NCBI GenBank assembly: GCA_021904315.1
Contig: CM038922.1
Location: 15,475,347-15,539,346, forward strand
Length of the DNA: 64,000 nucleotides
DNA from: Sphagnum magellanicum
Lineage: Eukaryota > Streptophyta > Sphagnopsida > Sphagnales > Sphagnaceae
Direction: 5' to 3'
Under the pieces are notes generated by a model that saw only the letters and a list, made by a program, of their open reading frames with translations, was not told where the DNA came from and ran no database searches. Shown piece after piece: positions 1-64,000 of this stretch. Every line of letters starts with the position of its first letter. Positions within the stretch are counted from its first letter, which is position 1. The position numbers were made by a program, and so were the translations under genes.

Positions 1-496
1 CAAAAAGAATTTCACTAGTTCTATTAAAACATGTTCCACTTCCAATGTTGCAATGAACATTTTTCCATATTTGCATAGACCTTCATCACACATAATTTTT
101 TGATCTCAAAATAGAATCAAAACACAAGCCTTCTCCTTTGCCCCACATCTTCCAACTTTCCCCTTACAAACAACTTTTCCATCCTATCATAATAGGCTTG
201 GACCCATTGCTTGGGCTCTTGTTTAAATGAATCCAACTTAATGCTAATTTTTTCCTTGTCCATTGTTCCATTTAATAACATGGTTCCTTCATGGTCTCCC
301 AATTAGTAGGGGTAGTAGTTAGCTTTTTGGACCATTCCTTAAATTTATTTCTCAAATTGAGCCTACCAATTTTGAATAACTTCAGCTCATCAATACCTTT
401 CATTTCAACTGCCATCTTTAATCTTTCAACCCAATCATGAACATCTTCAAATTCCTTACCCCAAAATAATTCATCCATGCCTTTAAAGCTTGTCAT
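1..496 (-). pseudogene. LTR-retrotransposon gag relic
   Basis: Read on the minus strand, the pieces resemble the capsid (gag) domain of plant Ty3/gypsy-like elements. They run in order: a WVERLKMAVEMKGIDELKLF-like stretch (about 440-370), NWETMKEP (about 320-300), a segment with DSFKQEPKQWVQAYYDRMEK (about 235-175), and in yet another frame KKLCVMKVYANMEKC (about 95-50). The reading frame changes at least twice and a stop interrupts the middle, so this is a dead copy. It continues beyond the left edge. No pol domain or LTR was found on the right side, so only the gag portion is supported. Confidence 0.6.
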
Positions 497-3110
497 TTTG
501 AGGCACCTTTTGAATTTCTAAATTAAAATTCTACTTCTATTGCATATAACTTGATCAAAGGAAAATCCCTCTTTATCCAAACCCATAGCAAAATCAATGC
601 TTTCTAAAAAAAATTTAATCCACTTATTGATCGTATCCAACCTCCAATTTGACATTTTGGACACTATCCCAAAATGATCAACCTTGATGACTCTATCCTT
701 TTCACTAAACATCTTTTCCATATTGAGTATATAAAATTTAATGTAATGTTGTTCTATAATTATAATTGCTGGAATCCATATTTTTCTTAATCTAGGGGTA
801 GGTTTTCCATTTTCAAAACTAGGGATTTCAAAATACAAAATGGAAAGATCAAGAAGATTATCTTGATTGGAGTTGCTCCCAACTTGACCATGCATTGTTA
901 TCCTTAGTAGGACTCATCATAGAACTTCAAAAATGAGTCCTTAAATATAATTGATCATCTTGGTTTTAATCATTATCAATGTAAAATACAACTAATAGTT
1001 GCTATAATTCATAATGCATCTTCTTTTCATGCTTGAAGTTCCATAACCACTCTCCCTCAAGATACCTTCTCAATCTCCAAATCAAAGCCTTAGCTTCAAT
1101 GTTTGAATGTTCAACTTGGACCACTTTGACTCCAACATCAAACAATTTATCTACTCCTAGAAAGAAAAACCTCATTTTCTTAAATGTGGGGAATGGAAAT
1201 CAACAATCCTAATATATATATCATTTCTATATTGAATTTTTCCACAATATCATTCCTCCTTTGGTGCATAGCCATACCATTGGCATTCTAAATTATTTAA
1301 ATACATCAACACCCAACATAGTTCAAAGTTTGAATAATTAACCTTAATTCCCTAAAAAAAACTAACTTGATACCAAAAAGAGCAACATAACATCATCGCT
1401 CATTACAAGACATAATTTTTTCCATGAACACATATGCATAGGAATGTCATGTAGAAGTTACAATGTTGAAATTGTTCAGTGTAAAATAATCATTCTACAA
1501 TTTGCAAGTAGGTAAACTATAGACTTTGACCTAAGGACAATAGATGGATCAAACCCCTTCAAATCTCCTTTCAATTGGGGTATTATGATTTTCTTATTTA
1601 GCAATCAACACTAAAAATTTATGAACCATCGATAAACAATCCCCTTTCCTCCCTCCATTAGATCCCAAGCAAAAAGGATATTTTCTCTTTCCTATAACCA
1701 AAACCAAGAGGACACTAATAAACACAAGTTTCAAACAATTGGAACCCTCAAAACTAATCTAAAATTGGCACCCCAAAATTTCCCAAATAACCCAAAGGGT
1801 ATGCCTAGAGCTCCCATAAACTAGGTACTCAATCCCCCATTGCTTCATAGAAAACACCATTACAAACATAATGGGATCAACAAAACTTAAACAATGTTTG
1901 CCACAAATAGATTAGCCCTTTCTTGATCCTCTAGAACCTGGCATCATCTCCATCAATGTCCTTAAACCTATCTAAATCCATCCACCTTGCATGGCATCTT
2001 CTAGGTAGCAGAAATTAGAAATTCTAATGCATGAGCAAAAAAAAATGAACACGCCAAGGCATTCTTCGCTTCAATGTGCAAAAGCCAAGAAAACAAAACA
2101 TTCAAAACAACACTTCTATGATTTCAAGCCTTTTGCTCCAATAAAAAGTTAGGAAAATTGATATTTAGTTTCTCAACGTCTCACTTCTTATGCCCAATTT
2201 CCACCAATTCAGCTCCAACTCCAAGGTCTCTACAACCACACACACACCAAAACAAAACAAAACAACCAATTAACTTCTATCCTTGTTCCTTAATAACTTG
2301 CGCCTTCATTATCACAACTTCCACGAATTACATCCCATTCAAGTGAATGATAAATGACAAGATACAAGTTGGTTGTTGACACTTAGACAAAGATAGACAA
2401 CCCCTATTCATAATGTGAACCTTGGAAAACAATAGGGAAATATTTCCAGGCCACAGTTTCACTAAGGTGGGTTCATAGTGTTTAGACATATGGTTTAAGA
2501 GTTATTCAATTTTGAACATTTTTTCCATTGAAAATTCAATGAAATCAAAATTAAAAGGTTTAGGGAAATTGGGGTGTGTTTTAGATTTTGTGGGAAAGTC
2601 CGGAATAATGAGTAGGGTTTAACAAAAGCAATTTTGTAATTATTAGACCAAAAGTATGGAAGATATTGAATTTTGAATTTTTTTGTCATTAGAAATTCAA
2701 CTATATTACAAAGATTGGTTTTGGAAGAAGGAAAAATTAATTGTGTGTCAAGTATGTTCACACTTGAGAGCCAATGGTAGAGGGCACACTAGTGATTAAT
2801 CCTAGTGATGATGGTTACATTGGAATTGGATGACTATATTAGGTCCTATATTATTTCATCTCACCAAAATAAATTTCAATTAAAAAATTGCTTTGAATAG
2901 AATGGAAAGGTGTTTCTTTGCATCAAAACTAATTTAGGGGGATGATTATAAGATCTTAAACTACTTCATCCTATCTACCAAAGTAGATGTTGATTTCAAA
3001 TTTGATCTAAATTGAATTGAAAGATGTTTTTTGAAAACTATTTTTTGAGACTACTTATGTTCTTAAGACCATAGTCATGACAAATGAAAATGATGACCAA
3101 ATTTTCAACA
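497..3110. other. AT-rich spacer, no gene seen
   Basis: There is a 125-codon minus-strand frame at 518-895 next to the gag relic. It could be more of the same element, but I recognise no domain in it. The rest has no ORF of note, no splice-linked exons and no RNA gene that I can see. Confidence 0.5.
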
Positions 3111-3119
3111 TTTTTTACA

Positions 3120-3400
3120 TCCCATTTTTTTTTTCAATTGCATTTGAAATCAATTCAATTGAATCTAAATTCAACTAAATTTAAATTCAATTTTGTTGAA
3201 CTGAAATCAATTCAATTCAATTCAATTCAATTGGAATCTAATTCCAATGAATTTTAATTTAATTTAATTCAATTCAATTCAATGTTTTTTCAATTCAATT
3301 TAATTGATTCTTACCTCAATTGTATTTGGATTGGAATCAATTAAATTTGAATTGAAATTTGAATTGAGTTGGAATTCAATTCAAATCAAGCATGCAATGT
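3120..3400. repeat. Degenerate AATTC/AATTT simple repeat
   Basis: The block is dominated by short runs of TTCAATTCAATTCAATT and AATTTAATTTAATTC, with scattered substitutions. It is low-complexity DNA with no coding potential. Confidence 0.8.
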
Positions 3401-3569
3401 CTTTCCGTATTTTCATTCGAATGAAACTTGGTTTTCATTTTACTTCCATCATTTCATGGTCTTGGTAGTGTGTAAAAACATAAAGCCCAAGTTAATAAGA
3501 TTTATGGATGATCTAATATTGAATAGTATGGACTAGGTAACCCACTAGGATGTCATCAATTACAGAAAA

Positions 3570-4010
3570 TAGCAGCTGTGTAAGTTTTTGTGCAAACCCA
3601 TTTTGGAGAAACAAACAAACAATAAATTCAGCAACAAAATTGCAAAGGAAATATAGAAACTTTAGAGTTTTTGTGCAAACCCATTTTGGTTTAAATTTTT
3701 TTTTTTTTTTAAAAAAAATTTTAAAAACTCCTGAGGAACCAACAAAACTTGCAAAGGAAGGAAAAATAGAAACTTTGGTGTTTTTGCACAAACCCATTTT
3801 GGAAATAATACCAAAAAAAAAAAATCAGCAACAAAATTACAAAGGAAACACAGAAACTTTGGAGTTTTTGTGTAAACCCATTTTTTTTTTTTTTTCAAAA
3901 ATAATTTTTAATTAAAAAAATCTCCTGAGGAACAAAAAAAAATTTGCAAAGGAAGGAAAAATAGAAACTTTTTTGGAGTTTTTATGCAAACCCATTTTGG
4001 AATAAATAAA
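3570..4010. repeat. Minisatellite, about 85-115 bp units
   Basis: The motif GTTTTTGTGCAAACCCATTTTGG recurs near 3,585, 3,669, 3,780, 3,866 and 3,977, slightly varied each time. Between occurrences there is a spacer containing GCAAAGGAA and ATAGAAACTTT. Units differ in length through A and T homopolymers and insertions. Open frames across it on both strands are by-products of the repeat. Confidence 0.75.
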
Positions 4011-4079
4011 TAAATAAATAAAATTATAATAAACTTCTGGGTAACAACAAAAGAGAATTGCAAAGGAAGAAAAAATAGA

Positions 4080-5571
4080 AACAACTTTGGCACTCTCTGT
4101 TTGCATTGGCTGCATGCCCCCCAGTTCACGTGCATGTCTCCACAGGCTGCGTTTTTCTTCACGTGACTCCTTGTTTGTTGCCACTGCAGCAGGAGGAGAA
4201 GGAGGACTAGGACGAGGAGGAGGAGGAGGAGGAGGAGTTGGAGGAGAAGGATCTGCAGCTGGCCACTGCAACAACACCAGCAGTTATATACAAGTGCACT
4301 GTACAAAACTCCTGCAACACTCTTTGTTCTTGCTTGCTTTTTGTCCTTTTGAACTTTTGTGTTTTTTTTTTTCGCTTGCTTTGTATATGGTTTTCTTGAT
4401 CCCGCATTGCTCCGTTGAATCCAGCTTGCAGTAGAGACAACACATCCATCTTAAAAAATATGATCTCTGGTACTAAACTAGTGGATGTCTAGAGCTTTGA
4501 AAGATCAATATTCACGCCTGGCACATAGGCATAATCATATCTAAAGCCGATCATCCGACCGGTGTTTTTTTTGTTGCAGAATTATTCTAAAGCGACATCT
4601 CTTGTTTGTTTGCAGACTGACTGATGATCTGATGCTGTGTGCATGTGCCATCATCAGTAGTTGGAAACTAACCTTGTTCACGCCTGGGGGTGGAGGGGAG
4701 AGCATTTCAATTACACTAATTTGTTGATTCGAGTCTTCTTTCAGACTCTGACAGGGCCGTGCAAGCAGCCACATGAACGTTGCTGCACCTTTGTTTTTGG
4801 AAATCCCTAGGGTTTCTTCGTTGGAGGTGGGGAGGGTGAAGTAGGGGATATGTGCAAGGTTGATCTGTGAGAATCAGGATTATTTTACAAACTCAGATAC
4901 CAATTGTTACTTAATTGAGGATATACTTAAATTGGTAGAGCAGTTTCTAAATAGTACCTATTGTGAAGTATCTGGTTTTCCAGTTCTTTCACCAGATCCT
5001 TCTACTGGTGGGTTCCTTTGATGATGTATTCTCCTATGAAATGCAGGAAACAAGGAAATTGAGTATGATATTACATGCATGTGCTGTGTTTTTGTTGGCA
5101 TCATCATGTTGAAAACCTAAAGGCATGCAACATGTTGAATCATGAAGCTTGGTTTGGAGATTTAGTGGTGTAATGTGAGAGAGAAGGACAGGGAAGGTGT
5201 TGTAGTTGGGTGATCATGTTAGCTGAATATGTTTCCCTGTTTTGATATGGGACACGGCTAACTTGTTTGTCTGCTTGGTAAGGATGGCTCAATCTGGTAC
5301 ACATAATAATAGCTGTGGATCCTTGAAGTTGCAGATAAACCACAAGTTAGGGTTTGCATGCATCATGTCTGTGCAGTTTGTTTTCTTTTTAAAAAAATTT
5401 CTTGCATGAAAATTGGACTTGATCCTTGCTTGAGTATTACGTGTTTTTTTTTGTGTAGAGCATTCTTCCGAACAGTTTGTGAAGAAATTGGGTTCTTTGT
5501 GAGTGTTGTTTTGATTTATTCTTGCTGGGATTTGGCTTTGCTTTTTGTGAAGGCACACTGGAACAACAACA
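4080..5571 (+). promoter_or_regulatory. Upstream region of the plastid Hsp70 gene
   Basis: This stretch lies between the minisatellite and the Hsp70 start codon and is less AT-rich than the DNA to its left. It holds a GGA/AGG microsatellite (about 4,195-4,245) and a TATATA-like element near 4,285. The start codon sits in a favourable context (ACAACAACAATGGC). I could not fix a transcription start. A 5'-UTR intron is possible but not shown, and I found no clear heat-shock element. Confidence 0.4.
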
Positions 5572-11239
<5,668 letters not shown>

Positions 11240-12639
11240 GGAATAGTACATATTACCCATCGATGAAATGCTATAAAGAGATACATTGTACAGATCCATG
11301 AGAGAGGAATAGTCCAGTTGGATCACTGTTTAGATTTCCATATACATACTGATCTGTAAGGAAGCAACAGTGTTGAGATGGTGATTTTGTTTTTTTTGTA
11401 CAGTGTAGTTTCAAGACCTGGTATGAGGACTAATCAAAGTTTTGAAGGAAGATGCACTTAAGACTGTTGCAGCTTGAAATTGCATCACAATCAACTGCTT
11501 GTTGGTTGTTGATCAAGAACAGATCCTGGTGGAGATTTGAAGCCAACGGTGGCTCTGACAATAATGTAGAAATATTTGTACAAACCATAGCAAGAAGTTA
11601 CTTGTTGCATCAAGAAAAGAATGCAAGTGTCATGCTTGATGAACCTCTTAATGCGTCTGTTTCCTCCGCGATGAATTGTTTATGATACTATGTGAAGTTT
11701 GTGCATCTCCTTACTGCTGCACAGATAATTGGAACTGGTATAGCTGGTTTTTTTGGACTCTTTTGTGTGGTCATCCCTGGACAACTCCAGAGACAATCCC
11801 AGAGACAATTCTGTATGTAATCTGGCAGTTGAGGCCAGAATCCCGTAATTAAGGCAATAGAGAAACTGAGGAGTGCAGTGCAAATGCAGGCAAGGAGGGA
11901 GGGAGGGAGGGAGGAGTGATGGGGTTGTGTGAGTGTACTTTTCAGTCTATAACTGTTTGATGTTTGTAGGATGGTAAATTTTCTTTTCTTTTTTTTTTGG
12001 AAAAGTTTTGAGTTGTTTGTTCTCTTTTTGGCGTTTGATTAACGGGAGTCTTTTGATCAAGGTTTGCTCTCATTTTCCACACATGTAAGTGTTGAGGAAG
12101 ACCGTGTTAGTTTTTGTTTGGCAGTGTGGCTGAACTGGGCTGCAGATACTGGTGTCCAGAGTGAAAGCACTTGAGCAATCAGGGCTGTCTGGGATGTATG
12201 CAGCTGTGGAGACGGTAAACTGTGAGAATATTGAATGGCAGTGAAAGGAGAGAGATGGGGAGAAATAGCCAGGTCACACCTGGACTGAAGTAAATAACAA
12301 GGTGCATACATTTGCGTTTGGTGATTGAGACCACCCTCAGATGATTGAAATCTGTGCAGGAGTGAAGAGATTGTTAGTGCTCCTGTATTATGTGGAATAT
12401 ACTAAATTAATCTATGCTTGGTATGTGCCATATATACTAAATTTGTGCTGCATGATGTGGAAGAAGAAGAAAAGGTGTTTCATTTGTGTCACCAGAGTGA
12501 GAAACCGGCTATTGCATTCTGGCTCATCAACACAGCTCCTGGTACTGGTCACTCCAAATAATTAAAAATCTACAGGTTTGTGAAGATTGCCACACTTTGA
12601 CAAAGTTCATTTCAGAAAATAGTTATGGGGAGAGCAATC
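11240..12639. other. Hsp70 3' UTR and spacer
   Basis: The first few hundred bases are probably the Hsp70 3' untranslated region, but I found no unambiguous poly(A) signal. A GGGA microsatellite lies at about 11,893-11,913 and a T-rich run near 11,980. No coding exon is recognised. Confidence 0.5.
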
Positions 12640-13985
12640 ATGGTGAGGGATGCCAACCACTTTCATCATTTGAGGATGGCGATACCAGTGACACTCACCC
12701 CTGAGCATGTTAGAGATGAGAAAGTTCAGGTGTGTTCCTCTTCTCTCATGAAAACTCCCTCAGAAAAAGTGTCTTAATGTTGTTTATGGGGTCTTCTATC
12801 ATGATTAATCAATCTCTATTTTCAGCCATTTGAATCTCAGTTTGTGCAAATCAAACACCTAATATATGCCAAAGAATCGGTTTAGATCTCCAAAATCCTA
12901 TCAAACACTTTGCCCCTTAGATCACCTGCTATTTTGAGACCATTCAATGTAGTGATACACCATCTGTTTGGTCTAGGGGAAGGTTAAATATTTTTCATAG
13001 TTGACTGTAGCTTCTTGTGGTGCTCATCAACAGCCCTGCTGAAATTCTGAAAATTCTGTATTTCTGATGAACAGGTCTTGCAAGCAGTCCTTGATGTGAA
13101 TGTGGTGCTTGGACAACATGAAGGCTACAAGAACCCCACTGTTGCCAAGGACTTCTCAACATGTACATTTGCTACTATTAATATACTCATAAGACCTGTT
13201 CATCAATCAAATTCTGAAAATTCTGTATTTCTGAATCAAATTCTCATCTTTCCTGATACATACTCTATAGAGGATTTCAGCACAAGGAATGCCTTCAACT
13301 GTGATAGTAAAAGGGGCTGTGGAGCCTTTTGGTCAACCCTACATGTTGTAGCATGTAGTCACTGGAACAGCTGTTGGTTTGTATGGCAAGTTTCTTCACA
13401 TGGCTAACCAAACAGTATTCATCTGATGTTTTGATTGTATCATCTGGAGGTTTGCAAATGATGTTGCCTGCAATTTTGACCAAGTGCAGCCAAAAATATG
13501 TTTGACAGGTGAAGCAACCTAGTTTGGAAATGAAAGCAACACAGTGAACCGGATCTGTCATACCGACAGCACTATCAAGATATTATCCTGAAGCCTATGA
13601 GCGTCTTATTACAGGTCTTATCCTGGACATGTACTCCCTCATTGATCCCACACTATTGATGCCATTGTGTGATTTCACTACTTTCCTTGCACAACTTTGA
13701 CAAATTCTGCCATTCCTCTTTGTTCCCTGCTCAAATTTTTTTTGTATTTGGACATGTGCAATCTCAATCCCATCTCCATCTCCTGCTATTCAGCTGATCT
13801 TGGAGGGAGAAAAATTTCTTGGTAGGAATTGTTTCTCATGTAGTGGTAGGATTCTTGGAGACTAATTGGTGTGAGTTGTTGAGTATATAACATGTCATCT
13901 ATGCTGACATATCTTGTTGTCATTGTTAGGCTTCATAGTATTCAGGGACATCAACAGCACTTTGTGCAGAGGGCTGAGTTGTAGG
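12640..13985 (+). pseudogene. Decayed glucose-6-phosphate dehydrogenase gene fragment
   Basis: Four blocks lie in the order of the C-terminal half of plant cytosolic G6PD, separated by intron-like DNA. (1) About 12,640-12,729, ending MAIPVTLTPEHVRDEKVQ. (2) From 13,075, VLQAVLDVNVVLGQHEGYK followed by NPTVAKDFSTCTFATI, behind an ACAG acceptor. (3) 13,509 to about 13,610, VKQPSLEMKATQ, then EPDLSYRQHYQDII, then PEAYERLI. (4) 13,939 to about 13,983, IQGHQQHFVQRAEL. Block 3 has two frame breaks: one unpaired base at 13,545 and one base missing at about 13,587. Block 4 runs into TAG where the family has Lys. The N-terminal half and the C-terminal end were not found. Retained intron positions mean a gene fragment was duplicated rather than a processed mRNA. 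A functional copy must lie elsewhere. Confidence 0.85.
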
Positions 13986-15702
13986 TAATTTCTTTCCTGT
14001 AACATTTTCTTGTGCTTATGGAGTCTTGTGGGTCACAAGTACTACTTTATTTGATCAAACAGATGTGAGCAGTGGAGAGATTGGGAATCTAAATCACTTA
14101 AGCACTGCATCAAGAAGTGGTTTGCAACCTTCAAGACCTGTAACTTTTGGGTTATATGTTAATGCATTTTTGAAATCGCTTATTGGTTTGTCAATGTCTC
14201 TCCTGTTGGTCTTCTCAGGCAGCTCAAGTTACGCATCTGCACCTGCCTGTGCAGGTGTTCCACCGGATGGCAAAGACTGTCTGCTTTTATACCACATTCT
14301 TTTGGAGCAGGCTCTATTCTCCATGAGCAGGTTTGAGGTTTCTTCATTTGAGGTTTTTTTCTCCCCAGCACTTGTTGCCGCCATTGAAGTGCATCCATGC
14401 CACCCTTTCATGTCCTACAAAGGGAAATATGAAGGTGTCTTCCCATGGCATCATCAACATAGGCCCAGGGTTGGATTTCCATCAAAGATCATAATTGAAT
14501 CCAATCCACATTCCTCACCTAATGGAGAACTGCAACCTATCCAAGTTACTTGAGATCCCTCTATCTCTTAAGGTATGCCATCCTATGAGCCATCATCATT
14601 GACATTTCCAACTATATGTGATGGTTGTGTGACCATACCAAAGAGCAAATAAGCTGACTCAATAGCATTCTGCAAGTCAAACCTAACTTTGCAGCCCTAG
14701 GAGAACAAGCAGTTACCAGTCCTTGGGCCAAGCTGGAAGAGGGTGCTGGTGGAACCATTGCTGCTTTTGATGCATGGACTAGACATTGAACTGAGAATGG
14801 AGCAATTTAGTACTACATTTCTAAGTCTTGTGGATCCAAATGTAACTGACCAATGGACCTTGGCTCAATTAAGGAACAGACGTTGCTGAGGTTTCAGGTG
14901 AGAAGTGGATATGGTCATGCCTATTCTTACTATTTTGAGTTCAAGGAATTTTCTCTCGGCCTCAATCTAAGTTTCTGTATGAATTAACGATGAATGAACT
15001 GGGACCCAACATGTTATTTTCAATGTCTATTCAGCTATCTGTTCCTTTTTTTTTGCTTGGAAAATCCATGTAGCTAGGTTGTAGGATGTCTTCCTCAAGA
15101 TTGGCAAGTCAACTGCTATAGATGCCCGAAAACAAAATGAAACTCCGTGAATTTTGTACATCTGCTTACTGTTGCACAGAATAGGTGAGATTGTATCCTA
15201 ATGTTAACAGTTACATCTGCACTTTCTTGAGTTTTTTCCCAGCGGGTTTCCTTGGGGTTTCTTAAAATACTTCCATTCACTTCTTCTGAGTTCACATGCC
15301 CAAAATCATGCATACCACTCATCTCATCTGCAGTGCAATGATGACTGCATTATCCTGCAAGAAAGCACTCATACAAGAGTTGATGGGCAGAGTTGTTGGT
15401 TTCCAATCATTTGCTTCCTTTGTCGAGTCATTAATGTTGGGCAACTATATAACTGGTCAAAAAAAATTGTACTATAGACAAACTAAGTCCCCCTATTTCA
15501 CCCCTTTTGGAGCCTGCGATAAGTGGGTGAAGAAAAATACATTTGCCCTTGTAACGGACATTCCCTTCCATCCCTTCTTGTTCTCCACAGAGGCAGTGCT
15601 TCCTGATGTTCATTTCTCCCAAAAGAGTTCAGCAATCATTCCCTCAGTGAAAAGAAGTTTTTCTCCCTCAAAACTGAATGTAACCTATAATCTACACTCT
15701 CC
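13986..15702. other. Spacer with coding-like scraps of unknown origin
   Basis: Two plus-strand stretches look more protein-like than chance. One is the second half of a frame ending at 14,553, with HPCHPFMSYKGKYEGVFPWH. The other lies at about 14,674-14,787, with LGEQAVTSPWAKLEEGAGGT followed by IAAFDAWTRH and a stop. I could not assign either to a family or join them with splice sites. They may be remnants of the pseudogene on the left. The right end should include the 3' UTR of the minus-strand ARID gene. Confidence 0.35.
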
Positions 15703-18700
15703 CTAAACCTGTCTGTAATTCTGATTCTGACCAGTTCTGTTCTGCCCTTCAAGTAGAGCAGACCTGGTGGATGCAGTTGGGTCTACTGTGGTAGCCAACA
15801 AATGTGGGGTGTTAGGCCAGTATAAGTGTCCCCATTGATGTGAGTCCTTTCCCTGTGAAGTTTTTGACTGTTCCTCCAAGCAATGATTACCCCTCCGCTC
15901 TGAGTTGAAACAGCATACTTCCTTCTGGACATGTTGGAAAAACAAATCTGCATGACCAGGGCCATTTCCCTTGTCTCCAATTGCCCGGTAGGTCATGGCT
16001 TTGTCTGGTTCTTTAGTGTATGTCACAGTAGGCCCTTGTTGCAAGTTAGAATTGTGGAGTGAAGTAGCTTTCATTGGGCAAAGACTGGCATCAATCAATG
16101 CCCCTCTCCCACTATCCTCATGAAATGAATCATCACTGCTATCATCACTCTCACTATTGAAGAGCTCCGTCTCATCATCATCACTATCTATTTTCTCACC
16201 TCTACGTCGGTTTTGAATGGCACGCCGCCGCAACACAAAGACGTTGAAGTAGTAGCTCACGAGATCAGAAGTGCTCCTACCTGGGAAAGCATTTGGGATC
16301 TCATCCCAGAAATTTTTGTTCAGTGATGGTGGATTTAAGCGAACAAGTGCTTTGAACATTTTTTCTTCTTTTCTCGTCCAATTGGTCGCCACACCCTCAC
16401 CAACTTGGTCAAATCCCCAAAGTTGGAAGGCCTGCCCAAGCTCTCCCTTGAGATGTTGCCGACCTGTTTCAACATGCAGTCTTACACATTCCAGTGATCC
16501 ACGACGAGGACACAAACAGGTTGGTTCCCTTCCACGGCCATCCCTGGATTTATTGACCATCTGTTCACCCCCAGAAGGCGGCCAGACTCTGGACCCAAGC
16601 CATCTGGAAGAGTCACTGCTTTCTTCATCACTGCTTTGGGTTTCATCATCTCTACCTATCTTTGCCTGCCCTCTCTTGCCTGCACAGTGCTTCTTGTCTT
16701 GAGAACTCCATGGCTTTACGAAGGCCTGGAAATCTGACCCTACTGGAACTCTCTTGGTGCGGGGTTGGTGGTCAGGAAAGGGTGATTGTGACCCATAATG
16801 AGCTAATCGCTCCCGTGTAGTTCGTAATTTCTCCTTTGGCTGAGGCTCTCCTTGAGCTGGATCCTCATAATACACAGCTGGTGAAGGCAACTGCCTGGCC
16901 TGGAACACAGGTCCCAACAAGAAAAGAAAGCTTGTGAGAAGAATTGTACTATAGCATAATGCTTCAGAAAGTGTAGACAGTTGGACGTTGATTCAGGAAT
17001 AGAAATTAGAGACCAGAACATGATTTCAGCTAGCACTCAAGGAATATCCACCAAAATGGCATATGTAGTGATCATTAAAAAACCAAAACACTCCATTGGT
17101 GGGTGAACTGGAGTTGAAAGCTGTCTCTAACAATTGATCCCACAACCTGAGAAGCTGAAATTTCCTGTGGTACAGAACCCTGCTAAAGAATACCTTTGAC
17201 ATGAAGTACCAACAACTGACACAATCCACTTGCTACGCTGACATGAAAATCTTGTGAATCTTGAAAGGACTTCACACTTCTCACTCTGCAAAATTACAGG
17301 CAAATTAAACTGTAGTGTGGGCAGGTTTATCAATGACCTGTATTGGGACCCCATCAGCAGTTCGCAGTTCTTCCCTCCTCATCCACAGGACTGAACGCAC
17401 TCTCCGTGCCAAAGTTCGGAAAAACTGTTCTTGGCTTGACATACCACTCTGGCGATATTGAGAAGTATCGAGACCTACTGCTGTGTCTTTTAACCAGCCT
17501 ATCATCCCAACAAGAGTCTTCTCATGTAATGACATGACCTCAGCACTCTGGCCCCTGCAATCATGTTGAGTCACAGTGCTGCTAATTTGGTTAGGCCCTG
17601 CATGATTTCTTCCATCTCTGCTAAGAGCTTGCCTCCCCATGTACTCCTCTGATGAGTTATCTTCATAATTTTCTTTCCTCTCAGCATGTGATGCAAGCTC
17701 CAAAGTATAAGGAGCACTGGGTTCCCCCGTGCCAGCAAGGGTTTGCACGCCTAAAAACCTCGCAGCATCATCTGTTGCCACATACTTGGCATAGACCAAT
17801 TTCACACCTGGTCCACAATCTCTCCCAAGCCCTAGAGAGTCTGAGATAGTAGCCCATTTTCCACAATCTGTGACTTTTTTGTATCCACCCATAATGTTCA
17901 CCCATCTGTACAGTGAAAGAAGGTTGACTTCCTTCTCACCCATTCGGACAAGCAATGGTCTTCCCATGCTCAGTGGTTGTGGTTCAAGACTTCTCTTGAT
18001 GATTTGCATGTATGAGGCACTATTGACATGACCTGCCTCTGTTCCTGAGCTGTGGTTACCCCTATTTTCCTCCCTGTCATGCTCAACAGTCTTCTCATCC
18101 TGTGCAATTCCACCTTCCTGCACCTGAGTTTCCATTTGTCTTCCATCTCTTGCCCTCTCCATTAGGTGCTTGGGAACCAATTCTCCCACTACCAAAGGTT
18201 CTGAACAACCTACAACTGCAGGAAAGCTTGACTGCCTCCTAGACACATTCAATGCCCTGTCAAGCGCACTTTCTTGAGCCCATAAGTTGGTAGAGGCTTC
18301 ATGGGCTGCCATGTGACATCTGATACCAGATTGCAGACCTTTATGACCTGTATGACCATGCATGTCACTATGCCAGGACTCCATAGTTCCACCCCCATCT
18401 GGAACACAGTGAAAATGAAACTAGGCTTCAGTGCTCACAGTAACTCTACACCAATAAGTGAGAGGCACAAAATAAGGGAGAATTTGAATACTGGAGTCAT
18501 GTTGAGGATTTTCCTGGCATGTTGGACACTATTAGTACATTTAAAATTGAAGCTTAAAAAAGATGCAGATAGAATCATCTGATGACACGCTTTTTCATGG
18601 CCCTAAAATTCACATACATGGGCATACCATGAGATCCAGATCGGAGCCACATTGACAGAATGGAAGATCAGAGCATTTTGTAAGATAAACAATCGTGAGA

Positions 18701-18940
18701 GGATGTACCTGGCCTGTCACTTCCTGATCCTTTTGATGATTGCAAAGCAGGAGTGTCAAGATGCAACACATCACAGGTGACTTGCTGCACACTGTTGATC
18801 ACTACGGGTGCCTGGATTGAGATAACTCTGGTGGAAGCATCCCTGGTAGGAGCTTGCTGATCAGCAGCAGACTGCCGGAGGTACTTAAGAGGTTGCGATG
18901 AAATAGAATGCTCAAGTGGGCGCTTACATTCACCATTCAT
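15703..18940 (-). CDS. ARID1: ARID-ELM2-SANT nuclear protein (ARID1-like), 3 coding exons
   Basis: This is a putative chromatin-associated transcription regulator. Coding exons in transcript order: 18940-18709, 18398-17338, 16899-15703. They total 2,490 nt (829 aa), in phase 1 then 0. The start is the ATG at 18,940; the open frame reaches 12 bases further upstream, but a GTGCAG acceptor ends there. An ARID-like domain lies at residues about 215-285 (MGRPLLVRMGEKEVNLLSLY, then RWVNIMGGYKKVTDCGKWATI). An ELM2-type segment is at about 482-600 (KRVPVGSDFQAF, SSRWLGSRVWPPSGG, GSLECVRLHVE). A SANT/Myb domain is at about 604-656 (WTRKEEKMFKALV, LVSYYFNVFVLRRRAIQNRR), followed by an acidic DSDDDETE tract. 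The order matches the Arabidopsis ARID1/ARID2 group. Arabidopsis ARID1 is reported to work with a histone deacetylase in pollen, so transfer of that role to this plant is inference. It is longer than the Arabidopsis protein, mainly in low-complexity linkers. Confidence 0.93.
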
Positions 18941-21300
18941 TTTGTTCTGCACAAGCTACCCTTATAGATCCACCTGTAGCTACAAATTAACACTGCAGCA
19001 AATAAGAACCCAAGCATGACTGAAAAAATCAACATAGACAGACATGTCTGAACTACAACTCATAAGAATTTGGGTGTCACACCTCTCTATTTTGTTTGCA
19101 CTTAGTATAGTCTAAGAGCTACGCTCTGTTTGTAACAGACTGAATAATGGATTTGCTTTTCCAAATCATGACCACAGGCCTAGAGCCCTGTTGTAAAGCC
19201 TTGCATGGCATCTAATCCTGGCCCTCATGACCATCTGAGCTCCCCAAAACACACACACAACTACACTCATTGATTGCACCCCTGGGCAAGGGCTGGAAAA
19301 GAAGTATCAAACCCAACCTGGAAGCAGAGAGGGTGTTGGTGGCCGTGCATACAATGAGGTCCTTGTTCAGCTCTCTGGGGCTAGACCTACTCATGGTCAG
19401 ATATCTGAATGCCCAAGTATTTTCCCACAGTTTGAGATTCCATGGATAGCACACTTTATTTACAATCTCACCAATTGATTTCTCCACCCTGAGATTACCA
19501 CCTTAATATGCACATAAGAAGGTTGGAAACCGCAACCCTATACAGGGCAGCATGAGGTGTACCAAGAGGCTATTGGGTACAACATTGGTATATTACAATC
19601 ATATGGTACTATTTACTTACTACAGTTTTGATTGGACCAATGAGCATCTGAATACACAAGCATTTGAGAAAAAAAATAAACTAGAGGATTGTTGATTTGA
19701 AGCTACATCATAGGAGGCTGCAAATTTCAAGGTTGCTGATTAACTGGAAGAGCAAGCCATAGCACACACAAAGTTGACACACCAGATCAGCACTATGTAC
19801 AGGTCTCAAAACTTTGTAGCTTTCTATGCCTGCACATGAACTGTAAGATTGTAAAAGGTTTGGCAACTCCCCAGATGATGATGATGATGATGATGATGAA
19901 CACATCATGTATGACTGGAAATCATACATTGAAACCTGACACATAAGAACTGACATATGTGGACTATGTTGTAATCTTTTACATGTTGTAACAGGGACAC
20001 GGTAATTGCTCAAATCTTTCACAGTGAACTTGGAAAAGCCCCTTGGTTTCCACAGTTAGGATATAAAGGGTTTGATTGGACTGGACATCTGTTAGTGACT
20101 GGTAAGGAGGGTATAGAAAGAGAGAGTATGTGCAATGTTGACTTCTAGAGCTTGAGGAAGATGGGAAACTTTGTAACAGTCATAAGTAAGTGGAGGAGCA
20201 ACACGGTTGGTTTGTTTTGCCCCCAAAATCTTCCTCTGAGGTTTTGATTTGGGAAGCCCCCTAGAGGTAGGTTTCCCACGATCTGGAGGACAGACTGGCT
20301 GATGCTGCAGCCCTGCTTACACCACCACCAGTTGCAGAGGGGCCCAAGAAACCAGAGCTGCCGGCTTGATTCTTAACTCCGATGATATACTGATCTCTCT
20401 AAATAGCATGCACAACCATTGTGGGGGGAGGAGGGATCGGAACCTATAACTAACAGCTTGCACGATGGTCGGCCCTACAACCCCAGTAGGGATGGGTTCT
20501 ACCTACCTAGAGTATGCACTATGCACCTGGGGCATGGAAAAACGATACCACAGAGTTATATGCTAAAAACAAAAACAAAAAAAACCATGGCAACAACATG
20601 AGAGAGATGAGAGACACAGAGAAAAATAGAGAAAGATCGATACAAGAAAGATCGAAGCAACTCACATGCCATGCAGACAGGGGAGCAGAAAAGGGGGGGA
20701 GGGGTGAGACAACGGCAGGGGAACCAGATTGAAACGGCGATGCTACTCCCGAGGGGCTCCTCCCCGCATCATCATCATCATCATCGCCTGCGCCTCTCTC
20801 TTTCTCTCTCTCTCTCTCTCTTTAGGGCTCCATACCACCGGAACCCTAATCCTTGAGACCCTGCTGTGAAACCCCAATCCAAACCAAACCAAAAACAAGT
20901 CCTAACCGGAAAAACTCGATGAAGGAAGGAACGAAAAAAAGGGGGGCACAAAACAGAAAAAAAATAATAATAGAAATTTAAAATTTTTAAAAAAAAACAC
21001 AAGAAGAAAAACAAAGAACAAAGAAGCAAAACAAGAAGAACAAGACGACGATGACGACGACGACGAAGAACTTGAAGAAGGAAGAGGATTGCAAAAGGGT
21101 GATTGATGAAATGAATGCTTTGGAAGGTCCTTATGATGCAAATCAGTGATGCTGGGAATGATAGCGACGCCGACGACGAGGAGGATGATGAGAAGAGATG
21201 AAGGAGATGAAGAAAGAATGAAAGAAAGAAAGAGAGAAAGAAAAAGAAGAAGAAGAAGATTGTACTTAGTTGAAAGAAGATTTTCCTACTTATTTAGTTC
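18941..21300 (-). promoter_or_regulatory. Probable 5' leader, leader intron and promoter of the ARID gene
   Basis: On the minus strand, GTGCAG lies just upstream of AACAAAATG (acceptor at 18,948-18,947). A strong donor GGCAT|GTGAGT lies at 20,665. Joined, they give a 5'-UTR intron of about 1.72 kb. The DNA from about 20,670 to 21,260 is what a plant leader usually looks like on that strand: CT/GA microsatellites (20,795-20,822), a GAT/CAT run (20,766-20,790), GAA and CGT-type runs (21,040-21,270) and local GC enrichment. A GAT microsatellite at 19,874-19,899 would be inside the intron. The exact transcription start is not visible. Confidence 0.5.
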
Positions 21301-21829
21301 CTCATGTTTAAACCTACATTTTTTATTTCATTTATTTATTTATTTATTTATTTTTCTACCAACTAAGGACCCAATGTAAATCTAAATAGGTGATTCTTGT
21401 TTTTAGGGTTTTTTCTATCTAAATAAGAATTATAGGGTCCTTAAAAAAATTAATTATGTAGGTTTATAATTGCATCATTCTTATTTTTTTTAAACTATTT
21501 TATTTATTTATTTATTTTAATTCCAACAAACAACTACCCAAAACCTTAAGTTAGAATCCAAAAAATCTGGCCATATTTTTAGCTTAATGTATTCGAAGTG
21601 GGGTTTTTTTTTTTTCCAGTTTTTGGATATTAAAAATTTCCAAAATTTTAGGAAATTTAGTAAAATTTACACTGGAACTTGAAAAAAACACATTTTCCCC
21701 AAAAAATTCCCCTTCTTTTTTTCTTTTTTTTTTAAAACAAATTTTTTTGTCCAAATCAAAATCACTAATACAGAAGGACAGCTTTTATAAAGAGCTGAGA
21801 ATTTCCCCTCCCTTAGGCTACCTTTGTTT
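21301..21829. other. AT-rich spacer with simple repeats
   Basis: TTTA tetranucleotide runs occur at 21,325-21,352 and 21,498-21,518, with several A and T homopolymers. Nothing coding is seen. Confidence 0.5.
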
Positions 21830-22330
21830 TAAGGTCCCATACGGACTAGCAGGCTGTCCTTACATGACATTGTAAGGTCCGAAACAGGCTGTCACCAAAT
21901 TATGACAGGTCTTTTGAAGTACAGGAGAAGGGGTCTATCTATGTTTGGAACTTTCTAGAACTGTTGGTTTTCTACTTGTAAGGGCCCTAGACAGGGACTG
22001 GTGGGGATTGTTTACACCCAAACAATCCCCACCAGTCCCTGTCTAGGGCCTTACTACAAGTTTCTGTAAGGTCCGATACAAGCTGTCATCAAAATAGGAC
22101 AAGGATTTTATTTAAGTAAAGCCAAGGGTCGATTTCAGACAGTTTCTAGAATTGTTGGTTTCTGCTTATGGGTTCGTAAACAAGTCCCTGCCAGTCCCTG
22201 TCTAGGGCCCTTACAAGCTTCTGTAAGATCCCATACAGGCTGTCATCAAAATACAACAGCATTTTAAAGTAGGTGAAGGGTCTATTTCAGACCGTTTCTA
22301 GAATTTCTGGGCCTCTCAGGATAGGTACCT
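21830..22330. repeat. Three diverged repeat units containing a palindrome
   Basis: A unit of about 180-230 bp occurs three times. Each contains AAGGTCC or AAGATCC with ATACAGGCTGTCATCAAAAT, then GGGTCTATTTCAGACC, then TTTCTAGAATTGTTGGTTT. Between the first two units, an inverted repeat of about 35-40 bp arms (21,975-22,060) has its centre at about 22,014-22,019; the right arm is the reverse complement of the left apart from a few differences near the outer ends. The third unit carries a copy of GTCCCTGTCTAGGGCCC. It could be a non-autonomous DNA transposon with tandem copies; no transposase is present. Confidence 0.75.
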
Positions 22331-24146
22331 AGACCCTTCTCTTATGCAAAACTGCCTTTTACACAACATTTTTGTAATTATGGGATATTATTATTATTAT
22401 TATTATTATTCATTTATTTTATTTTATTTTATTTTATTTTTCAGTTTTGTTAGAAAGGGGGGAGGGGGTTTCAGATGGGATGCTCTTCTTCTTGTTGGGT
22501 GCATGTGTGAAACTGAGAAGAAAAGAGGGTTGTCAGGGGAATCTTGGGAATTTGATTGGTTCTCCTTTAGTTTGGTGGCTAGATAAGATTTAGGGTTAGG
22601 GTTCTCCAAGGCCAAACTCTATGGAATGAGTCCAATAGGTAGGTACATAGGTAGGTACGTAGTATCATGTATGATGTGGTTGTTTGTTCACCACGGAATA
22701 ATGAGTATTTTACACTATTGGCCCTAGAGAAGAGAAGGAAAGTTTAGGGAGGTGTGGGCCCTTATTCTCGTAATCCCCTTGCCCTTGTGCTTTTTACCCT
22801 AAACTTTTAATTAACACACATAATTGAACATGGCTTTAACACCTACAATAACATGTTGAAACAAAAATTGCAACCCAAAACTCATCCGTGGATCATGTTA
22901 TGTGTAGTTTGATGCAAACTAAAACCCTTCATCTTTATCTCCCATGAAGTACTAGAGGCTTAAGTTTCAACCATCTACGTATTCGTATCCGAGGAAAGAT
23001 TGTTCCTTAGATGAAGAAAGCCCTTTAGTGTGAAGTGCGACTTTTGTGGTGTTTTGAAGGGATACATAAAACTCATCAAAATTTTATGTGTTTTGAGGAT
23101 GATTTTATTTCATAATATCGTGCATTTAGTAACTTTAAGGATTTTGTAAGGCTCCCATCAAACTATCGTGATATTACATAGTACCTTAATAGAATATGTC
23201 CTTTCACTTTCGCATCATCAAAGGTAAGGTGCATGTGTTGATCTTCCACCATATCTATATTTTCATTATTGATAGGTTTTGTTTTCCCCTCATATTAAAC
23301 ACATGAAATGAGATATATAAATCCTTTTGAGTGTCATGTAAGTAATCCATTCCTTTTGGAATCATGCAATCAAAGATTGTCGTCTTTGGTTTTTGTTATA
23401 TAAATTTATCGTGAGTTCAAACCCATCCCAACATTTTGTCTAACAAATTTTCAAAAATTATTTGCCAACAATCTACATCCACCAAATCACCTTTCCTCGA
23501 TCCGCATCTTCACCACCTAATGATGTGCTTTTCATTAGTTCAAAATGAATTTTAAAAAGCACAAAAACGGTCTCAGTTAATGAAAAATGACTTTTCTACA
23601 CCATGTAATATATTGACTTTAAAACATATTTGTGTAAAATCTACATAACAATACCATAGTTGATGCATTGTGATACGAAAATGTACCTTGTTTTTGTGGT
23701 CATACCAACAATATTTGCACATTAAGCAACTAAAATTTATTCACTCTGAACATCGGTGAGCCTTTTATGCCCACAACTCTCTCAATGACTTTTGACTTAC
23801 AAAAGACATCGTCCATATGAATAGACCTGGGAGAAGGTTTTCCTAAACAATTCACACCACATAGTGACTGAGAGATCAGCTTGTCACCTTCTTCTTCCCT
23901 CAGTCCATTTGCATATTTCAAACATCCCCCGACAATCTAACAACATTGGCTCTGTGATAACTAACACTATTGGAACTTCTGTTGCTTCACACATCAGATT
24001 GACTGAAAATGGTAGCAAACATTCACTTCAGAAGCTCCAAAGGTTGCATCAGAACATTTGGAGTCGGCAACACACCCAATAATGCAGATTAAAGAAAGCC
24101 TCGGATTCCATGCCTTTCTTCGCAGTGTCCAGCAAGAAAATATGAA
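22331..24146. other. Spacer, including the PDI-like gene's 3' UTR
   Basis: TTA and TTTTA microsatellites occur at about 22,388-22,440. A GGTAGGTAC/ATAGGTAGG run lies near 22,637-22,660. No exon-like sequence is recognised. The right end, just below the stop codon at 24,147, should be 3' UTR of the minus-strand gene. Confidence 0.5.
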
Positions 24147-27100
24147 TCAAAGTTCATCCTTAGGCAACTCAGAACTCAGATCACTCTCAGGAGAACCTAC
24201 CATAACTACTTCTTGAGCAGAATTTATTTGTGGTTGACCCTCATCCAAGTTTTCCCCATTCATTGTGGTGCTATCAGTTGCTTGGGCTACATTCTCCTCA
24301 TTTCTGTCTTTCCCCTTCAAGGAGGAGGATGGAAAAGTTGCAAAATCCGAGCTTGTATCCTTCTCAAGAGCAGCATGAACCTCTCCAGTGGGTTCAATCT
24401 TCCCCTGGTCCTCTTCTCCTGGTTGTGACTTTGAACTGGTGATCTCAGCATTTTGAGCTGCTCCTTTCTTACTTTTTGCCTCCTCCTTTAAGGAAACAAA
24501 TGGAATAGCTGCATTTTCTTTCACAAACTGCAGCAGTCCTTTGAAGCTGGGTCGCTCGGGTGCCACTATCTGCAGTTCGTCATCTCAACATCAGCAATTC
24601 ATCACTATTGATACAGAATACATGAACTTTGAAGGAGCATACAAGGACCAGTGGCAGGACAACGATAGACAGCCAAGATGGAGAAAGGTGAAGGAACACA
24701 GTTGGCTCTCACAGGAATGCTGCTCTTCCTGGCTGGGAAGAAAAGAAGTGATGGAAAACTGAGCACCTCCTGCAATTTCAATAAGGCAACATACATCAAA
24801 GCCAATCTACTAACTTCACAGCAAACTAGGTAGGGAGATAAACAACTAGCTCCAGTAGACAACAAGAAAGATAGTAGAAGCATACCTTGAGCAAGGGATG
24901 CTCATTAGCAGAGGCATCAATTCTTGCCAACACCAAAGAGGGAACTCCTTCTACATATCGTGCCAGTTTCTCAAAAGTCCGATTCACCTTCTCGCATGCC
25001 ACACACCACGGTGTATACACCTGCTCCACACACACACACCATACATCCACACTGTTTTATTTAATTCCTCCAACAGAGCTGAATGATGTTGATGACATTG
25101 CACTTCATAGTGCAAGGACTGCGGGTGAACAGCTTGACTGGAGGATAGGTTCCACTTATAAGGCCACAATTTGACAAGATTGGGTCCACTCCCAGCTTTG
25201 AAGAATCTCTAGCACATGCCAACAACAGTGTCCATGGAAGCTGGAGATGTGGAAAGCTTACTTGTAAAAACACATCTTTTGTTTCATCCAGCACAATCAA
25301 GTCAAATGTCTTTCCCACTATGGTTGTGACCAGTCCTACATTCTGCAGGGTGCACAAAAAGTTCAATCAGAAAGATGGAGGCAAAAAAATTGACCACACC
25401 AGGAACTGACCCCAATAGAAGCTTTTTGGAACACTATTGGTATACATGCCCACTATATGGATGGATGCTCATGTGAAACAAAGTACTCAACTGAGCTCTA
25501 GATTCAAAACTTCCAATTTGTTTGCCAGTACACAGCACAATCAAATCTCTGCATGCTTGTTAATGCCCTTCTTTTACTTCTTCACAATAACTGTAATGCT
25601 CACAAAATATATACCTCTGTTGGCACTGGTTGAGATTTGTAGTATAAAGGTAGCTTTCCTTCAAGAAAATCAGCTGCAAATGCCTGTAAATAAGCAGATG
25701 GAACAATATGGCAATCAAAATACAATTACAACCATATCACTGCATACAACCTTTATGGTTTCAACATGCCCTGTATCGAAAAAAATTGATTACAGGAGAA
25801 TTCAGATGCACCCTTGCAGGCTCTCACAAAGGTCCCATCATGCCAGCATCCTGAGCAGATTTTCGAGCTTAGTAAATTCAACAGCACAGAGACAGCATTC
25901 ACGTCTACAAATCATGTGACCTGAGTATGAAGAGATAATCAATGCTCAGACTTCACCTTTAAGCTGTGCAATGTGATTTCTGAATCCAAGAGGTACCTAG
26001 AGCCATCCTCATTGTGAAAACCTGCAACCTATCAACAAACCAAACAACAATGCCATCATAAGCAATAGTACTGGACAAGCCAGACATCCTGAGAGGAACA
26101 CAGACTCCACACAATTACTGATGGACTATCCCCACCTGAGTTGTTTGCCTCTCTTAATCTGCAAATTTGAAACCTGTAACAGTCTCTTGTGAGTAAGCTT
26201 TCTTACAAGAGTATAGGATAGTGCAGACTTTCTGTGCACATCTCAGAAATGACAGGGAACCATGAAAGTGCACTGATTGTGCCTAGAATGGATAAGTCCA
26301 CAGAAAACTACAATACACGCTGGTGGTGTCTCACATTATTGCCAGAGGTTCAGAGCATTATCAATATTCTTCATGGTTCCTCTCTACAGTTCACACTACA
26401 TTTTAACTCCCAACCACTGCAAACCCATTGATAAGCTTCTGCAAGCACAGCCCTGGGAATCCCCTAATGAAATAGATTAGTCTGATAGATTTGTTGGCCC
26501 ATCTAGCTACTGAGCTTCCAAACATCCATAACTTCTCTAGACAGCAGCAGCTGTGTGCTTGCAATCACAATAGAAGGACAGCTGCACTAATCAGCCAAGT
26601 TCCTGGGGTCATGACCCAACTTACAGCTGGTTTGTCTGTTTGCAGACCATAGACAGCAAGCATGGGCCTGGAAAAGTCTTCATCTGCTAAGTCCACCACC
26701 AGAAACATAACCTGTAGGGATCATAAACAGTTCCATCACATGCACTTCCCGCAACACACAGAATGATGATCACTCAAGTAATGTAATGTGCTAGGCAAAT
26801 CTTAAAGCAACCCAATGAACACCAGAAGATGACATCATATCCTCCAGCGATCAAATCTTTGATTCTTGCATCTGCCTTGTAGCTGAAACATCCACAAAGA
26901 GCCTGTGAAGAATGAAAGTGGGACTAATGGACCAATCCAGTCAACTACAACTTGTGGAACAAGTTGAGGACCAGGCTCTACAACAAAATGCATTATGTGT
27001 GATGAGTTCAGCATGGAAAAACCTTGCCATTGAAGTCTTTGGCTACAGCCTGGTAGAGATCTCTCAAAGCTTCATAATCCTTTGATTCAGCAAACAGTAA

Positions 27101-28939
27101 AACCTACATCACCAACAGACCATTTCATTATTCACTAGCCAGAAGAGAAACTCCCAATCTCTGATGAGGTAGGACGCGTGAACCTGGATATCCATGGTAT
27201 TCCCCATGTGCTGCATCACTCAGTACATATAAAATACAACAAAGAACACATGACTAGCCTCTGCAAAACTCAAGTGATTCAGTTTATTTGCCCATGCAGC
27301 AACAGACACATGCAAAGAAGAGGTGATTTCTACAACCATCACATTGGGGGAAATTGAGCAATGAACCAAATGAAATGAGTAATTCTGGAATTAGACATAC
27401 ATGGTGCTTGATGGGACTTGAGTAAACTCTGCGAGCTGTGGTTGAATTCAAGCAGGAGACGAGTGGATGCTTGTTCAACTCCACAAAGGACAAAATCTCT
27501 GATTCAGAATAGTGGCCACCTACACCACCTCACCAAACATCACAATGAGAGAGACCTTTGTACACTGCGAGATTTGGCACAAAGACCAATATCTCCACCC
27601 AACACATCATAAGAGAAAACATGGTAATGAAAGCCAATAGAATACGCACCAAAAGCAGCAAAGTTCACAGCCTGTGGCTTGCGCAATGCAATAAATGGTG
27701 GCTTGATAAAGAGTTGCACAATGTCTACATTTGTGGTTTGCAAAAACTCCGTTCCTTCTTCTGCAATAGCCGCTGCAATGAACTCTTCATACTCTGGCCC
27801 CTGCAAATAAAAATCATCAAAGATAAATCTTCACGATGGTCTCTCACAAAATGGATCATGTATGATGAGTTCAGCATGGAAGATCTCAAGATCATGATCA
27901 TTCTCAGAGTAGCTCCTCAGGCAGCGCACCAGCCAAGAAGAAGCTCAAACCTCAAGGATTGAATATATCCATATACTCTGGATGAAAGACCTTTGAATTG
28001 ACTACTCTATTTGAGGCACAAAACATAGAGCAATGCAACAAAAGATTGGGATTTTTTTTCTACCTCAAACTTCTCAAAGTAGCTGATAACAACAGCCACA
28101 TTCTTGTTCAAAAAAGCTTCAGCCTCTGCCTTGGTTGAGATGGTGGTTGCAGCAAACCCTGTCCTTTTGCGCACCCAATTCACCATCTCCTCCCTGCAGC
28201 ACCACTGCTGTAATCTTTCAGGGTTCTCCATGGCCATCATCATCAAGGTCTTAAAGAGATTGTGTTTCCTACTACACAAATCCGCAGATTTACTTAGTAA
28301 GTCTAGAGATCTTTCATTCTTTTTTACTTACCCAGAGCAATGCTGCTAACCCTGAGAGAGAGAAAGAAAGAAAGAAAAGCAACCAAACCTGGAGTGGCCA
28401 GAAGTGTAGCGCTGGAACGTGCCATTGGTGAAGAAGAGAAGAGCAGGGAAGCCTTTGATGCTGTACTGAGAAGCAGTACTGGGGTTATTGACAGCATCAA
28501 GCTTGGCAAACACTACTGTGCTCCCACTCTCGGCAAGGAGTCTGGAAACCAGAGCAAAATCTTCCATCAATGCGGAGCTGCGCGTACACCATGGTGCATA
28601 TCCGAGCAAGAACACATACTCGTGGGATCCTAGCACCTTGTCCACGGTCCGATCGTTGATATCCAGCAACAGCGCTCGCCCAAAGACCGGAGCTGCTGTT
28701 CCGCTACTCCCTTCCTCCTCATCCTCCAAGTCTTCCAAGTCTTCCAAGTCTTCCAAATCCTCCAAATCCTCGCCTTCAACATCCTCCTCGTCAGCTGCTG
28801 CTGCTGCTGCTGATTCCCGTTGGATCTCAGAAGCCACCAAAGTTGTCAGGAGCAGCAAAACGAGGAGGAGGGAAAAAATGCTACACCAACGGCGACGAAA
28901 AGAACAAGAACAAGAACAAGTGACCACCACTGCACTCAT
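24147..28939 (-). CDS. ER protein disulfide isomerase-like protein (PDIL1-5/1-6 type), 12 exons
   Basis: This is a four-domain (a-b-b'-a') thioredoxin-fold protein of the ER lumen. Exons in transcript order: 28939-28389, 28193-28064, 27800-27650, 27519-27401, 27103-27023, 26711-26625, 26028-25957, 25683-25615, 25342-25262, 25020-24886, 24769-24700, 24565-24147. They total 1,965 nt (654 aa), in phase throughout. The N-terminus has a signal peptide (basic, then FSLLLVLLLLTTLVAS), followed by Ala and Glu/Asp-rich repeats. Domain a has APWCTRS, a CxxS site. Domain a' has TPWCVAC, a full CxxC site. The protein ends in an acidic, low-complexity tail and KDEL. The CxxS/CxxC pair matches the plant PDIL1-5/1-6 subgroup. 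A CxxS site can form mixed disulfides and isomerise but is poor at net oxidation, so holding or reshuffling substrates is likely (inference). The donor of exon 11 (AACT|GTGTTC) and the acceptor GATAG of exon 12 are the least certain junction; they were chosen because they keep phase. Confidence 0.93.
28700..28815 (-). repeat. In-frame acidic repeat in the PDI-like gene
   Basis: The coding strand has a 9-nt unit (GAA/GAT-GAC-TTG type) repeated about six times, giving EDLEDLEDLEDLEDLED. A GCA run just before it gives six alanines. Both lie directly after the signal peptide, so they form the mature N-terminus. The unit length is a multiple of three, so copy number can change without breaking the frame. 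Confidence 0.8.
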
Positions 28940-31489
28940 CTCGTGAGCAGCCCGCCACCACCCACACTTTCAAACACAGAAGCTGAAAAAACAAGAGAGA
29001 AAGAAACCGCGATCAGTTGACGATGGACCACAACACTTGTAAAACCACCGCAACAGCAATGTGGATTGAGTTCTCCGTGTAAAACCTCCCCCCTTCTTTC
29101 CCAGTTCTTCTTGCTCACATTGCGCGCAACAAAGTTCTTCGAGACGCCGCCGCTGTCGTCGTCGTCGTCGTCGTCTTAGTCCGTCGTCGAAGTGCAAGAG
29201 CTTCGCCCTTTCGTCAAGCTGCCAACAAGAAGAAGAGCTTGCGGTGCATTGTCGGTGTGAATGCGCCGAAAGAATTTCAACCAAAAACACCTCCTAACAA
29301 ACAAGCAGCCTTTTTTTTTATAAGACATTTGGCGACCAAAAAAAACCCCCAGTGCGAATTGTACAAAGGCGTGTTTTATTTTTTTTGGGTGGGGGGGGGT
29401 GGATTTTTGGCAAAAGTCGCCATATTTTGAGGAAAAGAAGTCTCATTTCGCCATATTTAGACAATGAGATGTTCCTCCTCCTACTGGTCGCCATAACTAG
29501 TCAGGAATCTTTTTTAAGACTCTACTATATTGTCTGACTTGTAGCCAAATGTGGCTCATTCCTACACTCGGCGTTCAGCAAGCATAGGCTCTTGCCAAAA
29601 AGTTTCATTGCTTCTATCTCCAAGCTCATCAGAGCTGCTCTCCTCCTCGTTTATGCTTGTCATCAATGAGCTAGTCCTTGTGATCTGTGTGTTGCCCACT
29701 TGCGATGGAGTTTTGTTTCCATTAAATTGTAGTCACCAATTGCAATATGTCTTCAATGCTTGTAGCTTTTATCATTGATAGCAAGAGCTCCATGAAATCA
29801 GGAATCTTTCATTGTGATGAGCTCACATTGAAGTTCTAGATTTATTTTTTCAAAGCTTCATGATTGCCACGAAATATATTTTACAAGTTTTTTTTTTCAA
29901 GGTTTGTTTTGTATTTTGTGTTTTACAACTTGAAGTCTTTAAGGATGTTGTGAATCATTTCTATGTGCAAAATGAAGGCTAGTTGAATGCGATTATCATG
30001 ATGTTGATTTTATCCTATTGTTTAGCTTTGAAATTTGTTAGGGACTTTGTGCATAATAACAAGAGTATTCATCATAGCATTCATGATCTACATACAAGAT
30101 TCAAAAGAAGTAAGTCATCTATTGCTTTCCCTTTGATTTTCATGTTTGTGGTAATTACCTATAGGGATTTCCATTTCGTTAATGTTGTTGTCTTTCTTAG
30201 TGAAGATGCAATGTTGGTGTCTTTTTTAGTGGTGGTGTTTTTTTTAATGTTATTCCCTTCTTTAATTTTGATGTCTTTTTTAGTAGTGTTCTCCTCTTCA
30301 ATGTTGTTATGTTAAGTGATGTCGTATGTTTTAATGGTGTTCTATGCTTCAATTTTGGTGTTTTTCTTTCAGTGTTGCTCTTTTTTTTAGTGGTGTTTTA
30401 TGTTTCAATGTTGGTGTTTTTTTTAGTGTTGCATTTCTTTTTTTTTAGTGTTGTTTTATTTTTTAATGTTGTTTTATTTTCCAATGGTGTTCTTTTTTTC
30501 AATGCAATTGTCTTCAATGTTGTTGTCTTCTTTAGTGGTGTTATTAATATTTGTTATGGGCATGAAAACAAACAAATCTATAGGATTTCTTAAATCAAGG
30601 TGAAAACAAGGGCAAGCCTAATTTCAAATCTAAATTGTAAAACAAAAACATGACATGTGTAAAATAAGAATCCAACAAAATTTTATTACAAGAACAAAAT
30701 AAGAACATAACAAAGTTATGACAAGGAAATGTATCCAAAATTGGTGTTAAACAAATTGAACATAATGGGGAATTTCATCTCTATTTATACCTATTGGGCA
30801 CCTAGCTCAAGCTTCCAACCTACATGTGCCCATGTAAACCCATGTGTGCACTTTGAGTGAACTAAAATTCAACTAAAAATGAATTAAGACTAAACTAAAA
30901 CTTAATTAAAAATGAACTGAAAGTTAATTAATAATTAACTAAAAGTTAATTGGAAATGAATTCAAAATGAATTAAAAGTTAAATTGAAGTGAATTAAAAC
31001 TTAATTAAAATCTAACTAATTGTGAATTAAAACTAAACTATAAATTAGATATAAGCTCACTATAAGTCCTAGATGAACATTCATATGTATGAACTCCATA
31101 GCATTAGCATCCATGATAGTATTTGTTTAGAACTAATGTTTTCAATGGTGTTGTATTTAATGGTGTTGATGTTTTTAATGTTGTTTTTTTCAATGTTATT
31201 ATTTTCTTTTGTCACAATGCCACCATTAATATTACATGCTTACAAGTTCCAATATTTCTTTTCAAGACTTTAAAAATTTTGAAATAGGTGGGCCTTTTTT
31301 TCATTCCTACTAATGATAAAACTTTTTCATCTCATGGTTTTGATTTTACATCTTTTTTCCCTTTATTTTTTAATTATAATTTTGATATTTCCAATGCATA
31401 TCACACTACATATGTTCTTATGTCCTTGAGTGGGTTTTCCCTCAACCTTAAAAATAATCTACCCATCCCATCCAAGGTATGAATTAAGA
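28940..31489. other. PDI-like gene upstream region, then low-complexity spacer
   Basis: 28,940-29,300 is GC-richer, with a CGT/GTC microsatellite at about 29,150-29,175. It is the probable promoter and leader of the minus-strand gene. From 29,880 onward the DNA is T/G-rich low complexity. A degenerate motif TTTTTTAGTGGTGTTTTT / AATGTTGTTGTCTT fills 30,180-30,545 and returns at 31,136-31,205. 30,850-31,050 is A-rich with repeated AATTAAAA motifs. I see no gene. Confidence 0.5.
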
Positions 31490-32215
31490 AGCAAAATTAT
31501 TATGTCACGAGAAAAATTTAAAACAAATGCATTATAAAACTCCCATGGGCTAAATTGCTTATAAGGGAAAATGGGAGCTTACACATTATCAAATGTAGGA
31601 TTTATACTAAGGTAGAAAGGAAAGACAAATTATTTAATACTAAGCGGGATTCTATTTGTAAACATACATGTCGTAAAAAAGTTCAAAACAATATTGGGTT
31701 AATGTGAAAAAAGGGACTAGCTTTACTCCAAAGTTTGTAAGCATGCTAAGAACCAAAAAACATTTGTTTCTCACAACAAAGAGATTATTGATGCCTAATT
31801 GGCACATGGGGTGGTAGGAGAAAAAACTTGGAAAGTTGTACAACTTTTCACTATCCTTCATCTGCTACAACTAGGCCATCCAATGTTGGAATATGAATCA
31901 TTGGGGCCTTTGCTTCAAATTTTGGCAATGCTAAAAAAAACAACAAAAAACATTTGAGTGATAATTTGGGCTAGACCATGGAAAAATTTATGCACCAAGT
32001 GGTGATGAAGGCAACTAAGCTTACAATTCAAATTCAACATTATGTTGCTTTCAATTGTGATGAAGTTTTCACATTTGACAACTAATCATGGTTGTTTATC
32101 CATTGTTATGTGATGGAAAACTGGATACTTGGATTCCCATTATAATATCTTTGGATAGGGTGGTTATAGGTTCAAAATGTGATAACTTAAAGTTATTATG
32201 GAGGCATTAATGATA
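31490..32215 (+). pseudogene. hAT-type transposase relic, 5' part
   Basis: Plus-strand fragments follow a plant family of hAT-derived proteins (annotated in databases as zinc finger 862-like). In order: a region with KHTCRKKVQ (about 31,660), HLLQLGHPMLEYESLGPLLQ (about 31,859-31,918), MEKFMHQVVMKATKL (about 31,978), YVAFNCDEVFTFDN then a stop then SWLFIHCYVMENW (about 32,040-32,125), and IISLDRVVIG. Stops and frame changes interrupt it. The continuation of the same protein lies about 2.7 kb downstream. Confidence 0.65.
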
Positions 32216-34930
32216 AGTGAAGGTTTGCCATGAAACTATCACTACTAAAAAATGCATGGAGAAACCAGTACAACCAACCACCCAATTCAACTTTGGGTAA
32301 TATTCACATGACACAAAACATTCATGACTTTGTTGAATGGGCAAATCCCATTAAAAAGTCACCAAAGTGGTCATGCTGTAAGAGGTAACGATGGTTCAGG
32401 AATGAAAATTTTTCATTCCAGCTTTTCAACCACTTGGGTGTTTTTTCCTAGTGGTCATTTTAGGCATTGTGCACAAAGTTAATTACCTTGCGAAATAAGT
32501 AAGTAGTCACCATTTAATTTAAATGCCACATGGTTTCACTTGGGTGCCCAATGTTTAATGCCACATGTTTGTATTTAAGTTTGTAGCCACTATGTAAGTA
32601 CATAAAAATTAATACTAGGTAAATATAGGTAAAAATATATCTAGGCTAAGTTAAATATACCTAGGTCATGTTTTGCTAGCTTAATGTAGGTATGACCTAA
32701 TTAAATATAATTAAATTATACATAAACTAAGGTAATCAATCTATATTTAGTCTAGGTATAATGGGATATGTACCTAAAGTATGTTTATTGTAGCCTATAG
32801 CTAGGTTAGGTATATCATAATATATACATATAGGTTAAATATATCATAGCCAATGTACTTAGGCTACATATTGGTATACAATTTCTTATGTACCTAGGTA
32901 CATATAATGATTTATTATTTACAATAAGGTGGATTAGGCCTACCTAATTACACGTAGCTAACCTAAGTATAGCTTAACTTACATATACATGGTTTATACA
33001 TACTTAAGTTATACATACATAATTTATATGTACATAATCTCTACATATTTATTTTATACAAACTTAGCCCCACATATAAGCTACATTACCTAAATACCTT
33101 ACCTTGCTTATACCTTACATATACCTTAACATTGCATGTAAATTGTACATTATGTAAATACCCTACCTTGCATACCCTATGTATACCATACATTTTGTCC
33201 CTTACATATACCCTACCCAACCTACTTATGCCTTTCTTATACCCTAGCCTTACATATAAGTTACACTACTTAAATACCCTACCTTACATATGTAGGTTAA
33301 GTGAATACCCTAAATACCTAAATTTATTACCCTACCTTACCTTAATTTACCTATACCCTACCCTAAATACCTTAAATTATGTACTAAATGTGTGTATTTT
33401 ACCCTACCTTACATACCTTACACTTACCTTATGTTAACCTAAACATCATATCTTATATACATACCCTACTTTACATTTGTAACTTAAAATGAATACGAGC
33501 TAAATACTTAAATACCCTGCCTATACCCTATTTATGCCCTATGTTAATTAATACCCTACCTTACATACATAAGTTAAATGATTTTATTTTAAATATATGT
33601 ATTACCTATTGTAACTTATAATTCCCATTAATTACTTAGGTATAATTAACTAACAACACCTAGGTTACATTAATTACCCATAATCATACCTACAATATTA
33701 TTAGTTGGTTACCTAATTATTTACCTAATATACATTAATCAGTATGTAACTAAGTAATTAAATATTAAATATTGCAAATACATTATAATAATATAAAATG
33801 AATTAGGTCAAATTTGTAAAAAATTAATTACAATATGCTTGTAATTATCAATCAACAATATAGTTCATTATAAATATATTGATATTATATATAATTTAAA
33901 TATTTATAATATAGTTGCAACTATATAATGATATATTAATTATTAGTAATTAACATACCTATTTACTTACCTTTTTATCTATTTATTTATTTCATTAAAT
34001 TGTATTCCATAATTATTTAAGTAAAATGTTATATGAACTAAAAAGCTCTAAGGTTGTATGTTCATATGAGAATGTTTTTCCTCCTCAAAAGTTTGTCCCA
34101 TATTGTTTATCATCCTTTCCAAAATTTAAACAATATAAATTGAAACATTCCAAGCATCCAAGACATAAAAAATATTAAAAAAAGAAGGGCCACTTGTGAT
34201 GAACCAGTAAAAATGGTTCAACCTTCAAGGTCAAATTCAAAATAAAATAATATTTTCTTACCTAGGGCGGCTAGTTGTATGTTTAATCTAGGTGACCTAT
34301 ATCTAGGCCTGGTTTAATGGTTTAGTTTTAGGTGTAATAATGTAAAAAAGGACATAGTACCTATGGTAGGCCTAGGTTGTTTAAGCGCATTTTGGTCTCC
34401 TAGAACAAAGCCTAATTGTAGCTTAAATTTTAAGTTTAAGGTTCCTAAACCTAGGTACCTAATTTAAGCCTAGTTTAGGATTAACCTAGGACATTTAGGT
34501 TTTAACCATGTGGCATAACCTAAATGGCTAATATTTAAATGCCATGTCACTTAACCTAGGTGGCCAATGTCTAAATGCCACATGGCCAAGCCTAAATGGC
34601 CAATGCTTGAGTGCAATGTGGCCAAGCTTTTGTGGCCAATGTCTAAATGCCATGTGGCCTAGCTTGGGTGGCCAATTTCTAAATGCCACATGGCATTTGA
34701 TTAGTCAAATTTATGTTTGACTAATCAACCTAGGTTTAACTAATCACTTTAATGACCACTGTATGAAACCACCCATAGAACTAATAATGAATACACCTAC
34801 TACCCGAACACCTTTAAAAAACCAAAAAAAACTTGAACCAAACCACCCAATTCCCTATTCGATGGTTTTCTTATGCCACTAAGGACCAACCATTACTTTA
34901 AACCATTAAGGCTACTGCAAACCCATTATA
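32216..34930. repeat. Low-complexity insertion splitting the hAT relic
   Basis: This stretch is made of short degenerate motifs. 32,590-33,000 is rich in CTAGGTATA/ACCTAAGTTA; 33,060-33,560 in TACCCTACCTTACATATACC; 33,600-34,010 is almost pure A/T. 34,500-34,700 is a minisatellite of about 36-40 bp (GGCCAATGTCTAAATGCCATGT), with five to six copies. A 101-codon frame at 33,132-33,437 is a translation of the CCTTACC-type repeat and not a gene. No terminal repeats or transposase are visible. Confidence 0.6.
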
Positions 34931-36360
34931 ATGATACCACCACAAAATGAATGGTTTGCACAATGGTCTAACTACATGTTTTCTAGTAATATATATTGCC
35001 CAAAAGCCCATCTATTATGGGCCAAATGGCATTAATGTATTTCAAGGTCCAAGGAATGTTGTCATAAATCAAATCTATGATAATTGTGCTCTTAATTCTT
35101 TGAGGATCCATTGTATGGCCCATCGGACAAACTTAGTAATGCAAACCTCATCAAGTTAGCCTTTGGTGATCTACCTTGAACATTTGTTACAAACCATGCA
35201 AAATTACTTTGCACATTCACCCAAGAAGCATTTAAAGTTTACAAAGTTAGTTGAGATCTTGGAAATGAAGGGGAATAAGATTCTCCAAAATGTGAAAGCA
35301 AGGTGGATCTCCATGTTGAGCCTTGCCAAAAAGTTGATGGCAAAATAGAGAACACTATTGGTGAAGATGACATTAAACAACGTTATAAACCAATAAGCAA
35401 AAATGAACTATGAGCATCTATGTGACTTGTAAATTTTGTTGGGACTTGTTTATATCCTACCATGTTGTTCAAATATGTGCATGCTTTCATTAAGTTTGCA
35501 CAAATGAAGGATGTGTTTGTGTGTGACCTTGGGGTTGCTATTAAGGTTTACCAAGGTGATCTGTACAACATGTATTTGGAATAGACTTTCAACTTCACTA
35601 CAAATAATTTGTGGGTTTTCAAGTCCTTGCTTGAATGTAAACATGAAAACATCTAAATGAATTGGACACCTAATCCAAATTCTAGAGTTTAACATTTGGC
35701 CTTTTGAAGTAAATGGTCAACATATCTAGGTAGACCATTGTGATTTGGAGAACATGATGCTCACATTTGTCATTAAAGGTCTATTTGTTGTTGTTGAATC
35801 ACTTGTGAAGAACCATAGCAAAGGTAAATTCTTGAAACTTTCCTTCTACATTGTTTGATTTTTTTTTCTCATTTTTTGAAATTATGTTTTATCTTCATGC
35901 CATTATGTGTTTTGTTGGGTAGGGGTTGCTTTGGTAGGGGCTTCAAAAAATTTGGTTAAAAAACTAGAAACAAAGTTTCCAACCCATGGTGTCATGGATG
36001 TTATTGGGATTATGTATCCCATGTATTGGCTACAACCAAATCATGAGGCATCTTTCCCGAAACACCTTGAAGTAATCAAAATGGCTTTCTACTATGGTAA
36101 AACCCAATTGTTGGATGGGGTGGAAAACTTTGGGTCTAAGGTCCTCAATGTTAATGACCTCGATAACTAGTAAGGCATGTTCAAGTTGAAGATGACATCG
36201 AATGTAGTAGCATGCATGGCTCCACCTTTTGACACTAATCCTTTGACCAAAATGTGGCACTTGGTGACAACACCTTGGATGCTAATATGCAATTTCCAAA
36301 AATATGTGAAATTGGTTGAATTGAAACATTATTATGTGAAAGGTGCAAATATTAAGTAGT
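34931..36360 (+). pseudogene. hAT-type transposase relic, 3' part
   Basis: The same family continues here: YGPNGINVFQGPRNVVINQI (about 35,018), RIHCMAHRTNLVMQ (about 35,107), NYFAHSPKKHLKFTKLVEIL (about 35,202), NVKARWISMLSLAKKLM (about 35,291), MKDVFVCDLGVAIKVYQGDL (about 35,506), ETKFPTHGVMDVIGIMYPMY (about 35,967) and MAPPFDTNPLTKMW (about 36,213). Several frames, in-frame stops and at least one intron-like interruption (about 35,825-35,920) show it is dead. The order matches the 31.5-32.2 kb fragment on the same strand, so both are one element. Confidence 0.7.
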
Positions 36361-38984
36361 GTGGAAGATGAGAGGTGTTTTTCTATGTTGACTTTCATGA
36401 AATCAAAACTTAACAACATGTTCATTATCCATTTGCCCTTTGTTGTGTGCATGTCTACATAATAGTTTTACACTCTGCAAAAAAAATTCATATGTAAAAT
36501 GTACTAAATAATGGTGAGTAACATGTCACTAATATTGTTACAATGGTTAGGCATTGCCTGCAACATGATAAGTGCGAATGTTGGGCCTATTTTGGCATTG
36601 TAAAGTTGTGTAGGTTTTGCACCAAAGTTTGGTAAATTCAATAGTTGTTAACAACTTTCTTTGCATGATGTTACTATGTTATGTTCATTTTCCAATCTAT
36701 TTGTATGCTAATTTGATTGATTTTGTAGGCCACTTATGTTGGAATGGCTAGTGTTAAAGGTTCAACTGCCCCTAAATGCTTATGTTTTTTGTTTAAGTGT
36801 GTTTGAAATTTACATTTTGTGTGCATAATGCAATTCACAATGTTTGTTTACATGTTTTAAATTATATTATTTGGCACAAATAAGGGTTAAAGTCTTGACA
36901 AATTTTTTTACAAAGTGCATTAAAAGCTCCAAATGCAAAATAAGAATAACTAATAAACTTTAACTAAATACCAAATGTAACTAGATTGTGTCACCTTTAA
37001 ATTTGGAGGAGTGATCAGAATTTTCATTGTCACAATAAAATGTCAACAATTTTGAGATTTAAAAAAATCTAGTGAGGCCAAACATTGTTCTACATTTCTT
37101 AATTTTAGCTTATTCAATAGCTCATGCATTTTAGGTGTGGCCCCATTACCAACTTTGCAAAAATGAAAAAAAAAAAATTTCGTGCACGATTTAACGTTTT
37201 TTTTCTAACGAATTTTGTTGTTTATTTTGACCAAAAAATAAATAAATATTTTTTCCGAGGGTAAGTTTGACAAATTTTGTTAATTTTTAAATAAATCTCC
37301 CCAAAATTTTGAAAAAAAAAATGAAAAAAAAAAACATTAACACCATCTGAACAAGACATCAAATGTAAGTTTTCATCTAGTGGATTATTTTCCAAATGTT
37401 GACAAGAGAGTTACATTGTGGATCTCAAACCTCAAGGTCATCAATTACCAAAATACCGTGGACTCAAAAATACCTCAATTATTTTCAATAATTGACACCA
37501 TTTCGTTAATTACCTAGTCTATAGTGGGTACGTGTTCATGAAATACAATCAATTTGAACAATCGATGTTGAACAAATATGTTCATAATTGAACAACCTAA
37601 AAGAAAAAAAAATTAAACTTAGAGTTAAACAAGTCTATAAAATTATCTGAGATATCAACATTAGTACCAAAACTAGTAACGCAAAACAAGCCCACTTAAT
37701 ATAAACTTATTGCATCATGTGGGCAATATTTTTATGCCTTCAAATAACATCAAACATTTGTTCATTTGGGTGGGATTAAAGATGATATTGTCGACCAACA
37801 AGTGAGTATAAGATCGAAACCATGTATGTTTATTACATAGTTATGGAAATCTATGTATTTGTTTACACAAATATCCTTTCACCTTTTTATTTTCTATGTG
37901 TAACTATTGTGCCACACCATTATTCTACCATGGATTTCACATAATCATAAATTATGCCAAAACTTTTGAAGATTAAAATTTTAATTCCATTCACAATTTT
38001 TTTTTTTTCATAAAATTTTACATTCATACAACAACTTATTATCATCAAATGAATGCTTCCAAAGGTCACAAACATTCAATTATATACTAACTGAAAAAAA
38101 TTAAATAATTAAAAAAAAATTACACATCACATGGCTCTCAATGTGAATCAACATGCACATTAACGTGACAAAAACTTTTCACATGAATTATCATGTGTGA
38201 GTTAATGCACAATAATGTGACAAATTTTTTTCACATGAATTATTTTCAACAAATAAATTACCAAATTAAACCCATAAATAATTATATAAGTAATAATCCA
38301 ATTACATCAAGTTACAATACCTTATTAGTATGGTTCTACTTTAAGAAAGGCTTATTCATTACAAATATTAGTTTACAATTAAAAGACATTATTCATTAAT
38401 GTAAAAATACATAAGGTCGACAATTTCAATGTGAGGTAAAATGAGGTGAAATGAGTATATTGTGAAAGGTAAAATCTCAAGTAATGGCCATAAATGAAAT
38501 AAAGGCTCGCACAAGGTAATCGTTGAACACAAGTCTTATTTCAGTAATGCCCTGCCTCAAGGGCTTAATTAAATTTAAATATCCGTTTAATATATATTTT
38601 TAATAATAGGCAAATTTTACAATCACAACCCCAAAATTTTAAAGCCCACTATGGAAATAATGTTGAAAATTTCTTGGAGACCTTTTACATGTAGCTGATA
38701 CTCATCTTGATATTCTATATTTTATGCAAAAATTATAAAATTTTTAATAAAAAATAATTATTGAACCCATATCAATTAAGATAGGTTATGTCATTTGCAT
38801 TGATTCACACATGATAATTAAAGTTGGTCACAAATTAATATTTGCATTTAAACTAGTATGAAAATTGAAAACACATTACTAATATTGATATCAAATTTTA
38901 ATGAAATAATCCAATTTACATTCAACTGCCTAAGTACTACTGAAAATGTGGTTCAGGGTTTAGTGTTAGATTTAGGGTTAGGTT
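36361..38984. other. AT-rich spacer, no gene seen
   Basis: There are A and T homopolymers at about 37,165, 37,313 and 38,000. I recognise no exon, repeat family or RNA gene. Confidence 0.5.
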
Positions 38985-39180
38985 TAGGATTTAAGGTTTG
39001 AGGCTCTGATTTGAGAAACCCTTTGCATATTTTAGGGCTGGGGTTTAGGGCTAGGGTTTCATGTTTGAAGCTCTGATTTTAGAGACCCCTTTGCATATTT
39101 TAGGACCGGGGTTTAGGGCTAGGGTTTCATGTTTGAAGCTCTGATTTTAGAGACCCCTTTGCATGTTTTAGGACCGGATT
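38985..39180. repeat. Telomere-like 67-68 bp tandem repeat, three copies
   Basis: Three copies begin at GCTCTGAT (39,003, 39,070, 39,138). Each holds GAGACCCCTTTGCATATTTTAGG and GGGTTTAGGGCTAGGGTTTC; copy one is diverged. The DNA just before (38,955-38,990) is also built of GGGTTTAGGGTTAGGTTTAG-like interstitial telomere motifs. Confidence 0.8.
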
Positions 39181-40860
39181 GATGTTAGTGTAGTCTCGTG
39201 TTTCAGAAGGCTAGATTTAACAGGAGAGACAAAAATCACAAGTTTGCTGTCCCCTATGAAGACGAAGGACAAGAACAGAAGACTAGAAGACTAAGGCGTG
39301 GTGGATTACTTGCTGGAGGTGGTGGGTGCATAGTGCATACCCAAAACATTTCGTTGATTGAACCAAAACCGATTGCATCTGGTTTTGGAGCTTCTGAAGA
39401 TCAGCAGGGGTAGAGAAGGCATTAGTTTTAGTTGCGTAATCGCGGTACCCATCTCGTCGATTTTCTCATCGTTCTTGTTTGTGGATAGAAGGAGAGAGAG
39501 AGAGAGAGAAGAGTTATTTCCTTGTGTGTGTGCGAGAGATCCTCTTCCAGTTTTGTGGGAGGGAGAGAATAGCGAGCTTCTTCTTACCTCTGCCCGAGCT
39601 CGTTCTAGTTTTCTTTGAGAACGAATCAGGAAAGCTTCTTATCAATTTGTTTTCTAATTAAATTTTCAGAACCAGAAGCGCGAGCGTCATATCTCTCTGC
39701 CCGAGCTCGTTTGTCTTCCAGTGTTTTAGTAATGCGAATCCCAAACTTCTTTTCTCATCCTGACCTCGTTCTGAGACTTGAAACCCTAGCCGCTGCAAAC
39801 CGACTCACAGTTAGGGTTAGGGTTCGTGCTTGCAGGGATCCAAATGTCGGCCGTCGATACGCGATCTGGACGGTGGATGGCCATCGTCTCCCTCACGCCG
39901 ATTTCCCTGCCTCCCTTTCGCTATATAGTCTGCGTTCACCAACCACAATTCAACGGTCTCCCTGTGTCCTTCGTTTTGAGGTTTGCACTTGCTGTGTTGT
40001 GATGTATGTGTTCCTTATCGGCGGTTTCTTTGGTCTTTTGCAAAGTCGTCATGCGGATCTCCTCTAGTTGGCTTTTCGTTATATAGATCCTCATCGTTTC
40101 TGTACAAGCTTGCAGGCATGCTCGTTTGGTCTTCGGTCTGAGGTTTTCAGTTGCTTCTGGTGATCGGGATTCTGAATGAGAGAATGTTATGGAAGGAGAT
40201 GAGGACACTTTCCCCAAATGATCGAATCTGATTCTATCTTTGCTACATGTGCTCGCAAGAGCTCAAGCCAGAAAACTGATCCTTCCGTGTTTTAACGATG
40301 GTCGACGTGTTTGTTTATGCATTTGTATTTTGATTATAGTTCTGCTGTGGTCGGCGTCGTAGCTTTGCTGACTTGGTAAGCATGCATACTCTTTGGATAC
40401 TAGCAGTAAGTATTTCTGTCGAAGCCTGGGATGATAACATTTTAAGGCTTGTTTCTCAAACATTCGCAGTGGCCGCCTAAAGCTTTCGTCCTCACGGGCT
40501 TGAGAGCTGATGCTGCTTAAACCTTCCTTGGATATCTGAGGCTTCGGCAGTTGCTTAAAAACAGTCTTTGTAAATTAATCTTATTAGGTTCTGTACGTAG
40601 CTCTTATCACGGCTATGGGTGTGGATTGATTGAGGCGATGATTATAAAAGTATCCGCGCTTCTGAGGGGTGACTCTCTGAAGAAAGAAGTACAATATGGT
40701 TGAATTTCTTGAGATGAGCCTCATGTATTAATGCTAAGAACCTGCAATCTGAGCTTTTAGGGGAAAAGCCGATCAGACGACAGACTTCTGTATTATATTG
40801 AAACTTGATTCTAGACTATTAATCTTCCAAATTGCAGAGAGATCTCCACAAGAACGATTT
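39181..40860 (+). promoter_or_regulatory. Promoter-like block, possible noncoding or truncated gene
   Basis: This 1.7-kb island is richer in GC and CpG than its flanks. It has a GA microsatellite (39,490-39,510), two copies of CTGCCCGAGCTCGTT (about 39,590 and 39,698), the telo-box AAACCCTAG at 39,781, and TTAGGGTTAGGGTT at 39,811. TATA-like elements follow at 39,921 (CTATATAGTC) and 40,078 (TTATATAGAT). Telo-boxes are common in leaders of plant translation and ribosomal-protein genes. No ORF after the TATA elements resembles a known protein. It may be the 5' end of a lost gene, or a noncoding transcript. Confidence 0.4.
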
Positions 40861-42024
40861 TATGGGAAGATGACAATCAGTGCAGTCTTAACCTCATGGC
40901 AGTTGCCACTGAGTTTCACGAACAACAAAGGCAAATTGCCATGACTCTGCTGTACTACACAAATTGGGGTATAATGGTCCGCCGAAAACTGCAAGCAACC
41001 TAGATAATGACAATTACAATTTCCAAATACAGCCAATTCTAATAGAAAGTTACAAAATCCAGAGTTCAACATAACCCTAATCCTTTCCTAAACAGAAACC
41101 CACACATTCCCATCACCCAACAACCATCATACTGACTTATTTCTTGTCTTTTTGACAGAATTTCATGGCCATGGGTGCATCAACTGAAGCACTGCTAAAC
41201 CCTTTCAGCTCCATACACGAGGTGAGAAGACGAGAAGCTGCAACAGAAATACAGAAAACCCTAAACCTGCAGCTTTCTATTTTTTGTCCCTTTTGAACAA
41301 CTTTAAAACCTACATATGCACCAAAAACCCTTTAAAACGCCTTATCCAATGTTCAAAGATCTTAAGCTCCTAAACCCTATTTTAAAAAAGCTGATAACTG
41401 AACCCTTTACAGCCCCCACCCCCACCTCCCCCTTTCACTTCTAGAGGGCATATTTTGATCTTTTTTTGGGGGACAGGTTTGAGCAATTTTTGAAACATTG
41501 GATGTGCCAGGTAGCTACAATATCTGTTTGAGTTCCAAATGCATCACAGGGATGTCTACAGATTCTATCTTCTCTGCTACACATGTTCAGTGCCTGGCCT
41601 ATCCTATCTAATTTGATAAATAAGTCACCTCCAAGTTCAATCAATCTGAACCGAATTGGTATGCAAACAGAAAATTTCTCTTATCTTCTACAAAATGAAG
41701 TGGAGAAGAAAAATCACTTACCCCAAGCACTTCCTTCTATATGTGGGGATCTCCAAGTAATTATAATAACAGCAACAAATACCCCAAATATTGTCAATTC
41801 TTTTAAAGGGTTTTCAGAATCGATTGACCCAATCAACTCACCTGTGACTTTTGATCACATGCAAATATTGACTTGTTTTGTTACCTACATCAAGAATTGG
41901 GAACTCCAGACATTTTGCAAGGTGGGTCTCATCCAGAGCAAAATTTGTGTTTCTCCTGAGGTTACCAGCTCCAAATGTAACTCATCCTTGAACTAATTTC
42001 CAAGGATTTTGGAGTTGCATCATC
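40861..42024. other. Spacer and PPR gene 3' flank
   Basis: A short imperfect hairpin at 40,893-40,946 has arms CTCATGGCAGTTGCC and GGCAAATTGCCATGAC. No coding exon is seen; the part nearest 42,024 should be 3' UTR of the minus-strand gene. Confidence 0.4.
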
Positions 42025-44494
42025 TCACCAATAATTGGCATCTGCTGCAAGTTCAGCTTTTTTGTGTATTGGTTGCTTAGTTACACTCTTGATGGCATTT
42101 GTGGACAAACCATATACATCAGCAACTTCCATGAAGACTTTTCGGCTAGGTGAAATGTTAGCTGCCTCCATGCTCTCCAACAGTTGCTCCATTTCCTCTG
42201 AATACCCATCCTTCCCATAGGCCCTGGGTGCAGGGACAAACACAATGACATGAGTGTGAAATCTTATGCACAAGGAAGATTAGGATGTCAATTTAGATCC
42301 CACTGCAAAAGATGTGGTGCAGGGCCTGACTCTAGAATGCAGGTCAAGAGTGCAGCATCCCTCACCTGAGAAGAATTGAGTATGAGGATGCCTGTGGATT
42401 CACACAGAATTGCCTTGCATCTTTCAGCAACTTTTCTGCTTCCTCATACAATTTGTGATCACAATAAGCAGCTATCATCGAATTCAATGTTGAAACCTCT
42501 GGCCGGATCTTGGCATCTAATAGTTGCTGAAAACAGTCTTTCATTTTATCAAATAACCCAGCACGCCCATAGCCTGATATCAAAATGTCATAAGTGATGA
42601 CAGTTGGCTTGAAACCAGCACATATCATTCTTGAAAGAGACCCCTCCATCTGTTCCACTTGCCCTGCTCTTGCATAATTACACATAAGTGAATTGTATGT
42701 TCTCACATGTGGTTTGTGTTTGGACTTTGCTCCTGACATGCTTTTGAACACCTGCAAAATGGAAAGACCAATTTCAACTTTGTTGCTCCTGGTATAGAAC
42801 TCATTTTTGTGGCAAACTGATAGCAATAAAATTCAACCAGGAAAAAAAAACCTAATCAATCTCTTGAGTAGAAATAAATCCAGGATATGAAGCATTCGTT
42901 CTGAAAATCCAGCCCCAAAGTCTCAGAGAAAGCATAAATTGTAAAGGAAACCCACCTGTTCCATCTTGGCAAAATCTGCCACCCGGCCATAAGCATCTAA
43001 TAGTGTGTTGTAGGTGACTAAATCAGGCTTGCAGTGTGCTGCACGCATTACTCTCAATACACTTTCCATTTGCATATACTGTTTGCTTTTCCCATATGCA
43101 TCAATGACTCCATTGTACGAGTAGATGTCTGGTGCTATTCCTGCATTTTGCATTTCCTTAAAGAGACTTTGTACTCTCTCAAACTGGTCCAGCTGAGCAC
43201 TTGCCCGCAACAGAATGTTATAAGTCACCACATTCGGCTGACATCTGCTCCAATCAGGCAAAGATCCAAATCAGGTACACATTAGCAAAAACCTCAGTTC
43301 CTCGGCATCAAATGCTCATGAAGAGTCACTGAATTTTATGAAGAGTGAGAATTTCTTCAAACCTTGGTTTTGCCTTCATCTCTTCAAAAAATTTTAAGGC
43401 CTTCTCCAATCCTTGCCCCAAGTCTTGGCTGCGAACTTGAGCTGCTATGACAGAATTATACAAGGAGGTGTCTGGACGACACCCATTTTTCCGCATCTCG
43501 CCAAATAACCACATTGCTAGTCTTAACTGTCCTTCCTTTCCCATAATCGTTATGAGCTTGGAGTAGAATCCACTGTCCGACTTGTACCATTTCTGCACTT
43601 GCATCCATCGGAAAACCTGCCAGATTCCAAAGGGTCATGTAAGAATTGGAGTTTAGGGTTTAAGCCCCAGAGCAATCCATTGCCTCCAAGGTCACAACCT
43701 ATGTCCAGGGTTTAAGCTCCAGACCAATCCATTGCTTCCAAGGTCACAAACAATTGTCCTGAGTTGACAACACATTTCAAAAGTTCAAGTATATAGTTTG
43801 ATTTCTACCCTCAACCCGCAACCCATATACCTCAAGAGCAACCTGCCATTGATGCTGAGCTCCAAGACCTTCAAGAATGTAAAACCAATCTTTAGAATCC
43901 AAACCCCGAGCTTGCTTCTCCAGCACCTGAAGACAACAACCATGGCTTGATTGATCGTTTGCAGTAAACTTCCTTCTTTCCCAAGGAGATAAGATTCAAT
44001 CTGTACTTGCAGAAATCCGGTGCTACTGTCTTCTACCCTTCAGTAGTGGCTCACATTTCTTCTTCTTCCCCTCACACAAACTCAAAAGAAAAAAAGAGTG
44101 GCATACATACCTCCACCACATTGGCTCCATCCAAAGCCAACAGCCGAACGATGTTGGTGGCCGCAGAGCTGCTATCATGGTCCCGTCGTTTGAAGACTCT
44201 GTTGGCAGCGCTGATCACCAACAAACTTTTCTTCCTGCTGCTCCTTCTGCTCTCTGTGAGCCTGTTACTCGACCACCCACCACCTGGAAGAAGGAAAACT
44301 GGTGATGGGTGTCTACAGCATCGCCGTGTTTGAGTGAGGTTTTGTGGGAAGATCAAGCTTGATGATGAGGCTTGCCTGTAGTGAACAGTAGTCCAAAGGT
44401 GTGGTTGGTGATGGTGATGACAAGAGACAAGGGTGTTCGGGAACACAGTAGTGAGGATTCCCTCAACCCTGGAATGGAGTCGCAGCACAATCAT
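42025..44494 (-). CDS. PPR5: Plastid P-type PPR protein, PPR5/EMB2453-like, 6 exons
   Basis: This is an RNA-binding pentatricopeptide repeat protein predicted for the plastid. Exons in transcript order: 44494-44111, 43926-43831, 43616-43363, 43244-42956, 42751-42366, 42223-42025. They total 1,608 nt (535 aa), all junctions in phase. The first ATG in frame is at 44,494. The first 110 or so residues are basic and Ser-rich (transit peptide). Then come VFRWMQVQKWYKSDSGFYSK, LAMWLFGEMRKNGCRPDTSL, RCQPNVVTYNILLRA, MQNAGIAPDIYSYNGVIDAY, AHCKPDLVTYNTLLDAYGR, HVRTYNSLMCNYARAG, GFKPTVITYDILISGYGRAG and IRPEVSTLNSMIAAYC. The whole lacks E/DYW domains, so it is P-class. The sequence order resembles Arabidopsis EMB2453, the counterpart of maize PPR5, which binds and stabilises the unspliced plastid trnG-UCC precursor. 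That target is transferred by similarity. The gene is intact. Confidence 0.9.
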
Positions 44495-45035
44495 TGTCAA
44501 ATGTGCATGACATCAAAGAAGAGAGAGAGAGAGAGAGAGAGATTGACTGCTGAGAAAAGAAAACAAACGAAGAAAACAAAGACAAGCCAATTGCAAGCTT
44601 TTGACTTTGATCCAATTTCAAGCATGAATCTGCTTGAGTGATAGATGCAAAGGACAAGAAGCACCAGGAGAGACAGATCTCAACCACAGCAACTCTGAGA
44701 AATTCTGTGGGCGTAGATAGAAGAGTAGAAGAGGCACCCAAAAATTAGGGTTTTGGGTTTTTGGCTTGAGTTTCTTTGTCACTCACTGCAATCTTGTGTT
44801 TTCTTTTTGTAATTTGAGTGTATGTAATAACATGACAGGAAACTCTTGACAAGAAGGACAGTCCATGATCTGCAATTGCTCTCTACATTATTGATAAGTA
44901 CTCTTGCTTTTTGGCAAAGAAATTCCCTGTGAAAAAAACACTGTCAAAATACAGACAAACAGCAACAACCAACTCACAGGGACAACAGCATGGTGTGCTT
45001 ACCATGTCTGAGAGGTGAAGTAGAATGCTTGGCAT
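44495..45035 (-). promoter_or_regulatory. PPR gene leader and upstream region
   Basis: A GA microsatellite lies at 44,520-44,545, in the expected leader. GC content falls sharply after about 44,760. No TATA element could be assigned with confidence. Confidence 0.4.
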
Positions 45036-45440
45036 CCATTTTTCTCTAGTTAAGAATCAATGCCATCATGTGCAAATTGCAAAATCCCACTTTCTTGAAT
45101 TTTAAGAAGAAGAATCAATAAATGCCCATGTGCAGTTGCAAAATTTTGCAATCTACAAGTGACAATTCCAGATCCACTTTCTCTTAGCTAAGAAAGAAAA
45201 ATGCCATGTGCAAATTGCAAAACTTTGCAATCCACAAGTGACAATTTCAGCATTTTGGAATGAATCCACTTTCTCTAGTTAAGAATCAAATGCCATGTGC
45301 AATTGCAAACTTTGCAATCCACAAGTGACAATTTCAGCATTTTGGAATGAATCCACTTTCTCTAGTTAAGAATCAAATGCCATGTGCAATTGCAAACTTT
45401 GCAATCTACAATTCACACAGTTTAGCAAATTTGGAATCCA
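45036..45440. repeat. Tandem repeat, about 87 bp unit, four copies
   Basis: Copies contain TTCTCTAGTTAAGAATCAAATGCCATGTGCAATTGCAAACTTTGCAATC followed by CACAAGTGACAATTTCAGC. The last two start at 45,271 and 45,358 and are nearly identical; the copies at about 45,040 and 45,178 are diverged. Confidence 0.8.
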
Positions 45441-48400
45441 CTTTTCTCCAGTCTTGCCATAAATGGAGTACACAAAGAGAGTTTCTAATCCCACAAAAAA
45501 TATGGGCATGTAATCTCCTTGACAACCAAAAAACGTTGTCGGGTATGCAAAAATGCCCCTCCATGTTTGTGTAATTAGCAAGTTGCTTTTCAATATTTAC
45601 TTGATCCCATATATCAAGAAAAAATTATCTTGAATTTTTTTGAAAGCCCATCATGATTTTTTTTCTAAAAACATTCTCGTTCTATCCCTCTCCATTTGGG
45701 ATCCAAAATAATTCTTGCAAAATACATTGGACTTATGCATGAAATATCATCAATCGTTTAAAATATTGACAACTTTTTTTCACATTTCTAATGAACCCTT
45801 CTTCCATTGCATGGTTTTTCTCAATTAATGAATCGTAATGTTGATAAAACTTGCCCATTGTTGGTTTTCCACAATCAACAATCACCAAGATAAGTTGTGT
45901 GTATTGTTGAGGATAAGTTGAGGATCATCAAGTGTTTGTTTGCAATGTATGTATGTAGCCATCTTTTGCTTTCTAGTCGTGTCAACAACTCCATTCAAAA
46001 ACTAATCACCTTTGGAGCACACACACAAGATGTTTTGTAGTGTTTTTGTTGGTCTTGCCTACTACCAAGGCCCTTAAGGATATTGTTGTGTTTAGATTCA
46101 TTATAGAGTGTATAGTAGCTTAAGGGATTTTGGCCCCTACTAGGTAATAATAAAAGGTCTAATTTTTTTAATATGAGGATTATTGAAAGATGATATATTT
46201 TGGCTTGTGTTGAAACTTGAGATTAGTTATTATAGAGTTATAATATCTTGAACAATTTTGGTTTCTTTTAGAGGATTTTTTTGAAGATTATATTTTTGCA
46301 TCGTGAATTATTTGAGTTTCCATAATTCTTCTTTTGCCTTCAGATATTTTAAAAATGTAAATGGCAAGGCCATAGTGTGACGCACCCCTTGTTATTAATG
46401 CTTGTCTATATATTACACATTAATATAGATCTTGTTTTCACCCAACTTTGTTTCACAACATCATCCAATTCCTTGATCAAATCCTATTTTACCACCCTTT
46501 AATAAGGTTGTTTGCAATTTGTTATAACTTGAACAAATGTATTTATGACTATAATGTCCGAGATTAATTAGCATTTGTTAGAAATGATTTGATTTGATGA
46601 CATTGAAAAGGGTAACACATTAAAATAAAAAAATTGCAATTATTTCATGTATTTCATCATGCTTTTGAATTTTTTGAATTTTTTTTTGAATTTTGGTTAT
46701 GTTAAATCAATAAATTTCTTCCTTGTAGAAAGTTTTAATTTTCTTTTCCTTGGTTCTTTTTTGCTTGGAAAATTTAGCAACTTGCTCCCTCAATGGTTGC
46801 AACAAAATTTTGATGGAATTAAAGAGCACAACTCTATGTTGTTAGACATCCTTGAAAAATGTTTTCTCATTCTAATTATTGATGTTATTTTAAATTCCTT
46901 AACACAATGTAATTCCCAAGAATTTGCATGTTATGTAGATTGGATTTACAAATCCAATAAATGTCCATTCCAAAGCCTTTAAAAAGAAGCCATGGGTTTT
47001 TGTTTTTGTTTTTATTATTAGCAAATAAAGAAGAACTATTATTAAGAGACATTTAAAAGGTTGGAATATTTTGAAATTTACAATTTCCTTATTAACTTAG
47101 TTAATATTAATATGTTGTAAACTTACCTCAAGTAAGTTATAGCTATGAAAAAAATACATGTAATGCAAATCTAGAAAAATTTACAAATTATAATGAGAAT
47201 AGAATATTTATTAAAAGAACTAAAAATAAAAACTTAAAAAGTTGTAACAAAATGAAAAAATAAAATGAAAAATGACAACTAATAAAAATCTATATTAGGC
47301 CTCTACCTATAGCAAAGTCTTGCTATAATTCAATAGAGTTGGGGGCCATATAATGGTGTTGTGACAAAATGAGAAGCATGTGAGTTATAATAGCACTAAT
47401 AGGAGTGCTATTATATTATATTATATTATTTATTAATAGAAGTGTAAACAAGAAATTGGGTTGCAACTTTATTTTTTGAACTCTTGTGCCAAAAAAAGGG
47501 AAACAAGTCAAAATCAAAAACATAATACAAATCAAAAGACAAGAACAATACCCTTTTGCAACAACTTGGAACACAAAAAAATTTAAAATAAAATTTTAAA
47601 AATAACAAATTAACAAAAGAAAGCCAAAACTTGACAAAAGAAAAAGAAAAGAAAATCAAATCAAATCAAACAAAAAAAAACACACATTTTATCTTTACTT
47701 TTTAGTTAATATGCCAAAAACATATGACAAATCAAGCTTTAAAACTTGATACAAATCAAAAGACAAGACCAAGATGCTCTTTGGCAACAACTTGGATGAA
47801 AAAATGGGGAATACAACAAAACAAAACAAATACAAGATAACAAGACAAAACCAAAAAAAACAAACAAACAAACAAAAGAACAATACATTTAGATAAAAAC
47901 AAAAAGGAACAACAACAAAAGCAATAAAAAAAAAAAGCAAAAGGCAAAGACAAAACTTAAAATGTTTGTTTAACTTACCACCATGACCCAAATATCAAGG
48001 GCTACAAAGTGGTTTATGCAAGTGGTTTATTGGTCACAAACTCACAATAAGTTAGTTTTTGCACTTAGTTTTTTTCCAAGTTTGCTTGAAATGAGAAAGA
48101 GAGAGGTTGGGAGGATTGGTTTTTTTAATGAGAAATGCTCAACATTGGGATGTTGGAGCCCCCATTGGAATGGCTAAAACTCATTGAGTTGTGATTAACC
48201 ATGATTATGGGCAACATAAAAGCATGAAAGTTGCTTCTCAAATATGAAAAATAAGCTTAAAAATAGATTTACAACCCATTTGGATTTGGTTTTTTAGAAA
48301 ATGTTTTGCTTAGAATTTTTTTTTTCACTTTTGGACATTTTCTTGTTTGTTGCAACAATGAATGATTGAAATGTTACAAAATCCTAACATGGTGGTGTAA

Positions 48401-49370
48401 AGGCATAGTTCAAGTAAGCAACAAAATCTTCAAACCCTAATCTTTTATACAATATGTGTTGATCATGTAATTTTTGCTATGACATTTTTGCATTTCTTTA
48501 AACGTTTCAATTAGGTTTGATATGTTGATTGGTATGGGGTGTATGAAATTGCAATTTTTGTAATTTTTAACTTCTTTCAAGCATTAACTTTGTTTTGCTT
48601 GTTTTATTGTTTTTTTGAGTGCAATCTCCTTTTTGAATTGGCAAAGTCTTCAAGACCGGGGTTCAATTTCCCTAAGAGATTTTATGTGTAAAATTAAGTA
48701 ATTTTTTGTTTTTTTTTTTTTTTTTTTGCCCCCCATTTTTTCTCCTATTGAATTTTAGCTATTTGCTAACTTCCCTACATGGAGATCTACTTGGTAACCA
48801 TTTTTTCTACCTTAAACTTGCTAAATGTTTTTTAAGCTCAAACTTCATGTGGTTGCCACTCATTTTAACACTTCAAATTTGACTTTGTAGCAAGTTTTTT
48901 AGCTTGCCTTAACAACAAGGATAGCCACTTGATCAAACCAAACAAATGGTCAAGTTGCCAACTTGTTGCCAAATAGTAGCCACTTGTGGTACATAGCAAA
49001 TTTGAAAAATAAAACATTGTGTCAACATGTCAAAAAAAAAAATAATTAAAATTAAAATCCAAAAAAATCATTTTTTTTTGGAAGGAGAATATTGAATCTT
49101 CAAAAATATTGAATTTTTTTTGGAAATTAAAATTTCAAAATCAATTACTAATTGGACATAGATGTGCCAAAGTTGCCAAGGTGCATATATGTAGTGTACA
49201 AGGGGAAGACTTGAAGCCCCAAAAAACAAAATATTAACATGAAGAAATGTGCTCATATTGGGAACCTATTGAGAACTTTGGGGGAACATAATAAAACACC
49301 ATTTGGCACTTGGTGGAAACCTGAAAGAAGCATATGGAACAAATTGGGGAACACAAAAAAACCCATTGGT
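45441..49370. other. AT-rich spacer, no gene seen
   Basis: Two copies of a segment of about 70 bp (ATACAAATCAAAAGACAAGA ... GCAACAACTTGGA) lie at about 47,525 and 47,750, 228 bp apart. T-rich runs occur near 48,712. The 111-codon frame at 46,647-46,982 is Phe/Leu-rich and matches nothing I know. Confidence 0.5.
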
Positions 49371-49376
49371 TCCCCT

Positions 49377-49407
<31 letters not shown>

Positions 49408-49838
49408 ACCCCATCTCTTGCAAAAGGAAAAATTGAGCCTCTTATGGTGCATGTGTTCTCACCTCATTGGATGAGAAGGATTTTTTTAATTAATTTAATT
49501 TTTTAATTATTTGAAACCTTTTGGAATGTTCTTATTTGAAATGGAATCTTTTCATAATTAATTATTCAAACATACATGTACTTTCCATGGTGAAAAAAAA
49601 TAAATCCCCCAAAAATCACAAATTATTAGTGTTTTTAAAAAATAATAACAATAATAATCTTACAAAATGGCTTAGAAAGTTCCCTTTGTGCAAAAGACTA
49701 GGTAAAGTACCTACCTTCAAAAGAAAGCAAGCCATGATGGGCCTACAAATGGCAACTTAGGAAGCGCTTAAAAGTCTAGATAATATGCTTATGTTGAAAA
49801 AGTGGTGGAAAAAAATCCCCAAAAATCACAAAATTTTC

Positions 49839-49902
<64 letters not shown>

Positions 49903-49925
49903 TTTTTTGGGGGGGGGGGGGAAAA
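49371..49925. repeat. Long homopolymers: poly(C) and poly(T)
   Basis: A near-pure C run of about 30 bases lies at about 49,374-49,405. A T run of 62 bases (49,840-49,901) is followed by TTTTTT and 13 G. The phrase AAATCCCCAAAAATCACAAA occurs to the left of the T run and again near 49,600, so the segment may be internally duplicated. Run lengths this long are often wrong in assemblies. Confidence 0.8.
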
Positions 49926-50394
49926 ATCTCCAACACCAACATTGTGATCTAAAAAACACTGATCTTTCACATTTAATTAGTTTTTAAAATTAAAAAAATT
50001 AAAAAAAAATTAGTGACCTTTTCCAAAAAAGTTTGGGGCTTAAAAGTAAAGTTTCCATTGCAAGTTGGGCAAGAATAGCGTGGGAAGAAGAAGAAGCTTC
50101 TTGTGACAACAACGCACAACTCTTTCTTTCATTCATTCTGACACCTTTTTTTTGTTTGTGGTGTCCAAATGGAGCTTCAACAACTTGAAGAATGTGGGTG
50201 AGCTTGGAGAGATCCCACCTAAGTATCTCTTTTCCTACTCCTCATCATCATCTAATACAACATTCAATTTTGCAATATAGTAACAACACAAGATCCACTT
50301 TTGCAATATAGTAAACACAAGATCCAAATTTTGTTTCTTCCATTTCAGCAGACAGTTGGTTTTTGGTTGGGTGCGTCGGTGAGTGCTTGTTGTA

Positions 50395-50730
50395 TGAAGT
50401 GCTGGAGGATCACTTGATCCTCACAACACCCATTTCTGTGGAGAACAAGCAGCAGAAGAAGAGGAAGAAGAAGAAGAAGTGGTGGTGGTGGACAACACCC
50501 ATTTCTGTAGAGAACAAGCAGAAGAAGAAGAGGAGGTGGACAACGCCCATTTCTGTGGAGAACAAGCAGAAGAAAAGAGGAGGTGGACAACACCCATTTC
50601 TGTGGAGAACAAGCAGAAGAAGAAGAGGAGGTGGACAACGCCCATTTCTGTGGAGAACAAGCAGAAGAAGAAGTGGACAATAGCCATTTCTGTGGAGAAG
50701 AAGAAGAAGAAGAAGAAGTGGACATTTTTT
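50395..50730. repeat. Minisatellite, 48 bp unit, about six copies
   Basis: The unit carries GTGGACAACGCCCATTTCTGT and GAGAACAAGCAGAAGAAGA. CATTTCTG recurs at 50,431, 50,500, 50,548, 50,595, 50,643 and 50,685, giving spacings of 69, 48, 47, 48 and 42. The 47-bp unit breaks any shared frame, so the long frames on both strands are by-products. It lies in the upstream or leader region of the two-pore channel gene. Confidence 0.85.
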
Positions 50731-51373
50731 CTTCCAACAGTTTGTCTCCTCCTCTTCCACTCTTTCCCCCATTTTTTTTTTCATTGCTTTCGTTTTAGAC
50801 TTACTTGGCATTCTATCCAGATCCTTGCAAATGTTCTTCTGGAATCTGTTCTATTCAATTTCACATGTGTTGGGGTTTAGCACAGTTCTCGAACCCATTT
50901 GAGGATTCAAAGAGATGACAAAAAGTACATCGTGATTTTTTTTTTGACGATTTTGCAGACAGGATTTTCTTCTTCACCATTTATGAATGATCACCATCAA
51001 GCGAATGACAGATCTTCCGGGATCTCACCATTTTCTTGAACTGCAAAGCACTAAATGTCTCTTGAGAGAGAGAGTGTGTGTGTGCCTGTGGAGATAGATC
51101 CACCCAGTCATTCAGGAGCTCAAAAGAGTCATGCAAAGTAACACCATAAAGCTTCAATCCTTCAAATCTGTTGCAATTCAAGTTGCTTCCAATCAAAGTT
51201 CAATTTTGCTACAATGTCTCTATTGTTTGGGGATATATGCTAAACCCTAAAGTTTAGACCCATATGCTGAGACCTGAATTTCAAATCTCTAGCATGTATG
51301 CTTGTGATGGCAAAAGAAGCAATTTTGCTCTGAGTTCTGACTGTGGCTTCTTCATGTCTCTATTGTTTGCAGA
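50731..51373 (+). promoter_or_regulatory. Upstream and leader region of the two-pore channel gene
   Basis: TTTGCAG at 51,366-51,372 is a splice acceptor placed one base before the ATG, so a 5'-UTR intron is likely. A candidate donor is TGTGG|GTGAGC at 50,198, which would put the minisatellite in the intron. A CTCTTGAGAGAGAGAGTGTGTGTG run lies at about 51,059-51,083. A diverged copy of the start-codon region lies at about 51,214-51,330. Confidence 0.45.
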
Positions 51374-54300
51374 ATGCTAAGCCCTAAATTTAGACTGGAC
51401 CAATCAGCACCAAGACCTGAATCCAAATCTGTAGCAGGTAAGAAGCTTACAATGGCAAACAAGAACAGAAGCAAAAGTTCTGGGCTCCATGAAATTGAAG
51501 AGGACCTGCACCGTCCCTTCTTGGATACATTGAATGAGTGCGATTGGAAATTCCACTGGGCAAGAACTGCGCACTTGGATCCAGAAGCAGCAGTAGTTGA
51601 CAACCCCACTTTGAATCTAAATGTTCAAATGGCTGCCACTCTTGTTGAGCAGGTGAGTATGTAGACAAGAAATCACTGATCCTTTATGTGCCCACAATTA
51701 AGGTGGATGTCAGCAGGTAGCATTTTTTGCTTGCAAGAATCCATAGTCTTTTCTTGTCTTCCTGATCCTAATCTTTGCACCATGGGAATGATTTGGGTAG
51801 CATTTTGCAGGCAATTTTGGGGCGGTTTATGCCTTTGGAAGTAATATACCATAGAAATCACAAGCGAGCGAAAGAAGCATATGTTTTGTACTACAGATTG
51901 CGTCCTGCAAGAGTTGTCAGTTTTTTTGTTTTAGTGATGCTACCAGTATTTGAGGTATGTAAAAACATCTATCCAAAAGAATATCATGAGTCGACATAAC
52001 AGGTTTTGACTCTTATGCATGGAATCATAAACTAAAAAGAATGCTCCCTGATGGCTCCTACTGGTGTTTCTCAATTTCATGTTACAAGCAATAGAGAGTC
52101 CTATGATTTTGTAGTAGATTAGCAGTTGCATTCTGTTGTTTGTTCAGGTGCATTGTTGTTACTCTGTTGCAAGGGGAGAGAGTGTACCATGTGCACTTAA
52201 ACTCAAATCCTCCCCCGAGACTAAAGATGACAGCCTCAATTGAAACAGTTTGTGGTTTAGAGTTCATGTCTCAGGTGGTGTTATTTTGGGTTGGATTCAG
52301 GTTCCTTTTTGGTGTAAAGGAGAAATGCCACAACCTTGCGGGGACCCAGAACTGTATGCACTCAGTGGGATTCCCTACATCAAAAATTGGCACTCCCTTT
52401 TGATTCAGGTCTGTGATAAGAATGCACTAGCTTATGAGCAGTACCCAATACCAGATATGCAAATGACATATAGACATCTGTCTTCAATTTCTTCTTTTCT
52501 CAGATGGTTTGAACATGAAACCTTAGTTGATGGGAATTTGGTCTCTACTGTGCAGGCACTATGCCTCGCTTTCCTTGTGTTCTCAACCATTCTGCAATGG
52601 TATTTTCTAGGCAAAACGTTCTGGACTCGTCTCCTGTCATTTTGCAAGGTGAGTGGTATTCTTTAATCAAGTTATTTATCATCTATTCAGGAACTAGAGA
52701 ACATTTCAGGTTTAACATGAATACCTCACTAAAATCTGTAAAGGAAAAATGCCAAGTACATTTTGAGGTGTAATCTGTGAAAGAAGAGACTCATCCCACG
52801 AGACTAAGTTCTTTTGAGAAGGTGTGGTTAGATCAAGCAGAATGTGGAAGTTTTGATTTTGCAACTATTCCTGGCAGGTGGGGTTGCTTGCAATCATGAT
52901 AGTTTTGGTCATGATTCCAGCTGCGGGTATGTATGGTCCAGAGGCTACCCTACTCTCTATGTACATCCGGTTCATTATTCCTATTGTCTTCACTAGGTAC
53001 TCTCCTTCCTCCAACTGTGGTTTGTTGAGACATTGGAATGTTCAACTAAGGAAGAGACAGACTCTTGTGCTTTCTTCATGTTTGGTTTGTGAATATCCAC
53101 TGCAATCCACAGACCCTTTGATTTGGGAGAGGTTGTTTCCTTTTGCTCTCAGGCCTTTACGGATGTGTTCTCGCATGATAACCCGGATCATGCCCACTTG
53201 TGTGAATATTGCGGTATGTGTTCTTTGCTAAATAGGGTGTGATTTTGAGTCTCTGAGAATATTGAACTTTTGGTTACAGGGTTTTCAATCTCATTGTAGC
53301 TTCCTCTGTTGCACATTTATGAATAGTCTTGTGCTGTCAGGTGGAGGATTAATGGTGTTTCATTATATGAAGTGCGACTTTTGAAATTCTTATTTATGTC
53401 TTATTGGTGCCCCAACATTCACTGTATTTCAGGTCTTGCTGGTAATATTCTTGCTTCTTTCAGCGTATGTTGGGATGCTCCTTTTTGGGAAGAAAACATC
53501 AGAGTTCAAGGACTACCCGACATCGTTGCTGAATTTGATGGTACTGCTGACAACAGCAAATAACCCAAATGTGTGGGCACCTGCATACACTACCAACCGA
53601 TGGGCCTTTGTCTTTTTCTTCATATTCCTGGTGGTGGGGCTCTTTTTCCTCTGCAATCTTGCCTTCATGGTCATTTACAGCAACTATAAAGTTGAGGTGG
53701 GTTCTGGGGTATTCCATCATCAATTTCGTTCACATGATTTTGGATGCTTTATTTTTGGATCATAATCAAGTTTTAACTTCCTTCATCATTATGCTCAACA
53801 CTGTCTCTCACGACTTTAATTTTAGGATTAGCAAGAAAAAAGCAAGCGTCTGTGAAGATTTAGTGTGTGGTTTTAGGGCTTGGGTTGAAGGTTTAAGCTT
53901 TGGATGCTTATCAGTCACTGCCATAAGGATGGAGACTTTAGGCACCTACCTACCTATCTACACTTGGTTTCATGGATCCAAAACTTATGCTGCTCTTCAA
54001 CTAAGAGCACCAGAAGCTAAAAGAACCAATCTAGAAATGCAAAAGAAGTATTCAAACTCCAGAAACAGGACATAGATTATCTACATTGTTTATGGTGTTC
54101 TCTTGATCTCAGTGATTTCTTTTGCTTCATAAATTTCTCTATTGCATAAGATTGATGTAGTTTCAGTAGACTGTAATGTAGGAACTGTCATGTAGCTGCA
54201 ATCTGCTTGCTCAATTTTTTTTGCTGTTTTTAGCCCTGCAAGATTCTACAAATGGACTCTGTGGATTCTGCTATTCAGTGCCATGAATGGCTTCCAAAGT

Positions 54301-56327
54301 TTCACATCTTTTCAATTGGATTGCTAGATAGCAAATGAGGTGGCTAAGCGGACGAGTTTGCAATATGCAACCCTTGATGCCGCTTTCACTCTGCTAGACA
54401 GATTGCAACAAAACTGTATCAATGGGTCATCTTTGATTGCCCTCTTACATGCAATGAACCTCTACAGGTAGCATATTGTCATCCCCTCCTCCCACTTGTG
54501 TATTTCTTTATACCTGTTTTGAAGGATAGTAGTGGTGAATTATATGTTGCAAAAAAATATGGTTTTGAACCATAAAACTATTGTTTGGGTACAGGGACAT
54601 TCCAAACTTCCAACTTCATGAACACAACATATTTTTTGCACTTGGGAAGAATGAGCATTCAACAATAGACAGGGATGAATTTGAAACAGTTTACAGTTTG
54701 ATTGCCCTTGAGATTGAGCAGCAGGTCCAGTCTCTTCCACAACCTGCAGGACCATTCCGCAAAATGATCAGCAAGTTTTGGTGGCTGCAATTTTCTGACC
54801 ATCCACCTTATACTCATTTCATCTGGGCAGCAACCTCTGTGTCCTTGGTACTAGCAATTTTGGAAAGACGGGTAATGCTCCTTTCCTTTCCACATACTCT
54901 TATATATGATGTTCTTTTCCTAAAGACCTCAGTGATCTTTTGGCTTCAAATGCTGATGGCTAATTTGTGTTTCAAGTCTCACTTGAAAAAGGAATTGCTT
55001 GAGAAAACTCCCAAGTAAAAGCACTCAGTAGTTATGTCACACCTACCTTCGCTATGTGATACAGGCTGAAGAAGACGATGTACTCAAGAGGAACTTGATA
55101 CTTGCAGAGTTCTCAATGGGTACGTATCTACTATCTACCAACACAACATCACCCATCAAAATCTGGAGTACCCATTCCTCGGGAATGCGTGCATTTTTTG
55201 TGGGTTGATTGTAGTAGGACATTTGTTTTTCTGTTCACATATCGAGTAGTGATGTCTTGGCTCCATGTAACTGCTGGCAAGGTTCCATGTTCCTGCTACT
55301 GAATGCATTGCCATGTTTCAGCATTTCAAGGCGCTTGCAAATGAGAATTGGAAAGAAAGTAGATTGTAAAAGAGGAAAAAGAATGCTGCGTAGTATATAG
55401 AATGTTTTGTAACCTTTGCTTGCTGGGTTGGAGTGCATTTTGTAGGGTGGTTATTTTTACTGGATACCTTGATCAAAATAGTGTTACAAAGCTGGAGTGT
55501 CTATTGGCAGAGAAATCTAAACCGCTTTGACTTTGTTTTTGCCCTTCTTCTTCTGTTCCTCATCTTTACCCCTTCTTCGGTCTTTCGAATTGAACCCCAC
55601 TGGTATGGTCCTCTACAGCTGATCTTTTTCTTCTAGTGTTAACCACTTACAGATATATATGTCACAGTCATGACCATCGCATGTTGTTTTCTTCTTTCTT
55701 CTTCTCCCTCAAGCAATGCCATTTCTTTGCAGGGTGTCATTTTTGTTCATTGCGAAAGCATTTCGGGTTCTTTCACTGGTAACCTTGATTTCTCGTTGGG
55801 GGTTGATGGCCCACACATTAATCAACTTGCTTCCAGCAACTGCACCAATCTTGATTCTCCAGTTTCTTATATGCTCCAGTTTCTCACTCTTGGGAGTGCA
55901 TCTATTCGGAGGAAAAGTTAACATTGGGCACCCACTGCTGGAAAACACAGAGTATGCCAACGGACACCTATTTGCATTCAATTACAATGATTATGCATCT
56001 GCACTGGTTACCTCCTTCAATCTCTGTGTGGTCAATAACTGGTATGTCATCATGGATGCATATGCATTTGTGACCGAAACACCATGGTCCCGGAGCTTCT
56101 TTATTGTGTTTTGGGCAGTTGCAGTTGCGTTTTCACTCCCAATTGTCGTTGCATTCTTTGTGGAGGCATTTGTGAAGCAAATGGAGAAAGGTGTACTGCT
56201 TCAAGTTCCTCAAGGGGCTAGTGTTTTACCGTCTGAAAGTACCTACACACGCAAATTATCATACCATGACCTCTACAAGGATATTGTGAAGAATCCCTCA
56301 GGACCAATGTCAACAATGAGTATTTGA
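51374..56327 (+). CDS. TPC: Two-pore cation channel, animal-like (type 2) TPC, 12 exons
   Basis: This is a cation channel with two six-helix repeats, expected in an acidic endomembrane or the vacuole. Exons: 51374-51652, 51811-51954, 52301-52408, 52556-52648, 52878-52996, 53153-53213, 53433-53696, 54328-54467, 54595-54871, 55065-55119, 55446-55602, 55733-56327. They total 2,292 nt (763 aa), in phase. Repeat I: S1 about 124-141 (VVSFFVLVMLPVFE), S2 178-196, S3 209-226, S4 about 232-255, S5 265-286. Filter I is LLTTANNPNVWAPAY (about 306-320), then S6. A linker has two degenerate EF-hand-like segments. Repeat II has few S10 charges (AKAFRVLSLV) and filter II VVNNWYVIMDAY (665-676). The tail has LYKDIV. 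Filter II and the tail resemble animal TPC2 (VVNNW, LFRDIL) more than the angiosperm SV channel TPC1 (VMGNW). An alternative in-frame start is at 51,452; AGGTAAGAAG in exon 1 could act as a donor. Confidence 0.93.
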
Positions 56328-58091
56328 GCTCACAATTGAAAACCCATGTACTACATGGGTGCCACCCCCAGATTCAATGATTTGTTTCAATACGTTTACA
56401 TATGCACTCTCTTTTGGCTCACACTTTGTAGAATGGTATTAGGACACATCAGATATCAAATTATGTGTATTGATAAAACCTAAACCTTTCAATTCTAACA
56501 TTGAAGTTGTATTGTTTCACAATATCTTGAAGAAATGGTACACCCACTCATGATATTCAGTCAAATTGAGAATGGGTATTTTTATCAACTATACTATGTC
56601 AATATCTTGGATAAGGATCTTGTTACCATACTCTTTTGTGCCAATGTTTATCTGAGTGATTCGATTTACATTGTTGTTTCATGTGTCAATAGGTTTTCAT
56701 CTTTAGAGATGCTTGAATTTAGATCTTGAATTAAAAAACCTACTCCACACTAGTTACATCTTTTAGTATATCCATGTCCCTTGTGATTGTCAAGTTATCA
56801 ATGCGGGTATTGTAATGTTGTCCACATAAAGATATTTGCCTGGTACAATGCGTTGTAGAAAACTAAGATGAGATGAGAGCAATTGTGCAATCATGAGGTG
56901 CCACTACACATTGTTATGTTATCAAAATGAATGATGAAATCCTTCCAAATTGAGATCTTGACATATGCACTTGTTGGCATTAACTTTGACCTTAATATGT
57001 AGTTAATAAATTTTGAAGAGCAATAGTGCCTTGAAAACACCTACCACATAACTATCAACTCGTGTGGATCAAACTATTCACCTAAGTTGGATAAGATTAG
57101 TTTAGCTTAAAATTCATTCCCTTACATATTTTCAAATGCACATCACATTTGACCAACTTAATCCCAAACATGCCTCCTTGGATAAAATGATTGTTAATTT
57201 CTTCGCCTATTTCTCTTAATGTTGCTTTTGATTGCTTGACAATTTCAAGTATACTTACTTCATGACAACTTTGTGTTAGCCCTTTTCATAACCTCAAAGA
57301 AAGTTATGTGGTTTTCTAAAAATTCAATGAGATTGGCAAATTATGTGACAATAACAAAATCTTTGAATCTTTGTGCTTGTCTTTTTGGTGTTGTTGATCA
57401 ATGAAGTTCCTTAACAAGCTTGTCACGGTCCACCTTAAACTCCATGTCTTAGGGAGCCTTTGCATTCATATATTGAAACATTGTGTGTGAAGTTGGTCAA
57501 ACTTGTTGCTTCAATCATCCTTCTAATCGGAAATTAGTGTAAAACATCATTCCACTTGTTGCATCTAAACATTTTCCTTGTAAAGTTGTGAGCATTAGTT
57601 GAAAGTTACAATTTCCTTTTGTTTGAAATGTCACAATGTTGGAAATATATTGAGGCATTGACAAAGGAGATTGGTTTGATTGTGTGATGCATTGAAAATG
57701 ACATGTGGAAAATGAAGATCAAAACTTTATTTGAAATTTCAACCTCCTTATGTTCTTGGTAAAAAATCATTGAATGTTAAATTGTATTATATGAAATGTT
57801 TAAATTCTTGTGATATGATGCAAGTCAAAGTAATTGTTCAAGGCAGAAGAGACTATTAGTTATGAAATTGCATTATTTTATGTAAGGTGAAGGATATTTC
57901 CTAATACTTTGATGGTAACCTATCATACAACTATTGAAAGCAATTACAATAATATTTTCTTTGACTATAATTTTTAAACCATTGCTATCATATACCATGG
58001 ATTCACTTTTAGTTTGGATCCAATTCCATGTTTAGTCCACAACCATGCAAAATGTTATCCTTTTGTTTTTTATGTGTTTATTTTCATTTGA
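56328..58091. other. TPC 3' UTR and AT-rich spacer
   Basis: The first few hundred bases are probable 3' UTR. Beyond that I see no exon or repeat that I can name. Confidence 0.45.
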
Positions 58092-58780
58092 AAAAATTAT
58101 AAATTGTATAGTTTTCCCAATATTTGGCATTCATGAAGATTATGTTCCATTTAAACAAAATAAGGTTATTTAGTATCCATGTTTGCAATCTAGACAAAAT
58201 TTTAATGGTTCAACCTTTATATTAACATTCTAAAAATGTTTGAAATAAAGCTTAAAACTTAATTTAAATTTTGAAAATTTGACATTGATGCTAAGCCTCA
58301 TATGTCAAGTCAAATTATTGTAATTGGAACACCTACACCATGTTTAAAAGATAGTGTCACAATCGCATTATTCTAATGATTTGTTCCCTTTGCATTTAGC
58401 ATTCATCTAGATCATGTTTGTAAAAACAATGTTGCAAAAATTATAAATTGTATAGTTTTCCCAATATTTGGCATTCATGAAGATTATGTTCCATTTAAAC
58501 AAAATAAGGTTATTTAGTATCCATGTTTGCAATCTAGACAAAATTTTAATGGTTCAACCTTTATATTAACATTCTAAAAATGTTTGAAATAAAGCTTAAA
58601 ACTTAATTTAAATTTTGAAAATTTGACATTGATGCTAAGCCTCATATGTCAAGTCAAATTATTGTAATTGGAACACCTACACCATGTTTAAAAGATAGTG
58701 TCACAATCGCATTATTCTAATGATTTGTTCCCTTTGCATTTAGCATTCATCTAGATCATGTTTGTAAAAACAATGTTGCA
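58092..58780. repeat. Perfect 344-bp direct tandem duplication
   Basis: The segment beginning TTATAAATTGTATAGTTTTC occurs at 58,097 and again at 58,441, exactly 344 bp later. Reading the two through, I see no mismatch, up to GTAAAAACAATGTTGC at the end of each. It is AT-rich and noncoding. Confidence 0.9.
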
Positions 58781-59060
58781 CCCACGCTAGTCTAATGCTC
58801 TTTGACTTTGCATTGAACATTCATGTAAACCATGTTTGCAAAAACAAGGCCACACCAATAATGTTTTGATTGTTTTGGTAATGTATTCAATAATTAGCAA
58901 AACCATGTTCGTAGAGAAAACACTAGACACCCACAATGTTTTAATGAATTTTGATTTTGCATTGAACAATCACTGAAGCATGTCCACAAAAACAACATTG
59001 CATCCATAATGTTTTAATGGTTGTTGACTTTGCATTGAATGTTCATATATGGAATGCCAA
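58781..59060. repeat. Degenerate repeats of about 80 bp
   Basis: Related units share AATGTTTTAATG, GACTTTGCATTGAACATTCATG and CCATGTTTGCAAAAACAA. They look like older relatives of the motifs in the 344-bp unit on the left (CATTTAGCATTCATCTAGATCATGTTTGTAAAAACAA). Confidence 0.65.
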
Positions 59061-61470
59061 ACTTACACCAATAGTGGTGAATATGCTTAGATTTCACATT
59101 GCATTCAAAACACTTGAATTTAGTGTTGATCTAATGCATTCCAAGCATTGATTTGTGTGAGTAGAACTTTGTGACATATAGGTGTAAAATCCTTTGTGGT
59201 CTTAAGGAATATGTGTAAAAACCCTCCATCTTAAACCTCGTGATGTACATATGTTTAAGTTTAAATAGCATGTGCCTTTTGTTTTAAGACGGATAAAGTT
59301 CACAAGTGAGAGGCATTCTCAAATGTGTGGTTGGACTTGATTTTCATTCAAGGTAGGAAGGTTGGTGAGCGAACATTTAAGAGCTAAATCTCTTGAAGCT
59401 TAGTAATCATGCATTTTTTACAATAGGTCTTCAAAGAGTTGAGATGCCCCTTCAACCATAGCATTACGAGGCCTTTATAACATTTGATTATGAGCTCAAA
59501 TGACAAAGTTATGACCCCCCAAAATGAGGGGGGTCTTGTTGTTTGAAAAAAGTTGGATAAAACACATTAAACTTTTATCTTCATGTATTTTATTACCTAT
59601 GAACAAACATTTGAAACCTTATGACAAGACACCTATCTGCCTATAAACATGAGATTAATAATTTAATTAAGTATAAAATCTTTTATATTATTGTGTAATT
59701 TTTTTAAAATTTTGTAGTCAGCCCAAATATTTGTAATAGAAGCCCACATAGTCATGGGGGCGTTTAGTGTTTTGAATTAGGGATCTTCTTATAAATAACT
59801 TAATACCTTGAGATCAACAATCATGATGATGCCACTTGGGGTAATTTGTAGTATTCTCCTTGGATCTGAGAAAAGAACATTGCAATGTTGCCACTGCAAT
59901 TCTTTCTAAACCTTTCCTTGTCTCTCTTTTTCGGCTTTCTTTAAGTTTGTGCGTGTCCAAGTCTAGGAAGCCATCACCTATGTGTCTAGTTTTATGCGTG
60001 TCTAGGTCTAGGAAGCCATGGCATGTGTGTCTAGTTTTGTGTGTGTTTAGGTCTAGGAAACCATCACTTCTATTTTGTGCACCTCACCAATAAAACGACA
60101 TCTTCCATTGCCTATGTTCTCTGCACCTCTTTTCTATTTGATTATCTAGGAAGATAACGTCAATGTCACCATCACAAACCTACGCTCTTTGCGTTTCTAC
60201 TATGTGCGCCTTTCTAAGAAGATGACCTCAATGCTAACATTACTAACCTATGCTTTATGTGTTTTTGCTATGTGCACCTCTTTAAGAAGATGATGTCAAC
60301 TTCGCCATCACCAATGTTGCTTAAGTCACCAAAACAATTGATTCTTTCTTACCCTAAGCCAAAGGAATGAACAAAAAAATTCTTGACTTATTATGTTTGC
60401 ATGTTGCTAAATTTCGACTTATAATTGGTAATGTGAGTTCCTTTTGTGTGCATACCAACTAGCCTTTTTCCCAAGGTTTTTATCAATATTTGGTCCATCA
60501 TGACCCTAGCCTTGGGCTCGTGATAGAAACAAATGCATGGAAAGGTGTAGGGTCAAAAGTACAACTTGGGAGTCACATTTGTATTATCAAGAGTGTGAAG
60601 GAATGAATTCACACACTTCGAAATGGACTCCCACTTTGGGAATTGAAATCCCTATGGAGTCCTGAATCTTCAAAGAACTATTTCAAAGGTCAAAACTCAT
60701 TAAATAAAAAAGTTCCCTATATCATTATAATTTTTTTGAAAACTATATGTCTAAAATGGGCTTGCATAACCCATTTGAGTATTTAAAACACAAGTTACGG
60801 TCAAAAAAAGGGTCAGGAGTCAAAGTGCCAATTTGATTCCTGCCCACTAAAAGTCGAGAATCGCCTAGAACTAAGTGCGTGTAGGTGGCGTGTCACATAT
60901 CGTTGGAAAGCTCTTGATGAGGGCTATAATTTTTTTTTAAACTTCACTTCAATTAAAGGCCTACAAAATAAATTATGTCCCTCCAAAGTGGCGAGAGTTT
61001 TAAATTCGAAATTTTTTGAGACATTTGGATGTAGCCCCCATGGTTAATCACAAAGAATACTATAAGGGGGAAGGTGGTGGCTTCCCCCAAGTCCAAGTCG
61101 TGATGAGTCTTATGAATTTGTGTATGTTTATGTTTCATCCGTGCACCAAAAATGCTCCAACTACATATTAACCAAATTGTTGTTTGGTCTATACAGGACC
61201 ACGTGAATAAGTGACCCGCTTGTCATTCATCATAGTCCCCATCCCGGAGCTCCAGCACGCCTCTCTACCTTTGAAGTGCTACGAGATAAGGAGCGTACTC
61301 CAACTCCTTCTTCTTTCGTTGTTTTCATTTTCGTACTAGCATTGAGTCTTTCAAAGAGTGTGTGGGTGCATCATGGTCTACATAGTGTGTTATGAATGAA
61401 ATGTTGAATCAAATTTTCAACCTAGATCTTGAATTATTTTGATATACGTAGTAAAAAGGTTTGCAAACAA
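59061..61470. other. Spacer with short tandem repeats
   Basis: A unit of about 53 bp is repeated three times at about 59,949-60,068 (GTGTCTAGGTCTAGGAAGCCAT). A second unit, with CTATGTGCACCTCTTTAAGAAGATGA, occurs two to three times at about 60,140-60,300. The 77-codon frame at 59,860-60,093 is a translation of the first repeat. No gene is recognised. Confidence 0.5.
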
Positions 61471-61975
61471 ACTCTTGTGGCAATGTTGAATGCATGAGCC
61501 AATGTAGGTGCACTTGAAAAAGGTAATGTGCTCATGAATAGATTATTAAAAGCGATTCAGATTTTTTTTGGGGAGTAGCTTGGTTGACAAATGTGCAAAA
61601 TGTGGGAACATGGAGGATGCATGTAAAGTGTTCAACAAGATGCCCTTTAGAAAAGTGATCTCCTAAAATTCCATACTTGTAGGGTTTGCCATGCATTGGA
61701 ATGGAAACTATCCTTGGTTCTATATTTTATTAGCACATCTGTTTGAAATGATGTTGTTTATCTTTTGTTAACTTGTAGCAATGCAAGTTTGGTGGATAAA
61801 AACATGCACTATTATGGTGCCATGAGTTCAATATACACAATTTATGTAGAGTTATAACATTACACTTTCATGGTTGACCTTCTTGGCTGTGTTGGCCATC
61901 TATAAGAATTAAAAAATATGATCAAGTCAATGCCCCAACCAAATGCAACTATGTGAAGGGCCATCATCATTCAAT
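61471..61975 (+). pseudogene. PLS-type PPR protein pseudogene
   Basis: In order, in shifting frames: VAMLNA, a stop where a Cys is expected, then ANVGALEKG (61,476); GSSLVDKCAKCGNMEDACKV then FNKMPFRKVIS, a stop, NSILVGFAMH (about 61,575-61,700); SLVDKNMHYYGAMSSIYTIY (about 61,789-61,848); and HYTFMVDLLGCVGHL, a stop, ELKNMIKSMP (about 61,860-61,935). This is the usual order of motifs near the C-terminus of organellar RNA-editing PPR proteins. Multiple stops show it is dead. It is a different class from the intact P-type gene at 42-44.5 kb. Confidence 0.75.
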
Positions 61976-62904
61976 ACCATTGATGATGTAAGGTTTGATG
62001 TTAAATTAGTGGATAATGGTCAATGGGACAATATTTCCTTTGTGGTGATGGGTATGGACACTAATGAGGACAACAATAATGTTGAAGCAATATTTTGGGC
62101 ATTAATGACATTTGTATAACTTATTATTGGTTAGTAGTTTTACATTGGGGCTTTTCATTCATTGCATCAAGGTTATATTAGTAGATGCCAACAAATTTGT
62201 TTCCTATGAATTAAAACATGTAAACCCTTTAGTACCATGCTCCTTAATGCAATATGCAAATCATCTTCTAGAACCCTAGATGTTTGATGACCAAATTCAT
62301 ATCCTTGAAACCTACTGGATAATGGGTTAGGCCTACCATGCCTAATTTCAAAGATGTACTAGCTCTTAGTATCATTTATTTCCATTTGCATCAATGCGAT
62401 TACTTCCATTGCATGTGATCAATTTAACAATTCAACAAGTTTGTACTTCACTTTATTTTTACCATGGGGTATCTCCCTTATACCCTGACTTATGTGTTTT
62501 TTCCCTCTATTCTTTAAATCTCTCCTTTCTAACTGGCCATTAGAACCCACCACAAACCCTTTTTCATTTACTATACTTGAGTTTAAGGTTGCAATTTTGC
62601 TAGTACATGCCTAACAAGCTACATTTTTCAACGTTTTGTTGTTTTGCAAGGTTTTGTTCAACATTTTTTTTGTTGTGCAAAGGTGATTCCTAAACCAAAC
62701 CCCATGTAGCCTAAATGATGAGTTTGATACCCTGCTCTAAAGTAATTGTGACATCTTTCACCAACAACCCTAATAGTCATTAAACTTAATTTATCCTCTT
62801 TCTCAGTTTTCCTTTGAGTTGTTCTCTTAACCTGGGTGAGTTATGTACCTTCAACCCTTATGGACCTTTTCTCTTCCCTTTTGTTAGCTTTCTATTCCCA
62901 TAAT
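61976..62904. other. AT-rich spacer, no gene seen
   Basis: I see no exon, clear repeat or RNA gene here. Confidence 0.5.
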
Positions 62905-64000
62905 CTATCTACAATTTTTTTTGTCCATAGCCTTTTGTTTTAGAATAACCAAATATTGGTTTGATGTTACCACATGTGAATTAAAATAATCCACTAATGG
63001 TTTGTTGCCTTGTTTTCTTTTGGTTGGTAATGTAGGTAGTGATAGTAGGTGAACCAATCCAACTTCTTCACTTTGATTTGAACCAATTAGGACTTTTGAT
63101 TTTGTAGTAACATCTTCCAAGTCCACCACCAACTAATCTTCTTCATGGTTGTTTGTTATTGTGCCAAGACTATTTGGCATTTTGACATAGTAACATGGCA
63201 CAGGTGAAGGGGGGCAATCAAGAATAATTGGAAGCTTTGGTTGAAAGGTCGCTACAATGTTCAACAATTCTATGGTAATTTCAGCTTCATTGTTATTAAA
63301 TTCATTTATTGCATTTGAATGGCATGAGAGTTCATGTTCCTCTTCTTATGTTGTAGTGAATACAGCACTTGGACTAAATTTTCCAACCATGGCTACATGA
63401 TTTAATGGCAAAATTTTAAAAACCCTAAACCTTGATTTTATGTTTTCATTTTTCAAGGATTGTTGCAAGGTCTTGTCCACCCATGTTGTTAGTGTAGTTT
63501 TGTTTGGTTCAAAATAATTATTTTTCGCCATGGTAGAATTTCTTTATTTTTTAAAAGTTGATTTGAATGGTTTGAAACAGGTGACATCCAATGGTTGCAA
63601 CACATGTGAAATATGAACAAGTAAGATGACCATGTTTAGCCCAACTTATGTTGTTTGTTCTAGTGTTTGTATTGTAACATGCAAATGATGCTCGCCCATA
63701 ATCAAAAGATGTTGATTTATTTGAAAAACCCCCCCTAGAATAGATTTGCAAGAAAAAACCAGCCATTGTTTGAAAATGTAAGTTGTCATACAAGCCTTTT
63801 TTTGCATTGCCATGCATGTTCTTGGTTTACAATTTCAAATGTAGTCTTATCGCATCCTTGAACCTTTAAAAATGTAAAATGTAAACAATGTTGGCCCTAC
63901 AACATTAATAACACAATTCATAATCAACCATTTTTGAAATTTAGGGATGGTCCTATAACATTTTGTGAACTTTGTTTGGCTAAAACCCTGGCACTAGATT
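62905..64000 (-). pseudogene. DDE_1 (pogo/Tc1-like) transposase relic, C-terminal part
   Basis: On the minus strand, in order: LLIMGEHHLHVTIQTLEQTT (about 63,710-63,650), then ILLVHISHVLQPLDVTCFKP and FKSTF (about 63,630-63,555), NYFEPNKTTLTTWVDKTLQQ and SRFRVFKILPLNH (63,522-63,380), and GNKPLVDYFNSHVVTSNQYL (about 63,010-62,950). These match the late part of the DDE superfamily endonuclease domain (SHxLQPLDVxxFKPFK; NIKSGFRxTGIYPLNP). The Asp-Gly expected before the first His-rich motif reads GE. Stops and frame changes show decay. The N-terminal DNA-binding part would lie beyond the right edge. Confidence 0.75.

Follow-up and report, generated by a model that had tools for sequence, protein, structure and literature searches.

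The gene found at positions 51374-56327 (+) of the analysed window, a stretch of 64,000 nucleotides of the Sphagnum magellanicum genome, probably encodes a TPC1b/type 2 plant two-pore channel (TPC), predicted from sequence to be a voltage-gated, Ca2+-insensitive and Na+-preferring cation channel. The gene is intact, and would add a member to the known TPC1b/type 2-like channels. A second TPC clade, called TPC1b or type 2, is reported from mosses and liverworts in passages of PMC9783492, which refer to Dreyer 2021 and Hashimoto 2022 for the Physcomitrium and Marchantia channels of this type. The Marchantia type 2 TPCs are distinct from the SV channel, and SV currents are described there as persisting after their loss. 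The initial annotation had stated that both bryophytes and algae have a second TPC type, and it is the bryophyte part of the statement which agrees with these passages.

The coding region consists of 12 exons, whose borders have been placed by eye from reading frame and homology. Joined, the exons encode 763 aa with no internal stop, and contain 42 and 35 stops in the remaining two frames. All of the 11 introns (mean length 242 nt) are of the GT-AG type, and the GC content of the coding sequence is 43.6%. Filter I, filter II and the C-terminal LYKDIV motif had been assigned to one channel gene, and all three indeed reside in this single open spliced frame. The start codon is uncertain, the next Met being residue 27. 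The region around the predicted start (51355-51440) is a diverged copy of a segment located about 140 bases upstream (51213-51300; alignment score 67, matched by none of 2000 shuffles), in which an early stop is recognizable by eye. The duplication bears on where the TPC protein begins. With the start thus uncertain, no dileucine-type targeting motif ([DE]xxx[LI][LI]) was found in the first 130 aa. A minisatellite (5.4 copies of a 48-bp unit, 50464-50716) is located about 0.7 kb upstream of the predicted start codon. On the other side of the gene, two tandem copies of a 344-bp unit (58088-58780) are 99% alike, and represent a recent duplication. Further genes in the window include an HSP70 gene made of several exons (about 7100-11240, +; Pfam HSP70 in two ORFs), which we take to be of the plastid type from a C-terminal motif identified by eye, adjoining ORFs that code for Myb and ARID domains and may belong to a single gene (15706-18420, -), a thioredoxin-domain ORF (28349-28969, -), and ORFs with PPR repeats (42365-43270, -).

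Coordinates of the TPC gene and of its main features in the window
Feature	Position	Strand	Basis or remark
Exons 1-6	51374-51652, 51811-51954, 52301-52408, 52556-52648, 52878-52996, 53153-53213	+	GT-AG, homology
Exons 7-12	53433-53696, 54328-54467, 54595-54871, 55065-55119, 55446-55602, 55733-56327	+	GT-AG, homology
Exon 1, N-terminus	51374-51652	+	gene model; start uncertain
Exon 7: S5, pore loop with filter I, S6 (first 6-TM half)	53433-53696	+	alignment
Filter I TTANNPN, residues 308-314	53550-53570, exon 7	+	alignment
Exons 8-9: cytosolic linker with degenerate tandem EF-hands, beginning of second half	54328-54871	+	alignment
Exon 12 (595 nt, last): second-half S4-S6 with filter II, C-terminal tail	55733-56327	+	alignment
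VSD2 S4: S568, K574, R577, S580 at AtTPC1 R531, R537 (R3), R540 (R4), R543 (R5)	55737-55775	+	alignment
Filter II VVNNW, residues 665-669	56028-56042, exon 12	+	alignment
LYKDIV, tail	56271-56288, exon 12	+	weak likeness to HsTPC2 tail LLFRDIL

Among PDB chains, phmmer matched the predicted protein to plant TPC1 (E 4e-93; 309-316 bits for the AtTPC1 entries), TPC2 (8e-34; 120 bits), animal TPC1 (5e-30; 108 bits) and TPC3 (6e-30; 107 bits). The search table names molecules only, and the chains are presumably those of Arabidopsis, human, mouse and zebrafish. Pfam Ion_trans was detected in two stretches (E 4e-32); given these E-values, the likeness to TPCs is not due to chance. The architecture is that of a two-pore channel, as the alignment to the four solved TPCs spans both 6-TM halves and the EF-type linker. 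Over the 625 positions aligned with AtTPC1, identity is 30.1%; with the three animal TPCs it lies at 23.1-24.4%. The unrooted ML tree of the five sequences (605 columns) separates the Sphagnum protein and AtTPC1 from the animal TPCs with an ultrafast bootstrap of 100, and the same value is obtained when the filters are removed. Taken by region, the split is supported by ultrafast bootstrap values of 99 (half 1), 81 (linker) and 94 (half 2), and by 99 and 97 when either half is deprived of its own filter. The protein thus stands on the plant side of the TPC family; with AtTPC1 as sole plant reference, this is as far as the tree resolves, the choice among plant clades lying beyond it. Of the AtTPC1 entries, 5TUA (316.4 bits), a chain carrying TTANN and VVNNW, scores best; 5DQQ (TTSNN, VMGNW) has 311.4 bits. 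The 5TUA chain is, we assume, the engineered Na+-selective AtTPC1 mutant.

Placement in TPC1b relies on the published features of the clade, known TPC1b channels being compared by description. AtTPC1 numbering in the alignment was anchored on D269 alone, and the correct letters fall at the published D454, E528, E605 and other positions; the same alignment recovers the published equivalence of HsTPC2 S322 and MmTPC1 K331. Of the eight luminal Ca2+-site residues, taken from passages of PMC10665017, an acid is kept at one (E457, as D499), the other seven being changed or missing. The E605, D606 and D607 residues of luminal site 3 are N, G and H, E528 is replaced by H, D240 falls in a gap, and A496, next to a one-residue gap, occupies the D454 position. 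The EF-hands are similarly degenerate. One of six positions is kept in EF1 (D335, as D380), and one of six in EF2 (E387), where D376 is replaced by G420, so that 10 of the 12 positions examined are changed or missing relative to AtTPC1. Identity to AtTPC1 in the EF region is 21/76, below the 45% which divides TPC1 from TPC1b in P. patens according to passages of PMC9783492. EF2 carries a one-residue deletion, aligned at D373 though its placing within the stretch is ambiguous; for TPC1b, the same passages put the one-residue EF2 gap at position 47, approximately residue 368. Ca2+ sites are described as not conserved in clade b in a passage of PMC10441842. Plant-side placement, loss of the Ca2+ sites, low EF identity and the EF2 gap are all found in the Sphagnum protein.

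The gene could alternatively encode an ordinary plant TPC1, the SV channel, in which the Ca2+ sites diverged fast. AtTPC1 is both best match and tree neighbour, the VSD2 charges are partly kept, and ordinary TPC1s do vary. A passage of PMC10665017 describes the TPC1 of Vicia faba, which is an SV channel of the ordinary type, as lacking E457, E605 and D606, hence luminal sites can be lost outside clade b as well, and a soybean TPC has a filter II motif differing from VMGNW, according to a passage of PMC9693241. The two passages weaken two distinguishing marks, and have slightly lowered the TPC1b reading and slightly raised the ordinary TPC1 alternative. The latter is nonetheless unlikely. The conserved luminal and EF-hand sites of an SV-type TPC1 are lacking (1/8; 1/6 and 1/6), and the cytosolic and luminal Ca2+-sensing regions, which, according to passages of PMC9783492, TPC1 has retained all the way from charophytes to angiosperms, have changed together here, EF-hands included. 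In addition, filter II is VVNNW rather than the VMGNW given for Arabidopsis and rice in a passage of PMC6977259, and identity to AtTPC1 is modest for an ordinary TPC1. A type 2 channel, and not the SV channel, had been proposed in the initial annotation; the plant-side tree, the missing Ca2+-sensing marks and the fit to published TPC1b/type 2 features all argue in favor of this reading.

Filter II is the same in HsTPC2 and MmTPC1, is VVNQW in TPC3 and VMGNW in AtTPC1. Apart from VVNNW, no motif of the type [VILM][VMLI][GN]NW was found in the six frames of the whole 64-kb window; use of a different exon at filter II had been named as a finding which could overturn the type 2 assignment, and no VMGNW exon is visible in the window. 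The last residue of filter I, Asn314, corresponds to AtTPC1 D269 and HsTPC2 D276, and an Asp stands here in all four compared TPCs. Both filters had been called animal-type: the term suits filter II, identical to that of HsTPC2, but filter I only in part, since Asn314 is found in none of the four. Even for filter II the label is overstated. Diatom TPCs have VNN in filter II (passage of PMC11085791), and Dictyostelium has VLNNW, in contrast to the VMGNW of Arabidopsis and rice (passage of PMC6977259). Since VNN or NN occurs in these organisms too, the paired Asn is likely ancestral, and VMGNW derived. The motifs suggest that the non-selectivity of the SV channel may be a derived state in plants. 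Whether TPC1b channels generally carry VNN is a point on which nothing was found in the open-licence literature searched.

Selectivity of TPC2 is governed by filter II (passage of PMC11844439), and replacement of MGN by VNN in this filter is reported to make AtTPC1 Na+-selective (passage of PMC11085791). As the Sphagnum channel has VNN, a preference for Na+ is, by analogy, plausible, and to this extent the earlier suggestion of possible Na+ selectivity holds. Other pore residues argue against a pore built simply like that of TPC2. The Asp at D269/D276 acts as a binding or attracting site for cations when AtTPC1 and TPC2 are simulated, and its loss, together with Pro702 at the cavity position N687 of TPC2, makes selectivity hard to predict. 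In addition, Phe346 stands at the T308 position. N314, P702, located in the last pore helix, and F346 could together result in a poor pore, and the protein would then be a TPC1b devoid of useful conduction, acting as a voltage-responsive scaffold. This is quite unlikely, because apart from these changes neither the 763-aa frame nor the two filters are disrupted, as one would expect of a working pore; moreover, N687 is also absent from mouse TPC1 (Thr), and T308 from AtTPC1 (Leu). A conducting TPC1b/type 2 channel is preferred.

In VSD2, the charge-transfer centre residues Y475, E478 and D500 of AtTPC1 (positions from a passage of PMC13114498) correspond to F, D and D. According to a passage of PMC6424560, Arg at R3 confers voltage dependence on mammalian TPCs, and Ile abolishes it. 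R3 is Lys in the Sphagnum protein, and Ile in TPC2. Voltage dependence would accordingly be kept in the Sphagnum channel; its voltage sensing may be weaker, given the Lys at R3 and the Ser at R5.

The C-terminal tail had been described as animal-type. LYKDIV is present, and likeness to HsTPC2 is weak: aligned to the HsTPC2 tail, the last 47 residues score 33, a value reached by 19 of 5000 shuffles, against a score of 18, reached by 2567 of 5000 shuffles, with the AtTPC1 tail. A search with the last 77 residues retrieved AtTPC1 entries only, matched on the last pore helix with E values of 1.4 or worse. The tail likeness is a weak lead.

The same tail, the filter II identical to that of HsTPC2, and the basic residues of the IS4-S5 linker, 2/3 of which are found here vs 1/3 in AtTPC1, might be taken as hints of a lipid-gated Na+ channel similar to TPC2, with an animal mode of action. 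This reading is very unlikely. The K203, K204, K207 and R329 residues forming the PI(3,5)P2 site of HsTPC2 are R, M, R and L, and the protein does not group with animal TPCs. Both IS6 lipid contacts are lost, R329 being replaced by L367, and S322 (mouse K331) by E360; the R329A change nearly abolishes TPC2 activity (passage of PMC6424560). R3 is Lys, not the Ile of TPC2. PI(3,5)P2 and NAADP are reported to have no effect on AtTPC1 and Marchantia TPCs, the three MpTPCs being located on the tonoplast (passages of PMC9693241). Because the IS6 residues coupling PI(3,5)P2 to opening are replaced, and MpTPCs are unaffected by this lipid, lipid gating is unlikely, and its mention as a possibility in the initial annotation is not supported.

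A plausible mode of action of the TPC1b/type 2 channel may be outlined. A single pore would be built from two subunits, in the membrane of the vacuole or of an endosome. VSD2 would move upon depolarisation, K574 and R577 shifting past the F/D/D charge-transfer centre, and the pore would open with no need of cytosolic Ca2+ and unblocked by Ca2+ in the lumen. With its paired Asn, filter II would let Na+ pass in preference to Ca2+, and perhaps to K+. Na+ would thus cross the membrane upon depolarisation, apart from the ordinary SV channel. It is tentatively proposed that the gene encodes a natural vacuolar channel that is voltage-gated, Ca2+-insensitive on both sides and Na+-selective, and that keeps an ancestral TPC filter lost by ordinary plant TPC1. 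If so, the protein would be the natural counterpart of the engineered Na+-selective AtTPC1, and some plants would possess a path reserved for Na+ at the vacuole or an endosome, with a bearing on salt handling and vacuolar excitability. The model makes a concrete prediction for type 2 plant TPCs, i.e. Na+ preference combined with voltage gating independent of Ca2+.

Among known systems, the TPC1b channels of P. patens and Marchantia are similar to the Sphagnum protein in plant-side position, degenerate EF-hands with a one-residue EF2 gap, EF identity below 45% and non-conserved Ca2+ sites. P. patens TPC1b differs in EF1: D14 is kept in Sphagnum, but D22 (AtTPC1 D343), which a passage of PMC9783492 gives as conserved in P. 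patens TPC1b, and T25 are Asn388 and Ser391, respectively. AtTPC1, the SV channel, shares the fold, is the nearest solved sequence, and has in common R4 of VSD2 and a positive charge at R3; it differs because in the Sphagnum channel VMGNW is replaced by VVNNW, D269 by N and E528 by H, and luminal and EF Ca2+ ligands are mostly lost. The AtTPC1 chain of 5TUA is identical at TTANN of filter I and VVNNW of filter II, but there the Asp following NNP is retained, as are the EF-hands and R537/R540/R543, whereas the Sphagnum protein has N314, degenerate EF-hands and K574/R577/S580. Human TPC2 shares TTANN, VVNNW, an Asp at the D660 position, EF-hands lacking acidic ligands, and a tail of the type L-aromatic-basic-D-I-aliphatic. 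It groups apart, and the Sphagnum channel differs from it in lacking the IS6 lipid residues, in having Lys and not Ile at R3, and in the D276 to N and N687 to P changes.
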